Part shown: positions 1-64,000 of the stretch, one piece after another
How positions within the stretch are numbered: the first letter of the stretch is position 1
Layout of the letters: every line of letters starts with the position of its first letter
Assembly: GCF_002434505.1 (NCBI RefSeq)
Contig: NZ_DJKE01000001.1
Span: 310,001 to 374,000 of the forward strand
Source of the DNA: Brevundimonas sp. UBA6550
GTDB lineage: Bacteria; Pseudomonadota; Alphaproteobacteria; Caulobacterales; Caulobacteraceae
Direction: 5' to 3'
Length of the DNA stretch: 64,000 bases
The notes under the pieces: model-generated
The model's input: only the letters and a program-made list of their open reading frames with translations
Told to the model about the DNA's origin: nothing
Databases searched by the model: none
Program-made: the position numbers and the translations under genes

Positions 1-546
1 GGCTATCGGACCGCCGAGATCGAGGCCTATGTCGCCCAGCGGCTGGGCATCGCCCGCGCCCGCCCGCCGCTGGCGCAACTGGCCGCGACCATGGCGCTGG
101 AGCATTTCACCGCCGCCTTCGCCCATCGGCTGCTGGCCGACCCGGATCTGCTGAAGGGATCGCCCCACGATCTGGCGCGGCTGTGGCGCTGGCACTCCAT
201 CGAGGAGATCGAGCACAAGGGCGTGGCCTATGACGTCTTCCTGCACGCCACGCGCGACATGTCGCCGTTGCAGCGTTGGCGGCTGCGGCGCTGGGCCATG
301 CTGCTGACGACCCTGCTGTTCACCAAGACGGTGCGAGAGACCAGTCTGATGCTGCTGAAACAGGACGGCATCGTCGGCTGGCGCGCCCGGTTCGGCCTGT
401 TCCGCTGGCTGTGGTTCAAGCCGGGCCTGTATCGCCGGATGATCGGCGACTATTTCGCCTTCTACCGCCCCGACTTCCACCCCTGGCAGGTCGACGACCG
501 CGACCTGATCGCCGAGGCCGAGGCGGGCCTGGGCCAACCGGCGTAA
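1..546 (+). CDS. Predicted metal-dependent hydrolase, PF10118-like (5' truncated)
   Basis: The reading frame is open from base 1 and ends at a TAA at 544-546, so the N-terminal part lies outside the window; 181 residues are visible. The visible part contains HSIEEIEHKGVAYDVF, which fits the acidic/His helix of the poorly characterised PF10118 family annotated as predicted metal-dependent hydrolases. A later conserved-looking block is rich in Trp, Tyr and Phe (FRWLWFKPGLYRRM) and ends with YRPDFHPW, typical of the family C-terminus. The ATG at 91 lies inside the conserved region and is not the real start. Substrate is unknown. The assignment is from family resemblance only. Confidence 0.7.
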   Translation, partial: GYRTAEIEAYVAQRLGIARARPPLAQLAATMALEHFTAAFAHRLLADPDLLKGSPHDLARLWRWHSIEEIEHKGVAYDVFLHATRDMSPLQRWRLRRWAMLLTTLLFTKTVRETSLMLLKQDGIVGWRARFGLFRWLWFKPGLYRRMIGDYFAFYRPDFHPWQVDDRDLIAEAEAGLGQPA

Positions 547-557
547 AGCCCTCCATT

Positions 558-582
558 CCGGGGCGTCCTTCGGGCGCCCCGG
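558..582 (+). terminator. Possible terminator hairpin after the PF10118 gene
   Basis: CCGGGGCG (558-565) pairs perfectly with CGCCCCGG (575-582) around a 9-nt loop, 12 nt after the stop codon. There is no immediate T-run; TTTT occurs only at 596-599. It begins CATTCCGGGGC, like the palindromic elements elsewhere in this window, so it may be a repeat remnant that also acts as a transcript end. The rest of 583-748 shows no gene. Confidence 0.35.
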
Positions 583-748
583 AGCCGGCGCTTGCTTTTC
601 GCGGCGCGAGGCCGCATCAGGACGTCATCACCTTGGACCCGGCCCTGTTCGCAGGCGACGGGTGGCTATCCCCGCCGCCGATCCGCTGGGAAACCGAACC
701 GCCGGAAACCGCATCGTCGGGCGCGGCTCATCCAGATGAAATTCCGAC

Positions 749-2233
749 ATGACCCTGATCGCTTCCGCGCGCCGGCAATGGCTCGCCAGTCCGCGCCGCG
801 ACCTGCTGGCGGGGACCGTGGTGGCCCTGGCCCTGATCCCAGAGGCCATCGCCTTCTCCCTGATCGCCGGGGTCGATCCGGCGGTGGGCCTGTACGCCAG
901 CGTCGTGATCGCGATCACCATCGCCTTCGTTGGCGGCCGGCCGGCCATGATCTCGGCGGCGACCGGGGCCATGGCGCTGCTGATGGTCACCCTGGTTCGC
1001 GACCACGGCATAGAATATCTGTTCGCCGCCTCCATCCTGTGCGGCCTGTTCCAGATCGTCATCGGCCTGCTGAAGCTGGGCCGTTACATCAAGTTCGTCA
1101 GCCGCAGCGTGATGACCGGCTTCGTCAATGCGCTGGCGATCCTGATCTTTTTGGCCCAGATGCCCGAACTGATCGGGGCCGGGCCGATCACCTATGTCCT
1201 GGTCGCGGCGGCCCTGGCCATCATCTATGGCGCGCCGCGGCTGACCAAGGCCGTCCCCTCGCCCCTGATCGCCATTGTCGTCATCAGCGCCGTGGTGATG
1301 GCGATGAAGCTGGACGTGCGGACGGTCGGCGACATGGGCCAGATGCCCACGGCCCTGCCGGCGTTCCACCTGCCGGCCGTGCCGCTGACGTGGGAGACGC
1401 TGACCCTCATCGCGCCGATCTCGGCGACCCTGGCCTTCGTCGGCCTGCTGGAGAGCCTGCTGACCGCCAATCTGATCGACGACGTGACCGACACCGCCTC
1501 GGACAAGGATCGCGAGACGCGCGGCCAGGGGATCGCCAACATCCTGTCGCCCCTGTTCGGCGGCATGGCGGGTTGCGCCATGATCGGCCAGTCGATGATC
1601 AATGTCGGATCGGGCGCGCGCGGGCGGCTGTCGACCCTGTGGGCCGGGCTGTTACTGCTGTTTCTGATGCTGGCGCTTCAGGACTGGGTGGCGCGCATTC
1701 CGATGGCGGCCCTGGTTGCGGTGATGATCATGGTGTCGGTCGGCACCTTCGACTGGAACTCGGTGTTGAAGCTGCGCACCCTGCCGATCCAATCGTCCAT
1801 CGTCATGGTCGCCACCACGGCGACCGTCGTCGTCACCCACGACCTGTCCAAGGGGGTGATGCTGGGCGTCCTGCTGTCCGCCGTCTTCTTCATGCGCAAG
1901 GTCGGCAAGACCCTCAGCGTGACCGAAGTTCAGACGTCGGAACCCGGCGCATTGCGATATCGCGTGTCGGGCCAGTTGTTCTTCGGCTCGGCCGATCTGT
2001 TCGCCGCCAGTTTCGAACACCATGGCCGACCGACGCATGTCGAGATCGACCTGACCGACGCCCACCTGTGGGATCTGACCGGCGTCGCCGCCGTGGACAA
2101 GGTGGTGTTCCGCTATCGCCGACAGGGCGCCCAGGTTCAGGTGGTCGGCATGAACGACGCCGCCCGCACCCTGGTCGCGCGGGTCGGGCGGTTCGAGAAG
2201 ATGCATCTGCCGGCCGACGCCGGCGCGCATTGA
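749..2233 (+). CDS. SulP-family inorganic anion transporter with STAS domain
   Basis: The 494-residue protein has about ten to twelve hydrophobic segments over roughly residues 15-400. Near the N-terminus is the SulP signature ([20 protein letters not shown], then GLYAS). A soluble C-terminal STAS domain follows from about residue 410 ([13 protein letters not shown] then [21 protein letters not shown]). SulP proteins move sulfate, bicarbonate or other anions across the inner membrane by symport or exchange, and the STAS domain is thought to regulate transport. The ATG at 749 has only a weak ribosome site. No carbonic anhydrase or sulfate gene is adjacent, so the substrate cannot be named. Confidence 0.88.
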
Positions 2234-2250
2234 GCCTTTAGGGTTGGCCC

Positions 2251-2460
2251 TCAGGCCGCGTCGGGCGTTGCCTCGACCTCGGCCTTGGGCATCTTGCAGA
2301 TGCGGTTCAGGTCGGCGCGGATCGAACTGCCCTGGAAGTGCGAGATTTCGGCGCCGGAATAACCCTCGCCAGACAGGGCTTTCACGACGTCGCCGGTGTT
2401 GAGACAGTTTTGCGTGCGGGCCAGTTGATAGGCGCGCTCCACGACGTGGGTGCGGTTCAT
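2251..2460 (-). CDS. Small conserved-looking hypothetical protein (69 aa)
   Basis: A 69-residue ORF starts at an ATG at 2460 with GAAAGG about ten bases upstream. It begins [20 protein letters not shown] and looks like a compact helical protein with no membrane segment or signal peptide. The frame continues upstream without a stop, but the RBS supports the short form. It is convergent with sulP and divergent from the cold-shock gene, sharing a 238-bp upstream region with it. I do not recognise a family. Normal third-position GC makes it likely to be real. Confidence 0.6.
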
Positions 2461-2698
2461 GGAAATGCCTTTCGTTCGCCACATCAACGCCTTGCAAGCT
2501 AAACCGTTCCAGACGCTGGATTTTATCGTCCGGCGCGGCGCGCTTGCATTTGTCACAAAGACCTGCGCACATAAGCCTCGTCGATCTCTCTGCGTAACGC
2601 CCACTCTCTCTGCGAACGCACGAGTCCAGGCCGCTCCCATTCAGACCCGACAGGCCGCAGGGGCGTTCCCTCGGTCAATCTCTAACGGAGGTCTCATC

Positions 2699-2911
2699 AT
2701 GGCTACCGGCACTGTTAAGTGGTTCAACGCGACCAAGGGCTACGGCTTCATCCAACCCGACGACGGCGGCAAGGACGTCTTCGTCCACATTTCGGCTGTT
2801 GAAGCCGCCGGCCTGCGCGGCCTGGACGAAAACCAGAAGGTTTCCTACGAGCTGGAACGCGACAAGCGTTCGGGCAAGGAATCGGCTGGCCAGCTCCAGA
2901 CCCAAGGCTGA
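2699..2911 (+). CDS. cspA: Cold-shock protein, CspA family
   Basis: The 70-residue protein is one cold-shock domain (OB fold). RNP1 is seen as KGYGFIQPD and RNP2 as VFVHISAV. It begins [17 protein letters not shown], a classic CspA opening. Such proteins bind single-stranded nucleic acids and act as RNA chaperones. The ATG at 2699 follows a strong ribosome site, AACGGAGGT, at about 2684-2692. The preceding 238 bp have no gene and could provide the long 5' leader typical of cold-shock mRNAs, although I see no cold-box motif. A strong terminator follows at 2937, so the gene is probably monocistronic. Confidence 0.93.
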
Positions 2912-2936
2912 TTTCAGCCTCACGGCTGATCTTGCG

Positions 2937-2965
2937 ACGGCGGCTCCTCACGGAGCCGCCGTTTT
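2937..2965 (+). terminator. Rho-independent terminator of the cold-shock gene
   Basis: ACGGCGGCTCC (2937-2947) and GGAGCCGCCGT (2952-2962) form a perfect 11-bp stem with a 4-nt loop followed by TTTTC. It lies 25 nt after the stop codon. Confidence 0.85.
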
Positions 2966-3074
2966 CAATTGGGCCGGGTGGTGGCGCTTTTCGATCTTTG
3001 TCCTGGTCACGATCGTCCTGGCCGTCATGGTCGGACGCACGCTGATCCCGATCTGGTGAGGCGTCCGCCGCGGA

Positions 3075-3629
3075 TCAGGCGGCATTCTTCTCGATCCAGG
3101 TGGCGAAGGCGTCCATGAAGTCCTTCAGGAACTTGCGGGTGTCGTCCTTCTTCAGCTTGCCGTTGTCGTCCAACAGGTCGGCGACATTGCCGATATAGGC
3201 TTCGGGCTGCTGCATCGTGGGCATGCCCAGGAAGACCAGGGGCTGGCGCAGGTGGTGGTTGGCGCCGAAGGCGGCCAGGGCGCCGGGCGAGACGCTGACG
3301 ATGGCGGCGGGCTTTCTGGCCCAGATGCTGTGGCCATAGGGGCGCGAGCCGACGTCCAGGGCGTTCTTCAGCGCGCCGGGGATGGAGCGATTATATTCCG
3401 GCGTGACGAACAGCACGGCCTGGGTCGTCGCCACCTCCTCGCGGAACCGCGTCCAGGCAGGCGGCGGCGCATCGGTCTCCAGGTCGGGATTGTAGAGCGG
3501 CAAGTCGCCGATCTCGACCAACTCCAGCTCAAGACCCGGCGCGGCGAGCGCCTTCAGTTCCAGGCCGATGGCGCGCGAATAGGCGCCTTGGCGCAGGCTG
3601 CCGACGATCAGGGCGACGCGGACGGACAT
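3075..3629 (-). CDS. NAD(P)H-dependent FMN reductase
   Basis: This 184-residue flavodoxin-fold protein shows the FMN-phosphate binding loop GSLRQGAYSRAIG near residues 10-22 and the family motif TPEYNRSIPGALKNALD at about 76-92. This matches the NADPH-dependent FMN reductase family (ChrR/YieF/azoreductase-like), cytosolic enzymes that reduce quinones, azo dyes or chromate using FMN. The ATG at 3629 follows GGAGAG. It lies just downstream of the M16 peptidase gene on the same strand with a 75-bp gap. The physiological substrate cannot be read from sequence. Confidence 0.88.
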   Translation of the reverse strand: MSVRVALIVGSLRQGAYSRAIGLELKALAAPGLELELVEIGDLPLYNPDLETDAPPPAWTRFREEVATTQAVLFVTPEYNRSIPGALKNALDVGSRPYGHSIWARKPAAIVSVSPGALAAFGANHHLRQPLVFLGMPTMQQPEAYIGNVADLLDDNGKLKKDDTRKFLKDFMDAFATWIEKNAA

Positions 3630-3704
3630 GAGGCTCTCCGGGACTGCAGGGTTGAAGCGTCGGCATAACCGATGCGCCCGGCCGATGTTCCCTGAAACCC
3701 CGCG

Positions 3705-4973
3705 TCAGCCGCCGAACAGGGCGGCGGCGAAGGCTTCGCCCGCCGACGCGGCGTTCTTTGGCCCCAGAACCGCGCTGGCGGACCGGCCAGCCGCCAGCAG
3801 CCGCCCGCCGACGACGCGCACGTCCTCCACCGACTGGGCCTCCAGCTCTTCGGTCATCAGGGCGCTGGCGCGCGGGGCGCCGAAGATCAGGGTCTGGGCG
3901 GCGTTGCGTCCCGCCCGGCTCATCGGGTTTTCGTCCGACATCCACAGACCGGCCTTCATCACCGCCTTGGCCCGCGACAGTTCCCGGTCGGTCGGGCCGT
4001 GTTCGGCCAGCGCCCGCACCTCGGCCGCCGAAACCTCGGCCAGCTCCCTGGCCCGATCCGCCGCCGCCCCGGCGTAGACGCCCAGCACGCCCGTATCCTC
4101 GTACGGCTCCTGATAGGCGTCGATGGCGTAGGCCAGGCCCCGCTCCTCGCGCGCGCTCTGGAACAGGCGCGAGGCCATGCCGCCGCCCAGTATCTCGCCG
4201 AACAGCCGCATGGCCGACAGGGCCGGATCGGTCGCCGACAGGGCGGGTAGCTGGAAGACCAGATTGGCCTGTTCGATCTTGCGCGTCAGCTTGGCGTGAC
4301 CGCCGACGAAGACGGCCGGGGGCGGAGCGTCGACCGGGGTCGCGACCGCATCGCCGAACCAGCGCTCGGCCAGGGCCAGCAGCTCGGTTTCGTCCACCGC
4401 GCCCGACACCGACACCACCATCCGGTCGGGCGAATACAGCCGTGCACGCCAGGCCTCGACCGTCGTCTTGTCGGCGGGCTTCAGGCTGGCGACCGAACCC
4501 AGGATGGGGCGGCCCAGCGGCTGTCTGGCGAAGGCGCGGGTCTGGACCATTTCGAACACATGGTCGTCGGGCGTGTCGAAGGCCTCGGCGATCTCCTGGG
4601 CCACCACATCCTTTTCGCGCACGATCTCGGCGGGATCCAGCGTGGGGCGAAACACCAGGTCCGACAGCACCTGCATGGCCAGCGGCAGGGAGCCGTCCAG
4701 GCCGCGCACCTCGAAACTGGTCCGCTCGTATCCGGTGGAGGCGTTGATGGTGCCGCCCTCGGCCTCGATCCGCTCGACGATCTCGCGCGCGGCCATGTCG
4801 CCGGCGCCCTTGAACACCAGATGCTCCAACAGGTGCGACCAGCCGGAGCGATCCTCGGCCTCCCAGCGCGCGCCGCCCTTGACGGTGACGACGACGGCCA
4901 GGGTCTTGAGCCCCGGCATGGGATCGCAGACGACGCGAACGCCGTTGGACAGGGTGTGGAGAGAAGCGGTCAG
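3705..4973 (-). CDS. M16-family zinc metallopeptidase (pitrilysin/MPP-like), probable CTG start
   Basis: The protein has the inverted zinc motif HxxEH (HLLEH, about residues 47-51) and the downstream acidic region REKDVVAQEI. The C-terminal half (LVFQLPALSATDP, GGGMASRLFQ) resembles the inactive second M16 domain. Family members resemble the mitochondrial processing peptidase beta subunit. The first ATG in frame, at 4919, would remove the conserved first strand (SLHTLSNGVRVVCDP), which is clearly present upstream. No ATG, GTG or TTG occurs between that strand and the SURF1 stop. A CTG at 4973, nine bases after GGAAAG, would give 422 residues and is my preferred start. The gene follows SURF1 by 4 bp, suggesting co-transcription. 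Confidence 0.82.
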   Translation of the reverse strand: MTASLHTLSNGVRVVCDPMPGLKTLAVVVTVKGGARWEAEDRSGWSHLLEHLVFKGAGDMAAREIVERIEAEGGTINASTGYERTSFEVRGLDGSLPLAMQVLSDLVFRPTLDPAEIVREKDVVAQEIAEAFDTPDDHVFEMVQTRAFARQPLGRPILGSVASLKPADKTTVEAWRARLYSPDRMVVSVSGAVDETELLALAERWFGDAVATPVDAPPPAVFVGGHAKLTRKIEQANLVFQLPALSATDPALSAMRLFGEILGGGMASRLFQSAREERGLAYAIDAYQEPYEDTGVLGVYAGAAADRARELAEVSAAEVRALAEHGPTDRELSRAKAVMKAGLWMSDENPMSRAGRNAAQTLIFGAPRASALMTEELEAQSVEDVRVVGGRLLAAGRSASAVLGPKNAASAGEAFAAALFGG

Positions 4974-4977
4974 GACT

Positions 4978-5718
4978 TTAGTCTTTCCTATCGCCGCGCA
5001 CGCGGTGCGCGGCTGCTTGAGGACCGTCTTTCTTCATTCGACGGCGAAGCAGGGCCACATAGAAGCCCACAAGCGCGATCGCCAGTCCGAACCAGGTCAG
5101 GGCGTATCCGAAATGGTTGTTGGAGAAGGCGGCCGGGGGCGCGGAGGGCCTGAGCGCCGCAAACTCGGGATTGACGGCGGTGACGGCGAAGACGACCTCG
5201 GGCCGCACGGGCCCCGTGACGTTCAGCGCCCTGGCCATGGCGGCGGTGTCGCGTGCATAGAAGCGGCCGTCCCTCGGCGCGGGGCTCATGGCGCCCGGTT
5301 TGGGGAAGCTGCGGAACTCGCCCACCATCACCAGCGGCAGGGTCGTCTCGATCACACGCGGCCGGGCCGTCACGCCGTCGCCGACGAAGCCCCGGTCTAT
5401 CAGAACGGTGAAGTCATGCCCCGCCGGCCGACAGGCCGAGATCAGCCGCACCCCGGCCTCGCCGTCATGGATGGACTGCAACTCCACGAAGGGCGCGCTG
5501 GCCAAGCCCGGACAGACGATCAGGGCCTTGCGGAACTCCAGGTCGCCCTCGGCCAGCACCTGATCCAGCGGCGCGGGCGGTTTCGCCGCCGCCACGTCGG
5601 CCGCCGCGATCAGCCCTTCCTTCCACTTCAGCCGCTCGACCTGCCACACGCCCAGGCCGATCAGCAGGACGATGGCGACCGCCGTCAGCACGGTCAGAAT
5701 CCAGGGGAAACGCTTCAT
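4978..5718 (-). CDS. SURF1-family cytochrome oxidase assembly protein
   Basis: The 246-residue protein has an N-terminal membrane helix (about residues 5-25) running into the SURF1 motif LGVWQVERLKWKEGLI. A periplasmic domain follows, then a C-terminal helix (HFGYALTWFGLAIALVGFY) with positive residues after it. This two-helix hairpin is typical of SURF1/Shy1, which helps insert heme a into subunit I of aa3 oxidases. The start overlaps the DUF983 stop by 4 nt (ATGA), indicating translational coupling, and the gene lies at the end of the oxidase operon. Confidence 0.9.
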   Translation of the reverse strand: MKRFPWILTVLTAVAIVLLIGLGVWQVERLKWKEGLIAAADVAAAKPPAPLDQVLAEGDLEFRKALIVCPGLASAPFVELQSIHDGEAGVRLISACRPAGHDFTVLIDRGFVGDGVTARPRVIETTLPLVMVGEFRSFPKPGAMSPAPRDGRFYARDTAAMARALNVTGPVRPEVVFAVTAVNPEFAALRPSAPPAAFSNNHFGYALTWFGLAIALVGFYVALLRRRMKKDGPQAAAHRVRGDRKD

Positions 5719-6116
5719 CGCTGGTTCCTGTACTGCAGGCCGATCATCAGCCCCCGCCCCGGCCGCATCAGCGCCAGCGACAGGCCCGCCACCATCGGCA
5801 GCCAGACGATCAGATGCAGCCACATGGGCGGGTGGAACCTGATCTCCACGAACAGGGCCGAGAACACCACCACGAAGCCGGCGATCTGCATGATGAAGGT
5901 CGCCGGGCCGTCGCCGGTCTGGATGGTCGAGAAATCCAGGCCGCAGACCGCGCAGGCCGGCCGAACCTTCAGAAAACCGTCGAACAGCCGCCCCTGGCCG
6001 CAGCGCGGGCAGCGCCCCTTCAACGCCGCGCGAACCGGGTGATCGCAAACGACGACGGCGCGGGACGATCCCTCGTCCCGCGCCGTTTCGACAGTCTCAG
6101 ACCCGTCTTGGTTCAA
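5715..6116 (-). CDS. DUF983 family membrane protein, TTG start
   Basis: The 133-residue protein carries two CxxC pairs (CPRCGQGRLF and CAVCGLDFS) in the first half, followed by two hydrophobic helices. This is the DUF983 layout, common next to ctaE and SURF1 in alphaproteobacteria, and a role in oxidase assembly or metal handling is suspected. The start is a TTG at 6116 that overlaps the ctaE stop (TTGA); there is no better ATG or GTG upstream of the first CxxC. The four Cys suggest a zinc ribbon. Function is inferred from position only. Confidence 0.85.
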   Translation of the reverse strand: MNQDGSETVETARDEGSSRAVVVCDHPVRAALKGRCPRCGQGRLFDGFLKVRPACAVCGLDFSTIQTGDGPATFIMQIAGFVVVFSALFVEIRFHPPMWLHLIVWLPMVAGLSLALMRPGRGLMIGLQYRNQR

Positions 6117-7021
6117 CCGAAGACGACATAGACGAAGGCGAACAGGAACAGCCAGACCACGTCCACGAAGTGCCAGTACCAGGCCGCCGCCTCGAAGCCG
6201 AAATGCTTCTGCGGGGTGAAGTCGCCGGCCAGCAGGCGGATCAGGCAGACCGCCAGGAAGATGGTGCCGATCAGCACGTGGAAGCCGTGGAAGCCCGTCG
6301 CCATGAAGAAGATCGAACCATACAGGCCCGAGTTCACGGCCTCTTCGTTGAAGAACAGCTTCTCGTGCAGGATGTGGTGATACTCATAGGCCTGGACGCA
6401 GGTGAACAGCACGCCCAGCGCCACGGTGATGGCCAGGGCGATCTTGGCGCCCTTGCGGTCCCCGACCTGGATGGCGTGGTGCGCCCAGGTGACGGTGCAG
6501 CCGCTGAGCAGCAGGGTCACGGTGTTCAGCAGCGGCAGCTGCCACGGCGACAGAACCTCCACGCCCTTCGGCGGCCAGGTCGACCAGGCCTTGGCGGTGT
6601 CGGCCCAAGTCCCCACTTCCGGCGTCAGCGCCCGCGATTCGTGGAACAGGGCCATGTCGAAGAACATCCAGAAGAAGGCGACGAAGAACATCACCTCCGA
6701 CGCGATGAACAGGATCATGCCGTAGCGCAGGCCGATGGAGACGACCGGCGTATGGTCGCCCGCCTTGGATTCCTTGATCACGTCCGACCACCAGCAGAAG
6801 GCCGAGATCAGCACCCCCGCCAGACCGGCGAAGAAGACGCCGGGCTTGCCCTGGGCCAGGAAGTTGGCGGCGATCGGGCCGCCGTCGGCTGGGGCCAGAC
6901 CCTTCATCCAGATCACCGCGCCGATGAACATGATGGTGGCGCCGATGGACGACACCAGCGGCCACGGGCTGGGCGGAACCAGGTGATAGTCGTGCTGCGG
7001 AGCGGCGTGCGCGTCGGCCAT
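6113..7021 (-). CDS. ctaE: Cytochrome c oxidase subunit III
   Basis: The 302-residue protein has seven hydrophobic segments and the family motifs HLVPPSPWPL near the N-terminus, SEVMFFVAFFWMFF around residue 115, and WYWHFVDVVWLFLFAFVYV at the C-terminus. The ATG at 7021 has a strong RBS (GAGGGGAAGAG); a longer in-frame start at 7105 lacks one. Subunit III stabilises the aa3 oxidase and supports proton uptake. It is separated from ctaG by 140 bp with no gene, and its stop overlaps the DUF983 start. Confidence 0.95.
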   Translation of the reverse strand: MADAHAAPQHDYHLVPPSPWPLVSSIGATIMFIGAVIWMKGLAPADGGPIAANFLAQGKPGVFFAGLAGVLISAFCWWSDVIKESKAGDHTPVVSIGLRYGMILFIASEVMFFVAFFWMFFDMALFHESRALTPEVGTWADTAKAWSTWPPKGVEVLSPWQLPLLNTVTLLLSGCTVTWAHHAIQVGDRKGAKIALAITVALGVLFTCVQAYEYHHILHEKLFFNEEAVNSGLYGSIFFMATGFHGFHVLIGTIFLAVCLIRLLAGDFTPQKHFGFEAAAWYWHFVDVVWLFLFAFVYVVFG

Positions 7022-7161
7022 GCGGTCTCTTCCCCTCAATCCATCCTCGGCCGGGCCATTTGTCAGGCCTCGATCCTGCGATGAAGTCGTCTTTTCTTCC
7101 GACATAACGGCGTCGAGCGCAACAGGCCAGACGCCGCGTCGGCCCTAATCAAGCCTCGCCG

Positions 7162-7698
7162 TCAGGCCGCCGGCGCATCCACCGACGGATAGAAGGTGTA
7201 GCTGAGAGTGATCTCGCGCGCGCCCCGCGCCTCGCGGTCGGTGGCCAGTTCGGGGGCGATGAAATACTGCACCGGAAACTGGCGCGTCTCGCCGGCCTTC
7301 AGCGTCTGATCGGTGAAGCAGAAGCACTGCAGCTTCTGGAAATACGGCCCCGTATATTCCGGCACGACGTTGTAGCCGGCCCGCACCTGGATCGGCCGGT
7401 CGGAGGTGTTGGTCACGTCGAAATAGGCCAGGCCCGTCTCGCCGATCCGCACGCGCTGGGTCGCCTGTTCGGCCTGGAACGTCATGGGCAGGCCCCGGAC
7501 ATTGGTGTCGAACCGCACCAGGACGGTCTGGTCCAGCACCTGGTCGGGGGCCTTTTCCGCCCGCCGCACCGTGCCGTCGAAGCCGGTGACCTGACAGAAC
7601 ATCCGATAGAGGGGCACCGCCGCGAAGGCGGCGCCCGTCATCCCCATCACGCCCAGCACGCAGACGATGGCGATCAGGTTCTTGCGGTCGCTCCTCAC
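7162..7698 (-). CDS. ctaG: Cytochrome c oxidase copper-delivery protein CtaG/Cox11, GTG start
   Basis: This 178-residue protein has one N-terminal membrane helix (about residues 7-27) and a periplasmic beta domain. The copper-binding signature QCFCFTDQTLKAGE is present with both Cys of CFC. CtaG/Cox11 delivers copper to the CuB site of subunit I. The start is GTG at 7698, and it overlaps the stop of the small upstream membrane gene (GTGA), so the two are probably translationally coupled. Length matches the family (about 180-200). Confidence 0.94.
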   Translation of the reverse strand: MRSDRKNLIAIVCVLGVMGMTGAAFAAVPLYRMFCQVTGFDGTVRRAEKAPDQVLDQTVLVRFDTNVRGLPMTFQAEQATQRVRIGETGLAYFDVTNTSDRPIQVRAGYNVVPEYTGPYFQKLQCFCFTDQTLKAGETRQFPVQYFIAPELATDREARGAREITLSYTFYPSVDAPAA

Positions 7699-7865
7699 GG
7701 CTGGGACGTCGCGACGGCGCGCTCCAGCGCGCGTTCGGCGGCCTGGTTCTGCTGCAGGCGCAGGACGGTGGTGGCGAAGACCAGGACGATGAAGGCGACC
7801 AGGGCGCTGGCGATCCAGACGTTGCGGCGTTTGCGCGCGCGCATCTCTTCGGGGGTCAGACGCAT
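7695..7865 (-). CDS. 56-aa single-pass membrane protein in the oxidase operon (CoxF-like position)
   Basis: This ORF runs from ATG at 7865 to TGA at 7695, 4 bp after ctaB, and overlaps the ctaG GTG start. The product has a basic N-terminus (MRLTPEEMRARKRRN), one hydrophobic helix (about residues 15-34: VWIASALVAFIVLVFATTVL), and a charged C-terminal tail, the layout of tail-in-cytoplasm accessory subunits. Alphaproteobacterial oxidase operons often carry such a small gene between ctaB and ctaG (sometimes called coxF). Overlap at one end, tight spacing at the other and correct polarity make it very likely real. Confidence 0.75.
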   Translation of the reverse strand: MRLTPEEMRARKRRNVWIASALVAFIVLVFATTVLRLQQNQAAERALERAVATSQP

Positions 7866-7868
7866 GGC

Positions 7869-8834
7869 TTACGCTCCCAGGCCGGCCAGGGCCTCGACCA
7901 ACAGGGCCGAGAACAGGGCCATCAGATACAGGATGGAAAAGGCGAACAGGTCCCGCGCCGGTTTGGCCTGGGCCTTGACGTCATACAATGCGGCCTCGCG
8001 TCCCACGGTGTCGGCCTTGTCCGGCTCGTCGCCCGCGCGCGAGCGGAACAGCCGCCAGGCCAGGCCCAGGAAGCCCAGACCGCCGGCGACCGACACGACC
8101 AGATAGATCGCGCCGCCTAGCCCCACCAGGGCCGGCGCGATGGCGGTCGGCACGAAGACCAGGCTGTAGATCAGGATCTGCAGCCGGGTGGATTTGGCGC
8201 CGCGCGCCACCGGCATCATCGGAATGCCCGCCTTGGCGTAGTCGCCGGCCGAATACAGCGCCAGGGCCCAGCTGTGCGGTGGGGTCCACAGGAAGATGAT
8301 GGCGAACAGCAGCCAGGCTTGCCACGGCGCCTGACCCGTCGCCGCCGCCCAGCCGATCACCGGCGGAAAGGCCCCCGCCGCCCCGCCGATGACGATGTTC
8401 TGGGGTGTCCTGCGTTTCAGCAGCAGGGTGTAGAAGCCGGCGTAATAGACGATGGTCAGGGCCAGCAGCCCCGCCGCCAGCCAGTTGGCGTTCATCCCCA
8501 GCAGCATGACCGAGAACAGGCTCAGGATCACGCCGAACGCCATGGCGTCGTTCTTCCTGACCCGCCCCGCCGCCACAGGGCGGCCGCGCGTGCGGCGCAT
8601 CAGGGCGTCGGTCTCGCCCTCCAGCGCCATGTTCAGCGCCCCGGCCGCGCCCGCGCCCACGGCGATGCACAGGATGGCGATGGCGGCGACCAGCGGATTG
8701 ACCGCTCCCGGCGCGACGATCAGCCCGGTCGCGGCGGTGAACACCACCAGCGACATCACGCGCGGCTTCAACAGCTGGAAGAAGTCTTCCGGCTGGGCGG
8801 TCGAGAGGGCGGGGGGTGTCTGGGCTTGGGTCAT
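7869..8834 (-). CDS. ctaB: Protoheme IX farnesyltransferase (heme O synthase)
   Basis: The 321-residue UbiA-superfamily membrane protein has about nine hydrophobic segments and the farnesyl-diphosphate site NMALEGETDALMRRTRGRP around residues 75-95. The LLKRRTPQNIVIGG motif and PPVIGWAA are typical of CtaB/CyoE. It converts heme b to heme O for the oxidase. I chose the ATG at 8834; a GTG at 8855 in the same frame is possible and neither has a strong RBS. It lies 92 bp downstream of ctaD, in the operon order ctaC-D-B-(small)-G-E. Confidence 0.94.
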   Translation of the reverse strand: MTQAQTPPALSTAQPEDFFQLLKPRVMSLVVFTAATGLIVAPGAVNPLVAAIAILCIAVGAGAAGALNMALEGETDALMRRTRGRPVAAGRVRKNDAMAFGVILSLFSVMLLGMNANWLAAGLLALTIVYYAGFYTLLLKRRTPQNIVIGGAAGAFPPVIGWAAATGQAPWQAWLLFAIIFLWTPPHSWALALYSAGDYAKAGIPMMPVARGAKSTRLQILIYSLVFVPTAIAPALVGLGGAIYLVVSVAGGLGFLGLAWRLFRSRAGDEPDKADTVGREAALYDVKAQAKPARDLFAFSILYLMALFSALLVEALAGLGA

Positions 8835-8926
8835 CGGTGCGGGCCGCAATAGCACACTGATCAGCAGAAGGCCGCCCTTTCCGATGGAAAGCGCGGCCCG
8901 CTGGTCTCAGCTTCGCCGGGTGGCGA

Positions 8927-10627
<1,701 letters not shown>

Positions 10628-11626
10628 TTACTGGGCGGCCGGCGCGGCGGGCGCCGCGGCGGGAACGGGTTGGGCGCCGGGAGCGCCGGCGGGAGCGGCG
10701 GCCGCTTCCGGGGTCGCGGCGGCGGGCGTCTCGGCGGGCGCGGCAGGCGCGGCGGCGGTCGGCGCGGGCTCGGCGGCCTTGGGCGTCATAGAGCCGCCCT
10801 TGGAGGCCAGCCACTGTTCGAACTGGGCCTGGGTCACGACCCGGATCTCGATGGGCATGAAGGCGTGATCGACGCCGCACAGCTCGGAGCATTGGCCGTA
10901 GAAGACGCCGGTGCGCTCGGCCTTGAACCAGGTGGTGTTGATCCGGCCGGGCACCGCGTCGGTCTTCAGACCGAAGGCCGGCAGGGCGACGGCGTGGATC
11001 ACGTCCGAGGCGGTGATGACCAGCTGGACCGTCTTGCCGACCGGCACGACCATCGGTTCGGTCGCCGCCAGGCGATAGGGCACGCCCCGCGCCTTGGCCT
11101 CGTCCTCGGGCAGCATGTTGGAGATGTATTCCGCCACGCCCTGGTCGGGGTATTCATAGGCCCAGTTCCACTGGTTGCCCGTGACCTTCACCGTCAGGTC
11201 CGGCTTGGGCATGTCGTGATAGGCGAACAGCAGCCGGAACGAGAACAGGGAAATGCCCGCCAAGATCAGGACCGGCATGACCGTCCAGATGATCTCGATG
11301 GTGGTGTTGTGGCTCCAGCGCGCCGGCGTCGGATTTGCCTTCTTGTTGTAGCGGAAGACGATCCAGGCCAGCAGGCCCAGCACCAACAGGGTGATGGCGG
11401 TGATGACGACCAGCAGCCCGTTGTGGAAGGCGATGGCGTCATGCTTCAGCGGCGAGGCCGCGGGCTGCAGGTCGATGCCCCCCGGCGTCGGCTGTCCCAT
11501 CAGATCCTGCGCCCAGGTCGGCGCGGCGGCGAACACCGCCAATCCGGCGCCTAGAACGATGGAGGCCGCAGTCTCCCCCAGCGTCCTCCGGGCTCGCTTG
11601 CCCATCCCCATCGGAGTCTTCCCCAT
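10628..11626 (-). CDS. ctaC: Cytochrome c oxidase subunit II
   Basis: The 332-residue protein has a signal peptide (cleavage near TWAQ, residue 40), two membrane helices (about 68-92 and 108-130) and a periplasmic CuA domain. The CuA ligands are in CSELCGVDHAFMP at about residues 245-257, and the aromatic electron entry NQWNWAYEYP is present. No heme c motif follows, so this is the plain form. The last 55 residues are an Ala/Pro-rich low-complexity tail. Start at 11626 or at an ATG at 11611, which has a better ribosome site (GGGGAAG). First gene of the operon. Confidence 0.95.
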   Translation of the reverse strand: MGKTPMGMGKRARRTLGETAASIVLGAGLAVFAAAPTWAQDLMGQPTPGGIDLQPAASPLKHDAIAFHNGLLVVITAITLLVLGLLAWIVFRYNKKANPTPARWSHNTTIEIIWTVMPVLILAGISLFSFRLLFAYHDMPKPDLTVKVTGNQWNWAYEYPDQGVAEYISNMLPEDEAKARGVPYRLAATEPMVVPVGKTVQLVITASDVIHAVALPAFGLKTDAVPGRINTTWFKAERTGVFYGQCSELCGVDHAFMPIEIRVVTQAQFEQWLASKGGSMTPKAAEPAPTAAAPAAPAETPAAATPEAAAAPAGAPGAQPVPAAAPAAPAAQ

Positions 11627-11646
11627 TAAACCGTTCTACAGCAGAC

Positions 11647-11667
11647 ACTTGCGAATGGCTCGCAAGT
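11647..11667. promoter_or_regulatory. Perfect palindrome upstream of ctaC
   Basis: ACTTGCGA (11647-11654) and TCGCAAGT (11660-11667) form an 8-bp perfect inverted repeat with a 5-nt spacer, 20 bp upstream of the ctaC ATG. A second imperfectly spaced pair, GGCGATC (11695-11701) and GATCGCC (11716-11722), lies further upstream. Size and position suit a repressor or dimeric regulator operator, or a 5'-UTR hairpin. It does not match the FNR/FixK consensus. Nothing else was seen in 11627-11877 apart from the RBS of the next gene. Confidence 0.4.
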
Positions 11668-11877
11668 AATCACACTGGCGCGATTCCCACGCCCGGCGAT
11701 CTTTTTGACCTATCGGATCGCCTTCGGCTTGCCAAGCGATCAACGCAGGCGCCGCCGCAAAGCCGCCAAAGATCGGCCATCCGGCGCACTCGATTAAATC
11801 GGTGTCATGTTTCGACAGCTACCTTGCACCGCCAGATACCTTGCCGTAATCAATCCCTGCACACAGGAGAGATCGCG

Positions 11878-12222
11878 GTGCCTGAAACCATCGAGATACA
11901 GTTGAAGAAAGGGGTGCTGGGCCTATGCGTCCTGGCGCTTCTGAGCCGGGCGGACAGCTACGCCTACGAGATCGCCAGCCGCCTGTCGGACGCGATCGAC
12001 ATGGGCGAAGGCACCATCTACCCCTTGATGCGGCGGATGCAGTCGGAGGGCCAGGTCGAGACATATCTGGTCGAATCCTCCGCCGGTCCCTCGCGCAAAT
12101 ACTATCGCCTGACCGAGGCGGGTCGCGCGGCCCTGGCCGCCCAGACCGCCGAATGGTCCGCCTTCACCAAGGCCGTCGACGCCATCGTGGCGAACGACGC
12201 CGATCAGGGAGCCGCCCAATGA
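11878..12222 (+). CDS. PadR-family transcriptional regulator, GTG start
   Basis: The 114-residue protein is a winged-helix PadR domain: LKKGVLGLCVLALLSRADSYAYEI, then GEGTIYPLMRRMQSEG as recognition helix and YYRLTEAGRAAL as wing. PadR proteins usually repress neighbouring genes and respond to ligands or membrane stress. The GTG at 11878 has AGGAGA seven bases upstream; a TTG further up (11824) has no such site. The stop overlaps the next ATG (ATGA), so it is coupled to the HAAS membrane protein that follows, a common pairing. Confidence 0.88.
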   Translation: MPETIEIQLKKGVLGLCVLALLSRADSYAYEIASRLSDAIDMGEGTIYPLMRRMQSEGQVETYLVESSAGPSRKYYRLTEAGRAALAAQTAEWSAFTKAVDAIVANDADQGAAQ

Positions 12223-12818
12223 CGCGCGCCGATTTCATCAACCGCCTGAAGGACGGGCTGGTCGGCCTGCCGACCACCACGGCCAACGACATCGTCGCCG
12301 ACTACCAGGCCCATTTCGACGACGGCCTCGCCGCCGGCCGCACCGAGGCCGAGGTCGCCGAAGCCCTGGGCGATCCGGTCCGCCTGGCCCGCGAGCTGAA
12401 GGCCGAGGCCGGCATCCAGCGCTGGCATCAGGAAAAGAACCCGTCCGCCGCCGCCGGCGCCGTCTTCGCGGTGCTGGGCCTGGGCGCCCTGGACATCCTG
12501 ATCCTGCTGCCTCTGCTGATGGGGGTGGTCGGGACGGTGTTCGGCTTCTTCATCGCCGCCATCGGTCTGTTCGTCGCGGGCGGGGTGATCATGGTCGCCG
12601 GGCCCTTCGCCGGCTTCCCCGGCGGGCCGTTCGCGGCCATCCTGATGGGGCTGGGCCTGATGGCCGGATCGGTCTTCATCGGCGCCCTGCTGGCCATCTT
12701 CACCATCTGGCTGGTCAACGGCGTCGTCTGGTTCGCCCGCCTGCACTATCGCCTGCTCAAGCCCGCGCTTGAGCCCACCCCTGCTCAATCCACGCCTGTT
12801 TCGGGAGCTTCGGCATGA
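12219..12818 (+). CDS. DUF1700/HAAS-domain membrane protein
   Basis: The 199-residue protein begins with a helical HAAS-type domain (FINRLKDGLVGLP, then DYQAHFDDGLAAGRTEAEVAEALGDPVRLA). Three to four hydrophobic segments follow, rich in Gly and Ala. HAAS (DUF1700) proteins typically follow a PadR gene and are proposed to couple an envelope signal to PadR or to the next gene product. It overlaps the genes on both sides by 4 nt (ATGA at 12219 and at 12815), so the three are translated as a unit. Substrate or signal is unknown. Confidence 0.8.
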   Translation: MTRADFINRLKDGLVGLPTTTANDIVADYQAHFDDGLAAGRTEAEVAEALGDPVRLARELKAEAGIQRWHQEKNPSAAAGAVFAVLGLGALDILILLPLLMGVVGTVFGFFIAAIGLFVAGGVIMVAGPFAGFPGGPFAAILMGLGLMAGSVFIGALLAIFTIWLVNGVVWFARLHYRLLKPALEPTPAQSTPVSGASA

Positions 12819-13597
12819 TCCGCACCCTGTTCATCATCGCCGGCGCCGCCCTGGTGCTGTGCCTTGTCACCGTGGGCGGCGCCCTTGCCATCGGCGGCCA
12901 CGACCTGCAGCGCCACGGCTGGGCCTGGACCTTCAAGGACGATGACGGCGAGACCGTCCGCTTCGAGCGGGTAAAAGGCGGCGGGACCGACGACATGGGC
13001 CCCTTCACCACCCGCACCCTGGCCTGGACGGGCGGCGAGACCCTGAGCGTCGATTCCAGCGTCGACGTCGAATACATCCAGGGCGACGCCAACTCCGTCG
13101 TCGTCACCGGACCCAAGGCCCTGGCCGACCGGGTGCAGATCGAGGACGGCCGCATTCGCCTGAGCGACGGTGACGAACGGGTCGTCTTCGGCTGGAACAG
13201 CGGAAACTTCTCGGCCCGGTCCGAACGCGACGAACTGAAAGTGGTCGTCACCGCCCCCACCGTGCGCCGCTTCGTCTCCAACGGTTCGGGCGACCTGACC
13301 ATCGCCGGTTTCGACCAGCCGTCCCTGGCGCTGGACGTCTCGGGTTCGGCGGACGTCACGGCGACCGGCCGGATCCAGACCCTTGACCTCAGCATCAAGG
13401 GATCGGGCGACGCCGATCTCAGCGGCCTGGCGACCACCGACGCCAAGGTGGACATCTCGGGCTCCGGCAGCGCCAACATCGCCGCCACGGGCAAGGTGGA
13501 CGTCGAGATCAACGGCTCGGGCGACGTCACCCTGTCCGGCCGCCCCGCCAAGCTGAACAGCAGCGTGTCTGGCTCTGGCCAGGTCAACCAGGAGTGA
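12815..13597 (+). CDS. GIN-domain (DUF2807/DUF4097-like) exported beta-repeat protein
   Basis: The 260-residue protein has an N-terminal signal/anchor (IIAGAALVLCLVTVGGALAI) and a repetitive C-terminal half. It contains repeated GSGD, GSAD and SGSGS turns at roughly 20-residue intervals (SNGSGDLTI, VSGSADVTA, IKGSGDADL, ISGSGSANI, INGSGDVTL, VSGSGQVNQ), as in single-stranded beta-helix GIN domains. Such proteins sit with PadR/HAAS genes and are thought to act in the envelope. It ends just before a strong terminator, closing the operon. Confidence 0.8.
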   Translation: MIRTLFIIAGAALVLCLVTVGGALAIGGHDLQRHGWAWTFKDDDGETVRFERVKGGGTDDMGPFTTRTLAWTGGETLSVDSSVDVEYIQGDANSVVVTGPKALADRVQIEDGRIRLSDGDERVVFGWNSGNFSARSERDELKVVVTAPTVRRFVSNGSGDLTIAGFDQPSLALDVSGSADVTATGRIQTLDLSIKGSGDADLSGLATTDAKVDISGSGSANIAATGKVDVEINGSGDVTLSGRPAKLNSSVSGSGQVNQE

Positions 13598-13621
13598 TCG
13601 ACGCAAAAGCGTCGAACGGTC

Positions 13622-13653
13622 AGGGGGCTGGTCCGACCAGCCCCCTTTCTTTT
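13622..13653 (+). terminator. Rho-independent terminator of the padR operon
   Basis: An 11-bp stem (13622-13632 with 13636-13646) with a CCG loop is followed by a T-rich run (TTTCTTTT, 13646-13653). It lies 24 nt after the GIN-domain gene stop. Confidence 0.88.
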
Positions 13654-13711
13654 GACGCCCGACCGACCCTTGCGCCTTCACCCCCCGGTCCAGAACCGCT
13701 AAGTCGTCGCC

Positions 13712-14743
13712 ATGACCTCCGCCCCCCTTCCCGACGCCGGCGCCAACTGGGTGGATCGCCATGCGCCGGAGGGGCTGAAACCCTGGCTGAAGCTGGGGCG
13801 GTTCGACCGGCCCATCGGCATCTGGCTGTTGCTGCTGCCCGGCTGGCAGGGGATCGCCCTGGCCTTGGCCCAGTATCGGCAGGCGCCCGGTCTCTATGAT
13901 CTGTGGCTGTTCGTCGGCTTCGCGATCGGCGCCTGTCTGATGCGGGCGGCGGGCTGCGCCTTCAATGACATCGTGGACCGGGATTTCGACGCCAAGGTCG
14001 CCCGCACCGCCCAGCGCCCCATTCCGTCAGGCCGGATCAGCGTCAAACAGGCCTGGGCCTTCGTCGTGGCGTGCAGCCTGGTCAGCCTGATGATCCTGCT
14101 GACCCTGCCGACCGTCGCCATCCTGCTGGGGGTCGGGTCGCTGGCTCTGGTCGCGGCCTATCCCTTCATGAAGCGGATCACCTGGTGGCCCCAGGCCTGG
14201 CTGGGCCTGACCTTCAACTGGGGCGCCCTGATGGGGTTCGCCGCCGCCCTGCCGCTGGCGGCCGCGGCGTTGCTTCTGCCCGCCGACATCGCGGGCGAGT
14301 TCCGCCCCTTCCTGTGGTCCCCCGCCGGCGACAGCGGCCATGCCGTCGCCCTGGTCTGGCAGGCCTATGTCCCCGCCGTCCTGCTGTGGTTCGGCGGCGT
14401 CTTCTGGACCCTGGGCTACGACACCATCTACGCCCTTCAGGACATAGAGGACGACGCCATGATCGGGGTGAAGTCCTCGGCGCGGCGCCTGGCCTCGGCC
14501 GTGCGGCCCGGCGTCGCCGTCTTCTATGGTCTGGCGGTCGTCCTGGCCGGCGCGGCCGGGGCGGCCGGGGGGCTGGGGGCCGTCTTCTGGATCGGCCTGG
14601 TCGCCTACGCCGTCCATCTGGCGCGCCAGGTCGTCCGCCTGAACCCCGACGATGGCGCGCACGCGCTGAAACTGTTCAAGTCGAACCGCGAGGCCGGCCT
14701 TATCCTGCTGGCCGCCATCGCCCTCGGATTCATCACGCTGTGA
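13712..14743 (+). CDS. ubiA: 4-hydroxybenzoate polyprenyltransferase
   Basis: The 343-residue UbiA-family membrane protein carries both Asp-rich prenyl-diphosphate motifs: NDIVDRDFDAKVARTAQRP (first, about residues 84-102) and DTIYALQDIEDDAMIGVKS (second). Segments between them are hydrophobic helices. It attaches the polyprenyl chain to 4-hydroxybenzoate, the first membrane step of ubiquinone synthesis. ATG at 13712. The 40-residue N-terminal stretch matches the alphaproteobacterial form. A lipoprotein gene follows after 11 bp. Confidence 0.93.
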   Translation: MTSAPLPDAGANWVDRHAPEGLKPWLKLGRFDRPIGIWLLLLPGWQGIALALAQYRQAPGLYDLWLFVGFAIGACLMRAAGCAFNDIVDRDFDAKVARTAQRPIPSGRISVKQAWAFVVACSLVSLMILLTLPTVAILLGVGSLALVAAYPFMKRITWWPQAWLGLTFNWGALMGFAAALPLAAAALLLPADIAGEFRPFLWSPAGDSGHAVALVWQAYVPAVLLWFGGVFWTLGYDTIYALQDIEDDAMIGVKSSARRLASAVRPGVAVFYGLAVVLAGAAGAAGGLGAVFWIGLVAYAVHLARQVVRLNPDDGAHALKLFKSNREAGLILLAAIALGFITL

Positions 14744-14754
14744 AGGAAACGCTC

Positions 14755-15576
14755 ATGACCTCCGCCCCCCGCATCCTGCTGCTGTCCGTCGCCGTCGCTG
14801 CGACCCTGGCTGCCTGCCAGCGTCGCGAGGAAAAGGCCCCCGCCCCCAAGGCCGCGCCGGCCCCAGCCGTCGCCGCCGACACCACGCCGGTCGGCTATGA
14901 GAGCAAGACCCCCTATGCCGATGTCAAACTGACCCTGCCCCAGACGGTCAAGGCCACGCCCGCCCTGCACGCCGCCCTCTATGCCGACATGGTGCGCGAC
15001 CTGAAGCAGTTCGAGGAGGGCGCCCAGGCCGACCTCACCGAGGCCGGCGGCGGCTCCAACCCCTATGAAAAGTCCATCGCCTTCGCCCCCGGCGCCGAGA
15101 CCGCCAAACTGGTCAGCCTGGCCCGCACCGATTTCGAGTTCACGGGCGGCGCCCACCCCAACACCAGCTTCGCCTCGGTGATCTGGGACAAGACGACCAA
15201 CAAGCGCCTGGGCTTCGCCGATCTGTTCCGCCCCGGCGCCGATCTGGCCGTGCTGGACAAGGCCCTGTGCGCCGCCGCCAACGCCGCCAAACAGGCCCGC
15301 TCTCCGGGATCGGAGGCCGCGACCCTGGACGGCAAGATGTGGACCTGCCCCAAGGCCGTCTCCACCCCCTTCTTCCTGACGCCCGGCTCGACGCCCGGCA
15401 AGGCGGGGGGCGTGACCTTCCTGATGGGGCCGTATCAGATCGGCCCCTATTCGGACGGCCCCTACTGGATCGCCCTGCCTCAAAGCGCCTTCCGCGCCCT
15501 TGTGAACCCCGCCTACGCCGACCAGTTCGACGGCGCCCCGGTCAAGGCCGGCGACGTGACGCCGAAGAACGGCTGA
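14755..15576 (+). CDS. DUF3298/DUF4163-type lipoprotein (RsiV-like domain)
   Basis: The 273-residue protein has a lipoprotein signal with lipobox LAAC at residues 17-20 (Cys20), so it is lipid-anchored. A Pro/Ala linker follows. The body has the DUF4163/DUF3298 pattern: DFEFTGGAHPNTSFASVIWD, GFADLFRPG, and YQIGPYSDGPYWIALP. The DUF3298 domain resembles the lysozyme-binding part of RsiV, but no anti-sigma helix is present, so role is unknown. RBS GAAGGA at 14743-14748. Same strand as ubiA, 11 bp after it. Confidence 0.8.
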   Translation: MTSAPRILLLSVAVAATLAACQRREEKAPAPKAAPAPAVAADTTPVGYESKTPYADVKLTLPQTVKATPALHAALYADMVRDLKQFEEGAQADLTEAGGGSNPYEKSIAFAPGAETAKLVSLARTDFEFTGGAHPNTSFASVIWDKTTNKRLGFADLFRPGADLAVLDKALCAAANAAKQARSPGSEAATLDGKMWTCPKAVSTPFFLTPGSTPGKAGGVTFLMGPYQIGPYSDGPYWIALPQSAFRALVNPAYADQFDGAPVKAGDVTPKNG

Positions 15577-15585
15577 CGCTCAGAA

Positions 15586-15740
15586 ATCCTCCCCCGCCTG
15601 CGGGGGAGGGGGACCCCGAAGGGGTGGAGGGGGCGGGCGCCGCACCAGCGTCACCCCAGCCACCGGGACCGTTTCCGCCCCCTCCACCCCGCTTTGCGCG
15701 GTCCCCCTCCCCCGTTTCGCTACGCTGCTCGGGGGAGGAT
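15586..15740. repeat. Palindromic intergenic element, family A copy 1 (155 bp)
   Basis: The ends are inverted: ATCCTCCCCCG (15586-15596) and CGGGGGAGGAT (15730-15740). An internal pair follows: CCCCGAAGGGGTGGAGGGGGCGG against CCGCCCCCTCCACCCCGC. No ORF is evident. Two further copies of nearly the same length are at 42556-42710 and 56607-56760. It fills the gap between two convergent genes and may also end transcription. Confidence 0.8.
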
Positions 15741-15745
15741 CGGCG

Positions 15746-16702
15746 TCACCTCGCCAAGAACGCATCCACCAGTTCGGCGAACCGCGCCGGCTGATCGGTC
15801 ATGATGAAATGCCGCGATCCATCCACGCGGATCAGCGTCACCCCCGGCAGGGCCGCATACTCCCGCCCCCACATCCCGTCGGCCATCGCCCCCGGCGCCC
15901 CGCCGTCCGCATCGGCGGCATAGAGGGCCGTCACGGGCGTCGTCATGGCCGCAAGGCCCGGCCGCGCATCGGTGGTCATCACATCCTTCATGGCCGAGGC
16001 GACGGCGTGTCGGTCGCTGGCCATCGACCAGGCGACGATGCGCCTCTGTTCTTCAGGCGTTCGCGACAGGGCCTTCGCCGTCGCCTCCTGCTGGGTGCGG
16101 AAGGCGGCCTCGTCGGCGCCCAGGATCATGGCGGCCGCCTGGTCCGCGAACGGCCTGGCGCTCTCGGCCGTCGCGGTCGGGCCGAACAGGGCGCTGTAGA
16201 AGGGCAGGGAATCCACCGTCATCACCCGCCCGACCAGGCCCGGTTGCTGCTGCGCCAGCAACAGGCCGCTCAAGCCGCCCATCGAATGGCCGATCACCGC
16301 CGGCCGGTTCAGCCCCGCCTCACGGATATAGCGGGCCAGTTCCTCGACCTCCGGCTGGACGAAGGCGCCGTCGCCATGCGTCCAGGCCTCGCCCGCGAAC
16401 CCGGCCAACTGCACCAGATGCACCCGGTGCGTCGCCTTCAGCCGATCCGCCGTCGCCCGCCACACCTCGTGCGAGGAGGCCAGGCCGGGGATCAGGATCA
16501 CGTCCGGCCCCTGACCCACGACCTGGACCGACAGCCGGTCCGAGACGAAGGGCGCGGCGGCGACCGCAGGGGTTTGGGCCGGGGTTTGGGATTCGGCGCG
16601 CGCCGGTTCGTTGGCGACGCAGCAGGCGATGGCGACGCCGATCAGGACGGCGAGGCGTGCAGGCGGGCGCACGCCCCTGCAAGCGCGAGGGAGCTTCGTC
16701 AT
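15746..16702 (-). CDS. Alpha/beta hydrolase, exported
   Basis: The 318-residue protein has a signal peptide (basic start, helix LAVLIGVAIACCVANEPARA) and an alpha/beta-hydrolase body. The oxyanion motif GQGPDVILIPGLASS and nucleophile elbow GHSMGG (Ser) are present; Asp and His come from the late blocks ALYAADADGG and DGSRHFIMTD. It is likely a periplasmic esterase or lipase-like enzyme of unknown substrate. ATG at 16702 has GGAG six bases before it; a TTG at 16714 is less likely. Its upstream region shares a sequence block with the XRE operon promoter (see findings). Confidence 0.85.
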   Translation of the reverse strand: MTKLPRACRGVRPPARLAVLIGVAIACCVANEPARAESQTPAQTPAVAAAPFVSDRLSVQVVGQGPDVILIPGLASSHEVWRATADRLKATHRVHLVQLAGFAGEAWTHGDGAFVQPEVEELARYIREAGLNRPAVIGHSMGGLSGLLLAQQQPGLVGRVMTVDSLPFYSALFGPTATAESARPFADQAAAMILGADEAAFRTQQEATAKALSRTPEEQRRIVAWSMASDRHAVASAMKDVMTTDARPGLAAMTTPVTALYAADADGGAPGAMADGMWGREYAALPGVTLIRVDGSRHFIMTDQPARFAELVDAFLAR

Positions 16703-16708
16703 GGCAGT

Positions 16709-16743
16709 CTCCAATTGTAAGGTTATTCTGACTTTTCGTTCAG
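16709..16743 (-). promoter_or_regulatory. Putative operator upstream of the alpha/beta hydrolase
   Basis: The segment read on the plus strand at 16709-16732 matches 17351-17374 at 18 of 24 positions, including TTGTAAGG and CTGAC. It continues as CTGACTTTTCGTTCAG (16728-16743), a near-palindrome like 17397-17411. It overlaps the XRE gene stop codon. Common regulation is inferred. Confidence 0.4.
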
Positions 16744-16940
16744 CCCGCGTGCGGGTTCTCGAATATCTCTTCGACCGGCCGTTCGAAGGTCGCGGCGATG
16801 CGGTAGGCCAGGTCCAGCGAGGGGTCGTGCCGCTCGGTCTCCAGCGCGATCACCGCCTGGCGCGAGACGCCCAGCGCCTGGCCCAGCTGCTCCTGCGTCC
16901 ACCCACGCTCGACGCGCAGCAGTTTCAGACGGTTCTTCAT
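16740..16940 (-). CDS. XRE-family helix-turn-helix regulator (66 aa)
   Basis: The 66-residue protein is a single HTH_3 domain: RLKLLRVERGWTQEQLGQAL, then GVSRQAVIALETERHDPSLDLAYRIAATF, and a short tail (EEIFENPHAG). Small XRE proteins of this type usually sit beside a membrane protein gene and autoregulate. Here the partner is the overlapping upstream membrane gene (ATGA overlap at 16937-16940). ATG at 16940. Confidence 0.9.
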   Translation of the reverse strand: MKNRLKLLRVERGWTQEQLGQALGVSRQAVIALETERHDPSLDLAYRIAATFERPVEEIFENPHAG

Positions 16941-17344
16941 CGGCTGGTCTTTATGAAGGGCGAGACGACGCCGTACATGGCCCAGAACACCGGCACGATC
17001 AGCCAGGTCTGAACATGCGGCGCGCGGGCGAAACTCTCGCCAAAACCCCAGAAGGTTGCGATCGCCAGCGTCAAACCGGCCGCCACGATGAACTGTTTGG
17101 CGGTCACGCCGCGCACGAACTCGTCGCTCTCGCGCATCAGCGCCAGGGTCGCCCAGATCTGACCGATCACCGGCGCGGACAGCACCGCCGCCAGCCCCCA
17201 GGCCGCCGGCTTGCCCACGATCTCATCGAATGCTTCCGTCGTCATCATCGCCACGCAGATCGCGACATAGGGCGCGGTGAACGCCATCGTTCGGATCACA
17301 TAGCGCCGATGCGCGGGCGTTCCGGTCTTCCATGCGGTGAACAT
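16937..17344 (-). CDS. Four-helix membrane protein paired with the XRE regulator
   Basis: The 135-residue protein starts at ATG 17344 after an excellent RBS (AGGAGGTG). It has four hydrophobic helices (about 25-45, 50-75, 85-105 and 112-130). Between helices two and three it carries MRESDEFVRGV, a motif also seen in small membrane partners of XRE regulators. A longer in-frame start at 17383 has no ribosome site. I do not recognise a named family; function unknown. It is the first gene of the two-gene operon. Confidence 0.75.
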   Translation of the reverse strand: MFTAWKTGTPAHRRYVIRTMAFTAPYVAICVAMMTTEAFDEIVGKPAAWGLAAVLSAPVIGQIWATLALMRESDEFVRGVTAKQFIVAAGLTLAIATFWGFGESFARAPHVQTWLIVPVFWAMYGVVSPFIKTSR

Positions 17345-17350
17345 CTGCAC

Positions 17351-17412
17351 CTCCTGTTGTAAGGCCAACCTGACATCGACCACATGTCATGTCAACCTGA
17401 CTTTTTGTCAGG
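17351..17412 (-). promoter_or_regulatory. Putative autoregulatory operator of the XRE operon
   Basis: Within this region CCTGAC (17396-17401) and GTCAGG (17407-17412) form a 6-bp palindrome around TTTTT. The block AACCTGAC occurs twice (17367-17374 and 17394-17401), and TTGTAAGG lies next to the RBS. Read on the minus strand, TTGACA at 17390-17395 fits a -35 box, without a clear -10. Confidence 0.45.
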
Positions 17413-17469
17413 ACAGCCCAACATTCACCCATCGCTTCTCCAGACCCGCCGATGGCGTTAGGATGCGCC

Positions 17470-18414
17470 ATGCCCGCCGCCCCGCGCATCGCCCCGTCGG
17501 TTCTGTTCACGTCTCAGGAATGGGCGCCCTTCCAGACACGTTCGGCCTGGGCCGGCCCGCTGCTGGTCGTGCATTGCTGGGTGGTGATCGCCCTGGCCGT
17601 GGCGGCGGGCGTCGCCCTGCCCTGGCTGATCCCGCTGTGCGTCATGATCGTCGGGACCCGCCAGTTGGGCCTGGCCATACTGATGCACGAGGCGGCGCAC
17701 GGTGGTCTGTCCAAATCGCCCCGCCTGAACGATTTTCTGGGCCATTGGCTGTGCGCTGTGCCCATCGGCGCATCCTTGGCGGCCTATCGCCCCTATCACC
17801 TGACCCATCACCGCTTCGCCCAGCAGGCTGAGGATCCCGACCTGATGCTGTCGGCGCCCTTCCCCGTCAGCCCGGCCTCCTTGCGGCGCAAGCTGATCCG
17901 CGACCTGACGGGCCAGACCTTCTTCAAGCAGCGGGTGCTGCTGCCGCTGGCGCAGCGTCGTGAGACCCGGCCCGCGGGGGCGACCCATGATTACGAGGCC
18001 GTCGTGACGGGCCGGTCCATCCTGCCCTTCCTGATCTTCAACGCCGTTCTGCTGGCGGGCTTCGTCGCGGCGGGGCTCTGGTGGGCCTTCTTCGTCCTGT
18101 GGCTGCTGCCGATGGCGACCTGGTTTCCGATGGTGACGCGGCTGAGGAACATCGCCGAACACGCCTGCGTCGAGGGCTCGGCCGTCGATCCCTTCCGCGC
18201 CGCCCGCACCACCCGCGCCGCCTGGTGGGAGCGCGCCTTCATCGCCCCCTACTGGGTCAACTTCCACGCCGAACATCATCTGTTCATGCATGTGCCCTGC
18301 TGGAAGCTGCCCGCCCTGCACCGCGCCATTCACGCCAGACCCCAGGCCCAGGCGATGGAGGTCTCGCCGGGCTATCTGGACGTGATCCGAACCGCGACCC
18401 GCCGCCCCGCATGA
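17470..18414 (+). CDS. Membrane fatty acid desaturase
   Basis: The 314-residue protein shows the three His boxes of diiron membrane desaturases: HEAAH (residues about 76-80), HLTHH (about 111-115) and HAEHH (about 268-272), plus a His in HACVEG. Four to six hydrophobic helices separate them. Substrate (acyl chain, carotenoid or sphingolipid) cannot be read from sequence. Of two in-frame ATGs, 17470 has GGAT upstream at good spacing; 17452 does not. The stop overlaps the methyltransferase start (ATGA), so the two genes are coupled. Confidence 0.87.
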   Translation: MPAAPRIAPSVLFTSQEWAPFQTRSAWAGPLLVVHCWVVIALAVAAGVALPWLIPLCVMIVGTRQLGLAILMHEAAHGGLSKSPRLNDFLGHWLCAVPIGASLAAYRPYHLTHHRFAQQAEDPDLMLSAPFPVSPASLRRKLIRDLTGQTFFKQRVLLPLAQRRETRPAGATHDYEAVVTGRSILPFLIFNAVLLAGFVAAGLWWAFFVLWLLPMATWFPMVTRLRNIAEHACVEGSAVDPFRAARTTRAAWWERAFIAPYWVNFHAEHHLFMHVPCWKLPALHRAIHARPQAQAMEVSPGYLDVIRTATRRPA

Positions 18415-19061
18415 CGATCACGGACTTCGCCGCCTTCATCCGCAATAACACGCGGCTGCAGACCGTGCCGCACGCGCCGGAGATTTCCCTGTGGCTGGCC
18501 GACGAGATCACCCCGATCTGGCGGCTGACGGAGGAGGAGCTGGGCGAGATGGGCGTGCCGCCGCCCTTCTGGGCCTTCGCCTGGGCGGGCGGGCAGGCAT
18601 TGAGCCGCTACCTGCTTGACCATCCGCATGAGACCGCCGGCAAGCGGGTGCTGGATTTCGCCGCCGGCTCGGGTCTTGTCGGCGTGGCGGCGATGAAGGC
18701 GGGCGCGGCCTCGGTCCTGTGCGCCGACATCGACCCCTTCTGCCAGGCCGCCGTCGCCGCCAATGCGACCGCCAACGGGGTGACGCTGGCCTTCACACAG
18801 ACCAATCTGCTTGACGCCCCGCCGCCGGAGGTCGAGGTGATCTGCGCCGGCGACATCTGTTACGAACGCCCGATGACCGACGCCGTCCTGGCCTGGCTGG
18901 CCCAGGCCCGCGCCCGGGGGACGCGCGTCCTGATCGGCGATCCGGGGCGCACCTATTTCCCACAAACGGGCCTGGATTTCCTGGCCGAATACCGCGTCCC
19001 GACCTCGCGCGAACTGGAGGACCAGGAGATCAAACGGTCCTCCGTCTGGGCCATGCCTTAG
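18411..19061 (+). CDS. Class I SAM-dependent methyltransferase, METTL20/PrmA-like
   Basis: The 216-residue protein has the Rossmann methyltransferase motifs: VLDFAAGSGLVGVAAMKAGA (motif I), CADIDPFCQAAVAANATANG (motif II) and AGDICYERPMT (in place of the usual NPPY-like motif). The early block PPPFWAFAWAGGQALSRY is characteristic of the ETFBKMT/METTL20 and L11 methyltransferase-like group, which modify lysines of proteins. Substrate is not known here. It overlaps the desaturase gene by 4 nt. Confidence 0.82.
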   Translation: MTITDFAAFIRNNTRLQTVPHAPEISLWLADEITPIWRLTEEELGEMGVPPPFWAFAWAGGQALSRYLLDHPHETAGKRVLDFAAGSGLVGVAAMKAGAASVLCADIDPFCQAAVAANATANGVTLAFTQTNLLDAPPPEVEVICAGDICYERPMTDAVLAWLAQARARGTRVLIGDPGRTYFPQTGLDFLAEYRVPTSRELEDQEIKRSSVWAMP

Positions 19062-19072
19062 ACGGCCCTCGC

Positions 19073-19636
19073 TTAAGCGGATTGGCCTTCGTGCCGGCCC
19101 TCGCCGAATTCCTCGATCATCTTGGCGTTGAAGGCCGGGATGTCGTCGGGGCAGCGGCTGGTGACCAGGCCCTGATCCACCACCACCTCCTCGTTGACCA
19201 CATTGGCCCCGGCGTTCTTCAGGTCGGTGCGGATGCTCTCGAACGCCGTCATCGTGCGCCCCTCGACCACCCCCGCCTCGATCAGCAGCCAGGGTGCGTG
19301 ACAGATGGCGGCGACCGGCTTGCCCGCATCGAAGAAGGCCCGCACGAAGGCGACCGCATCCGCATCGGCGCGCAGCAGGTCGGGGTTGGCCACCCCGCCC
19401 GGCAGCAGCAGGGCCGAATAGGCCGAGGCGTCCACCGCCGCCACCGCCTTGTCCGCCGTCACCTTCTCGCCCGGCGTCAGATGGTCGAAGCCCTGAAACT
19501 CCCCGGCCTTCAGCGACACGATCTCCACCACCGCGCCCGCATCCTTCAGCGCCTTCATCGGTTCATTCAGTTCGATCAGCTCGACGCCGTCGGTCGCCAG
19601 GATGGCGACGGTCTTGCCGGAAAGGGTCTGGGCCAT
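19073..19636 (-). CDS. DJ-1/PfpI family protein (YhbO-like)
   Basis: This 187-residue protein has the nucleophile elbow AICHAPW with Cys112, the early GVELIELNEP block and GFDHLTPGEKV, typical of PfpI/YhbO-type class I glutamine amidotransferase-like proteins. Such proteins act as glyoxalases, deglycases or chaperones under stress. A Glu near the N-terminus (GVELIEL) fits the catalytic Glu. ATG at 19636 follows GGAG. Convergent with the methyltransferase gene with an 11-bp gap. Confidence 0.88.
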   Translation of the reverse strand: MAQTLSGKTVAILATDGVELIELNEPMKALKDAGAVVEIVSLKAGEFQGFDHLTPGEKVTADKAVAAVDASAYSALLLPGGVANPDLLRADADAVAFVRAFFDAGKPVAAICHAPWLLIEAGVVEGRTMTAFESIRTDLKNAGANVVNEEVVVDQGLVTSRCPDDIPAFNAKMIEEFGEGRHEGQSA

Positions 19637-19742
19637 GGGACATGCTCCGTTTTTGAAAGGGGTTCGGCGCGATGAACCCACGGCAAGTCAAAGGGTTGCG
19701 GCTCCGCTTGGCGCAAACGACCGTCCGCCCCACATATCCTCC

Positions 19743-20132
19743 ATGCGAATGCTCCTGACCCTGACGACCCTGCTGGCGGCCGCCGCGACGCCCGTCCTGG
19801 CCCAGACCTATCCCCTGCCCGGTCGCCCGTACGGCGCCTATCCGGGCGGCGTCCCCGCCGCCATCGCCGACCAGCATCGCTATGAGAACGACCGCCTGCG
19901 CGCCCAGGCCCAATCGAACGCCGACCAGGCCCGCCAGCAGCAGATCGAGACCCAGCTTCGCCTGCGCGCCATCGAATCCGCACGCGGGTCGACGGCGCCG
20001 TCCGCCCTGCCGCCCCGGCCCCTCTATGGCCCCGAGCAGGAGCGGGCGCTGCGCCAATCCGCCGCCGAACGCCGCCAGGAAACCGCGCAAGGCGTCAGTC
20101 AGATCGACGCCTGGCTGGACCGTCCGCATTAA
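19743..20132 (+). CDS. Small secreted hypothetical protein, Gln/Arg-rich
   Basis: The 129-residue product has a clear signal peptide (MRMLLTLTTLLAAAATPVLAQ). The mature part is rich in Gln, Arg and Ala (DQARQQQIETQLRLRAIESARG), likely a coiled or helical segment, with Pro-rich turns (YPLPGRPYGAYPGGVP). The only Cys-free, Arg-rich tail ends DAWLDRPH. Start ATG at 19743; no strong RBS. Family not recognised. It is divergent from the DJ-1 gene. Confidence 0.7.
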   Translation: MRMLLTLTTLLAAAATPVLAQTYPLPGRPYGAYPGGVPAAIADQHRYENDRLRAQAQSNADQARQQQIETQLRLRAIESARGSTAPSALPPRPLYGPEQERALRQSAAERRQETAQGVSQIDAWLDRPH

Positions 20133-20202
20133 GGCGACGCATCCCTTCCCTCTCCCCCGCGTTCCGGCCTAGCTTAGGCAGGGATCAGGCGGAGAACGAC
20201 AT

Positions 20203-21054
20203 ATGCAATGGCAGGGCGGACGGACGGGCGGCGGGGTCGAGGACCGGCGCGGCATGGGCGGCGGCGCCATCGCGGGGGGCGGCATCGGCGTGGGCGTCCT
20301 GGCCCTGATCGGCTATTTCGTCTTCGGCATAGACCCGTCCACCACGACCCAGCTGGCCAGTCAGCTTGGCGGCGTGGGCGCCTCGGAACAGCAGGGACAG
20401 GTCGGCACGCCCGAGGATCAGGCCGGTCGCTTCGTCGACGTCATCGGCGCAAACATCAACGATGTCTGGGCGCAGAAGCTGAACGGCTATCAGCCGCCGA
20501 AGGTCGTGATCTACGAACAGGGTACGGGGACAGGCTGCGGCTATGGCCAGTCGGCCATGGGCCCCTTCTACTGCCCCAACGACAAGACCGTCTATCTGGA
20601 CCTGGGCTTCTGGCAGGAGATGGAAACCCAACTGGGCGCATCCGGCGCCGACTTCGCCCGCGCCTATGTCATCGCCCATGAGTTCGGCCACCACGTCCAG
20701 ACCCTGACGGGAACCTCGGATCAGGTTCGCCAGGCCCAGCAACGCGCAAGCGGCCAGGGCGAGGCCAATCGCTATTCCGTCGCGCTGGAGCTTCAGGCCG
20801 ACTGCTACGCCGGTGTCTGGGCCAAGAACGCCTCGGCCGTCTCCAACGGTCAGGTGGCGCTGGAGCCCGGCGACATCGAGGAAGGCATGAAGACCGCCCA
20901 GGCCATCGGCGACGACACCCTGCAACGGCGCGGCGGCGGGCGCGTCTCGCCCGAAAGCTTCACCCACGGCTCCTCGGCCCAGCGGGTCGAATGGCTGCAG
21001 CGCGGCTATCAGTCGGGCGACCCCGCATCCTGCGACACCTTCGGCGGCGCCTGA
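20203..21054 (+). CDS. Neutral zinc metallopeptidase, YpfJ family (PF04228)
   Basis: The 283-residue protein starts MQWQGGRTGGGVEDRRG, as family members do. A single membrane helix follows at about residues 23-46 (GGGAIAGGGIGVGVLALIGYFVFG). The zinc site HEFGHHVQ lies around residue 162, with a later acidic block LELQADCYAG providing the third ligand. The periplasmic domain carries CGYGQSAMGPFYCPND. The substrate is not known. ATG at 20203 with GGAGA nine bases before. Confidence 0.88.
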   Translation: MQWQGGRTGGGVEDRRGMGGGAIAGGGIGVGVLALIGYFVFGIDPSTTTQLASQLGGVGASEQQGQVGTPEDQAGRFVDVIGANINDVWAQKLNGYQPPKVVIYEQGTGTGCGYGQSAMGPFYCPNDKTVYLDLGFWQEMETQLGASGADFARAYVIAHEFGHHVQTLTGTSDQVRQAQQRASGQGEANRYSVALELQADCYAGVWAKNASAVSNGQVALEPGDIEEGMKTAQAIGDDTLQRRGGGRVSPESFTHGSSAQRVEWLQRGYQSGDPASCDTFGGA

Positions 21055-21091
21055 TCGCCGCCTGTTCCCGACAACGACTGATTGACTGATT

Positions 21092-22729
21092 ATGCATGAC
21101 CGCGCCGGCCTGACCGCACGCCCCGAAGACCTGATCGACCTGGACGCCCTGCTCGGCGCCTATGAGACCGTGCGGCCGGACATGGCCGACCCGATGCAGC
21201 GGGTGGTGTTCGGCACCTCAGGCCATCGGGGCTCCAGTCTGGACGGCGCCTTCAACCAGGCTCACATCCTGGCCATCGCCCAGTCCATCGCCGAATACCG
21301 CGCGGCGCAAGGCGTCGACGGCCCGCTGTTCCTGGCCCGCGACACCCACGGCCTGTCCGAGCCGGCCTTCCGCACGACGCTGCAGGTGCTGGTCGCCAAC
21401 GGGCTCGAGGTGCTGATCGACGCCCGCGACGGCTTCACCCCGACGCCGGCCGTATCGCACGCCATCCTGACCCACAACCGCACGAATGCGCGTCAGGCGG
21501 ACGGCGTTCTGATCACCCCGTCGCACAATCCGCCGCGCGACGGCGGCATCAAATACAATCCCCCCTCGGGCGGCCCGGCAGGCAGCGAGGCCACCGCCGC
21601 CATCGCCGCCCGCGCCAACCAGTTGATCGAGGGCGGCCTGCAAGAGGTGCGCCGCGTCCCGTTCGCCCAGGCCCATGCGGCGGCCGGCCGTTTCGACTAC
21701 CTGTCCGCCTATATCGACGACCTGCCCAGCGTGCTGGACCTGGACGCCATTAGAAACGCCGGGGTTCGCATCGGCGCCGATCCGCTGGGCGGCGCCGCCG
21801 TCGCCTATTGGGGCGAGATCGCGGATCGCCACCGACTGGACCTGACCGTGGTCAACGATACCGTCGATCCGCGCTGGGCCTTCATGCCATTGGACGCCGA
21901 CGGCAAGATCCGCATGGACTGTTCGTCGCCCTCGGCCATGGCCGGACTGATCGGCATGATGCAGGGCGGCTCGGCCTATGACGTCGCCTTCGGCAACGAC
22001 GCCGACGCCGATCGCCACGGCATCGTCACGCCCGACACGGGCCTGATGAACCCCAACCATTTCCTGGCCGCCGCCATCACCTATCTGTTCGCCAACCGAC
22101 CCGGCTGGGGCGCGGACGTGGCGGTGGGCAAGACCCTGGTCTCGTCGTCCATGATCGACCGCGTCGTCGCCGGCATGGGCCGCCGCCTCTTGGAGGTGCC
22201 CGTCGGCTTCAAGCATTTCGTGCCCGGCCTCTTGGATGGAACGGTCGGTTTCGGCGGCGAGGAATCGGCCGGGGCGTCCTTCCTGCGCCACGACGGCACG
22301 GTCTGGACCACCGACAAGGACGGCATACTGCTGTGCCTGCTGGCCGCCGAGATCCAGGCCCGCACGGGGCGCAGCGCCAGCCAGCTCTACGCCGGTCTGA
22401 CGGATCAGTACGGCGCCCCCGCCTACGCCCGCGTCGACGCGCCCGCGACCCGCACGGAAAAGGCCCGCCTGGCCGCCCTCAGCCCCTCGGACGTGACCGC
22501 CACAACCCTGGCCGGGCAGACCATCACCGACATCCTGACCAAGGCCCCCGGCAACGGCGAGGCCATCGGCGGCCTGAAGGTGGTCACCGCCGACGCCTGG
22601 TTCGCCGCCCGTCCCTCGGGCACCGAGGATGTCTACAAGATCTACGCCGAATCCTTCCTCGGCCCCGACCATTTGGCCCAGGTTCAGGACGAGGCCAGGG
22701 CCGTGGTGGCGACGGCGCTGGCGGGCTGA
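21092..22729 (+). CDS. pgm: Phosphoglucomutase, alpha-D-glucose specific
   Basis: The 545-residue phosphohexomutase has the active-site serine loop [20 protein letters not shown], the Mg-binding loop DADADRHG, the sugar-specificity loop GGEESAG and the C-terminal phosphate-binding [16 protein letters not shown]. Length and N-terminal block ([10 protein letters not shown]) match the E. coli Pgm type. It interconverts glucose-1-P and glucose-6-P. ATG at 21092. An unknown gene follows after 5 bp. Confidence 0.95.
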
Positions 22730-22734
22730 AGCCC

Positions 22735-23193
22735 ATGAGCGTCCGCCGCTTCCAGATTTTCTCGGACTATTTCCAGTTCTACGTCTGCGACGAAACCTAC
22801 GTCACCGACACCGCCGCCTTGTGGAGCGCGGACAGCGACCCGATGCTGGCCGTCGGCCCCGACCTGATCGCTATCGGCACGGTTCGCAACATGCTGGTGC
22901 CGGTCGAGCTTGAAATCCTGCCCGCCGAACCGGCGCCCGACCCGAGCGCCTGGGACCAGGTCCGCGACTGCGGCCTCAGCCTGGCCAGCGGCGCGCTGAT
23001 CGTATTTGGCTGCACCGACGATCCGTACGCGGCCCTGCGCATCGCCGCGCCCGCCGGCGACTATGCCGCCCGCGTTTCCCACGGCGGACTGGACACCCTG
23101 TCCGAAGACGGGCTGGACGGCGACGACCGCTATCGCATCCAGCTCTGGCCCGGCCCGGTGCGTCCCGTGACCGTGGTCAAAGGCCCCGCCTGA
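22735..23193 (+). CDS. Hypothetical protein downstream of pgm (152 aa)
   Basis: The 152-residue protein begins MSVRRFQIFSDYFQFYVCDE and looks like an all-beta soluble protein with no signal peptide or membrane segment. It contains WSADSDPMLAVGPDLIAIGT and ends YRIQLWPGPVRPVTVVKG. I do not recognise the family; a vague resemblance to ComJ-type small beta proteins is not strong enough to use. The start lies 5 bp after the pgm stop, so it is probably co-transcribed. Codon composition matches the surroundings, so it is likely real. Confidence 0.65.
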   Translation: MSVRRFQIFSDYFQFYVCDETYVTDTAALWSADSDPMLAVGPDLIAIGTVRNMLVPVELEILPAEPAPDPSAWDQVRDCGLSLASGALIVFGCTDDPYAALRIAAPAGDYAARVSHGGLDTLSEDGLDGDDRYRIQLWPGPVRPVTVVKGPA

Positions 23194-23198
23194 AGGGT

Positions 23199-23983
23199 TC
23201 AGATCAAACCCTCGATCCATGCCCTCAGCGGATTGGCGGGATCGGACAGCAGTTTGATCACCATGCCGATGCAGATCACCACCAGCAGCGGCCGGATCAG
23301 CCGGGGTCCGAACCGCATGGCGGCGTGCGATCCCATCCAACCGCCCATGACCTGACCTGCCGCCATGATCAGGCCGACGGCCCACAGCACATGGCCGCCA
23401 ACGGCGAACACCACCACAGACACCAGCTGGAGAAGTTCAGCGCCTTGGTGTGGGCCGTCGCCCGGGTCAACCCCATCCCCATCAGGGTCACCAGGGCCAG
23501 GGCGAAGAAGGACCCCGCGCCGGGCCCGAAGAAGCCGTCGTAGAAGCCGATCCCGCCCGCCACGGCCCCGAAGGCGAAGGGCGTCAGCCGCGCATGGACA
23601 TCCTCGTCGCTGGCCTTGGGTCCGATCAAAAAATAGACCGCGATCCCCGCCAGCAGCAGCGGCAGCAGCACCATCAACCAGGTCGCATCGACGAAACTGA
23701 CCACCACCGCGCCCAGGGCCGCGCCGACCACGGTGGCGATCAGCGGCCATTTCAGCAGGGCGAAGTCGATCCGCCCCTTGCGCCAGAAGGTCCAGGTCGC
23801 CGAGGCCGTGCCGAAACTGCCCTGAATCTTGTTGGTGGCGATGGCCGCCACCGGATTGACGCCGACCGCCAGCAACACCGGCACGGTGATCAGGCCGCCG
23901 CCCCCGGCGATGGCGTCCACGAACCCCGCCGCCACGGCTGCGGCGAACAACAGGGCGATGATTTCCGGGGCGAAGTCGATCAT
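23199..23983 (-). pseudogene. TauE/SafE (TSUP) family permease, frameshifted
   Basis: The N-terminal part (from ATG 23983) reads as TSUP: AGFVDAIAGGGGLITVPVLL, then GIGFYDGFFGPGAGSF. After HTKALNFSS the frame leaves homology and stops at 23369. The family sequence resumes in another frame with LVSVVVFAVGGHVLWAVGLIMAAG and continues to TGA at 23199. The junction is at about 23424-23430. Restoring four bases there (TCCAGC-AAC-CTGGTG) would join the halves into about 260 residues, the normal size. It is either a recent 4-nt deletion or an assembly error. TSUP proteins export or import sulfonates or sulfite. Confidence 0.8.
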
Positions 23984-24029
23984 GGCGCGGACCTAGGCCG
24001 TTCGCCGCCGCCGATCCAGCCTCAATCGG

Positions 24030-24986
24030 TCAGGCCCCGACCGTGATCTGCATCGACCGTTCCACGAACAGGCGCGGGCCGCGCAGGTCCAGGACGACCC
24101 GGCGATCCTCGAACGCCGCCATGCCCACCAGGGCCTTGGGAAAGCCCGGCACGGCCACGTCGTCATAGATGGCCACGGCCGCCTGCCGATACAGTTCGTC
24201 GCCGATGGTCAGGGTGCGGACGATCACCGTCTCGGCGCCCACCACGCCGCCCAGGACGATGCTCTGGCCTGGCGTCCGCGCACGTCCGTCCAGCAGGCCC
24301 GCCGCCTGGGCCGTCTCGCGCGTGACGGCCAGCACGGCCGAGGCGCCGGTGTCGATCACCGCATCGACCGCCGCCCCCTCCACCGTGATCGCCGCCTGCA
24401 GCGCCTTGCCCGCCCGCGTCACCGCGACGGACGCAAGCCCCGGCGGCGGGGTCCAGCCCGCTCGCGATGTCAGCCTGATCCGCCGCTTGCGCGTATCCAG
24501 ATCCAGGATCAGTTCGCGCAGCACGTCCTGGCCCAGGATCAGGGGCGCGCCCAGCCCCTTGTCGCTGGCCAGCGGCCCCAGCCCCAGGATGGCGGCGCGC
24601 AAACCCGCCAGCCGCACCCCCTGCGGGCCGCCGATCGCGACGTCCAGCGTCGCGCCGCGCCCGACCTGGGCCTGGCCGCCGACCCCATAGGCCACCATGG
24701 GGATGTCGAACACCTGGGTCAGGCCCAGCGTCTCGACCAGCGAACGGTCGATCACCGAATACTGCGCCCCGGAATCGATCAGCGCCCGCACAGGCCGCCC
24801 ATTCACCGAGACCTCGACCGTCGGGGTGCTGGAGCGCGGCTCGGCATAGGGCATCCAATCGCTCGCCCCGGCCGCCGGAAAGACCACCGTCGGCCCTTTC
24901 CACAGCACATGGTCGCGCAGCCACCAGGCCCCGCCCACGCCGCCGGCGATCAGCCCCAGCCGGATCAGAAGATCGCGTCGTCTCAT
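24030..24986 (-). CDS. Retropepsin-like aspartic protease family protein
   Basis: The 318-residue protein has an N-terminal RRR-containing signal or anchor (MRRRDLLIRLGLIAGGVGGAWWL) and two retropepsin-like repeats, each with a catalytic motif: ALIDSGAQYSVID (about residue 80) and AVIDTGASAVLAV (about residue 205). These give DSG and DTG, so one polypeptide carries both halves, as in bacterial Pfam asp_protease_2 members. It is likely periplasmic or membrane-anchored; substrates are unknown. No strong RBS is seen; ATG at 24986 fits the signal peptide. Confidence 0.82.
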   Translation of the reverse strand: MRRRDLLIRLGLIAGGVGGAWWLRDHVLWKGPTVVFPAAGASDWMPYAEPRSSTPTVEVSVNGRPVRALIDSGAQYSVIDRSLVETLGLTQVFDIPMVAYGVGGQAQVGRGATLDVAIGGPQGVRLAGLRAAILGLGPLASDKGLGAPLILGQDVLRELILDLDTRKRRIRLTSRAGWTPPPGLASVAVTRAGKALQAAITVEGAAVDAVIDTGASAVLAVTRETAQAAGLLDGRARTPGQSIVLGGVVGAETVIVRTLTIGDELYRQAAVAIYDDVAVPGFPKALVGMAAFEDRRVVLDLRGPRLFVERSMQITVGA

Positions 24987-25065
24987 GCGCCAGACATGGA
25001 CCGTCGCGGCGGCGGGCGCCAGCGGGGCGATGTCGCAACGTCCGTTCTCTCGCCCCTTCCTAGCC

Positions 25066-25168
25066 GTCATCCTCGCCCTTGTGGCGAGGATCCATACTCC
25101 CGGTGTCAGCATTGGCCCACTGCGGGGCGCCGGGCTTATGGATCCCAGGGACAAGCCCTGGGGATGAC
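25066..25168. repeat. Palindromic intergenic element, family C copy 1 (103 bp)
   Basis: The two ends are inverted copies: GTCATCCT...GGATCCAT at the left, ATGGATCC...GGGATGAC at the right. Each end is itself a hairpin (CCTCGCCCTTGTGGCGAGG and CCCAGGGACAAGCCCTGGG). A second copy is at 63351-63456. It sits between divergent genes. The rest of 24987-25333 has no gene I can support. Confidence 0.7.
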
Positions 25169-25333
25169 GATAACCCGGGGGACAGGGAAAGGCATGGAAT
25201 TGCCCTGAGCCGCCAATCTTGCCCTGTCGATGCGGCTACACCGTCACAACACCCCAGAACCCGACAAAATCATCCCCGTTGCGGCCAGAAACCGGGTGAC
25301 GCCGCGCCGTTCGCTGGTTACGACCAAGCCGCC

Positions 25334-26728
25334 ATGACGACTTCCAGCGCCCGCTACGTCTCGACCCGAGGCCGATCGCCCGAAACCGATTTCGCCGACG
25401 CCCTGCTGCGCGGCATCGCGCCCGACGGCGGCCTCTATATGCCGAACGCCTGGCCGACCCTGTCGCCCGACGCCTGGACCGGCGCAGCGGACTACAAGGC
25501 CATCGCCCTTCAGGTTCTGACGCTCTTCGTCGGCGACGCCCTGCCGGCCAGCGCGCTGGACCGGGCGCTGGATCGCGTGATCGCCGGCTTCGACCATCCG
25601 CTGGTCACGCCCCTGGTCGAGCTGGAGCCGGGGCTGTTCGTGCTGGAGCTGTTCCACGGCCCGACCGCCGCCTTCAAGGACCTGGCGATGCAGCTGGTCG
25701 CCAGTCTGACGGACGAGGCCCTGGCCGCCTCGGGCGAGCGGCTGACCATCCTGACCGCCACGTCGGGCGACACCGGCGCCGCCGCCGTGCGCGCCTTCGC
25801 CGGGGCGAAATCCGTCGATCTGGTCGTGCTGCACCCGCTGGATCGCGTCTCGCCGATCCAACGCAAACAGATGACGACGGTCCAGGCCGACAATGTGCTG
25901 AACCTGGCCGTGCGCGGCGATTTCGACGACTGCCAGCGGCTGGTGAAGGGGCTGCTGGCCGACGACGCCCTGCGCGCGCGCGGCCGCCTGTCGTCGGTCA
26001 ACTCCATCAACTGGGCGCGGCTGGCGGGCCAGATCCCCTATTACGTCTCCGCCACCGCCCAGTTGCGTCAGGCCGCAACCTTCGTCGTCCCGACCGGCAA
26101 TTTCGGCGACGCCTTCGCCGGCATCGCCGCGACACGGATGGGCCTGCCGTCCAACGGCTTCGTCGCGGCGGTGAACCAGAACGACGCCCTGGCCCGCGCC
26201 CTGAACGACGGCCTCTATTCGCGCCGTCCGGCGGTCGAGAGCGGCAGCGTCTCCATGGACGTCCAGGCCCCGTCCAACTTCGAACGTCTGGTGTTCGAGG
26301 CGACCGGCCGCGACGCCGAGGCCACCCGCGCTGTGTTCGAAACCTTCGCCCGCGACGGCGCCGCAGCCTTCGATCCGGCCCTGCTGGCGGCCCTGCGTTC
26401 CGAAGTCTCCGCCGTCTCCATCGACGAGGACGAGACCCGCGCCGAGATCGCCCACGCCTATGAGGCCTGGGGCCGTATCGTCTGCCCGCACACGGCCGTC
26501 GCCCTGGCCGCCGCCCGGCGGCAGGATCGCGCCAGGAGGCCGGTCGTCGCCCTGTCCACCGCCCATCCGTCCAAGTTCGGCGCCTTCGTCTCGGACGTGC
26601 TGGGCGTCGAACCCGAACCCGCAAACGTCATCGCCGCCCTGGGCGATCAGCCCGAGCGGTTGACGGTCGTCGATGGAACGATGGCGGCGGCGCGAGATGC
26701 GGTGGCGGCCTTTTCAGGCCGCCACTGA
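25334..26728 (+). CDS. thrC: Threonine synthase
   Basis: The 464-residue PLP enzyme begins RYVSTRGRSPETDFADALLRGIAPDGGLYMP, the usual ThrC opening. The PLP lysine is in GPTAAFKDLAMQ (Lys about 115). Further motifs are TATSGDTGAAAV, SVNSINWARLAGQIPYY and PTGNFGDAFAG (phosphate and cofactor loops). It converts O-phosphohomoserine to threonine. Start ATG at 25334 is without a clear RBS; an upstream open frame has no ThrC homology. thrB and the kinase-dehydrogenase fusion are nearby on the other strand. Confidence 0.95.
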   Translation: MTTSSARYVSTRGRSPETDFADALLRGIAPDGGLYMPNAWPTLSPDAWTGAADYKAIALQVLTLFVGDALPASALDRALDRVIAGFDHPLVTPLVELEPGLFVLELFHGPTAAFKDLAMQLVASLTDEALAASGERLTILTATSGDTGAAAVRAFAGAKSVDLVVLHPLDRVSPIQRKQMTTVQADNVLNLAVRGDFDDCQRLVKGLLADDALRARGRLSSVNSINWARLAGQIPYYVSATAQLRQAATFVVPTGNFGDAFAGIAATRMGLPSNGFVAAVNQNDALARALNDGLYSRRPAVESGSVSMDVQAPSNFERLVFEATGRDAEATRAVFETFARDGAAAFDPALLAALRSEVSAVSIDEDETRAEIAHAYEAWGRIVCPHTAVALAAARRQDRARRPVVALSTAHPSKFGAFVSDVLGVEPEPANVIAALGDQPERLTVVDGTMAAARDAVAAFSGRH

Positions 26729-26735
26729 ACCGACC

Positions 26736-27050
26736 TCAGCGACGATTGCCGCCGGTCAGGGCGCGCAGGAGCAACAGGCCGACGCCGGCGACCGACAGGG
26801 TCGTGACCAGCGGACGCTTGCGCGCCTCGGCCGCCACGGTGCGGGCCTTGTCGCGATAGTCGGCGGGCGCCTTTTCGACCAGGCGATCCACGGCGTCCAT
26901 GGCCTTGCCGAAGGTCTCCAGCGACTTGCCCTTGGCGTCGTTGAACGCGCCTTCGACCTGCATCTTCTGGTCGCCGACCAGATTGCCGAAAGCCTTCTGC
27001 GTCTTGCCCTGCGCCTGCGAAGCGGCGCCGTTGATCTGTTCGTCGGTCAT
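26736..27050 (-). CDS. CsbD-family protein with C-terminal hydrophobic tail
   Basis: The 104-residue protein starts MTDEQINGAASQAQGKTQKAFGNLVGD, the CsbD repeat (a general-stress family), followed by amphipathic helix (DAKGKSLETFGKAMDAVDRLVEKAP) and a short hydrophobic C-terminal helix (LVTTLSVAGVGLLLLRAL), suggesting membrane association. Function unknown. RBS GAGGAT before ATG 27050. Convergent with thrC by 7 bp. Confidence 0.85.
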   Translation of the reverse strand: MTDEQINGAASQAQGKTQKAFGNLVGDQKMQVEGAFNDAKGKSLETFGKAMDAVDRLVEKAPADYRDKARTVAAEARKRPLVTTLSVAGVGLLLLRALTGGNRR

Positions 27051-27146
27051 GATGTCATCCTCGGGGAGAGCGGCGGTTTTCGCCGTTGCACATCAAAATC
27101 CCGGTTACGCTTTCGGTTCCAGCGACGCTTCGGCGCAGGCCCGCTT

Positions 27147-28112
27147 TCACGCCGGCTCCACCGCCCGCCAGTGGTCCAGGCGGCGCAGGAAGACGGCCGG
27201 GTCCTTGGGCGTGACCAGGTTGGCCGGGTCGTGGAAGATGCGGTCGTGCAGCCGCGTGACCGTGAAGCGCAGGGCGGCGGCCTCGCCCAGGCGCGGCAGG
27301 GCGGCGCGCTCGGGGAGGCTCAGCGGCCGCACGGCCTCGTAGCCGCGCTGGAAGGCCGCCAGGGCCTCGGGCATGGGCCGTCCCTCGGCGTCGAAGCCCC
27401 AGGCCGACAGGGCGATGGCCAGGTCGTAGGCGAAGGCGCCGTCGCAGCCGAAGTAGAAGTCGATGACCGCCGACACCGCCCCGTCCGCGAACAGCACATT
27501 GTCGGGGAAATAGTCGGCGTGGATCGCCCCGCCCGGCAGGTCGTCCGTGAACGGATCGCCCAGCCGCGTCAGCGCCGCCTGGACCTGTTTCAACAGGACA
27601 CGGTCCGTGTCCGAGGCGCGCGGGGCGCCCTCGGCGCACCGATCCGCCAACCGCCGCCAGACGGCCGGCCCCACGGGATTGGCGCGACGCAGGGGAAAAT
27701 CGGCCGCCGTCTGGTGCAGGCGCGCCAGAACCGCGCCCGCCGCCGCCTGATCCGCCGCATCGGGATGGCGCAGCCAGGCGCCGGTCTTCCATTCGATCAC
27801 CGCCGCCGCGCGGTCGTTCAGCCGCCCCAGCCAGCCGCCCGACCGATCCGAAATCGGCATGGGGCAGGAAAAGCCCCGCCCCGCCAGATGGGCCGTCAGT
27901 CCCAGGCAGAACGGCAGGGAGGCGGCGTCGGTCCGCCCCTCGAACAGGGTCAGGACGAACCGTCGCGCCGCGCCGTCCTGCAGCGTCTCCAGCCGATAGT
28001 TGGTGTTCTCCACCCCCTCGGCGATGGCGGTCAGCGACACCGCCTCGCCGATGTCATAGCCGGTCAGAAAGGCGCGCGCCTGTTCCAGGGAAACGGAGGT
28101 GAAGACGGCCAT
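27147..28112 (-). CDS. thrB: Homoserine kinase, APH-like ThrB
   Basis: The 321-residue protein belongs to the aminoglycoside-phosphotransferase-like homoserine kinases (alphaproteobacterial ThrB), not the GHMP type. It begins VSLEQARAFLTGYDIGEAVSLTAIAEGVENTNYRL. The catalytic loop GGAIHADYFPDNVLF and metal site AVIDFYFGCDG are intact. It phosphorylates homoserine for threonine synthesis. The start lies 4 bp after the stop of the kinase-dehydrogenase gene on the same strand, so they form an operon. Confidence 0.93.
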   Translation of the reverse strand: MAVFTSVSLEQARAFLTGYDIGEAVSLTAIAEGVENTNYRLETLQDGAARRFVLTLFEGRTDAASLPFCLGLTAHLAGRGFSCPMPISDRSGGWLGRLNDRAAAVIEWKTGAWLRHPDAADQAAAGAVLARLHQTAADFPLRRANPVGPAVWRRLADRCAEGAPRASDTDRVLLKQVQAALTRLGDPFTDDLPGGAIHADYFPDNVLFADGAVSAVIDFYFGCDGAFAYDLAIALSAWGFDAEGRPMPEALAAFQRGYEAVRPLSLPERAALPRLGEAAALRFTVTRLHDRIFHDPANLVTPKDPAVFLRRLDHWRAVEPA

Positions 28113-28116
28113 GGAC

Positions 28117-29865
28117 CTAGTTCAGGCCCGCATCGGCGCGGCGCGCACGCACGATCTCGGCCAGGTCCGCCATGATGCTCTCGGTCGTGGCCCAGCGCCC
28201 GGCGCCGCGTCCGCGACAGCGCCAGACCCGACCGTCCGCGCCGTAAACCTTCAGCGCATTGCCCTCGCCGCACAGGTTGGAGAACAGCGGATCGCCGTGG
28301 TCGGCGTTCAACGACACCGACGGGCTGATCACCCCGTCCTTCAGATGGGCGGCGCCGATCTGGCGCACCCCGCCCTCGGCGGAGGTGGCCTCGGTCAGGT
28401 GGTCGCGCGGCACGTCGCCATCGGGCGACCGGCCGAACGCCTCGTGGCACAGCAGCCGCACCTTGGCCGCCGCATCCAGCCCTTCCAGGTCCGACGAGGG
28501 GTCTTCCTCGGCGAAGCCCGCCGCGCGGGCGTCGGCCAGGGCCTCGCCGAAGGCCGCGCCGTCGCCCAGACGCTCCAGCATGAAGTTGACCGTGCCGTTC
28601 AGCACCGCCTCGAAGCCGACCACCTCGCCCGCCGCGCGGGCGGCGCGGACCGTCTCGACCATCGGCGCCCCGCCGCCGACCGAGGCCGACCAGAAGACGC
28701 GACGGCCGTGCTGTCGGGCCAGATCCTGCAGCCCGCCGGGATCGCGGCTGACCGCCTGTTTGTTGGCGCTGGCCACGTCGCAGCCGGCCTCCAGCGCGGC
28801 GCGGATCACCGCATGGCCCGCCTCGCCTTCCGACAGGGCCTCCAGCACGATGTCAGGTTTGCGTGACAGCAGCTCATCGGCGCTGGCCGTGAACAGAGAG
28901 GGCGGACAGGCCACGTCGCGCGGCTTCTTCGGATTACGCACCAGCACGCCCACCACGTCGTATCGCGGATCGACCAGCAGCCGGCCCAGGACCCCGCCGC
29001 CCACCACGCCGCAGCCGGCGACGGCCACCTTCAGCGGCGGCAGGGCCGGGGCCGGTCCGGGGGGCGCCGACTTGTCGCCGATCACCGTGCCGTCGGCCCG
29101 ATCAAGCGCCGCCACCTCGATCTCCACCCCCCGGCTTTCGCCCAGGTCGATGGCGTCGTGCTGCACCAGGGCGCCGCCCAGCTTGCGCGCCACATCCCAG
29201 GAGGCGCGGCGATAACGCAGGGCCGGGGCCGTCTTGTCGTTGGGGTCGTGATCGTAGAGACCGTCCACATCCTTGACCAGCCGCACCTTCTTCAGCCCCA
29301 GCTCGGCCGCCAGGAAGACCGCCGTCAGGTCCGATCCGCCGCGTCCCAGCAGGGCCACCCGCCCGTCGGGCCGCACGGCGCCGAAGCCGGGCACCACCAC
29401 CACCTCGTGCCGATCCAGCGCCTGTTTCAGATGGTCGGGCCGCAGGCCGCAGGGGCGCGAATGCTCCGGCTCGCCTTCCGCCACGATGCCCAGTTCGCGC
29501 ACCGACAGGGCGCAGGCGTCCAGGCCGATCCGGTCGCAGGCGATGGCGACCAGGGCCGCCGACTTCTCCTCGCCCAGGGCCACATAGCCGGGCAGGAGGT
29601 CGTTGGAATGGGCCAGGCCCAGCGCCCGCGCCTCGCCCAGCAGCCGATCCGTCGCCCCGCCGAAGGCCGAGACCACCGCCACCACCTTTCGCCCCGCCCG
29701 CACATGGCCATAGACGGCCGAGGCGACCAGCGGCGCCTCCGCCGGGCTGCGCAGGATGGACGAGCCGAACTTCAGCACCACCACCTCGGGCGCGGGATCG
29801 GCGGCGAGCCGACAATCGGGATCGAGCGGTTCGGATTTCTCTACGACGGCGAGGGAGGCGGACAT
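28117..29865 (-). CDS. Aspartate kinase-homoserine dehydrogenase fusion without ACT domains
   Basis: The 582-residue protein contains a complete aspartate kinase domain (residues about 30-260: VVVLKFGSSIL, VVAVVSAFGGATDRLL, ALGEEKSAALVA, LLGRGGSDLTAVFLAAELG, VKDVDGLYDHDPN), then a complete homoserine dehydrogenase domain (from about 270: VAVAGCGVVGGGVLGRL, SANKQAVS, SASVGGGAPMV, LNGTVNFML, EEDPSSDLEGLDAAAKVRLL). No ACT domain lies between or after them, unlike ThrA/MetL. It supplies aspartyl-phosphate and homoserine. It is the first gene of an operon with thrB and is preceded by a leader with an attenuator (29900-30047). Start ATG at 29865. Confidence 0.87.
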   Translation of the reverse strand: MSASLAVVEKSEPLDPDCRLAADPAPEVVVLKFGSSILRSPAEAPLVASAVYGHVRAGRKVVAVVSAFGGATDRLLGEARALGLAHSNDLLPGYVALGEEKSAALVAIACDRIGLDACALSVRELGIVAEGEPEHSRPCGLRPDHLKQALDRHEVVVVPGFGAVRPDGRVALLGRGGSDLTAVFLAAELGLKKVRLVKDVDGLYDHDPNDKTAPALRYRRASWDVARKLGGALVQHDAIDLGESRGVEIEVAALDRADGTVIGDKSAPPGPAPALPPLKVAVAGCGVVGGGVLGRLLVDPRYDVVGVLVRNPKKPRDVACPPSLFTASADELLSRKPDIVLEALSEGEAGHAVIRAALEAGCDVASANKQAVSRDPGGLQDLARQHGRRVFWSASVGGGAPMVETVRAARAAGEVVGFEAVLNGTVNFMLERLGDGAAFGEALADARAAGFAEEDPSSDLEGLDAAAKVRLLCHEAFGRSPDGDVPRDHLTEATSAEGGVRQIGAAHLKDGVISPSVSLNADHGDPLFSNLCGEGNALKVYGADGRVWRCRGRGAGRWATTESIMADLAEIVRARRADAGLN

Positions 29866-29899
29866 CGGGGTTCTCGGATTTCTGTGGGGAGCGTGGGGT

Positions 29900-29936
29900 G
29901 AAAAGAAAAACCCCGCCTGGCGGACCGGGCGGGGTT
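29900..29936 (-). terminator. Intrinsic terminator in the leader of the kinase-dehydrogenase gene (attenuator)
   Basis: On the minus strand AACCCCGCC (29936-29928) and GGCGGGGTT (29917-29909) form a 9-bp stem with a 10-nt loop, followed by a T-rich run TTTTTCTTTTC (29910-29900). No gene lies upstream on this strand within the region, so it is not a gene-end terminator but sits in the 5' leader, 35 bp before the ATG. An alternative pairing partner for its 5' arm lies at 29977-29984. Confidence 0.8.
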
Positions 29937-29966
29937 CGGGTTCTGCGTTCGCCTGTGTTCGGCGTG

Positions 29967-30047
29967 CTAAACTCGTCCCGCCCGACTGGGCATGGTGGTG
30001 GCGCCGGTCGTGCCGCCGATAATGGTTCCGCCGAGGATCGCGCCCAT
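29967..30047 (-). CDS. Thr/Ile-rich leader peptide ORF (26 aa), attenuator control
   Basis: ATG at 30047 opens a 26-codon ORF ending at TAG 29967. It has Thr at codons 8, 13, 14, 17 and 18 and Ile at 4, 9 and 10, i.e. 8 of 26 codons, grouped before the control hairpin. A GTG at 30113 could give a longer, 48-codon form. No good Shine-Dalgarno is seen. Codons 22-24 (CGGGCGGG, 29984-29977) are exactly complementary to CCCGCCCG (29933-29926) in the terminator 5' arm, so a stalled ribosome at the Thr codons would leave the antiterminator free. This is the classical thr-type design. Confidence 0.65.
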   Translation of the reverse strand: MGAILGGTIIGGTTGATTMPSRAGRV

Positions 30048-30165
30048 GCCGAAGACCGTCGCGGCGGCGCCGGCGACGGTGGAAACTTCGGCGATGAACG
30101 AGCGCTGCAGCACGGGACAGGTCCGGTTGAAATCTTCGCCTAGGGTGATTGGCGCACCCCCGGTC

Positions 30166-30171
30166 TGTCAA
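30166..30171 (-). promoter_or_regulatory. Candidate -35 box of the leader/kinase-dehydrogenase promoter
   Basis: TTGACA (30171-30166 on the minus strand) is a perfect -35 box. A -10 at the usual 17-nt spacing is poor (TCACCC). The start of the attenuator transcript would be about 30135. Moderate support from sequence only. Confidence 0.35.
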
Positions 30172-30300
30172 GCGCCCTTGGATGATTTTTTCACGACAAG
30201 GCGATTTCGGCCCGTTTCACACCCGATGCGGTCATGCCACGCCCGCATATAGGTGGAATTTTCCGCTTGACCGGCGCCGCCTGTTTGATCAACGTAAAGT

Positions 30301-30413
30301 CACTCATCAAGACCGGCTGAGGGATTAGGCCCTTTGACGCCGGGGCAACCATCGGGTTCCGCCCGAAACGGTGCCAACTCCTGCGGGGTCCTTCGGGCCG
30401 CGAGAGATGAGTG
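30301..30413 (+). promoter_or_regulatory. SAM-I (S-box) riboswitch upstream of metX-metB
   Basis: P1 pairs CACTCATC (30301-30308) with GATGAGTG (30406-30413), 8 bp perfect. Between them the S-box core is seen in order: CAAGA, GGCTGAGGGA, GGCCC, TGACGCCGGGGCAACC, GGTGCCAACTCCTGC and GAGAGATGAG. These match the SAM-I consensus blocks. Downstream, CCGCATCG (30448-30455) and CGATGCGG (30476-30483) form a perfect hairpin next to the metX start (30494), suggesting a translational platform; there is no T-run. SAM binding would reduce methionine gene expression. Confidence 0.88.
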
Positions 30414-30493
30414 GAGCATCGACGAGGCGACGCTCCACGATCTGTCACCGCATCGAGACCTTGCTGAGGCGAGAACGATGCGGACGACGATTG

Positions 30494-31549
30494 ATGACCC
30501 TGGCTGAAACATCCCTGCTTGAAGAGCCCTTCTGTCGGCCCCAGCCGATCGACACGCCGGTTGTGCGCGAACCGACGCGCGAACGCGGCGGCGCCCGCGA
30601 CGTCATCGTGCCCATCCCCGCCGACTTCCGCCTGGCTTCGGGCGAAAAGCTGAACCAACCCAATATCGTGGGTCGTCTGCACGGCCGCGTCGGGGCGCCT
30701 GTCGTCGTCGTCGCCGGCGGCATTTCGGCCGGGCGTTTCGTTCACCGCACCGAGACCAACGGCCTGGGCTGGTGGTCGGGCGCCGTGTCGGTGCGCGGCC
30801 CCATCGACCTGAGCCGATTCCAGGTTCTGGCCGTCGATTTCGCCCCCGGCGCCGAGTTCCTGGCTGCGCCCGTCACCATCACCACCCACGACCAGGCGCG
30901 CCTGCTGGCCCTGGTGCTGAACCATCTGAGGATCGAGCGGGTCGCCGCCTTCGTCGGCTGCTCTTACGGCGGCATGGTCGGCCTGGCCTTCGCCGAACTG
31001 TTCCCCGACTGGGCCGAACAGCTGATCGTGGTGTCCGCCGCACACCGCGCCCATCCCCAGGCCACCGCCTGGCGCGGCATCCAGCGCCGCATCCTGCAGT
31101 TCGCCGTCGCAGCCGGCCGCCCGGAGGAAGGCGTCGCCCTGGCCCGCGAACTGGCCATGACCACCTATCGCACGGCCGAGGAGTTCCACGACCGGTTCGA
31201 GACCACCGCGCCCACGGCCGTCGGCGGCGCCTATCCCGTCTGCGACTATCTGACGGCGCGGGGCCAGGCTTACCGCACCCACACCACCCCGGCCCGCTGG
31301 CTGTCGATGTCCGATTCCCTGGATCGCCACAGCGTGACCCCCGAGGCCATCAAGACCCCGGTCACCCTGATCGGCTTCACCTCCGACCGTCTAGTCCCGA
31401 TCGACGACATCCGCGAACTGGCCGCGCGGTTGCCGACCCTGTGGCGCTTCGTCGAGGCGCCCTCCCTCTTTGGCCACGACGCCTTTCTGAAGGAGGACGC
31501 CTTCGTCGGCGACATCCTCCGCGCCGCCTTCAAGGACATCAAAGCATGA
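30494..31549 (+). CDS. metX: Homoserine O-acyltransferase, MetX-like
   Basis: The 351-residue alpha/beta-hydrolase-fold acyltransferase begins MTLAETSLLEEPFCRPQP. It has the nucleophile motif GCSYGGMVGLAFAELFPDWA (Ser about residue 157) and the late His in LFGHDAFLKED, and Asp in FTSDRLVPIDDIREL. Whether it uses acetyl-CoA or succinyl-CoA cannot be told; MetX-type enzymes of this length with a GxSYGGM elbow can be succinyltransferases. ATG at 30494, 80 bp after the riboswitch. It overlaps metB by 4 nt. Confidence 0.88.
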   Translation: MTLAETSLLEEPFCRPQPIDTPVVREPTRERGGARDVIVPIPADFRLASGEKLNQPNIVGRLHGRVGAPVVVVAGGISAGRFVHRTETNGLGWWSGAVSVRGPIDLSRFQVLAVDFAPGAEFLAAPVTITTHDQARLLALVLNHLRIERVAAFVGCSYGGMVGLAFAELFPDWAEQLIVVSAAHRAHPQATAWRGIQRRILQFAVAAGRPEEGVALARELAMTTYRTAEEFHDRFETTAPTAVGGAYPVCDYLTARGQAYRTHTTPARWLSMSDSLDRHSVTPEAIKTPVTLIGFTSDRLVPIDDIRELAARLPTLWRFVEAPSLFGHDAFLKEDAFVGDILRAAFKDIKA

Positions 31550-32727
31550 CTTCCCGTCCCGCCAATCCGCACACCATCGCCGCCCGCACGGGCGTGGATT
31601 CGGACACGGCCCACGGCGCGGTCATGCCGCCGCTCTATCTGTCGTCCAACTATTCCTTCGCCGGCTTCGAGCAGAAGCGGAAGTACGACTACAGCCGCTC
31701 GGGCAACCCTACCCGCGACGTCCTGGCCGAGACCCTGACCGAGCTGGAAGGCGGCGCGGGCGCCGTCATCACCGCCACCGGCATGGCCGCCGTCGACCTG
31801 CCCCTGGCCCTGCTGGAGCCGGGCGATCTGCTGATCGCGCCGCACGACTGTTACGGCGGCACCTGCCGCCTGCTGAACGCCCGCGCCAAGAAGGGGCATT
31901 TTGAACTGCTGCTGGTCGATCAGGGCGATCCCGTCGCCTTCGAGGCCGCCTTGGCGCTGAAGCCCAAGCTGGTTCTGGTCGAGACCCCGTCCAACCCGCT
32001 GCTGCGCCTGGTCGATGTCGCCGACATCTGCACCCGCGCCCATGCGGCGGGCGCCAAGGTCGTCTGCGACAACACCTTCCTGTCGCCAGCGCTGCAGAAC
32101 CCGATCAAGCTGGGCGCCGACTTCGTGGTCCACTCGACGACCAAGTTCATCAACGGCCATTCCGACGTGGTCGGCGGCGCGGTCATCTCGGCCGACGCCG
32201 AGGATCATCAAACCCTGGCCTGGTGGGCCAACTGCACCGGCGTGACCGGCTCGCCCTTCGACGCCTATCTGACCCTGCGCGGCGTGCGGACCCTGTTCGC
32301 CCGTATCGAACGGCAACAGGCCACCGCCAGCAAGATCGCGGAGCTTCTGAACGCCCACCCGGCGGTCAAGGCCGTCCACTATCCGGGTCTGAAGTCGCAC
32401 CCCAGCCATGCCCTGGTCGCCGCCCAGCAGGCTGGCCCCGGCGCCATGCTCAGCTTCGAGCTGGAAGGCGGGACCGAGGCCGTGCGCGATCTGGTCGAGA
32501 CGCTGGAGATCTTCACCCTGGCCGAATCGCTGGGCGGCGTCGAAAGCCTGATCGCCCACCCCGCCACCATGACCCACGCCGCCATGACGCCGGAGCAGCG
32601 CGCCACCGCCGGCATCGGCGACGGTCTGGTCCGCCTGTCGGTCGGGCTGGAGCACGTCGAGGACCTGATCGCCGACCTGTTCCCGGCGCTGGACGCCCTG
32701 GCGCCCGCCAAGGCGGAAGCCGCATAA
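31546..32727 (+). CDS. metB: Cystathionine gamma-synthase
   Basis: The 393-residue PLP enzyme belongs to the Cys/Met metabolism family. The PLP lysine is in HSTTKFINGHSD (about residue 200); YDYSRSGNPTRDVLAETL and ETPSNPLLR are typical. EGGAGAVITATGMAAV contacts PLP. It makes cystathionine from O-acylhomoserine and cysteine; O-acylhomoserine sulfhydrylase (MetZ) cannot be excluded. It is translationally coupled to metX (ATGA at 31546). Confidence 0.9.
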   Translation: MTSRPANPHTIAARTGVDSDTAHGAVMPPLYLSSNYSFAGFEQKRKYDYSRSGNPTRDVLAETLTELEGGAGAVITATGMAAVDLPLALLEPGDLLIAPHDCYGGTCRLLNARAKKGHFELLLVDQGDPVAFEAALALKPKLVLVETPSNPLLRLVDVADICTRAHAAGAKVVCDNTFLSPALQNPIKLGADFVVHSTTKFINGHSDVVGGAVISADAEDHQTLAWWANCTGVTGSPFDAYLTLRGVRTLFARIERQQATASKIAELLNAHPAVKAVHYPGLKSHPSHALVAAQQAGPGAMLSFELEGGTEAVRDLVETLEIFTLAESLGGVESLIAHPATMTHAAMTPEQRATAGIGDGLVRLSVGLEHVEDLIADLFPALDALAPAKAEAA

Positions 32728-32779
32728 GTTTTCGCTTGCAGAGGGGACCGAACCGGGGCAAATGCGCCGCCCCGGCCGC

Positions 32780-32854
32780 GGTCCCTTCGTCTATCGGTTA
32801 GGACGTCAGGTTTTCAACCTGAAAAGAGGGGTTCGACTCCCCTAGGGACTGCCA
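32780..32854 (+). tRNA. tRNA-Glu (anticodon TTC)
   Basis: A 75-nt cloverleaf is visible. The acceptor is GGTCCCT/AGGGACT followed by discriminator G and encoded CCA (32852-32854). The T-arm is GAGGGGTTCGACTCCCCT. The anticodon arm CAGGT-TTTC-AACCTG gives anticodon TTC. U8 is present. It lies 52 bp after metB on the same strand. Confidence 0.95.
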
Positions 32855-33071
32855 CCGGCGACGCCTCCACCACCTTTCCGATCCGCCGCGTGGAGCGAAC
32901 GCTCCGCCCCCGGATTAACCTTCTGGTAATCACTATGTTCGGATCGCGGCGGTAAGCCATTCGATTCATGGACTTTTTTCGGACGCACTCAGGAACTATC
33001 CACAGAGACTGTGGTTAATTCACCGTGAACGCGGCGCAGAAGCGCCCTCCCCCTCCCGCACCGAGATCGTC
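32855..33071 (+). promoter_or_regulatory. AT-enriched intergenic with CtrA-like, DnaA-like and GANTC motifs
   Basis: Candidate sites are TTAA-N7-GTAA (32915-32929) and TTAA-N7-TGAA (33015-33029), each one base off the CtrA TTAA-N7-TTAA consensus; CTATCCACA (32996-33004), one base off the DnaA box; and GATTC near 32963, a CcrM GANTC site. No gene is seen here. All matches are short. Confidence 0.3.
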
Positions 33072-33338
33072 ATGTTTATCGCCATCGCCCGCCCGGCGGT
33101 GGAGCCCCAAGGCCCCGACGCCGTCGCCGTCCCCGGCTCTCCCGCCATCGCCGAACTGTCGCCTCGCGCCCTTCATGCGCGCCTTCTCGAAAACGCCGCT
33201 CTGCGCCGCCTGCGCGGGCTGGAACGCCGTCGCGAGCATCGGCTCGACGACGCCGACTACTGGCTTCACGCCGCCCCGATCGCCGTCAGAAAGGCCAGCG
33301 CCCTGCGCGAGGAACGCAGCTTCTCGCCCCTGCCCTGA
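33072..33338 (+). CDS. Small hypothetical protein (88 aa)
   Basis: The 88-residue ORF starts at ATG 33072 (weak GAGA upstream). It is Ala/Arg-rich with an amphipathic C-terminal part (LLENAALRRLRGLERRREHRLDDADYWLHAAP), probably helical. No signal peptide, membrane segment or known motif. It lies downstream of the AT-enriched region with CtrA-like sites. Overlapping frames on both strands are also open, so I am only moderately sure it is coding. Confidence 0.45.
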   Translation: MFIAIARPAVEPQGPDAVAVPGSPAIAELSPRALHARLLENAALRRLRGLERRREHRLDDADYWLHAAPIAVRKASALREERSFSPLP

Positions 33339-33417
33339 CACCCTTTATCTACCTCAGATGACTTTGTCTGTTATCAGGGGTTGTTCAGGCGCCCTGTGAT
33401 GTCCGACAACGACGGTC

Positions 33418-34587
33418 ATGGGCTCTGGCGTCGCGACACCTTCCGTCCGAAAGGCGATCCTGGTCACGGGGGGCGCGGGCTATGTCGGCGCCCATGTGTG
33501 CGAGGCCCTGGCCGCCGCCGGATATCGCCCCATTGTCATGGACAATCTGTCGACCGGCCGCCGCGCCTTCGTGCGCTGGGGTCCGCTGATTCAGGGCGAT
33601 GTCTGGGACGCCGAACTGGTGCGTCGGACCCTGGTCGAGCATGACATCCGCGCCGTCCTGCATTTCGCCGCCTCCTCCGTCGTGCCGGAATCGGTGCGGG
33701 CGCCGCTGGACTACTATCGCAACAATGTCGGCGGGCTGTTCGGCCTGTTGGGCGGGATGCGGGCGGCGGGCGTGAACAGCCTCGTCTTCTCCAGCACCTG
33801 CGCCGTCTATGGCGACCCCGGCGCGGGGCCCATCACGGAGCGGCAGGCGCCGGCGCCCGTCACCCCCTATGGCCGCTCCAAACTAGGGTGCGAGCAGATC
33901 CTGGCCGACGCCAGCGCCGCCCACGGCCTGAACGTCGTCGCCCTGCGCTACTTCAACGCCTGCGGGGCCTCGGCCTGCGGCCTGATCGGCGAGGACCGGC
34001 CGGTCGAAACCCATCTGATCCCCCGCGCCATGATGGCCCTGAAGGGCGGCGTCGACGATTTCGCCGTCCATGGAACCGACTATCCCACGCCGGACGGCAC
34101 GGCGGTCCGCGACTATGTCCATGTGTCCGACCTAGCCCAGGGCCATCTGTCGGCCTTGGCGCAACTGCTGCGGGGACGCAGCGGCTTTGCGGCCTACAAT
34201 CTCGGCGCCGGACAGGGCCATTCGGTGCGTCAGGTGCTGGCGGCGATCATGCGCCACAGCGGCCTGCGGCTGCCGGACATCTCGGGCGAACGTCGGGCCG
34301 GCGATCCGGCGCAGCTGGTTTCCGACATCGCCCTGGCCCGCCGCGACCTGGGGTTCGAGCCGCGTCGGTCCGACCTGTCCGCCATCGTCGCCAGCGCCTG
34401 GGCCTGGCACAGTCGCCTCAGCGCAGTTCGGGCATCCGGCGGCGCAGCGAGGCTTTCAGCTTTTCCAGCTTCTGGCCTGCGGATTTCGGCCGCACCCGCT
34501 TGCGATGCTCCAGTCCCGCGCCCCAACGCGCATGGACCGGCGCGTCCAGATGCGGATGGCGGTCGTGCTGATGGACGATGGGGCTGA
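33418..34587 (+). CDS. galE: UDP-glucose 4-epimerase, with tail overlapping the next gene
   Basis: The 389-residue SDR protein has the NAD motif GGAGYVGAHV, the catalytic YGRSK (Tyr about residue 149) and SSTCAVYGDP and HFAASSVV. Substrate-site blocks NACGASACGLIGEDRPVETHLIP and RDYVHVSDLAQGHLSAL are typical of GalE. The conserved region ends around residue 332 (SAWAWHS); the last 57 residues are Ala/Arg/Pro-rich and are read across the convergent gene's 3' end. It is probable that the original stop was lost. ATG at 33418. It converts UDP-glucose and UDP-galactose. Confidence 0.88.
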   Translation: MGSGVATPSVRKAILVTGGAGYVGAHVCEALAAAGYRPIVMDNLSTGRRAFVRWGPLIQGDVWDAELVRRTLVEHDIRAVLHFAASSVVPESVRAPLDYYRNNVGGLFGLLGGMRAAGVNSLVFSSTCAVYGDPGAGPITERQAPAPVTPYGRSKLGCEQILADASAAHGLNVVALRYFNACGASACGLIGEDRPVETHLIPRAMMALKGGVDDFAVHGTDYPTPDGTAVRDYVHVSDLAQGHLSALAQLLRGRSGFAAYNLGAGQGHSVRQVLAAIMRHSGLRLPDISGERRAGDPAQLVSDIALARRDLGFEPRRSDLSAIVASAWAWHSRLSAVRASGGAARLSAFPASGLRISAAPACDAPVPRPNAHGPARPDADGGRADGRWG

Positions 34588-35362
34588 TCCCGCCGTCGGG
34601 ATTGACCACCTTGCCGTCCTCGAACCTCAGCCGCTCGCCGGGCGTCAGGCCCAGGGTCGCCACCCGGCCGTAGTTGCCCCGCACCGTCGCCGCGACCAGG
34701 CCCTGATGGATGGCCAGGTTGAAGGCCGCCTGATCGGCGCCGAACGCCCCGCCGATCTCCGAACGCGGCGCGGACGCCAGCGTCAAAATCAACCGCGACA
34801 GGCGCGATACCTCCGCGCGCGGCCCGACCAGCGTCCCCACGCACAGACACGACTTGTCCGCCATCCGGTCCGCCTGAGCCTGACCGAACAGGGCGCGCAG
34901 ATATTTCATGTTGAAGGCGTGGTCGGCCAGCGGCCCGTCCGCCTCCACGAAGGCCTCCAGCCCTTGCGGCGCGGGCTCGAACGGCGGGGCCTGGAAGATC
35001 ACGTCGCGCACGTCGCAGGCCAGGGCGACGCCCGGCCGGTCGCCCAGCAGGCCCGCAAAGGCGACGAACCGCTGCATCACCGGATGGGGCGCCCAGCCGC
35101 GCCAGACCGGCGCATCCACGGCCATCACATCATGCTGGGCCAGAAAGGCGCGCAGGTCCGCGTCCCGGTCCACCACCAGGGCGACCGACCCGTCGAACAC
35201 GGCCCGCAGCGAGGTCACGAAGGGGGCGATGTCGGCGGCGTCGTATCCGGTGGCGTAGCCGACCACGGCATCGCCGTCGGGCAGGGGCGCGAATTCTTCC
35301 GTCGCCGCCAGCGCCTGGGCCAGCCAGTCCAGATAGTCCGACCGCGCCGCCCCCTGTTTCAT
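34418..35362 (-). CDS. Glycosyltransferase-like protein (GT-A type, unassigned)
   Basis: The 314-residue protein has GYATGYDAADIAPFVTSLR, a nucleotide-binding-like start, then ALACDVRDVIFQAPPFEP, where CDVRDV resembles a DxD metal/nucleotide-sugar motif, and later FGADQAAFNLAIHQGL, a common block of GT-A transferases. No membrane segment or signal. Substrates are unknown. It follows carA by 4 bp on the same strand and its 3' end overlaps galE by 170 bp on the other strand. Confidence 0.6.
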   Translation of the reverse strand: MKQGAARSDYLDWLAQALAATEEFAPLPDGDAVVGYATGYDAADIAPFVTSLRAVFDGSVALVVDRDADLRAFLAQHDVMAVDAPVWRGWAPHPVMQRFVAFAGLLGDRPGVALACDVRDVIFQAPPFEPAPQGLEAFVEADGPLADHAFNMKYLRALFGQAQADRMADKSCLCVGTLVGPRAEVSRLSRLILTLASAPRSEIGGAFGADQAAFNLAIHQGLVAATVRGNYGRVATLGLTPGERLRFEDGKVVNPDGGISPIVHQHDRHPHLDAPVHARWGAGLEHRKRVRPKSAGQKLEKLKASLRRRMPELR

Positions 35363-35366
35363 GGTC

Positions 35367-36527
35367 TCAGCGGTCGCCCATCAGTTCGGCGAACCGGTCG
35401 AACAGATAAAGGCTGTCGGTCGGTCCGGGCGAGGCCTCGGGGTGGTGCTGAACGCTGAAGATCGGCTTGTCCTTGACCGCGATGCCGCAGTTGGTGCCGT
35501 CGAACAGGCTGACGTGGGTCTCGGTCACGGCGTCCGGCAGGCTGTCGCGGTCCACGGTGAAGCCATGGTTCATCGACACGATCTCGACCTTGCCGGTGGT
35601 CAGGTCCTTGACCGGATGGTTGGCGCCGTGGTGGCCCTGCTCCATCTTCACCGTCCTGGCGCCCAGGGCCAGGGCCAGCATCTGATGGCCCAGGCAGATG
35701 CCCATCAGGGGCTTGCCGCTGGCGACCAGCTTCTGGATTTCCGGCACGGCGTATTCGCCGGTCGCGGCCGGATCGCCCGGACCGTTGGACAGGACCACGC
35801 CGTCGGGATTGCGGGCCAGCACCTCTTCCGCCGTCGTCGTGGCGGGAACCACGGTGATCCGGGCGCCGGTCGAGGCCAGGGCGCGCAGGATGTTGCGCTT
35901 CACCCCATAGTCGATGACCACCACGGCCTTGCGGCCCTCGGTCTTCGGATGACCTTCCGGCCATTCCCACAGCCCCTCGTCCCATTCGAACGCCTGCAGC
36001 GTCGAAGCGGGCTTGGCCAGGTCCAGACCGACCAGGCCGGTCCACGCCTTGGCCTGGGCGACCAGGGCGTCCAGGTCGAAATTGCCATCGGGATCGTGGG
36101 CGATCACCGCATGGGGCGCGCCCTTGTCGCGGATGATCTTGGTCAGGGCGCGAGTGTCCACGCCCGCCAGACCCACCACGCCGCGCCGCTTCATCCAGTC
36201 GTCGAAACTGGCGTCCGAGCGATAGTTGGCCGGATCGGTGGGTGCGTCGCGGAAGATGGCGCCGCGCGCCGAGGTGTCGGACCCGCCGCCCATCTGTTCG
36301 ATGTCTTCGACGTTGGTGCCGACATTGCCGACGTGCGGGAAGGTGAAAGCCAGGATCTGGCTCATGTAGGACGGGTCGGTCAGGATTTCCTGATAGCCGG
36401 TCATGGCGGTGTTGAAGACCACCTCGCCCAGGGCTGAACCGACCGCGCCGACGCCGACGCCCTGCAGAATGGTGCCGTCCGCGAGCGCGAGGACGCCCGT
36501 CGCGCCCGGAAGAATCTTGGTCGTCAT
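35367..36527 (-). CDS. carA: Carbamoyl-phosphate synthase small subunit
   Basis: The 386-residue glutaminase subunit has the class I amidotransferase triad: Cys in GICLGHQ, His and Glu in [10 protein letters not shown]. The N-terminal carA domain reads [31 protein letters not shown]. It releases ammonia from glutamine to make carbamoyl phosphate for pyrimidines and arginine. ATG at 36527 has AGGAGC upstream. The large subunit (carB) is not in this window. The next gene starts 4 bp after the stop. Confidence 0.96.
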
Positions 36528-36620
36528 GGGCGCGCTCCTAAAACCGAATCCTGCCCGAACCGGGGCGGGACGCAAACGGCGGGGTCGTTAGGCCCTGCCG
36601 CCCGCGCCGTCAACCACGGC

Positions 36621-38948
36621 TCAACGCCCATCGCTGATGGAGGCCGGCCCGACCAGCTGGAAGGTCGCCGTCGCGCCGCCCTGGGCGTGGGGCGCCAGCC
36701 AGATGTCGAACAGGCCCGGCTCGATCCGATAGGTCTCGTCCGCCCCGATGAAGCCCAGCTGGCGGGCGTTCAGGGTGAAGCCGACCTTGCGGCTCTCACC
36801 GGGGCGCAAGGCCACCCGCTTGAAGTCCTTCAGCAGCCGACTTGGCTGGGTCAGGCTGGCCACCCGGTCGTGGATATAGAGCTGCACCAGCTCCTCGGCC
36901 GCGTGTCGTCCGTTATTGGTCACGGTGACCGCGACCTCCAGCGTCCCGGCCCAGGGCAGCTGGTCCGTCGCCATCTCGATCGGCCCGTATGTGATCGCCC
37001 CATAGGTCAGGCCATAGCCGAACGGATAAAGCGCCGTATTCGTCGTCTCGCGATAGCGGGACTTGTACTCCTCGGTCGCCAGATCGGGATTGGCCGGGCG
37101 GCCGGTCGTCTTGCGGTCGTAGGAATAGGGCTGCTGGCCCGACTTGTGCGGGAAGCTGACGGGCAGGCGGGCGGACGGGCCGTGATCGCCGAAGATCACG
37201 TCGGCGACCGCATGGCCCATCTGTTCGCCCAGGAACCAGGTCACGACGATGGCCTGGGCGTTCTTGACATTGCCCTCCAGCGCCAGACCCCGGCCGTTGC
37301 GCAACAGGACGACCATGGGCTTGCCCAGCGCCGCCATGGCGTCGACCAGGGCCATCTGCGGGGCCGGCACCACGATCTCGGTGCGCGACTGGGCCTCGCC
37401 GGACATATTGGTCGCCTCGCCGATGGCCAGGACGATGACCTCGGCGTCGCGGGCGGCGGCTATGGCCTGTTCGATCCCGCCGTCCAGCGGCGTCTCCACC
37501 CCTGAACCGCGCGCGATGGTCAGGTTCTGCGGATCGCGCATGGCGGCGCGGAAGCCGGTCTCCAGCGAGACTCGTCGCTCGGGCGCGCCCCAGATGGTCC
37601 ACGGCCCCCACACATTGTCCACGTCGTCGGCGAACGGGCCGACCAGGGCGATCTTGCGGCCCTTGTCCAGCGGCAGCAGGTCCTGGTCGTTCTTCAGCAG
37701 CACCACCGACTTGCGGCCCGCCTCGCGCGACAGTTCGATGTGTTCGCGCGATCCGACCACGGCCTTTTCGCGCGCGGCGTCGGTGCCGCGATAGGGGTCG
37801 TCGAACAGGCCCAGCGCCGCCTTGGTGGTCAGGACGCGGCGCACCGCCTCGTCCAGACGCGCCATCGACACCTCGCCCGAGGCCACCAGGCCGGGCAGAT
37901 GCTCCATATACAGGCCCGACACCATCGACACGTCCACCCCGGCGTTGAAGGCCAGGCGCGTGGCGTCGCGGCCGTCCTCGGCGAAGCCGTGGGCCACCAG
38001 TTCCTGCTCGGAGGTGTAGTCCGAGACCACGAAGCCCTCGAAGCCCCATTCCCCACGCAGGATGTCGGTCAACAGCTTGCGGCTGCCCGAGGCCGGCACG
38101 CCGTTCACGTCGTTGAAGGCGCTCATGATCGACAGGGCGCCGGCGTCCACCGACGCCTTGAACGGCGGCAGGAACACCCCGCGCAGCGTCTGCTCGCTCA
38201 TGTCGGTGGTGTTGTATTCGACCCCGCCCACGGCGGCGGAATAGGCCGCCATGTGTTTGGCGGTGGCCAGGACGGCGTCGCGGTCGTCCAGACCCTTTTC
38301 GCCCTGGAAGCCGCGCACCCGGGCCGCGGCCAGCAGGTTGTTCAGCAGCACGTCCTCGCCCGCGCCCTCGACGTTGCGGCCCCAGCGCTGGTCGCGCGCC
38401 ACGTCCACCATCGGCGCATAGGTCTGATGAACGGCCGAGGCCGCCGTCTCCACCGCCGCCGCGCGCGCGGTCCGGTAGGCCAGTTCGGTGTCGAACGCCG
38501 CCGCCTCGGCCAGGGGCACGGGGAAGATGGTCGACAGGCCGTGGATCACGTCGGCGGCGAACAGCAGCGGGATCTTCAGCCGGCTTTCCTCCATCGCCAC
38601 CTGCTGGATGCGACGGCCCGCCTCGGCGCCGATGCCGTTGAACAGCGACCCGACCTTGCCCTCGCGGATCAGGGCGGTGACGCGCGCGGGATCGCCCGTG
38701 CCGTCCAGCGGGTTCACCGCCGTCGGCATCCAACGGAACGGATCGGCCAGCAGGTTCAGCTGCCCGGCCTTTTCCTCGACCGTCATGGCCGCGATCAGAT
38801 CCTCGATCCTCTGGCGGTGACGGGCGATGGTGCGGGACGCTTGGGCGGAAACAGGCATGGGGAAGACTCCGGCGCCCATCAGGGCCAAAAGCCCCAGGCC
38901 AGACAAGAAATTTCTACGGGAAGCCGCAGGCTTGAGAGGTCGCGTCAA
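36621..38948 (-). CDS. Glycoside hydrolase family 3 (beta-glucosidase, BglX-type), Tat-exported
   Basis: The 775-residue protein has a Tat signal (SRRNFLSGLGLLALMGAGVF), a GH3 N-domain (IPLLFAADVIHGLSTIFPVPLAEAAAFD), the nucleophile block FVVSDYTS (Asp), a C-domain (EVIVLAIGEATNMSGEAQSR, FGDHGPSARLPVSFP) and a fibronectin-III end (VAVTVTNNGRHAAEELVQLYI). It removes glucose from the non-reducing end of beta-glucans, in the periplasm. I chose TTG at 38948, eight bases after GGAG, to fit the Tat signal; ATGs further up have no ribosome site. It is on the same strand as carA, 93 bp away. Confidence 0.9.
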   Translation of the reverse strand: MTRPLKPAASRRNFLSGLGLLALMGAGVFPMPVSAQASRTIARHRQRIEDLIAAMTVEEKAGQLNLLADPFRWMPTAVNPLDGTGDPARVTALIREGKVGSLFNGIGAEAGRRIQQVAMEESRLKIPLLFAADVIHGLSTIFPVPLAEAAAFDTELAYRTARAAAVETAASAVHQTYAPMVDVARDQRWGRNVEGAGEDVLLNNLLAAARVRGFQGEKGLDDRDAVLATAKHMAAYSAAVGGVEYNTTDMSEQTLRGVFLPPFKASVDAGALSIMSAFNDVNGVPASGSRKLLTDILRGEWGFEGFVVSDYTSEQELVAHGFAEDGRDATRLAFNAGVDVSMVSGLYMEHLPGLVASGEVSMARLDEAVRRVLTTKAALGLFDDPYRGTDAAREKAVVGSREHIELSREAGRKSVVLLKNDQDLLPLDKGRKIALVGPFADDVDNVWGPWTIWGAPERRVSLETGFRAAMRDPQNLTIARGSGVETPLDGGIEQAIAAARDAEVIVLAIGEATNMSGEAQSRTEIVVPAPQMALVDAMAALGKPMVVLLRNGRGLALEGNVKNAQAIVVTWFLGEQMGHAVADVIFGDHGPSARLPVSFPHKSGQQPYSYDRKTTGRPANPDLATEEYKSRYRETTNTALYPFGYGLTYGAITYGPIEMATDQLPWAGTLEVAVTVTNNGRHAAEELVQLYIHDRVASLTQPSRLLKDFKRVALRPGESRKVGFTLNARQLGFIGADETYRIEPGLFDIWLAPHAQGGATATFQLVGPASISDGR

Positions 38949-39110
38949 CAGTGGCGCTCCTTCAGGGACGAGATCGAGCAGCGAAGCCCAGACGCCTAGC
39001 CTCTGGCGACCGACCGCTTCAACCCCCGACGACGATGTAAATGATGTAACGGCCGCCCGCCCGATCAAGGTCGGTTTCAGCGCCGTGATCGACATGGCCG
39101 CCATTGCTCT

Positions 39111-39243
39111 GTCGTCATTCCGGGGCTGAGCGCAGCGAAGAACCCGGAACCCAGGGCCACAGTCGCCACGCCAAATGCGTCACGGGTCGGATGACATCCT
39201 CCTGGCTTCCGGGTTCGGCCTGTGGCCGCCCCGGAATGACGAC
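39111..39243. repeat. Palindromic intergenic element, family B copy 1 (133 bp)
   Basis: Its ends are perfect 15-bp inverted repeats GTCGTCATTCCGGGG (39111-39125) and CCCCGGAATGACGAC (39229-39243). Inside, GAACCCGGAACCC and GGGTTCGG add secondary structure. No ORF of its own. A related element is at 62644-62713, and a half-copy starts at about 61137. It fills most of the gap between GH3 and the ZIP gene. Confidence 0.75.
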
Positions 39244-39275
39244 TGCGGACACAACCACTGCCCGCCTCGCCCCGC

Positions 39276-40058
39276 CTATCCCAGGGCGATGTCCAGGAAC
39301 ATCATCCCCACCAGGCCGATCATCAGCCCGATCATCGAGCCCTCGCCCTTGGACTTCTCGCGCGTCTCGGGAATGATCTCGGCGGTGACGACATAGATCA
39401 TTGCCCCGGCCGCCAGACCCAGGCCCCAGGGCAGGGCGCCGGGCAGCAGGTCGACCACGCTGGCCCCGATCAGCCCGCCGACCGGCTCGACGAGGCCCGA
39501 CGCCAGCGCCGCCAGGAAGGCCGGCCAGCGCCCATAGCCCAGGGTCGCCATCGCCGCCGAGACGGCCAGCCCCTCGGGCATATTCTGGATGCCGATGCCG
39601 ATGGCGGTGGACAGGCCCTGATGAACGTCGCCGCCGCCGAAGCTGACGCCTACCGCCGCGCCTTCGGGGAAGTTGTGCAGGGTGATGGCGATGATGAACA
39701 GCCAGATGCGCCGCGACAGGTCGCGCGATCCCGCCGGGCCGATGGCCAACATGTCCACCGGCGCGAACCGGTTCATCAGGCCGATCACCGCCGCCCCGAT
39801 CAGCACCGCCGTCGCCATGACCCCGGCGGCCATCGCCTGTCCCGCGCCGCCCGCTTGCAGCACGTCAACGCCCGGAATGATCAGCGAGAAGAAGGAGGCC
39901 GCCAGCATGACCCCGGCGGCGAAGCCCAACAGGGCGCTCTGGGTCTGGACCCCCGCCTTGCGGAAGAACAGCAGCGGCACGGCCCCCACCGCCGTCATCA
40001 TGCCCGCCGCCAGGCTGCCGAGACCGCCTGCGGCGATCGGGGAAAGGGATTCCATCAT
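39276..40058 (-). CDS. ZIP family divalent metal transporter
   Basis: The 260-residue protein has eight hydrophobic helices and the ZIP metal sites in helix 4 ([16 protein letters not shown]) and helix 5 ([12 protein letters not shown] and EPVGGLIG). It carries [11 protein letters not shown]. It is probably an inner-membrane importer of Zn, Fe or Mn. Starts: ATGs at 40058 or 40055. Divergent from proB, with a 64-bp gap. Confidence 0.88.
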
Positions 40059-40122
40059 CCGTCTGCATTGGGGCGAGACACAGCAAGAGACAAGCCCGAA
40101 CCGTGGCGTTAGAGAAAGCTTC

Positions 40123-41280
40123 ATGTCCCAGCGCGCCGCCCTCCCCGCCGGCCCGAACGCTGCGTCGGCGCTGGGCGCCGCGCGGCGGGTCGTGGTCAAG
40201 ATCGGATCCTCCCTTTTGATCGACGCCGCCACGCGCCGGCCGACGCGCGACTGGCTGGCCGCCATCGCCTCGGATCTGGCCGCGCTGCGGGCCGAGGGGC
40301 GCGAGGTCATCGTCGTCTCGTCCGGCTCCATCGCCCTGGGCCGGGGCCGGCTGCCCGATCTGGGCGCGCGGCTGGAGGACAAGCAGGCGGCGGCCTCGGT
40401 CGGGCAGTCGCTGCTGATGGCCGCCTGGTCCGAGGCCCTGGCGCCGCACGGCCTGGTCGCCGGTCAGGTGCTGCTGACGCGCGACGACACCGAACGCCGC
40501 AGGCGATGGCTGAACGCCCGCGCCACCGTCCAGGCGCTTCTGGCCCACGGCGTCGTCCCCATCGTCAACGAGAACGACACGGTGGCGACCGAGGAAATCC
40601 GTTACGGCGACAACGACCGGCTGGCCGCGCGCACGGCCCAGCTGGCGCGGGCGGACCTGCTGATTTTGCTGTCGGACGTGGACGGCCTCTACACCGCCGA
40701 TCCGCGTCGTGATCCGAACGCCGCCCATCTTCCGCTGATCGAGACGCTCAGCCCTGACATCCTGGCCATGGGCGGGGGCGCAAACGCCGATGCAGGCGTC
40801 GGCACGGGCGGCATGGCCACCAAGCTGGCGGCGGCCCAGATCGCCCGGTCCGCCGGCTGCGCCACCATCATCGCCTCGGGCCAGACCCTGTCGCCCCTGA
40901 CCGCCATCCGCGACGGCGCGCGGGCCACCCTGATCGCCGCGCCTGATGGTCCGATGGCCGCCTATAAACAGTGGATCGCCGGCAGTCTGTCGCCCGCCGG
41001 CGAACTGCGGCTGGACGCCGGGGCCGTCGCCGCCTTGCAGGCGGGCAAGAGCCTGCTGCCCGCAGGCGTCACCGCCGTATCCGGCGATTTCGAAAAGGGC
41101 GACTGCGTGCGCCTGACCGACCCTTCCGGCCTGCCGGTCGGGGTGGGGCTGGCCGCCTACGCCGCCGAAGACGCCGCCCGTATTCGCGGACGCCGCAGCG
41201 ATGAGATCGAGGCCATCCTCGGCTATCGCGGGGCCTCCGTCCTGATCCACCGAGACGACATGGTTCTGGCTGACCGATGA
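40123..41280 (+). CDS. proB: Glutamate 5-kinase
   Basis: The 385-residue protein has an amino-acid-kinase domain ([79 protein letters not shown]) and a C-terminal PUA domain ([28 protein letters not shown]). It phosphorylates glutamate in proline synthesis, at the cytosolic start of the pathway. ATG at 40123. It overlaps proA by 4 nt (41277-41280). Confidence 0.95.
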
Positions 41281-42539
41281 CCGACCTGACCGCACGAATG
41301 CTCGACCTGGGCCGCCGCGCCCGCGCCGCCGCCGCAGCCTTGCGCGAGGCCCCCGCCGCCGCCCGCACCCGCGCGCTGGAGCTGCTGTCCGAAAAGCTGA
41401 AGGCGGCCGAGCCCGCGCTTCTGGCCGCCAACGCCCGCGACGTGGACGCCGCGCGCGCCAATGGCATGGCCGAGGCCCAGATCGACCGCCTGCTTCTGAC
41501 GCCCGCCCGCGTGGAGGGCATGGCCCAGGCCGTGGCGATCATCGCCGCCGTGCCCGATCCTCTGGGGGTGGAGACCGAACGCTGGACCCCCGCCAACGGC
41601 CTGGACATCGCCCGCGTCCGCACCCCCATCGGCGTGTTGGGCGTGATCTATGAGAGCCGGCCCAATGTGACGGCGGACGCCGCCGCCCTGTGCATCCGTT
41701 CGGGCAATGCGGCCATCCTGCGCTGCGGCTCGGACTGTCTGCAATCGTCCCTGGCCATCGCCGCCCTGATCGCCGAAGCCCTGGCCGAGGCCGGCCTGCC
41801 CGCCGACGCGATCCAGTTGGTCGACACCCCCGACCGCGAGGCCGTGGGCCTGATGCTGACCGGGCTGGAGGGGACCATCGACGTCATCGTGCCGCGTGGC
41901 GGCAAGAGCCTGGTCGCCCGCGTCCAGGCCGAGGCGCGCACGGCGGTCCTCAGCCATCTGGAGGGGCTGAACCATACCTATCTGCACACGTCCGCCGATC
42001 TGGAGACCGCCCGCGCCATCGTCCTGAACGCCAAGATGCGCCGCGTCTCGGTGTGCGGCGCGACCGAGACCCTGCTGGTGGACCGGGCGGCGGCCCAGCG
42101 TCTGTTGCCCCCCGTCGCCGCCGACCTGATCGCCGCCGGCTGCGAACTGCGCGGCGACGCCGAGGCGCAAGCCCTTGTGCCCGGCATGGTCCCGGCGGAC
42201 GAGAGCGATTGGCTGACCGAATATCTGGCGCCGATCCTGGCCGTCCGCATCGTCGAGGATATGGACGCCGCCGTCGATCACATCGCCCGCTACGGCTCGG
42301 GCCACACCGAGGCCATTGTCGCGACCGACCAAGCTGCCGCCGAACGGTTCGCCTCAAAGATCGACAGCGCCATCGTCCTGATCAACGCCTCGACCCAGTT
42401 CGCCGACGGTGGAGAGTTCGGCTTCGGCGGCGAAATCGGCATCTCCACCAACCGCCTGCACGCGCGGGGGCCCGTCGGCGCGGAGCAGCTGACCACCTAC
42501 AAATACGTCGTGCGGGGACAAGGGCAGGTCAGGCCGTAA
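41277..42539 (+). CDS. proA: Glutamate-5-semialdehyde dehydrogenase
   Basis: The 420-residue aldehyde-dehydrogenase-family protein has the catalytic Cys in [16 protein letters not shown] (Cys about residue 260), the [27 protein letters not shown] block and the end [36 protein letters not shown]. It reduces gamma-glutamyl phosphate with NADPH. Coupled to proB by ATGA. The operon ends in a family A element. Confidence 0.96.
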
Positions 42540-42555
42540 GATCATAATCTGACCA

Positions 42556-42710
42556 TCTCCCTCCCCGTTCGGGGAGGGTGGCTGAGCCGAAGGCGAGGCC
42601 GGGTGGGGGCGGCCTCACAAAACACGCATGAACGAGAAAAGGCGGCTCGTTTCCGAGCCGCCCCCACCCGGTCGCTGGCGCGACCACCCTCCCCCGCTGG
42701 GGGAGGGAGA
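42556..42710. repeat. Palindromic intergenic element, family A copy 2 (155 bp)
   Basis: The ends are inverted: TCTCCCTCCCC (42556-42566) and GGGGAGGGAGA (42700-42710). Inner arms GGGTGGGGGCGGC and GAGCCGCCCCCACCC pair. It lies between convergent proA and the glucose dehydrogenase gene and may double as a bidirectional terminator. Same length as copy 1 (155 bp). Confidence 0.8.
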
Positions 42711-42723
42711 TTGACGCTTCGTC

Positions 42724-45156
42724 TCAGCCGCGTTGCGGCAGAGCATAGGCGATCACGTAGTCGCCCTCCGGCGTCTCCATGAAGTGATGGCCGGCGGCGA
42801 CGATCACCAGATATTGGCGGCCGTTCTGCTCGTAGATCATCGGATTGGCCTGGCCGCCTGCGGGCAGGACGTCGGACCAGACGGTCTTGCCCGTCTCGAT
42901 GTCGATGGCGCGGATCAGATCGTCGGTCGCCGCGGCGATGAAGATCAGACCGCCCGCCGTGACCACCGAGCCGCCGTTGTTCGGCGTGCCGATCTCAAGC
43001 GGCAGCATCGAGGGGATGCCGAACGGCCCGTTCTTGCGCGCCGTGCCGAACGGGCGGTCCCACAGGGTCTTGCCGCTCTGCACGTCGATGGCGCGGATGC
43101 CGCCGTAGGGAGGCTCCTTGCACAGCAGGCCGGTGAAGGGCATCCGCCAGCCGGCGTTCACGTCGATGGCGTAGGGCACGCCCATCTGCGGGTCGCCCGC
43201 GCCCTCGGCCTTGGACAGGTTGCCGCCCCGGTTGGCCAGTTCCTTCTCGCGGGCGATGTAGCGGGGGTCGTCGCGCGGGAACCAGCCCAGCTTGTCGGCC
43301 TCGGCGCGCGGCACCAGACGGTTGTAGTTGGGCATGTCGTTATAGTTGGCGACGATCACGCCGCGACGCGGATCCAGCGCCACGCTGCCCCAGTCCGAAC
43401 CGCCGTTATAGCCCGGATATTCGATGAAGCGGCGATCCGCCGTCGGGGGCGTGAACTGGCCCTGATACGACGCCTTCTTGAACTGGATGCGGCAGATCAT
43501 CTGGTCGATCGGCGACATCCCCCACATGTCGGCTTCGCGCAGATCGGGCTTGGCCAGGGTATTGAACAGCGAATAGGGCTGGGTCGCCGCACGCTGAGCC
43601 GGTTCGACGCCCCCGCGCGGGGCCGGACGATCCTGAACGCCGTGCAGCGGCTGGCCCGTGCGGCGATCCAGCACGAAGATCTCGCCGCGCTTGGACGGCA
43701 GGATCACCGCCGGCGTCACCCCGCCTGCGGTCGGCATGTCGACCAGCGTCACCTGCGAGCCCAGGTCATAGTCCCACACGTCGCGGCGCACGGTCTGATA
43801 GCTCCAGCGCGGCTTGCCTGTGGTGACGTCCAGCGCGACCAGGGCGCTGGAATACTGATCCTCCTGCGGCCGGCGCAGCGACGAATAATAGTCGGCGGCC
43901 GAGTTGCCCATCGGCAGATAGACCAGACCCAAAGCTTCGTCGCCCGTCGCCGTCGTCCACATGTTCGGCGTGCCGGGGGTGTAGGTCTGACCGGCCGGCG
44001 GCGTGGTCGTGGTCTCGGGACGCATCATGTCCCAGGCGAAGCGCATCTGGCCCGTCACGGCGTCATAGCCCTGGATCACGCCGGAGGCGTTCCAGCGCTT
44101 CTGGCCGTCCAGGACCTGGTGGCCGGTGACGATGATCCCGCGCACGATGACGGGTGGCGAGGTGATCGACACCATGCCGGGATAGGGGTCGCCCATCCCT
44201 TCCTTGATGCTGACCGCCCCATTGGTCCCGAAGGCGGGGCAAGGCACGCCCGTCCTGGCGTCCAGGGCGATGATGCGGCCGTCCAGCGTGCCTTCGATGA
44301 TGCGGGTGGCGCAGGGCTGGGCCTGGTCCGCGTTCGGCACGGCGTAATAGGTCACCCCCCGGCACGCGGCCGTATAGGGGATCTGATCGTCCGGCACCTG
44401 GGGATCATAGGCCCACTTCTGCTTGCCGGTGTTGGCGTCCAGGGCGAACATCTTGTTGCGCGCCGAGCACAGATAGATGGTGTCGGCGATCTTCAGCGGC
44501 GTGGTCTCGGCTCCGAACCGCTGGCCCGGCAGGTCGCCGGTGCGGAAGGTCCAGGCGCGTTCCAGCTGGCCGACATTGTCCTTGTTGATCTGGTTCAGCG
44601 GCGAATATCGCTGGGCGGCGTCCGATCCGCCATAGGCGGGCCAGTCCATTCCGGCCTTGATCAGCGCCGGATCGCCGAACGGACCGCGCGCGCCGGGCAC
44701 GGGGCTGTCGACGCCGGGCTTGTTGATCTGTCCGACCACCAGGCCGAACACGACCGTCAGCACCGCCAGGCCCAGGGCCCCGACGCCCGCCGTCCGGCCG
44801 CCGCCCCGACCGGGACGCAGCACCGGCAGGGTCGCCAGAACCAGGAACATCAAGACCAGCGGTCCGACCAGACGCGGGATCATGGCCCAGCCGTTCAGAC
44901 CCTTCTCCCACAGCGCCCAGACCAGGGTCAGGATGAAGGTCGCGCCATAGATCCAGGCGCCGCGAACGTCGCGATAGACAAGGAAAAAGCCCGACGCGAT
45001 CAGCGCCACGCCCGCCAGCAGATAGTACCAGGAACCGCCCAGTGCGGCGAGTTGAACCCCGCCCACGGTCAGCACCAGACCGATCACGGCCAGAAGCAGG
45101 CCGAGAAGCAGCGTCAGCCACCCTCCCAGCCCGGTCGGGGTTGTCCATCGTGGCAT
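42724..45156 (-). CDS. gcd: Membrane-bound PQQ-dependent glucose dehydrogenase
   Basis: The 810-residue quinoprotein has five N-terminal membrane helices (about residues 10-145) and a periplasmic PQQ beta-propeller with repeated tryptophan-docking blocks (FALDANTGKQKWAYDP, ALVALDVTTGKPRWSYQTV, RAIDVQSGKTLWDRPFGT, RAIDIETGKTVWSDVLP). It contains SITSPPVIVRGIIVTGHQVLDG and NMWTTATGDEALGLVYLPMGN. It oxidises glucose to gluconolactone and donates electrons to ubiquinone. The ATG at 45156 follows GAAGAGG. PQQ genes are not in the window. Confidence 0.92.
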   Translation of the reverse strand: MPRWTTPTGLGGWLTLLLGLLLAVIGLVLTVGGVQLAALGGSWYYLLAGVALIASGFFLVYRDVRGAWIYGATFILTLVWALWEKGLNGWAMIPRLVGPLVLMFLVLATLPVLRPGRGGGRTAGVGALGLAVLTVVFGLVVGQINKPGVDSPVPGARGPFGDPALIKAGMDWPAYGGSDAAQRYSPLNQINKDNVGQLERAWTFRTGDLPGQRFGAETTPLKIADTIYLCSARNKMFALDANTGKQKWAYDPQVPDDQIPYTAACRGVTYYAVPNADQAQPCATRIIEGTLDGRIIALDARTGVPCPAFGTNGAVSIKEGMGDPYPGMVSITSPPVIVRGIIVTGHQVLDGQKRWNASGVIQGYDAVTGQMRFAWDMMRPETTTTPPAGQTYTPGTPNMWTTATGDEALGLVYLPMGNSAADYYSSLRRPQEDQYSSALVALDVTTGKPRWSYQTVRRDVWDYDLGSQVTLVDMPTAGGVTPAVILPSKRGEIFVLDRRTGQPLHGVQDRPAPRGGVEPAQRAATQPYSLFNTLAKPDLREADMWGMSPIDQMICRIQFKKASYQGQFTPPTADRRFIEYPGYNGGSDWGSVALDPRRGVIVANYNDMPNYNRLVPRAEADKLGWFPRDDPRYIAREKELANRGGNLSKAEGAGDPQMGVPYAIDVNAGWRMPFTGLLCKEPPYGGIRAIDVQSGKTLWDRPFGTARKNGPFGIPSMLPLEIGTPNNGGSVVTAGGLIFIAAATDDLIRAIDIETGKTVWSDVLPAGGQANPMIYEQNGRQYLVIVAAGHHFMETPEGDYVIAYALPQRG

Positions 45157-45376
45157 GATCGCGCCTCTTCCGCTGAGTGTGCAGCCCCGGCAACGCTTCA
45201 GGGGCCGTGCGGTTCCTATTGTCGCACCACAGGAACCAAACGCCGTTGCACGGCCAGCGCTGTTTTTCGGCATCATTTGACGACTTAAAGTCCGATATTG
45301 GACGATTTTTTCTTTCTTTCGGTCCATTACCCGCTCACGGCAATAATATTTGCCTATACGGCTGGCTTTGCGGCAT
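45157..45376. other. Intergenic between gcd and gltD
   Basis: A 220-bp region between divergent genes, locally AT-rich (45290-45350: ATTTTTTCTTTC and CAATAATATTTGCC). A GG-N11-GC site (CGGCAATAATATTTGCC) resembles an RpoN promoter but has one base too many between the two elements. I see no ORF or convincing terminator. Confidence 0.3.
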
Positions 45377-46813
45377 ATGCGAGACATGCATAAGACCCTG
45401 AAGCAAGGCGGGACTTTCGTCGTCGAACCCCGCCGCCTGTCCAAGGCCTCGGCCGAACTGCGCGCGCGCGGTTTCGGCGAGATTACGATTCCGCCTTCGA
45501 CCGAGACGGCGGAAAAACAGGCGTCGCGCTGCACCGACTGCGGCGTGCCCTTCTGCCAGAACGCCTGCCCGCTTCAGAACAACATCCCCGACTGGCTGCG
45601 TCTGTCGGCCGAGAACGAGGCCCGCGAGGCCTGGCGCGTGTCGTCCCAGACCTCGACCATGCCCGAAATCTGCGGCCGCATCTGCCCGCAGGACCGGCTG
45701 TGCGAGGGGTCGTGCACATTGAACCAGTCCGGCTGGGACGCGGTGACCATCGGCTCGGTCGAGGCCTGGCTGGGCGATCAGGCGTGGGAGAAGGGCTGGG
45801 TCGAGCCGATCCGACCCGCCGCCGAACGCGGCGAGACCGTGGGCATCGTCGGGGCGGGGCCGGCGGGCCTGGCCGCCGCCGACCGTCTGCGTTCGGAAGG
45901 CTATCAGGTCACAGTCTATGACCGGCACGACCGCGCGGGCGGCCTGCTGATCTATGGCATCCCCGGCTTCAAGCTGGAGAAGCACGTGGTCCAGCGCCGC
46001 GTGGACCGCCTGGCCGAGGGCGGGGTCCGGTTCGTGCTGGGCTGCGAGATCGGCAAGGACGTGACCCTGACCGAGTTGCGCGAGCGTCATGACGTGGTGT
46101 TGCTGGCCATGGGCGTCTATCAGCCCCGCATCCTGTCGGCGCCGGGCCGTGGGCCAGATTCGACGGTCGAGGCCCTGTCCTATCTGACCCATCAGAACCG
46201 TCGCGATCTGGGCGACGCCGAACAGGCGGGCTGGTACGAGGCCAGCGGCAAGCGCGTGGTCGTGATCGGCGGCGGCGACACCGCCATGGACTGCGTCCGC
46301 ACCGCCATCCGTCAGGGCGCGGCCAGCGTCACCTGCCTCTATCGTCGCGACCGCGAGAATATGCCGGGTTCCGCCCGCGAGGTTCAGAACGCCGAGGAGG
46401 AAGGCGTCGTCTTCGAATGGCTGGGCGCGCCCAAGGCCCTGCTGTCTCAAGGCGACGCCGTGACCGGCGTCCGCGCCGCGCGGATGCAGCTGACCGAAGC
46501 CGCCCCCGGCGAGCGCCGCGACATCGTGCCGGTGCCGGGCGCCGACTTCGACATTCCCGCCGATATCGTCATCGAGGCCCTGGGCTTCTCGCCCGAGCCG
46601 TTCGCGGCGCACGAACCCGACCTTCGCCTGCGCGACGACGGCACGATCAAGGTCGGCGCCGTCAGCTTCGCCACCAGCCTGCCCGGCGTCTTCGCCGCCG
46701 GCGACGCGGTGCGCGGCGCATCGCTGGTGGTCTGGGCCGTGCGCGAAGGCCAGGACGCCGCCGCCGAGATCGACCGCTACTTCAAGACCCGCACCGAGGA
46801 GGTCGCGGCATGA
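45377..46813 (+). CDS. gltD: Glutamate synthase small subunit
   Basis: The 478-residue flavoprotein has an N-terminal 4Fe-4S region (CTDCGVPFCQNACPLQNNIPD and CGRICPQDRLCEGSC), an FAD motif (GIVGAGPAGLAAADRL, about residues 145-160), an NADPH motif (VVVIGGGDTAMDCV) and the final FAD block LPGVFAAGDAVRGASLVVWAV. It passes NADPH electrons to GltB. An ATG at 45386 is also possible; a TTG at 45350 has no ribosome site. A repeat separates it from gltB, but the order is a normal operon. Confidence 0.94.
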   Translation: MRDMHKTLKQGGTFVVEPRRLSKASAELRARGFGEITIPPSTETAEKQASRCTDCGVPFCQNACPLQNNIPDWLRLSAENEAREAWRVSSQTSTMPEICGRICPQDRLCEGSCTLNQSGWDAVTIGSVEAWLGDQAWEKGWVEPIRPAAERGETVGIVGAGPAGLAAADRLRSEGYQVTVYDRHDRAGGLLIYGIPGFKLEKHVVQRRVDRLAEGGVRFVLGCEIGKDVTLTELRERHDVVLLAMGVYQPRILSAPGRGPDSTVEALSYLTHQNRRDLGDAEQAGWYEASGKRVVVIGGGDTAMDCVRTAIRQGAASVTCLYRRDRENMPGSAREVQNAEEEGVVFEWLGAPKALLSQGDAVTGVRAARMQLTEAAPGERRDIVPVPGADFDIPADIVIEALGFSPEPFAAHEPDLRLRDDGTIKVGAVSFATSLPGVFAAGDAVRGASLVVWAVREGQDAAAEIDRYFKTRTEEVAA

Positions 46814-46826
46814 CCTTCCTCAAACT

Positions 46827-46959
46827 TCCGCTCATCCCCGCGAAAGCGGGGACCCAGTTCTTTGGGCGCTCTGACGGAGCGATCGGATCAACGATTTTTA
46901 TCCCTGACGCCTGTGCTTTACGACAGCACTGGGTCCCCGCTTTCGCGGGGATGAGCGGA
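46827..46959. repeat. Palindromic element, family D, inside the gltD-gltB operon (133 bp)
   Basis: The ends are exact 32-bp inverted repeats at 46827-46858 and 46928-46959. Each arm itself holds the hairpin CCCCGCGAAAGCGGGG. The 69-bp centre has no ORF. It begins 14 bp after the gltD stop and ends 17 bp before the gltB ATG. Confidence 0.85.
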
Positions 46960-46975
46960 GGGGTTGGGTAAGCTT

Positions 46976-49900
46976 ATGACCTGGCTTGATAAGTACGAAG
47001 AAACCCGCGACCGGCTGGAAGCCGGCAACGCCTATGACCGCGCCTCCGAGCGCGACGCCTGCGGCGTGGGCCTGGTCTGCTCCATCGACGGCACGCCGCG
47101 CCGCGACGTGGTCGAATATGCGATCCGCAGCCTGAAGGCCGTGGCCCACCGGGGCGCGGTCGATCCCGACGGCCTGTCGGGCGACGGCGCGGGCATCATG
47201 GCCGAACTGCCGCAGGCCTTCTTCGCCGAACAGGTGGCCTCCATCGGCCAGTCCCTGCGTCCCGGCCCGATCTGCGTGGGTCAGGTCTTCCTGCCGCGCA
47301 CCGACCTGGGCGCCCAGGACCGCGCCCGCGCCATCGTCGAGACCGAGGCCCTGCGCGGCGGTTTCTGGATCTATGGCTGGCGCCAGACGCCCATCGACCT
47401 GTCGGTCGTGGGGACCAAGGCCGGGGCGACCCGGCCCGAGATCGAACAGATCATGCTGGCCCCGGCGCTGGACGACGCCGGACAGCCGCTGGACGGCGAG
47501 GCGCTGGAGCGCGAACTGTATCTGTGCCGCCGCCGCATCGAGAAGACGGTCAAGACCGAGAACCTGGCGGGCGTCTATATCTGCACCCTGTCCGCCCGCT
47601 CCATCGCCTACAAGGGCATGGTCCGCGCCGAACTGCTGGGCGATCTGTATCCCGATCTGGAGGACCCGCGCTTCGTCTCGGCCTACGCCGTCTTCCACCA
47701 ACGCTATTCGACCAACACCTTCCCGGAATGGAAGCTGGCCCAGCCCTTCCGCATGATGGCCCACAACGGCGAGATCAACACGCTGAAGGGCAATCTGAAC
47801 TGGATGAAGTCGCACGAGATCCGCATGGCGGCCAGCGCCTTCGGCGACCGCGACCGCGAGGTCAAGCCTGTGGTCCAGCCGGGCGGGTCGGACTCGGCGG
47901 CGCTCGACAATGTCATGGAGGTGCTGGTCCACGCCGGTCGCCCCGCGCCCATGGCCAAGGCGCTGCTGATCCCAGAGGCCTGGGCCAAGGACGACGTGGT
48001 CATGCCCGCCGAACACCGGGCCTTCTACGCCTATTGCAATGCGGTGATGGAGCCGTGGGACGGCCCGGCCGCCATCTGCGCCGCCGACGGCCGCTGGATC
48101 GTGGCGGGCAAGGACCGGAACGGCCTGCGCCCCCTGCGCGCCGTCGAGACCGTCGACGGCCTGCTGATGGCGGGGTCCGAAGCCGGTCTGGTGCCCATCC
48201 CCGAAAGCCGGGTGAAGCGCCGCCTGCACATCGGCCCCGGCAAGCTGATCGCCGTCGATCTGAAGCATGGCCGCGTCTATGACGAGCATGAGGCCATCGA
48301 CGCCCTGTCGGCCGCCCACCCCTATGAGGCGTGGCTGGACAATATGGTCGATCTGGAGCCGATCATCGGCCCGGGACCCGAGCCGCGCTCCGTCTCGGGC
48401 GAGGCCCTGACCCGCCGTCAGATCGCCGCCGGCTACAGCCGCGAGGACCTGGACCTGCTGCTGGACGCCCTGGTGCGCGACGGCAAGGAGGCGGTCGGCT
48501 CCATGGGCGACGACGCCCCGCCCGCCGTGCTGTCGGCCCTGCCGCGCCCGCTGAGCCACTATTTCCGCCAGAACTTCAGCCAGGTCACCAACCCGCCCAT
48601 CGACCCGCTGCGCGAAGCGGGCGCCATGAGCCTGAAGACCCGGTTCAAGAACCTGGGCAACATCCTGGCCGAGGAGGAGGCCCAGACCGACGTCTTCGTG
48701 CTGGACAGCCCGGTCCTGACCAACGGCATGTACGAGCGGATGATCGAGACGGTCGGCGCCGGTTCGACCGTGGTCATCGACTGCAGCTATGACGTCCCGT
48801 CCGACGACGCCCAAAAAACCTACAAGGCTGGCGCCGCCCTGCGCGCGGCGCTGGACCGGATCATGGACGAGGCCGAGGCCGCCGCCCGCGACGGCGCGGC
48901 CCTGATCGTGCTGACCGATCAGGCCGGTTCGGCGGACCGTCTGGCCGCCCCGATGATCCTGGCCACCGCCGGGGTTCACGGCCGCCTGACCAAGGCGGGC
49001 CTGCGCACCTATTGCTCCATCGTGGTCCGCACGGCCGAGACGCTGGACCCGCACGGGTTCGCCGTCCTGGTGGGGGTCGGGGCCACCACTGTCAACGCCT
49101 GGCTGGCCCAGGACCTGTTCCAGGAGCGTCTGGACCGGGGCCTGTATCCCGGCCTGACGCTGCGCGACGCCTGCCTGAACTACAAGGCCGGGATCGAGGC
49201 GGGCCTGCTCAAGACCCTGGCCCGCAAGGGCATCAGCGTCATCTCCGCTTATCGCGGCGGGTGCGAGTTCGAGGTGCTGGGCCTGTCGCGGGCGCTTACG
49301 GCCGAGTTCTTCCCTGGCGCCCCGTCGCGCATCTCCGGCATCGGCCTGGCCGGTCTGGAGCAGGCGGCCATGAAGCGGCACAAGGTGGCCTGGGGCGAGG
49401 CCGTCCCGTCGCCCGCCATCGGCGGCTTCTTCAAGATCCGCGCAGGCGGCGAGGCCCACGCCCACGAGGCCAGGACCATCCACCTGCTTCAGGACGCCTG
49501 CAACCGGGGCGACTACCGCCGCTTCAAGCAGTTCTCCGAGGTCGTCCACGCCCAGGCCGACCTGTCCCTGCGCGATCTCCTGGACTTCCGCGAAGGCACG
49601 GCCATCCCGCTGGACCAGGTGGAGAGCGTGTCGGACATCCGCCGCCGCTTCCTGACCCAGGCCATGTCGCTGGGCGCGCTTGGCCCCGAGGCGCACGAGA
49701 CGCTGAACATCGCCATGAACCGCATCGGCGCCCGCTCGGTGTCCGGCGAGGGCGGCGAGGATCCCGAACGCTATCACCCGCGTCCGAACGGCGACGACGC
49801 CAACTCGGCGGTGAAACAGGTGGCCTCGGGTCGGTTCGGCGTCACCGCCGAATATCTGAACCAGTGCCGCGAAATCGAGATCAAGGTGGCCCAGGGCGCC

Positions 49901-51499
49901 AAGCCCGGCGAGGGCGGCCAGCTGCCCGGCTTCAAGGTCACCGAGTTCATCGCCCGGATGCGCCACGCCGTGCCCGGCACGACCCTGATTTCGCCGCCGC
50001 CGCACCACGACATCTATTCGATCGAGGACCTGGCCCAGCTCATCTACGACCTGAAGGCCATCAACCCCGATGCGCGGGTGACGGTGAAACTGGTGTCCGC
50101 CTCGGGCATCGGCGCCATCGCCTCCGGGGTGGCCAAGGCCAACGCCGACGCCATCCTGATCGCCGGCCACAATGGCGGCACTGGCGCCTCGCCCCAGACC
50201 TCGATCAAGCACGCGGGCCTGCCATGGGAGATCGGCCTGGCCGAGGCCCATCAGGTGCTGACGCTGAACAATCTGCGCGGCTCGGTCACGCTGAGGACCG
50301 ACGGTGGAGTCCGCACGGGCCGCGATGTCGTCATCGCCGCCATGCTGGGCGCCGAGGAATACGGCGTCGGCACCGCCGCCCTGATCGCCATGGGCTGTCT
50401 GATGGTGCGCCAGTGCCATTCGAACACCTGCCCGGTCGGCGTCTGCTCTCAGGACGACCGCCTGCGCGAGAAGTTCACCGGCACCCCGGACAAGGTGGTC
50501 AATCTGTTCACCTTCATCGCCGAGGAGACGCGCGAAATCCTGGCCTCCATCGGCGCCCGGACGATGGACGAGATCATCGGCCGCACCGACCTGTTGCGTC
50601 AGGTGCGTCGCGGCGGCTCGCATCTGGACGACCTGGACCTGAACCCCCTGCTGGTTCAGGTGGACGAAGGCGCGGCCGGCAAATGGGCCGACAAGGCCGC
50701 GAGAAAGCCCATCGCCGAAAGCCTGGACGCGCGCGTGCTGAAGGACGCCGTGCGCTTCCTGGATCGCGGCCAGACGCTGGAACTGTCCTATCCGCTGAAC
50801 AACACCCAGCGCACGGTCGGCGCCGCCGTGTCCTCGGCCATCGTGCGCCGCTTTGGCGCGCAAGGTCCGGCCGGTCGTCTGAAGCTGCGTCTGGAAGGCA
50901 TCGCGGGCCAGAGCTTCGGCGCCTTCGCCGCCAAGGGTCTGGAACTGCATCTGACGGGCGAGGCCAACGACTATGTCGGCAAGGGTCTGTCGGGCGCCGA
51001 GATTTCGGTCCGCACCCCCGAATGGCGCGAGGATCAGCTGATCTGCGGCAACACCACCCTGTATGGCGCGACCTCGGGCCGGCTGTTCGTCGCCGGTGCG
51101 GCGGGCGAGCGGTTCGCGGTCAGGAACTCCGGCGCCGAGGCCGTGGTCGAGGGGCTGGGCGCGCATGGCTGCGAATATATGACCGGCGGCCGCGTGGTCG
51201 TTCTGGGTCCGGTCGGCTGGAACCTGGCGGCGGGCATGAGCGGCGGCGAACTGTTCGTGCTGGACCAGCCCGGCCATGCCGAGCGCGCCCTGAACGGCGA
51301 TCTGGCGGGCGTGACCGACATCGACGCGGCGGCGGCCGAACGGCTGCGCGACCTGATCGAGGCCCATCTGGCGGCGACCGGCTCGCCCCTGGCCCGACGC
51401 CTGCTGGGCGACTGGGACAACAGCCTGCAAAGGTTCGTCCGCATCGTTCCGCTGACGCACATCGTCGCCAAGACCGAACGGCTGAAGACCAGCGCCTGA
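46976..51499 (+). CDS. gltB: Glutamate synthase large subunit
   Basis: The 1507-residue protein has, in order, a glutaminase domain with propeptide and nucleophile Cys29 (RDACGVGLVCS), a central domain, the FMN-binding synthase domain (GGEDPERYHPRPNGDDANSAVKQVASGRFGV split over the barrel start; FKVTEFIARMRH; GHNGGTGASPQTSIKHAG), the 3Fe-4S cluster Cys in CLMVRQCHSNTCPVGVCSQ and a C-terminal beta-helix (GANDYVGKGLSGAEI-like). It makes glutamate from glutamine and 2-oxoglutarate. ATG at 46976; the ribosome site seems to be GGGTAAGC or the end of the repeat. amtB follows 34 bp later. Confidence 0.96.
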   Translation: MTWLDKYEETRDRLEAGNAYDRASERDACGVGLVCSIDGTPRRDVVEYAIRSLKAVAHRGAVDPDGLSGDGAGIMAELPQAFFAEQVASIGQSLRPGPICVGQVFLPRTDLGAQDRARAIVETEALRGGFWIYGWRQTPIDLSVVGTKAGATRPEIEQIMLAPALDDAGQPLDGEALERELYLCRRRIEKTVKTENLAGVYICTLSARSIAYKGMVRAELLGDLYPDLEDPRFVSAYAVFHQRYSTNTFPEWKLAQPFRMMAHNGEINTLKGNLNWMKSHEIRMAASAFGDRDREVKPVVQPGGSDSAALDNVMEVLVHAGRPAPMAKALLIPEAWAKDDVVMPAEHRAFYAYCNAVMEPWDGPAAICAADGRWIVAGKDRNGLRPLRAVETVDGLLMAGSEAGLVPIPESRVKRRLHIGPGKLIAVDLKHGRVYDEHEAIDALSAAHPYEAWLDNMVDLEPIIGPGPEPRSVSGEALTRRQIAAGYSREDLDLLLDALVRDGKEAVGSMGDDAPPAVLSALPRPLSHYFRQNFSQVTNPPIDPLREAGAMSLKTRFKNLGNILAEEEAQTDVFVLDSPVLTNGMYERMIETVGAGSTVVIDCSYDVPSDDAQKTYKAGAALRAALDRIMDEAEAAARDGAALIVLTDQAGSADRLAAPMILATAGVHGRLTKAGLRTYCSIVVRTAETLDPHGFAVLVGVGATTVNAWLAQDLFQERLDRGLYPGLTLRDACLNYKAGIEAGLLKTLARKGISVISAYRGGCEFEVLGLSRALTAEFFPGAPSRISGIGLAGLEQAAMKRHKVAWGEAVPSPAIGGFFKIRAGGEAHAHEARTIHLLQDACNRGDYRRFKQFSEVVHAQADLSLRDLLDFREGTAIPLDQVESVSDIRRRFLTQAMSLGALGPEAHETLNIAMNRIGARSVSGEGGEDPERYHPRPNGDDANSAVKQVASGRFGVTAEYLNQCREIEIKVAQGAKPGEGGQLPGFKVTEFIARMRHAVPGTTLISPPPHHDIYSIEDLAQLIYDLKAINPDARVTVKLVSASGIGAIASGVAKANADAILIAGHNGGTGASPQTSIKHAGLPWEIGLAEAHQVLTLNNLRGSVTLRTDGGVRTGRDVVIAAMLGAEEYGVGTAALIAMGCLMVRQCHSNTCPVGVCSQDDRLREKFTGTPDKVVNLFTFIAEETREILASIGARTMDEIIGRTDLLRQVRRGGSHLDDLDLNPLLVQVDEGAAGKWADKAARKPIAESLDARVLKDAVRFLDRGQTLELSYPLNNTQRTVGAAVSSAIVRRFGAQGPAGRLKLRLEGIAGQSFGAFAAKGLELHLTGEANDYVGKGLSGAEISVRTPEWREDQLICGNTTLYGATSGRLFVAGAAGERFAVRNSGAEAVVEGLGAHGCEYMTGGRVVVLGPVGWNLAAGMSGGELFVLDQPGHAERALNGDLAGVTDIDAAAAERLRDLIEAHLAATGSPLARRLLGDWDNSLQRFVRIVPLTHIVAKTERLKTSA

Positions 51500-51533
51500 C
51501 CTCCACGCCCTCCTCTCCCCCCGAGACGAACAG

Positions 51534-52838
51534 ATGAAACGCTACGCCGCCTTCGCCGCCACTCTTGCAGCGGGGGCGGCGTCGCCCGCCTTTGCGGCCC
51601 CGGCCTTGCTGGCGCACCAGACGCCGCTGGTCATCGACAGCGCGGCGACCGCCTGGATCCTGACCTCAACGGCCCTGGTCCTGTTGATGACCCTGCCGGG
51701 CCTGGCGCTGTTCTACGGCGGCATGGTCAGGAAGAAGAACATCATCAGCGTGGTCGCCCAGTCGGCGGCGGCCTTCGCCATCGTCTCGGTGCTGTGGTTC
51801 CTGGTCGGCTACAGCCTGTCGTTCGGCAAGGGACCGGAGCCGATCAACGGCTTCATCGGCGGGGTTCAGGCAGCCTTTCTGAACGGGGTGACGGCCCGGA
51901 CGGCCCACAGCCTGCTGCCTGGCCTGCCCGAACTGCTGTTCGTCGCCTTCCAGATGACCTTCGCCATCATCACCCCGGCCCTGATCGCCGGCGCCTTCGC
52001 CGAGCGGATGAAATTCTCGGCCAGCCTGCTGTTCTTCGCCCTTTGGCACCTGATCGTCTATGCGCCGATCTGTCACCAGGTCTGGGGCGGCGGCTGGCTG
52101 GGCGGACTGGGGGTTCTGGATTTCGCGGGCGGGGCGGTGGTCCATGTCAATGCAGGGGTCGCCGGCCTGGTCTGCGCCCTGGTGCTGGGACCGCGCCACG
52201 GCTTCGGGCGCGACAACATGGCCCCCGCCAACCTGGTCTATAGCGCCATCGGCACGGGCCTGTTGCTGGTCGGCTGGCTGGGCTTCAACGCGGGATCGGC
52301 CGGCGCGGCGGATGCGCTGGCGGCCACCGCCGCCTTCAACACCATCCTGGCCGCAGGCAGCGCCGCCCTGGGCTGGATGACCATCGAATGGTTCGACCGC
52401 AAGCGCCCGACCCTGCTGGGCCTGTTGTCGGGGATCGTCGGCGGGCTGGTCGCCATCACACCCGCCGCCGGCTTCGTCGATCCCAAGGGCGCCTTCTTCA
52501 TCGGCCTGATCGGCGGCCCCGCCTGCTATGCGGGCGCGGTCTGGCTGAAGCAAGCGCTGAAATACGACGACAGCCTGGACGCCTTCGGCGTGCACGGCGT
52601 CGGCGGGGTCGTCGGCGCCCTGCTGACCGGCCTGTTCGCCACCACCACCGTCAACGCCCTGTCCGACGGCGCCACGGTGTGGAAACAGGCCGTCGGCCTG
52701 GCCGGCGTCATCGCCTGGAGCGCGACCGGCACCTTCGTCGTCCTGATGATCTGCAAGTTCACCACCGGCCTGCGCGTCACCAAGGACCAGGAGGTCGAGG
52801 GGCTGGACTACACCCAGCACGGCGAAGCCATCCACTGA
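51534..52838 (+). CDS. amtB: Ammonium transporter, Amt family
   Basis: The 434-residue protein has a signal peptide (about residues 1-21) and eleven membrane helices. The two pore His are in WHLIVYAPICHQVWGGG (first) and DAFGVHGVGGVVGALLTG (second). Trp in the gate and PGLALFYGGMVRKKN at the start are typical. It takes up ammonium for the neighbouring glutamate synthase. No glnK is next to it here. ATG at 51534. Confidence 0.94.
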   Translation: MKRYAAFAATLAAGAASPAFAAPALLAHQTPLVIDSAATAWILTSTALVLLMTLPGLALFYGGMVRKKNIISVVAQSAAAFAIVSVLWFLVGYSLSFGKGPEPINGFIGGVQAAFLNGVTARTAHSLLPGLPELLFVAFQMTFAIITPALIAGAFAERMKFSASLLFFALWHLIVYAPICHQVWGGGWLGGLGVLDFAGGAVVHVNAGVAGLVCALVLGPRHGFGRDNMAPANLVYSAIGTGLLLVGWLGFNAGSAGAADALAATAAFNTILAAGSAALGWMTIEWFDRKRPTLLGLLSGIVGGLVAITPAAGFVDPKGAFFIGLIGGPACYAGAVWLKQALKYDDSLDAFGVHGVGGVVGALLTGLFATTTVNALSDGATVWKQAVGLAGVIAWSATGTFVVLMICKFTTGLRVTKDQEVEGLDYTQHGEAIH

Positions 52839-52867
52839 CCGCCCCACAGCGGACAGGGCGGAGCCGG

Positions 52868-52893
52868 TTGATCCCGCCCCCGCCAACCCCCAT
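52868..52893 (+). promoter_or_regulatory. Candidate RpoH (heat-shock) promoter for hsp20
   Basis: TTGATC (52868-52873) and CCCCAT (52888-52893) are separated by 14 nt. This matches the sigma-32 pattern CTTGAA-N13-15-CCCCAT, missing the upstream CTTG C. The hsp20 ATG is 73 bp downstream. Confidence 0.4.
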
Positions 52894-52965
52894 CTTCATC
52901 TGTGACGGAGCGTCTTGCCGATTGCGGGAGACGCCTTCGTCGGTCGCTTTCTTCAAGGACCCCAG

Positions 52966-53388
52966 ATGACGACGACGCGCACCATCCTGTTCGACAGCCC
53001 GTTCCTCTTGGGCTTCGACCACACACGCGCCCTGATCGACCGCGCCGCCAAGGCCGCTGCCGAGAGCTATCCGCCCTACAATGTCGAGCAGATCGGCGAT
53101 GCGGGCGTGCGGATCAGCCTGGCCGTCGCCGGCTTTTCGCCCGAGGAGCTGGCCATCACCCTGGAAGGCCGCCAGTTGACCATCGCCGGCAAGCGCGACG
53201 ACGCAGGCCGGGGCGAACAGGCGTTTCTGCACCGGGGCATCGCCGCGCGCGGCTTCGTGCGCAGCTTCGTCCTGGCCGACGGGCTGGAGGTGTCCGGCGC
53301 CCGGTTGGAGCACGGCCTTCTGCATGTCGACCTGATCCGGCCCGAAGCCGAGCGTCAGGTGCGTCGCATTCCCATCACGGCCGGCTGA
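52966..53388 (+). CDS. Hsp20-family small heat-shock protein
   Basis: The 140-residue protein begins MTTTRTILFDSPFLLGFDHTRALIDRAAKAA, then an alpha-crystallin domain (NVEQIGDAGVRISLAVAGFSPEEL... ; ALTLEG; FLHRGIAARGFVRSFVLADGLEVSGARLEHGLLHVDL). The FDHTRALI and G-x-L blocks fit the HspD/IbpA alphaproteobacterial group. It holds unfolded proteins in solution. ATG at 52966 with AAGGACC upstream. DUF1150 follows 63 bp later. Confidence 0.9.
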   Translation: MTTTRTILFDSPFLLGFDHTRALIDRAAKAAAESYPPYNVEQIGDAGVRISLAVAGFSPEELAITLEGRQLTIAGKRDDAGRGEQAFLHRGIAARGFVRSFVLADGLEVSGARLEHGLLHVDLIRPEAERQVRRIPITAG

Positions 53389-53451
53389 AAGGCGCGGCTG
53401 TTCGAACCGCCCGGCGATCCGGGCGTTGTCAAACCGAAGGAGGCGGTCCTA

Positions 53452-53703
53452 ATGACGCCGATGACTATGACCAAGGAAGATTTCGCCGGCCTGGGCGCCC
53501 CCGACCTCGTCTATGTGCGCGAGATCAAGGCCTCCGACCTGCTGGACGAGGCGGTTCAGATCAAGGACGTGGATATCGATCCCGGCCAGATGCTCTACGC
53601 CGTCCACAGCGCGGACGGCGAGCGTCTGGCGGTCATGATCGACCGCGACACCGCCTTCGCCGCCGCCGTGGCGCATGAGCTGGAGCCCGTTTCGGTCCAC
53701 TGA
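53452..53703 (+). CDS. DUF1150 family protein
   Basis: The 83-residue protein with GLGAPDLVYVREIKASDLLDE and DGERLAVMIDRDTAFAAA matches DUF1150, a small family that commonly follows hsp20 genes in alphaproteobacteria. Function is unknown. RBS GAAGGAGG before ATG 53452. The link with Hsp20 is by position only. Confidence 0.85.
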   Translation: MTPMTMTKEDFAGLGAPDLVYVREIKASDLLDEAVQIKDVDIDPGQMLYAVHSADGERLAVMIDRDTAFAAAVAHELEPVSVH

Positions 53704-53722
53704 CCGGGCCGGGCGCCCCCCG

Positions 53723-54187
53723 TCAGGCGGCGGTCGCCGCCTTGTCCTTGACGAACAGCGCGCGGACCGCGTCGGTCGTGTGCGCCTGACGCAGCTGCTC
53801 GCGCAGTTCGGGCGAACGCAGGGCGCGCGACACGGCCGCCAGCGCGCGCAGATGCTCGGCCCCCGCCTTGGGCGGCGCGAACAGGCCGAAGATCAGATCC
53901 ACCGGCCGGTCGTCCACCGCATCATAGGCGACCGGCGTATCCAGCCGCACGAACACCGCCGTCACCTTGTCGATCTCGGCCAGCCGCGCATGCGGCACCG
54001 CCACCCCCGACCCCAGGCCGGTCGAGCCCAGCGCCTCGCGCTCCATCAGGGCGTCGAACACCTTGGCGTCGTCAATGCCCAGGGCGTGCGAGGCGGCCTC
54101 GGACAGGGCGTGCAGGGCCTGGCGTTTGGACGACGCCCCCCCGCGCAGCACGACGCCCTTGGGCGCGAGCAAATCACCGATGTCCAT
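53723..54187 (-). CDS. ptsN: PTS IIA-like nitrogen regulatory protein (EIIA-Ntr)
   Basis: The 154-residue EIIA domain carries the phosphorylated His in GSGVAVPHARL (about residue 66). The opening (IGDLLAPKGVVLRGGASSKRQAL) and VDLIFGLFAPPKAGAEHLRAL are typical PtsN. It is a phosphorylation-dependent regulator of nitrogen and potassium metabolism. ATG at 54187 follows GAGGG. It is the third gene of rpoN-hpf-ptsN on the minus strand. Confidence 0.92.
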   Translation of the reverse strand: MDIGDLLAPKGVVLRGGASSKRQALHALSEAASHALGIDDAKVFDALMEREALGSTGLGSGVAVPHARLAEIDKVTAVFVRLDTPVAYDAVDDRPVDLIFGLFAPPKAGAEHLRALAAVSRALRSPELREQLRQAHTTDAVRALFVKDKAATAA

Positions 54188-54265
54188 CAGACAACCCTCG
54201 ATTACGCATACGAACGGCGCGGGCGCCCGTTTAGAGCCTCCCGCGCCGAAGTCAAACTAAGCCGT

Positions 54266-54955
54266 TCAGTTCACGGCGGCGTCGGTCTTGGCCTCGTTGG
54301 CCTGACCGCCGTTTGCGTGCTTGCCATTGGCCGCCGCGGTCCGTTCCGGGTCGATCCAGCCGACATTGCCGTCCGGCCGACGATAGACGACAGCCAGCCC
54401 GCCGTGGGCCGCATTGCGGAACAGCACCACCGGATAGCCGGTCATGTCCAGCTCCAGCACCGCGCGCCCGACCGTGATGGTGCGGATTTCGTGTTCGGTC
54501 TCGGCGATGACCATGCCGAGCGGCGGCGGGCCGTCGTTCTCGTTCGCGTCGCCGAAGACATCGTCCTCCACGCTGTCGGGATCCCTCAGCACGATGCTGC
54601 GGGCGACTTCGCGGGCGGCGTTCTCGGTCTTCTCGGGCGACAGGCCCTTGGGCCCGATGTGGTGATCCTTCAGGCGACGCTTGTAGCGACGCACCCGCGT
54701 TTCGAGACGATCCAGCGCCTCGGTGAAGGCCGAATGGGCGTCGCCGCCGAACCCGGTCGTCACCAGCGTCTGTCCAGACGCCAGGCGGACCCAACAGTCC
54801 ACTTTGAAGCCATGGCCGTCCTTGGACACCACGACCTCGGCGTCGTCGCCGCCTCGGGCGAAGTATTTTCCGACCCCGTCTTCGAGTTCCTGGGAGATGC
54901 GCGAGCCTAACGCTTCGCCGACATCCACTTGCTTGCCGCTGACTTGGACTTGCAT
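54266..54955 (-). CDS. hpf: Long-form ribosome hibernation promoting factor
   Basis: The 229-residue protein has an N-terminal S30AE domain (MQVQVSGKQVDVGEALGSRISQELEDGVGKYF) and a C-terminal dimerisation domain (VLELDMTGYPVVLFRNAAHGGLAVVYRRPDGNVGWID). Long HPF causes 100S ribosome dimers in stationary phase. ATG at 54955; a GTG at 55000 is possible but the longer form is unlikely. It sits between rpoN and ptsN, the usual order. Confidence 0.92.
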   Translation of the reverse strand: MQVQVSGKQVDVGEALGSRISQELEDGVGKYFARGGDDAEVVVSKDGHGFKVDCWVRLASGQTLVTTGFGGDAHSAFTEALDRLETRVRRYKRRLKDHHIGPKGLSPEKTENAAREVARSIVLRDPDSVEDDVFGDANENDGPPPLGMVIAETEHEIRTITVGRAVLELDMTGYPVVLFRNAAHGGLAVVYRRPDGNVGWIDPERTAAANGKHANGGQANEAKTDAAVN

Positions 54956-55019
54956 GCCGATAGAACGCGCCCGACCCGATTTGGTGTCAATCGGGATCAC
55001 CGTTTTGTGGTGAAGCTTA

Positions 55020-56516
55020 TCAGGCGGTCTTCAGCATCCGCCGACGTTGTACGGAGGATGGAATCCTCAAGGCTTCCCGATACTTGGCCACCGTTCGACG
55101 GGCGATGTCGATGCCGGTCTCCTTCAGGATTTCGACGATCCGGTCGTCGGACAAAACGTCGCCCTCCAGACCCTCGCCGTCGATCATCGTCTTGATCCGA
55201 TGGCGGACCGCTTCGGCCGAATGGGACGACGCCCCGTCCACCGACTGGATGGCGGCGGTGAAGAAGAATTTCAGCTCGAACACGCCCCTCGGCGTGGCGA
55301 CATATTTGTTGGAGGTGACGCGGCTGACGGTCGATTCGTGCATGCCGATGGCGTCCGCCACCGTCTTCAGATTCAGCGGCCGCAGGAACTCGACGCCGAA
55401 GGCGAAGAAGGCGTCCTGCTGGCGCACGATCTCGGACGACACCTTCAATATGGTCTTGGCCCGCTGATCCAGCGACTTGACCAGCCAGTTGGCCTGGGCC
55501 GCGCAATCGGCGACGAAAGTCTTTTCGGTGTCGGAGCGTGCGCCCGCCTGGACCAGACCGTGATAGCGCTTGTCCACCAGGAGACGCGGCAGGGTGTCGG
55601 CGTTCAGCTCCACCCGCCAGCCGCCGGCCGGATCGGGTCGCACATGGACGTCGGGCACGACCGTCTGGGCCGGCTCGCCGCCGAAGCCCGCGCCGGGACG
55701 CGGCGTCAGGGCCTTCAGCTCGGCGATCATCTCGGCCAGGTCTTCCCCGTCCACGTCGCAGACCCGGCGCAGCGCCGTCAGGTCGCGCCGCGCCAACAGG
55801 TCCAGATTGTCCAGCAGGGCCGCCATGGCCGGGTCGAACCGATTGCGTTCGATCAGTTGCAGCTTCAGGCACTCCGGCACCGACCGCGCCATGATCCCGG
55901 TCGGCTCGAACCCGTGACAGACGCTCAGCACCGCCTCGATCCGCTCGAGCGGCACGCCCAGCCGATCCGCGAACTCGGCCAGCTCGCCCCGCAGATAGCC
56001 GCCCTCGTCCGTCGCGTCGATCAGGGTCAGGGCGATGCCATGGTCCGCCGCCGTGAACCCCGCCGACGACGCCTGGGCCTGAAGATGCTCCCACAGCGTC
56101 GGCTCGTGGGTGTCGGGCCGTTCACCCTCGCCCTCGAAGATCGATCCGCCCTTGCCGGCGCTGGACCAGTCCGACAGCCCCGGCTGGGCCTCGTCGGTCA
56201 TCCGGTCGCTGGTGCGTTCGCCCGGCGCGGCGTCGCCATAGACGTCGTCCGATCCGGCGTCCATCGCCGCCACCGACCCCTCGCCCACCCCGTCGCCGAA
56301 GGTCATTTCGCCGTCGCCGGTCTCGGCGCGTTCGACGGCCTCGGGCGTCTCGCCCTCCGGCTCCTCGCGCTGCAGCAGCGGATTGCGCTCCAGCTCCTGC
56401 TCGACGAAATCGTCCAGTTCCAGGTTGGACAGTTGCAGCAGCTTGATCGCCTGCTGCAGCTGGGGCGTGATGACCAGCCCCTGCCCCTGCCTGACCTCTA
56501 ACCTCTGCCCGATCAC
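55020..56516 (-). CDS. rpoN: RNA polymerase sigma-54 factor
   Basis: The 498-residue protein has the Gln-rich region I (QRLEVRQGQGLVITPQLQQAIKLLQLSNLEL), an acidic region II (about 60-130), the core-binding domain (about 140-370), the HTH (IGMHESTVSRVTSNKYVATPRGVFELKFFF) and the RpoN box in ARRTVAKYREAL at the C-terminus. It directs transcription from -24/-12 promoters with activator proteins. GTG at 56516. A family A element lies upstream, then lptB. Confidence 0.95.
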   Translation of the reverse strand: MIGQRLEVRQGQGLVITPQLQQAIKLLQLSNLELDDFVEQELERNPLLQREEPEGETPEAVERAETGDGEMTFGDGVGEGSVAAMDAGSDDVYGDAAPGERTSDRMTDEAQPGLSDWSSAGKGGSIFEGEGERPDTHEPTLWEHLQAQASSAGFTAADHGIALTLIDATDEGGYLRGELAEFADRLGVPLERIEAVLSVCHGFEPTGIMARSVPECLKLQLIERNRFDPAMAALLDNLDLLARRDLTALRRVCDVDGEDLAEMIAELKALTPRPGAGFGGEPAQTVVPDVHVRPDPAGGWRVELNADTLPRLLVDKRYHGLVQAGARSDTEKTFVADCAAQANWLVKSLDQRAKTILKVSSEIVRQQDAFFAFGVEFLRPLNLKTVADAIGMHESTVSRVTSNKYVATPRGVFELKFFFTAAIQSVDGASSHSAEAVRHRIKTMIDGEGLEGDVLSDDRIVEILKETGIDIARRTVAKYREALRIPSSVQRRRMLKTA

Positions 56517-56606
56517 GTCCGCATCCCGCCGCCAGAGCCAGACTGGCCCGGAACTTGCTGGGGCAGAATGTCGCCTAACCCGTTAACGTCAGACGAACGC
56601 GCTTTT

Positions 56607-56760
56607 CGTCTCCTCCCCATTTCATGGGGAGCTGGCGCGGCGCTTCCTTTAAGCGCCGTGACGGAGGGGTTCTTGACCGCATCACAGACGCCCGTGGGGC
56701 TTCACCAGCCCCTCCACCACGCTACGCGCGGTCCCCCTCCCCACGAGTGGGGAGGAGACG
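56607..56760. repeat. Palindromic intergenic element, family A copy 3 (154 bp)
   Basis: The ends are inverted: CGTCTCCTCCCC (56607-56618) and GGGGAGGAGACG (56749-56760). An inner pair GTGACGGAGGGG / CCCCTCCACCAC runs in opposite direction. The CCACGCTACGCGCGGTCCCCCTCCCC block resembles the CCACCCCGCTTTGCGCGGTCCCCCTCCCC block of copy 1. No ORF. It lies between lptB and rpoN. Confidence 0.8.
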
Positions 56761-56767
56761 CGATCGA

Positions 56768-57562
56768 TCAAACGTAGTTTTCGCCCAGATACACCCGGCG
56801 CACCTCGGCGTCGTGGATCGCCTCGTCGGAGGTGCCTTCGAACAGCACCGCGCCGTTGGAGATGATCGACACCCGGTCGGTGATGTCCAGGGTCTCGCGC
56901 ACATTGTGGTCGGTGATCAGCACCCCGATCCCCTGGCTGGCCAGATAGCGGATCACGGTGCGGATGTCGGCGATGGCCAGGGGGTCGATGCCGGCGAAGG
57001 GTTCGTCCAGCAGCATGAAGGACGGCCGCCCGGCCAGGGCGCGCGCGATCTCCACCCGCCGCCGCTCGCCGCCCGACAGGGCCGTGGCCGCCGCATGGCG
57101 CAGATGGTCGATGTGCAGTTCGTGCAGCAGCCGCTCGGTCTCGGCCTTGATCTGATCGGCGGGGTAGTTCAGCTCGACCACCGCGCGCACGTTCTTCTCG
57201 ACCGTCATGCCGCGAAAGATCGAGGCTTCCTGCGCCAGATAGCCCAGGCCCATCCGCGCCCGCTGATACATGGGCTGGCCGGTGATGTCCTCGCCGTCCA
57301 GCCAGATCGCGCCCGAATCCGGCGGGATCAGGCCGGTGATCATGTAGAAACAGGTGGTCTTGCCCGCGCCGTTCGGCCCCAGCAGCCCTGCGACCTCGCC
57401 CCGCTGCACCGTCAGGGACACGTCGCGCACCACCTGCCGCGCCCCGAACGACCGGGCGATATTGACGACCCTCAGACCCTTTTCGGCCGGCGAGACGACA
57501 GGCGGCCACACAGCCGCCGGCCGGTCGTCCAGGTTCAGGGCGGAAAGTTCCTTGCGCGCCAA
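56768..57562 (-). CDS. lptB: LPS export ABC transporter ATP-binding protein
   Basis: The 264-residue ATPase has Walker A GPNGAGKTT (about residue 62), Q-loop LAQEASIF, signature LSGGERRR, Walker B FMLLDEPFAGIDP and switch His in ITDHNVRETL. The sequence of the D-loop region is typical of LptB. It powers transport of LPS from the inner membrane with LptFG. The TTG at 57562 has GGGGAT upstream and gives 264 residues; a GTG at 57511 would remove an extra 17-residue tail not usual in LptB. It follows lptA by 26 bp. Confidence 0.93.
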   Translation of the reverse strand: MARKELSALNLDDRPAAVWPPVVSPAEKGLRVVNIARSFGARQVVRDVSLTVQRGEVAGLLGPNGAGKTTCFYMITGLIPPDSGAIWLDGEDITGQPMYQRARMGLGYLAQEASIFRGMTVEKNVRAVVELNYPADQIKAETERLLHELHIDHLRHAAATALSGGERRRVEIARALAGRPSFMLLDEPFAGIDPLAIADIRTVIRYLASQGIGVLITDHNVRETLDITDRVSIISNGAVLFEGTSDEAIHDAEVRRVYLGENYV

Positions 57563-57588
57563 ATCACTGATCCCCAGGCCGAAGGGCC

Positions 57589-58101
57589 TCAGTTCCCGCT
57601 GGGATAGAAGACGCCCTGCACGCGGCTGCCGGCGGCGCCGCGCGGCGCGCCGTCCATACGGGCGGTCTCGGTGTTGATGTTGTAGACCAGGCGCGATCCG
57701 GTCAGCACGTTCTGGCCCTGGGTCAGGATGACGTTGCCCGTCACCACGATCTCGCCATTGCCCAGATTATAGACCGCGCGGTCGCCGCGCATCGACTGGT
57801 CCGGGGTGACGAAATAGACGGTCCCCGCCGCCTCGGCCCGCTCCAGGCTGCCGCCGTCGCTGCTGACCAGGGTCAGGGTGTCGGCGCGGAAGCGGTTGCC
57901 GCCCTGGGTCGCCTCGGCCCGGCCGCGCAGGATCACCCGGTTGGGCGCGTATTCGACCGAATCGGCGCCATAGGCCACCGGCTGGTTCGACGCCTGGGCG
58001 CGGCCTGCGCCCTGGCTCTGGGCGTCCCCGACCGCAGGCAGGGCGACGACCGCGACCGCCGCGACGGCCGCCAGGGCCCTGGAAATCTTCATCGTCATCA
58101 T
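57589..58101 (-). CDS. lptA: LPS transport periplasmic protein LptA (OstA-like)
   Basis: The 170-residue protein has a signal peptide (ISRALAAVAAVAVVALPAVGDAQ) and the OstA beta-jellyroll repeats (VEYAPNRVILRGRAEATQGGNRFRAD, AVYNLGNGEIVVTGNVILTQGQNVLTGSRLVYNI). LptA forms the periplasmic bridge for LPS. ATG at 58101 overlaps the lptC stop by 4 nt. Some uncertainty remains over which of two ATGs (58101, 58098) is used. Confidence 0.92.
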   Translation of the reverse strand: MMTMKISRALAAVAAVAVVALPAVGDAQSQGAGRAQASNQPVAYGADSVEYAPNRVILRGRAEATQGGNRFRADTLTLVSSDGGSLERAEAAGTVYFVTPDQSMRGDRAVYNLGNGEIVVTGNVILTQGQNVLTGSRLVYNINTETARMDGAPRGAAGSRVQGVFYPSGN

Positions 58102-58757
58102 CGGCCTGCACCCGCGGGCGTCAGCACGCCCTTCACCTTGTTGTCGCCTGCGCCATCGAACACCACGCGCTGACCCTGGTCATAGATGGCATAGGACGAT
58201 GCGTTGATGGTTCCAATAGGGCCTGAACCCTGAACGCCCTTTGAACCCGTGACGACGCCGGTATCGGTGTTCACCACCGCCTCGGGCGTGGTCAGGATGA
58301 AGCCCGTGCCGCCGTCGGAGATCCGCACGTTCGGGCCGATCGTCACCGTCTTGGCCTGTTCGTCATAAGTCCCGCCGTCGGCCGTCAGCTCCGTCACCTT
58401 GCGCCCGCCCAGGTTCAGCTTCAGCGCCGGGCCGATCAGGCGGAACTTCCCCGTATTGGGATCGCGCACCGCCCCTTGGGCGCCCACGGTGAAGGCGCGG
58501 CCTTGCGAATCCTGGCCGTGGAACAGCGGGCTGTCCAGCCGCACCTCCTGGCTCTGACTGGCCTTGCGCTCCACCCCCGACATCACGGTGCGGAACACCG
58601 TCCAGGTCAGGACGCCGCCCGCCAGCACCAGGATGACGATGGGCAGCACTCGGCGATACAGCTTCACCCGGCGCGAACGCGCGCGCCAGCGGGCGCCGGC
58701 CAGGGCGACCCGGGCCTCGTCGGCCTCGATGCGGGACGGATCGACGGGGTCGGTCAA
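58098..58757 (-). CDS. lptC: LPS export protein LptC, TTG start
   Basis: The 219-residue protein has one N-terminal membrane helix (about 38-58, LPIVILVLAGGVLTWTVF) after a basic patch, and a periplasmic LptC/OstA-like domain (VTELTADGGTYDEQAKTVTIGPNVRIS, TGVVTGSKGVQGSGPIG). It docks LptA to LptBFG. The TTG at 58757 follows GAGG at six bases; the frame upstream belongs to rnd. It is 7 bp after the rnd stop and overlaps lptA. Confidence 0.88.
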   Translation of the reverse strand: MTDPVDPSRIEADEARVALAGARWRARSRRVKLYRRVLPIVILVLAGGVLTWTVFRTVMSGVERKASQSQEVRLDSPLFHGQDSQGRAFTVGAQGAVRDPNTGKFRLIGPALKLNLGGRKVTELTADGGTYDEQAKTVTIGPNVRISDGGTGFILTTPEAVVNTDTGVVTGSKGVQGSGPIGTINASSYAIYDQGQRVVFDGAGDNKVKGVLTPAGAGR

Positions 58758-58764
58758 GCGCGCC

Positions 58765-59379
58765 TCAGCTGTGGGCGAAGATGTCGATCTCGTCCCAGCC
58801 GGCGAGGTCGAGCGCCGAACGGGTCGGCAGGAAGTCGAAACATTTCGCGGCCAGTTCGGTGCGCCCCTCGCGCGCCAGCATCTGGTCCAGCTTGGCCTTG
58901 GCCGCGTGCAGATAAAGGACGTCCGACGCCGCATAGTCCAGCTGCGCCTGGGTCAGGGTCGCCGCGCCCCAGTCCGACGACTGCTGCGCCTTGGACAGGT
59001 CCACGCCGACCGTCTCGCGCACCACGTCCTTCAGCCCGTGCCGGTCCGTATAGGTGCGCGCCAGCTTTGAGGCGATCTTGGTGCAATAGACCGGCCGCGT
59101 CTCGACGCCGAGGTGCAGCAGGAACATGCCGATGTCGAACCGGCCGAAGTGGAAGATCTTGGTCACCGCCGGATCGGTCAGCACCCGCTTCAGGTTCGGA
59201 CAGTCGTAGGCGGGACGGTTCAGCCGCACGACATGGGCGTTGCCGTCGCCCGACGACAGCTGCACCACGCACAGCGGATCGCGGCGAAAACGCAGGCCCA
59301 TGGTCTCGGAATCGATGGCGACCTCGGAACCCAGGTCCAGATCGTCGGGCAGGTCGCCCTCGTGCAGGTAAACGGTCAT
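58765..59379 (-). CDS. rnd: Ribonuclease D-like 3'-5' exonuclease (short form)
   Basis: The 204-residue protein has the DEDDy residues: Asp/Glu in AIDSETMGLR, Asp in FHFGRFDIGMF and Asp/Tyr in LDYAASDVLYL. HRDC domains of the long RNase D are absent, so it is the short alphaproteobacterial form. It trims RNA 3' ends. ATG at 59379. First gene of rnd-lptCAB. Confidence 0.88.
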   Translation of the reverse strand: MTVYLHEGDLPDDLDLGSEVAIDSETMGLRFRRDPLCVVQLSSGDGNAHVVRLNRPAYDCPNLKRVLTDPAVTKIFHFGRFDIGMFLLHLGVETRPVYCTKIASKLARTYTDRHGLKDVVRETVGVDLSKAQQSSDWGAATLTQAQLDYAASDVLYLHAAKAKLDQMLAREGRTELAAKCFDFLPTRSALDLAGWDEIDIFAHS

Positions 59380-59447
59380 GCTCAGGCTCTTACACGGCGA
59401 ATGCAGCGGGCGAAACGGGCTGCTTCAAGGGGCGCCGACCCGAACGG

Positions 59448-59849
59448 TCAGGGATAGGAGGCGATCTCGATCAGATTGCCGTCGGGGTCGCGCACATAGA
59501 CGGAACGGATCGGCCCTTTCGCCCCTCGCTTGTCGACCGGGCCCAGTTCAAGCGAAACACCGCAATGACGGAGATGCGCCAGAACGGCGTCTGGCTCGAG
59601 TTCCGTCAGAAAACAGAGGTCCGCCCCGCCTGCGCCAGGATTGCGGCCCGTGAACCAATCAGCCTGCGAGGCGTCGAGCGGCCGCAAATTAATTTTGTTG
59701 CCGCCAAAGAAAAGGCTCGTGCGAACGTCGCCCGACGGGGCGCGCGCGTCACGGCGCTCCATGCCCAAGGTCTGGCCGTACCACTTGGCCGAGAGATCGA
59801 CGTCCCGCACGTTCAGCACGATGTGGTCGAAAGCGTTCACGGTCAGCAT
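59448..59849 (-). CDS. VOC-family (glyoxalase/extradiol dioxygenase fold) protein
   Basis: The 133-residue protein has paired beta-alpha-beta-beta-beta modules: FDHIVLNVRDVDLSAKWY (His) and SVYVRDPDGNLIEIASYP (Glu). Metal-ligand His and Glu are present; GGADLCFL lies between. It resembles lactoylglutathione lyase-like VOC proteins of unknown substrate. The ATG at 59849 is chosen over an upstream open frame. It is 77 bp downstream of a tRNA terminator. Confidence 0.87.
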   Translation of the reverse strand: MLTVNAFDHIVLNVRDVDLSAKWYGQTLGMERRDARAPSGDVRTSLFFGGNKINLRPLDASQADWFTGRNPGAGGADLCFLTELEPDAVLAHLRHCGVSLELGPVDKRGAKGPIRSVYVRDPDGNLIEIASYP

Positions 59850-59932
59850 GAGATCGTCTCGTTGCGGTGCGCTATATCCCGCAACCCCTACTGGCCTAAC
59901 GCGACAGCGATCAAGCCGATCACTCTGCGCCC

Positions 59933-59971
59933 GAAAACAACAACGGCGCCGTGTTCGAAAACACGGCGCCG
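59933..59971 (-). terminator. Terminator after tRNA-Leu
   Basis: On the minus strand the perfect 12-bp stem CGGCGCCGTGTT / AACACGGCGCCG (59971-59960 and 59955-59944) with a 4-nt loop is followed by TTGTTGTTTTC (59943-59933). It lies just after the tRNA gene on the same strand. Confidence 0.88.
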
Positions 59972-59980
59972 TCTGAAAGA

Positions 59981-60067
<87 letters not shown>

Positions 60068-60280
60068 CCCGTCGGCAGCGCCTTGCGGCGTTTCCATCGG
60101 GAAGGCGCGGACCTCTAAGGGAGGCTCCGGGCGGGGTCAACAAGGATTTTTCGCCTTTGCGAGATTTCTTCCGCGAACGGCGTTTGAAGCGTGGCCGCGC
60201 GCCCCGCGCCGCCGTCGTTTAACGCCCGCTAAGCCTGTTTTCTAACCGCGTCTTGAGGCGACCGGGCCTAAAGGGAAACC

Positions 60281-61123
60281 ATGACGGAGCCGTCCCCGCC
60301 CCTGCCGACGACCGAGCGCCGCGCCCGGCCCCGCGCGCCCTTTCGCGCCCGTCGCCGCGCCAGCGAAAGGGTGCGGCTGATGGGCCAGTGGGTCGATCTG
60401 GTCCGGCCCGAGGAGGTCCAGCACCATATTCAGCAGGCCGTGACCGAGGGCCGCAAGAGCCTGATCGCCAACCACAATCTGCACAGCCTGTATCTGATGC
60501 AGCGCACGCCGGGCCTGGCCGCCTTCTATGACCGGGCCGACATGGTGGAGGTCGATTCCACCCCCCTGATCGCCTTTTCGCGGCTGGCGGGCCTGAACAG
60601 CCGGGGTTTCCACCGCTGCACCTATCTGGACTGGCGCGACCATTTCTGGAGCGTGGCCGCCCGCAACGGCTGGCGCGTCCTGTCGGTCGGGGGCGCGTCC
60701 GGCGTGGGCGAGACGGCGGCCGACCGCCTGCGCGCCGCCTGGCCCGGCGCCGAGATCGCGGTCCACCACGGCTTCTTCGACGCCCGCCCCGGCTCGGCCG
60801 AGAACGCCGCCGTCCTGGCCCGGATCGAAGACTTCCAACCCCACGTCCTGTTCGTGGGCATGGGAATGCCGCGCCAGGAGCTTTGGATCGCCGACAACTA
60901 CGACCGCCTGCCCGATTGCGTCATCCTGTCGGTCGGGGCCGCCTTCGACTATGAGGCGGGCGTCCAGAGCGCGGCGCCGCGCTGGATGGGCCGGGCCGGG
61001 ATCGAATGGGCTTATCGCCTGTTCCGCGACCCTCGGCGGCTGTTCGTCCGCTACTGCATCGAACCGTGGAGCCTGATCCCCCTGGCGCTGGCCGACCTGC
61101 GCGCAGGGCGGCGTCGTCGCTGA
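60281..61123 (+). CDS. WecG/TagA/CpsF-family glycosyltransferase
   Basis: The 280-residue GT26 protein has NHNLHSLYLMQRTPGL (acceptor site), RVLSVGGASGVGETAADRL, HHGFFDARPGSAENAAVLARI and VGMGMPRQELWIADNYDRLPD; the last is the family hallmark. Such enzymes transfer ManNAc(A) or similar sugar to undecaprenyl-linked intermediates at the inner membrane face. A short FAD protein and a Wza-like exporter are nearby, which suggests an exopolysaccharide task. ATG at 60281. Confidence 0.88.
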   Translation: MTEPSPPLPTTERRARPRAPFRARRRASERVRLMGQWVDLVRPEEVQHHIQQAVTEGRKSLIANHNLHSLYLMQRTPGLAAFYDRADMVEVDSTPLIAFSRLAGLNSRGFHRCTYLDWRDHFWSVAARNGWRVLSVGGASGVGETAADRLRAAWPGAEIAVHHGFFDARPGSAENAAVLARIEDFQPHVLFVGMGMPRQELWIADNYDRLPDCVILSVGAAFDYEAGVQSAAPRWMGRAGIEWAYRLFRDPRRLFVRYCIEPWSLIPLALADLRAGRRRR

Positions 61124-61136
61124 TCGCCCCCAATCG

Positions 61137-61185
61137 TCATTCCGGGGCGTCGGAAGGACGGCGAGGGCTTGAATCCCGGTCAAAT
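61137..61185. repeat. Half copy of family B element
   Basis: It begins GTCATTCCGGGGCGTCGG, like the left end of the family B elements at 39111 and 62644, but no matching right end (CCCCGGAATGAC) is found. It lies 14 bp after the WecG-like gene stop. The remaining part of 61124-61289 shows no gene. Confidence 0.5.
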
Positions 61186-61289
61186 CTGACGCGGCCATAT
61201 TCCTACTGGTCAGATAGATATTTATCGCCATGATCGACGCCCGTCGCCGTGTGCTATCGACACGGCGTCGAAACCAGGACGGAGCGCGC

Positions 61290-62636
61290 ATGTCACAGCG
61301 ACACCGGGCACAGCGAGACGGGCCGCAGATCGCCATTGTGGGCGCGGGGTTCAGCGGCCTGCTGACGGCCGTGAACCTTCTTCAGGCCTCGTCCGCCGTG
61401 CGGGTGACGCTGATCGAGCGGCGCGGCGTGTTCGGGCCCGGCACGGCCTATGACACCGGCAACCCCCAGCATCTTCTGAACGTGCGCCTGGACAATATGA
61501 GCGCCTTTCCCGACCGGCCGGGGCATCTGGCCGACTGGCTGGCGGAACAGCCGTCCTGGCGCGCCCAGGACGGCTTCATCACCCGCGGCGTCTATGGCGA
61601 CTATCTGCAATCCCTGCTGGACGCGGCGCTTGATGACGCGCCCGAACGCCTTACCCTGATCGGCGCCGAGGCCCGCGCGCTGGATCGCCAGGACGACGGC
61701 TGGCGCATCGGAACATCGGACGGCGAGATCGTCGTGGACCAGGTGGTGCTGGCGCTGGGCAATCTGGAGCCGGCCTCGCCGCCGGGCGTGGACGCGGCCG
61801 TGCGCGCCTCGTCCGCCTATGTCGAGAACCCCTGGCGGCTGGACGCGGCCTCGGCCGAGACGGCGCGCAACGTGCTTCTGATCGGGTCGGGCCTGACCAT
61901 GGTCGATGCGGCCCTGACGCTGCGGCGGCCGGGGCGGCGCTTCACCGCCCTGTCGCGCCACGGCCTTCTGCCCCGCGCCCATGCCGTCGCGCCCCCCGCG
62001 CCCTTCGGCGGCGACTTCTCCGGCGGGCCGGCCCAGGTCCTGCGCCAGGTCCGAAAGGCGACCGATCAGGCCGACTGGCGCGCCGTGTTCGACCGTCTGC
62101 GCCATTCGGCCCGCGCGTTGTGGCGGGGTTGGTCGCCGGTCGAGAGGCGGCGGTTCCTGCGCCATCTGCGCCCCCTGTGGGACGTGCATCGCCACCGGCT
62201 GTCGCCGGGATCGGCGCGCGACATCCATTCCATGCTGGCGGGCGGCGAGCTGACGGTTCTGGCCGGCAAGCTGACCGAACTGAAGGCCGTCGATGTCATC
62301 GACGTCGCCTGGCGCCCGCGCGGTCGCCGGCGCGCCATCCGCGACCGGTTCGACCTGGTGGTCAACTGCACCGGCCCGCTCGGCTCCATCGGCCACAGCA
62401 TCGAGCCGATGATCCGCGACATCCTGCAAAAGGGCTATGGCCGGCCCGATCCCCTGGGCCTGGGGCTTCAGGTCGACGACGACGGCCGCCTGCTGGACGC
62501 CGACGGCCGTCCGGCCCAGGGCCTGCACGCCATCGGCCCCCTGACGCGCGGCGCCTTCTGGGAAATGACCGCCGTCCCCGACCTGCGCGGCCAGGCCCGC
62601 GACCTGGCGACGCGGATATTGGCCGATCGGGCTTGA
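61290..62636 (+). CDS. FAD/NAD(P)-binding protein (PF13454-like oxidoreductase)
   Basis: The 448-residue protein has the FAD motif IAIVGAGFSGLLTAVNLL (residues about 14-31), YDTGNPQHLLNVRLDNMSAFPDRP (conserved block of this family) and RNVLLIGSGLTMVDAALTL, a second dinucleotide-binding motif. VVNCTGPLGSIG is near the end. Substrate is unknown. I selected ATG at 61290 with GGAG five bases before; an ATG at 61230 gives a basic extension. It lies between wecG-like and Wza-like genes. Confidence 0.82.
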   Translation: MSQRHRAQRDGPQIAIVGAGFSGLLTAVNLLQASSAVRVTLIERRGVFGPGTAYDTGNPQHLLNVRLDNMSAFPDRPGHLADWLAEQPSWRAQDGFITRGVYGDYLQSLLDAALDDAPERLTLIGAEARALDRQDDGWRIGTSDGEIVVDQVVLALGNLEPASPPGVDAAVRASSAYVENPWRLDAASAETARNVLLIGSGLTMVDAALTLRRPGRRFTALSRHGLLPRAHAVAPPAPFGGDFSGGPAQVLRQVRKATDQADWRAVFDRLRHSARALWRGWSPVERRRFLRHLRPLWDVHRHRLSPGSARDIHSMLAGGELTVLAGKLTELKAVDVIDVAWRPRGRRRAIRDRFDLVVNCTGPLGSIGHSIEPMIRDILQKGYGRPDPLGLGLQVDDDGRLLDADGRPAQGLHAIGPLTRGAFWEMTAVPDLRGQARDLATRILADRA

Positions 62637-62643
62637 AACAGCC

Positions 62644-62713
62644 GTCATTCCGGGGCGCCCTTAGGGGCGGCCCTGGGTTCCGGGTTCCTCGCCAGGCTCG
62701 GCCCCGGAATGAC
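62644..62713. repeat. Palindromic intergenic element, family B copy 2 (70 bp)
   Basis: The ends GTCATTCCGGGGC (62644-62656) and GCCCCGGAATGAC (62701-62713) are exact 13-bp inverted repeats. Its centre has TGGGTTCCGGGTTCC. No ORF. Located between the FAD protein and the Wza-like gene. Confidence 0.75.
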
Positions 62714-62779
62714 AAGAACGGCGAGGGACCATGCGTCTGGACCTTCACAATCCAGACAGATATTCTGGACAGCTTCACC

Positions 62780-63331
62780 GTGCATCCGGGAGAGACGACC
62801 CTGCCGCGTCCCGTCCTCGCCGTTAGTCTCGCGCTGGCCCTGGCGTTCGGCCTGACCGCCTTTACCGACAATGTGCTGGGCGACTATCGCCTGGCCCCGG
62901 CCGACAGGGTGCGGATCGAGGTGTTTGGAGAGCCGGCGCTGGGGGGCGACTTCGCCCTGGACGGCCGGGGCCGCATCACCCTGCCGCTGGTCGGCGAAAT
63001 CCAGGCGTCCGGGCTCAGCGCGCCCCAGCTTCAGGCCGCCGTCGCCGACGCCCTCGGCCAGGGCTATCTGAAACAGCCGCGCGTCGCCGCCCAGGTCCTG
63101 ACCTATCGGCCCTTCTACATTTTGGGCGAGGTCAATCGGCCGGGCGAATACCCCTATGCCAACGACCTGACGGCGCTGCAGGCGGTCGCCACGGCCCAGG
63201 GCTTCACCTACCGCGCCAATAGCCGCCGCCTGTTCGTCCGCCGCGCCGGCGCCGCCGACGAACAGCCCCTGTCGCCCGACGCCCGCATCCTGCCCGGCGA
63301 CACGATCCGCATCGCAGAGCGGTATTTCTGA
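62780..63331 (+). CDS. Polysaccharide export protein (Wza-type), GTG start
   Basis: The 183-residue protein has an N-terminal signal peptide (RPVLAVSLALALAFGLTAF), a Poly_export domain (LGDYRLAPADRVRIEVFGEPALGGDFALDG, ITLPLVGEIQASGLS) and one SLBB-like part (YILGEVNRPGEYPY then TYRANSRRLFVRR). It is short and lacks the outer-membrane helix and lipobox of full Wza, as in many alphaproteobacterial exporters. No ATG is in frame; GTG at 62780 is the best start, but its ribosome site is poor. An out-of-frame ATG at 62730 precedes it. Confidence 0.82.
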   Translation: MHPGETTLPRPVLAVSLALALAFGLTAFTDNVLGDYRLAPADRVRIEVFGEPALGGDFALDGRGRITLPLVGEIQASGLSAPQLQAAVADALGQGYLKQPRVAAQVLTYRPFYILGEVNRPGEYPYANDLTALQAVATAQGFTYRANSRRLFVRRAGAADEQPLSPDARILPGDTIRIAERYF

Positions 63332-63350
63332 GGCGCTTCCCACACCGCTC

Positions 63351-63456
63351 GTCATCCTAGGCCTTGTGCCTAGGATCCAGAAACACAGGCGTCAGAACAC
63401 GGGGCTCACCTTCAAACACCGGGCGTATGGATCCTCGGCACGAGGCCGAGGATGAC
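63351..63456. repeat. Palindromic intergenic element, family C copy 2 (106 bp)
   Basis: Ends GTCATCCTAGG...CCTAGGATCC and GGATCCTCGG...CCGAGGATGAC are inverted hairpins, like 25066-25168. The interior has CAGGCGTCAGAACAC, similar to the CCGGTGTCAGCAT part of copy 1. No ORF. Between the Wza-like gene and convergent fliE. Confidence 0.7.
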
Positions 63457-63476
63457 GGCCGGAAGAGCCAATCCCC

Positions 63477-63791
63477 TCAGATCGGCATCGCCATGATTTC
63501 CTTATAGGCGGAAATCACCTGGTCCCGGACCGAGATCACCGTCTCCAGCGACGCCTCGGCCGAGCTCAGCGCCGTCACCACGTCGATCAGATTGCCCTGG
63601 CCCTGGACCGAGCGGGTCATCTGGGTCTCGGCCGCGCGCGACTGCTGGGTCATGTCGGTCATGGCGTTCTTGACCAGGTCGGCGAAGCCGCCGTCGCCGG
63701 CGCCCGGCGCTTGCGCTGCGCCAGAAAGCCCGGTCGGCATGGCGCCGCCCTGGACGGCGGCATAGGCCCTGGCGGCCATCATCGGGTTCAT
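63477..63791 (-). CDS. fliE: Flagellar hook-basal body complex protein FliE
   Basis: The 104-residue protein matches FliE: FADLVKNAMTDMTQQSRAAETQM, GNLIDVVTALSSAEASLETVISVRDQVISAYKEIMAMPI. It joins the MS ring to the rod. ATG at 63791. It is downstream of flgC with a 10-bp gap, in the normal flgBC-fliE order. Confidence 0.94.
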   Translation of the reverse strand: MNPMMAARAYAAVQGGAMPTGLSGAAQAPGAGDGGFADLVKNAMTDMTQQSRAAETQMTRSVQGQGNLIDVVTALSSAEASLETVISVRDQVISAYKEIMAMPI

Positions 63792-63801
63792 GGCCTAGAC
63801 C

Positions 63802-64000
63802 TCAGCGTTTGATGATGTCGAGGGTGCGGCTGTCCATCGACCGCGCCGTCTCGATGACGTTCAGATTGGCCTCATAGGCCCGCTGCGCCTCGCGCATGTC
63901 CATGGCCTCGACCAGGGTGTCGACGTTGGGCCGCATCACATAGCCCTGCGCGTTCGCGGCCGGGTGCGACGGGTCGTAGTCCATCTTGAAGTCGCTCTGG
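63802..64000 (-). CDS. flgC: Flagellar basal-body rod protein FlgC (C-terminal part)
   Basis: The visible part is the C-terminus: DYDPSHPAANAQGYVMRPNVDTLVEAMDMREAQRAYEANLNVIETARSM, ending DSRTLDIIKR. The frame stays open to the window end at 64000, so the N-terminus is missing; the ATG at 63984 lies inside the conserved region. FlgC is a proximal-rod protein. Stop at 63802, followed by fliE. Confidence 0.9.
   Translation of the reverse strand, partial: QSDFKMDYDPSHPAANAQGYVMRPNVDTLVEAMDMREAQRAYEANLNVIETARSMDSRTLDIIKR

Follow-up and report, generated by a model that had tools for sequence, protein, structure and literature searches.

Threonine, isoleucine and methionine are all made from homoserine, and in a Brevundimonas genome a spacer of 628 bp separates two divergent genes of this pathway, an aspartokinase-homoserine dehydrogenase fusion (start 29865, minus strand) and metX (start 30494, plus strand). 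How are the supply of homoserine and its use for methionine controlled from so short a region? We examined the locus within a stretch of 64,000 nucleotides (the window), whose fusion has its closest named match in Brevundimonas sp. EYE_349 (98%). The initial annotation had read a thr-type attenuator on the minus strand and a SAM-I riboswitch on the plus strand, with threonine and methionine branches controlled independently from one spacer. Judged by its sequence, the observation of two opposed RNA switches in one short Brevundimonas spacer is confirmed, and we give a probability of about 0.85 to the reading that two divergent transcripts arise here, with a ribosome-mediated Thr/Ile attenuator acting on the fusion and a SAM-I riboswitch acting on metX-metB.

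Leader, terminator and predicted antiterminator ahead of the fusion gene

The minus-strand features are as follows.

28117..29865, minus: aspartokinase-homoserine dehydrogenase fusion, 582 aa at 28120-29865 (Pfam)
29901..29909, minus: terminator U-tract (sequence)
29910..29935, minus: intrinsic terminator hairpin (regions 3 and 4), -21.1 kcal/mol at 30 C (scan and fold)
29967..30113, minus: leader peptide ORF, 48 codons, GTG start, TAG stop (ORF listing)
29977..29984, minus: region 2 (CGGGCGGG), 5' strand of the antiterminator, within the last leader codons (fold)
29988..29991, minus: region 1 (GCCC), able to pair with region 2 (fold of the untranslated leader)
29994..30026, minus: control codons, five Thr and two Ile in 11 codons, then Met at codon -8 (codon reading)
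30167..30171, minus: TTGAC box, candidate -35 of the leader transcript (conserved in relatives)

The leader ORF ends in TIIGGTTGATTMPSRAGRV, with the end codons ACC ATT ATC GGC GGC ACG ACC GGC GCC ACC ACC ATG CCC and the C-terminus T I I G G T T G A T T M P S R A G R V. In E. coli, the thr operon attenuator (thrL) consists of a short leader peptide with Thr and Ile codons, whose last codons hold the antiterminator strand, and of a GC-rich terminator with a U-tract, followed by the aspartokinase-homoserine dehydrogenase gene. The window shares the Thr/Ile leader, the antiterminator strand in the leader end, the terminator and the fusion as the next gene, so that the minus-strand device is, by its anatomy, a threonine-type ribosome-mediated attenuator. 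It differs from thrL in its 48-codon leader with a GTG start, in the frequent Met codons of the related leaders, in a fusion without ACT domains, and in that none of the five Rfam matches to 29840-30540 up to E 5 is to Thr_leader, the family of the gammaproteobacterial thr leader.

The leader start position is conserved among relatives, with a start codon that varies between GTG, TTG and ATG; internal ATGs were rejected as starts because the conserved start lies at about -37 to -48 codons. An E. coli-type promoter scan of the spacer region gave 0 matches, and a TTGAC box is present upstream of the leader in all 27 loci printed. The terminator scan gave one minus-strand match and is weak by itself, because its 2 matches in 801 bases compare with 0.7 expected in shuffles.

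Comparison with relatives bears out the attenuator. We took 63 related loci, three of which (L056, L068 and L090) end at contig edges and were not judged; a Thr/Ile-rich leader with a terminator is present in 58 of the 60 assessable loci, which with the window makes 59 leaders, and the two loci that lack it (L083 and L092) are colinear metX-metB-homoserine dehydrogenase (HSD) arrangements. The combination of at least four Thr in the best scanning window and a terminator was found in 0/14 control rows from other HSD genes and 0/18 from other families, although these rows are partly non-independent (L092 and L097 are apparently one contig, L139 and L140 repeat the genes of L111 and L106, and L141 is a kinase gene).

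Among 28 dissimilar Brevundimonas leaders, codons -16 to -7 (280 codons) comprise 155 Thr, 35 Gly, 33 Met, 27 Ile, 16 Pro and few others, and Thr stands at 10 times the codon background, which was taken from the window alone, with probabilities that ignore descent. This enrichment is in part by construction, because ORFs were picked by their Thr+Ile content, yet the Thr-rich stretch always lies at the same position ahead of the same gene. Ile is present within codons -24 to -7 of 57/59 leaders. The last Thr or Ile codon, where a stalled ribosome starts to cover region 2, is at -9, -7 and -6 in 43, 11 and 5 of the 59 leaders respectively (window included).

An alternative explanation is that the terminator alone matters, yielding a short RNA or trimming background transcription, and that the leader ORF is no sensor. 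The weak codon-level selection on the leader body (116 synonymous and 225 other substitutions in frame, 115 and 248 in the +1 frame, hardly any excess) is consistent with this, as is a sub-threshold match to the RcsR1 sRNA over the 3' part (16.4 bits, cut-off 60). However, Thr reaches about 10 times background beside the stop codon in the diverged leaders from two families, invariably ahead of the fusion and at a fixed distance to region 2, and we regard this explanation as very improbable. A chance ORF before a plain terminator was likewise rejected, given the conservation in two families.

The sequence elements of the predicted pairings recur in most leaders. GCCC and GGGC, corresponding to regions 1 and 2, occur in 46/59, GGCGGG lies within the last six codons of 56/59, and the leader codons CGG GCG GG are able to pair with the terminator 5' arm. 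In the computed window fold with a ribosome on the last Thr codon, the antiterminator (-35.4 kcal/mol) persists after the terminator 3' arm is added, and with a ribosome at the stop codon only the terminator remains; in the computed structures, formation of the antiterminator thus precludes the terminator, and a ribosome that has reached the stop blocks the antiterminator. When the ribosome is at codon -16, on Met -8, or absent, the minimum-energy fold contains the terminator, and for the first two positions antitermination must therefore rest on the order of folding.

When the related leaders are folded, the arm keeps a pairing of roughly 0.6-1.0 when the ribosome stalls on a control codon up to -9; where the group runs to -7 or -6, a stall on the final one or two Thr codons lowers this to 0.2-0.6. 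Two leaders (L057 and L091) depart from the pattern, with an arm that stays paired after the control codons, and many leaders retain other arm pairing, as high as about 0.8, even when the ribosome has reached the stop. Pairing between region 2 and the arm beats shuffles in 33/59 Brevundimonas leaders and in 9/47 of a second Caulobacterales family, and cross-family swaps weaken a leader's pairing by 1.6 to 2.7 kcal/mol. Antiterminator covariation in Brevundimonas, as judged from these comparisons, appears positive but moderate, and in the second family it is weak.

We propose that, with ample charged tRNA-Thr and tRNA-Ile, the ribosome would reach the stop codon and cover region 2, so that the terminator would form and the fusion would stay untranscribed. 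When they are short, the ribosome would stall on the control codons and leave region 2 free to pair with the terminator 5' arm, and RNA polymerase would read through. This scheme and that for the plus strand are built on sequence features, conservation and computed pairings, from which we infer the promoters in use, the ligand response, read-through and the level of control.

The SAM-I riboswitch and metX-metB

The plus strand of the spacer and the genes beyond it carry the following features.

30267..30271, plus: TTGAC box, candidate -35 of the riboswitch transcript (conserved upstream of the aptamer core)
30301..30413, plus: SAM-I (S-box) aptamer, full length (RF00162, 85.5 bits)
30402..30447, plus: candidate hairpin taking the P1 3' strand, putative expression platform (RNAalifold, 29 platforms)
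30448..30483, plus: candidate second hairpin CCGCAUCG/CGAUGCGG, putative, just 5' of the metX start (RNAalifold)
30494..31549, plus: metX, homoserine O-succinyltransferase type (NCBIfam PRK08775, 393 bits, cut-off 296)
31546..32727, plus: metB/metZ-type PLP enzyme, overlapping the metX end (Pfam Cys_Met_Meta_PP, 452 bits)

The S-box covariance model matches 30301-30413 over model positions 1-108 of 108 with E 7.9e-19, and its score of 85.5 bits is to be compared with a gathering score of 44.4, which upholds the riboswitch as first annotated. As is usual for SAM-I, the complete aptamer precedes methionine genes, here metX and then a Cys/Met PLP enzyme; unlike the usual arrangement, no terminator follows it, the terminator scan of the window region having found none on the plus strand 3' of the aptamer. 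In 49/49 loci the aptamer core is preceded by a TTGAC box at a distance of no more than 60 nt. The second candidate hairpin is visible in a subgroup of 13 of the 29 platforms aligned. We tentatively suggest that SAM-I control of metX is exerted at translation. The plus transcript would begin near the aptamer, and binding of SAM would stabilise P1 and reduce expression of metX-metB. After an GAGGCGAG stretch, a nine-codon ORF (MRTTIDDPG) at 30479-30508 (plus) overlaps the metX start in another frame, and it might couple its translation with that of metX.

The presence of SAM-I in an alphaproteobacterium differs from the placement of this class in Firmicutes or Gram-positives in the portions of PMC4239095 and PMC1273637 available to us, which also describe SAM-II.

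Methionine codons and the probable control of the homoserine trunk

Where the initial annotation had assigned the attenuator to the threonine branch, the attenuated gene is that of the homoserine trunk (aspartokinase and homoserine dehydrogenase). The fusion supplies homoserine to both branches and the attenuator therefore governs the trunk, so that the two controls are nested, not parallel. On this arrangement of genes, the leader peptide probably controls the enzyme that makes homoserine and the SAM-sensing riboswitch probably controls the step towards methionine; homoserine supply would track the need for Thr and Ile, and its draw-off to methionine would track SAM.

ThrA/MetL-type bifunctional enzymes carry an ACT-type regulatory domain between kinase and dehydrogenase, whereas the window fusion shows AA_kinase (28-236), NAD_binding_3 (284-391) and Homoserine_dh (401-568), and a Pfam scan of nine fusions, the window's and eight others, detected no ACT domain. 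Its best NCBIfam match (163.8 bits) is under the cut-off of 205. The absent domain suggests that the fusion has lost allosteric control. The search of the window genome matched only this fusion and an aspartokinase, with no other homoserine dehydrogenase found. Because the fusion has no detectable ACT domain and is the only homoserine dehydrogenase found, attenuation may be the main end-product control of this step; the separate aspartokinase shows ACT domains, and some feedback on the first step of the pathway may therefore remain.

The Met codons of the leaders bear on whether the trunk also answers to methionine. The leader could be a sensor of three amino acids, in which Met codons are control codons too and the trunk responds to a shortage of Thr, Ile or Met, and we place this at rather less than even odds. 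Met is present within codons -24 to -7 of 59/59 Brevundimonas leaders and occurs at many different positions; its 33/280 in codons -16 to -7 of the 28 dissimilar leaders is 5.5 times background, and with codon -8 set aside it still makes up 32/476, 3.1 times background (P about 2e-8, descent ignored). One-step neighbours of ACC, the common Thr codon, are rare in the same stretch (Ala 5, Ser 5 and Asn 0 of 280). In the second family, where leaders were picked by Thr only, Met accounts for 27/372 codons of 31 dissimilar leaders and is present in 18/18 leaders of genus g21 and 7/7 of g4. Given this 3- to 5.5-fold enrichment in Brevundimonas, the trunk may answer to all three amino acids.

Met codons are not general, however, as Met is present in 0/6 leaders of g16, 0/2 of g23, 0/2 of g7 and 3/11 of g24. 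The only Met in the control stretch of the window is at -8, where a stalled ribosome gives about half pairing of the arm and the terminator wins at equilibrium, and the G of this ATG may owe its conservation to the 1:2 hairpin. No link was found between Met codons and the presence of SAM-I, and we rejected one because g21 has Met codons and no SAM-I match. We similarly rejected a link between missing Met codons and a second homoserine dehydrogenase, since several g21 genomes have both. The proposed independence of threonine and methionine control is supported in so far as the devices appear to be on two separate transcripts, but the Met codons of the leader may link the trunk with methionine as well, and if they do the two branches would not be fully independent.

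Distribution of the two devices among Caulobacterales

A SAM-I core is divergent from the leader, on the opposite strand, at 49/59 Brevundimonas leaders (window included), and the ten leaders without one also have no metX match within the 3 kb upstream examined. SAM-I was matched in 40/61 related genomes. Other Brevundimonas genomes have SAM-I followed by colinear metX, metB and a separate homoserine dehydrogenase, and no leader, and at L083 and L105 metX, metB and the AK-HSD fusion all run in one direction. Two Brevundimonas genomes have a second SAM-I copy away from the metX locus (G003:C1:951-1063 and G018:C178:5484-5593), and no match to metX, metB or the fusion was found beside these copies in the stretches L114 and L115. 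One Brevundimonas bin (G030) holds a leader-type fusion (C52), a colinear SAM-I-metX-metB-HSD locus (C270) and further fragments, and is probably a mixed bin.

In the second family (that of G047) the fusion was matched in 97/137 genomes, and 47/89 of the upstream regions examined have at least four Thr in twelve residues together with a terminator. By genus, leader and terminator are found in 6/6 for g16, 18/19 for g21, 2/2 for g23, 11/11 for g24, 1/1 for g27, 2/2 for g7 and 7/10 for g4, the remaining three g4 leaders being Thr-rich with no terminator detected, and in none for eight other genera. SAM-I was matched in 59/137 genomes of this family, with no match in g16, g21, g23, g24, g27 and g7 under strict filters that may lose weak matches. 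At least 11 genomes (G059, G062, G074, G075, G077, G080, G081, G107, G112, G115 and G156) have SAM-I divergent from a leaderless fusion. In a further family, that of G052, the fusion was matched in 12/62 genomes, and leader and terminator occur together in 0/11 readable upstream regions.

These distributions bear on the possibility that the two devices are one coupled unit, for instance through transcription interference or antisense contact in the spacer. The frequent divergent SAM-I core in Brevundimonas is what coupling would lead one to expect, but the two TTGAC boxes lie 95 bp apart and face outward, away from each other, so that the transcripts need not overlap. Moreover, ten leaders have no partner, the leader and SAM-I mostly occur in separate genera of the second family, and the genomes with SAM-I beside a leaderless fusion show the converse; we consider coupling to have only a slight chance of being correct. 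With leaders lacking SAM-I and SAM-I lacking leaders in both Brevundimonas and the second family, where SAM-I goes unmatched in six of the seven genera with the attenuator, we reject the spacer as an obligatory unit, and the initial picture of control from one shared spacer gives way to that of two separable devices.

On a tree of 57 fusions the leader label changes at least twice, which may reflect two gains, or one origin and two losses. Sub-threshold SAM_alpha (SAM-II) matches of 26-33 bits (cut-off 36, reached in none of the 137 second-family genomes) lie directly upstream of the fusion in genera without a Thr leader (G096:C33:1856-1935, G157:C19:1388-1464 and G094:C2:11463-11540), in G096 beside a divergent SAM-I at 590-697. 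Four other genomes of this family (G087, G126, G133 and G139) have sub-threshold SAM_alpha matches shortly upstream of a kinase-less homoserine dehydrogenase.

A possible history, which we advance tentatively, is that the ACT-less fusion of Brevundimonas, g21 and g4 exchanged enzyme feedback for a leader that counts Thr, Ile and Met, that sister lineages use SAM-I or possibly SAM-II, and that the controller was swapped repeatedly. The available text of PMC4239095 reports SAM_alpha (SAM-II) control of hom-metXC in Hyphomonadaceae; there, as here, homoserine-node genes of related bacteria are under a SAM riboswitch, whereas in the window homoserine dehydrogenase is behind a Thr leader and only metX-metB is behind SAM-I.

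Thr attenuators and SAM-I, as assigned here from sequence, are each already known kinds. Titles and abstracts of the literature searched hold no description of this attenuator, or of SAM-I at metX, in Brevundimonas, nor do the portions available of PMC1273637, PMC4239095, PMC1262725 and PMC2965389 describe this case; an earlier account is possible in the 2004 survey of proteobacterial attenuation by Vitreschak and co-workers, cited in PMC1273637. The present case would extend thr-type attenuation to two Caulobacterales families, ahead of an enzyme whose customary regulatory domains are missing, and the series of Thr leader, SAM-I operon and possibly SAM-II offers a natural view of how RNA controllers replace each other at one metabolic node.

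Elsewhere in the window, positions 632-695 (plus) match the Rfam sul1 RNA (RF03058) with 59.1 bits (cut-off 36.2).
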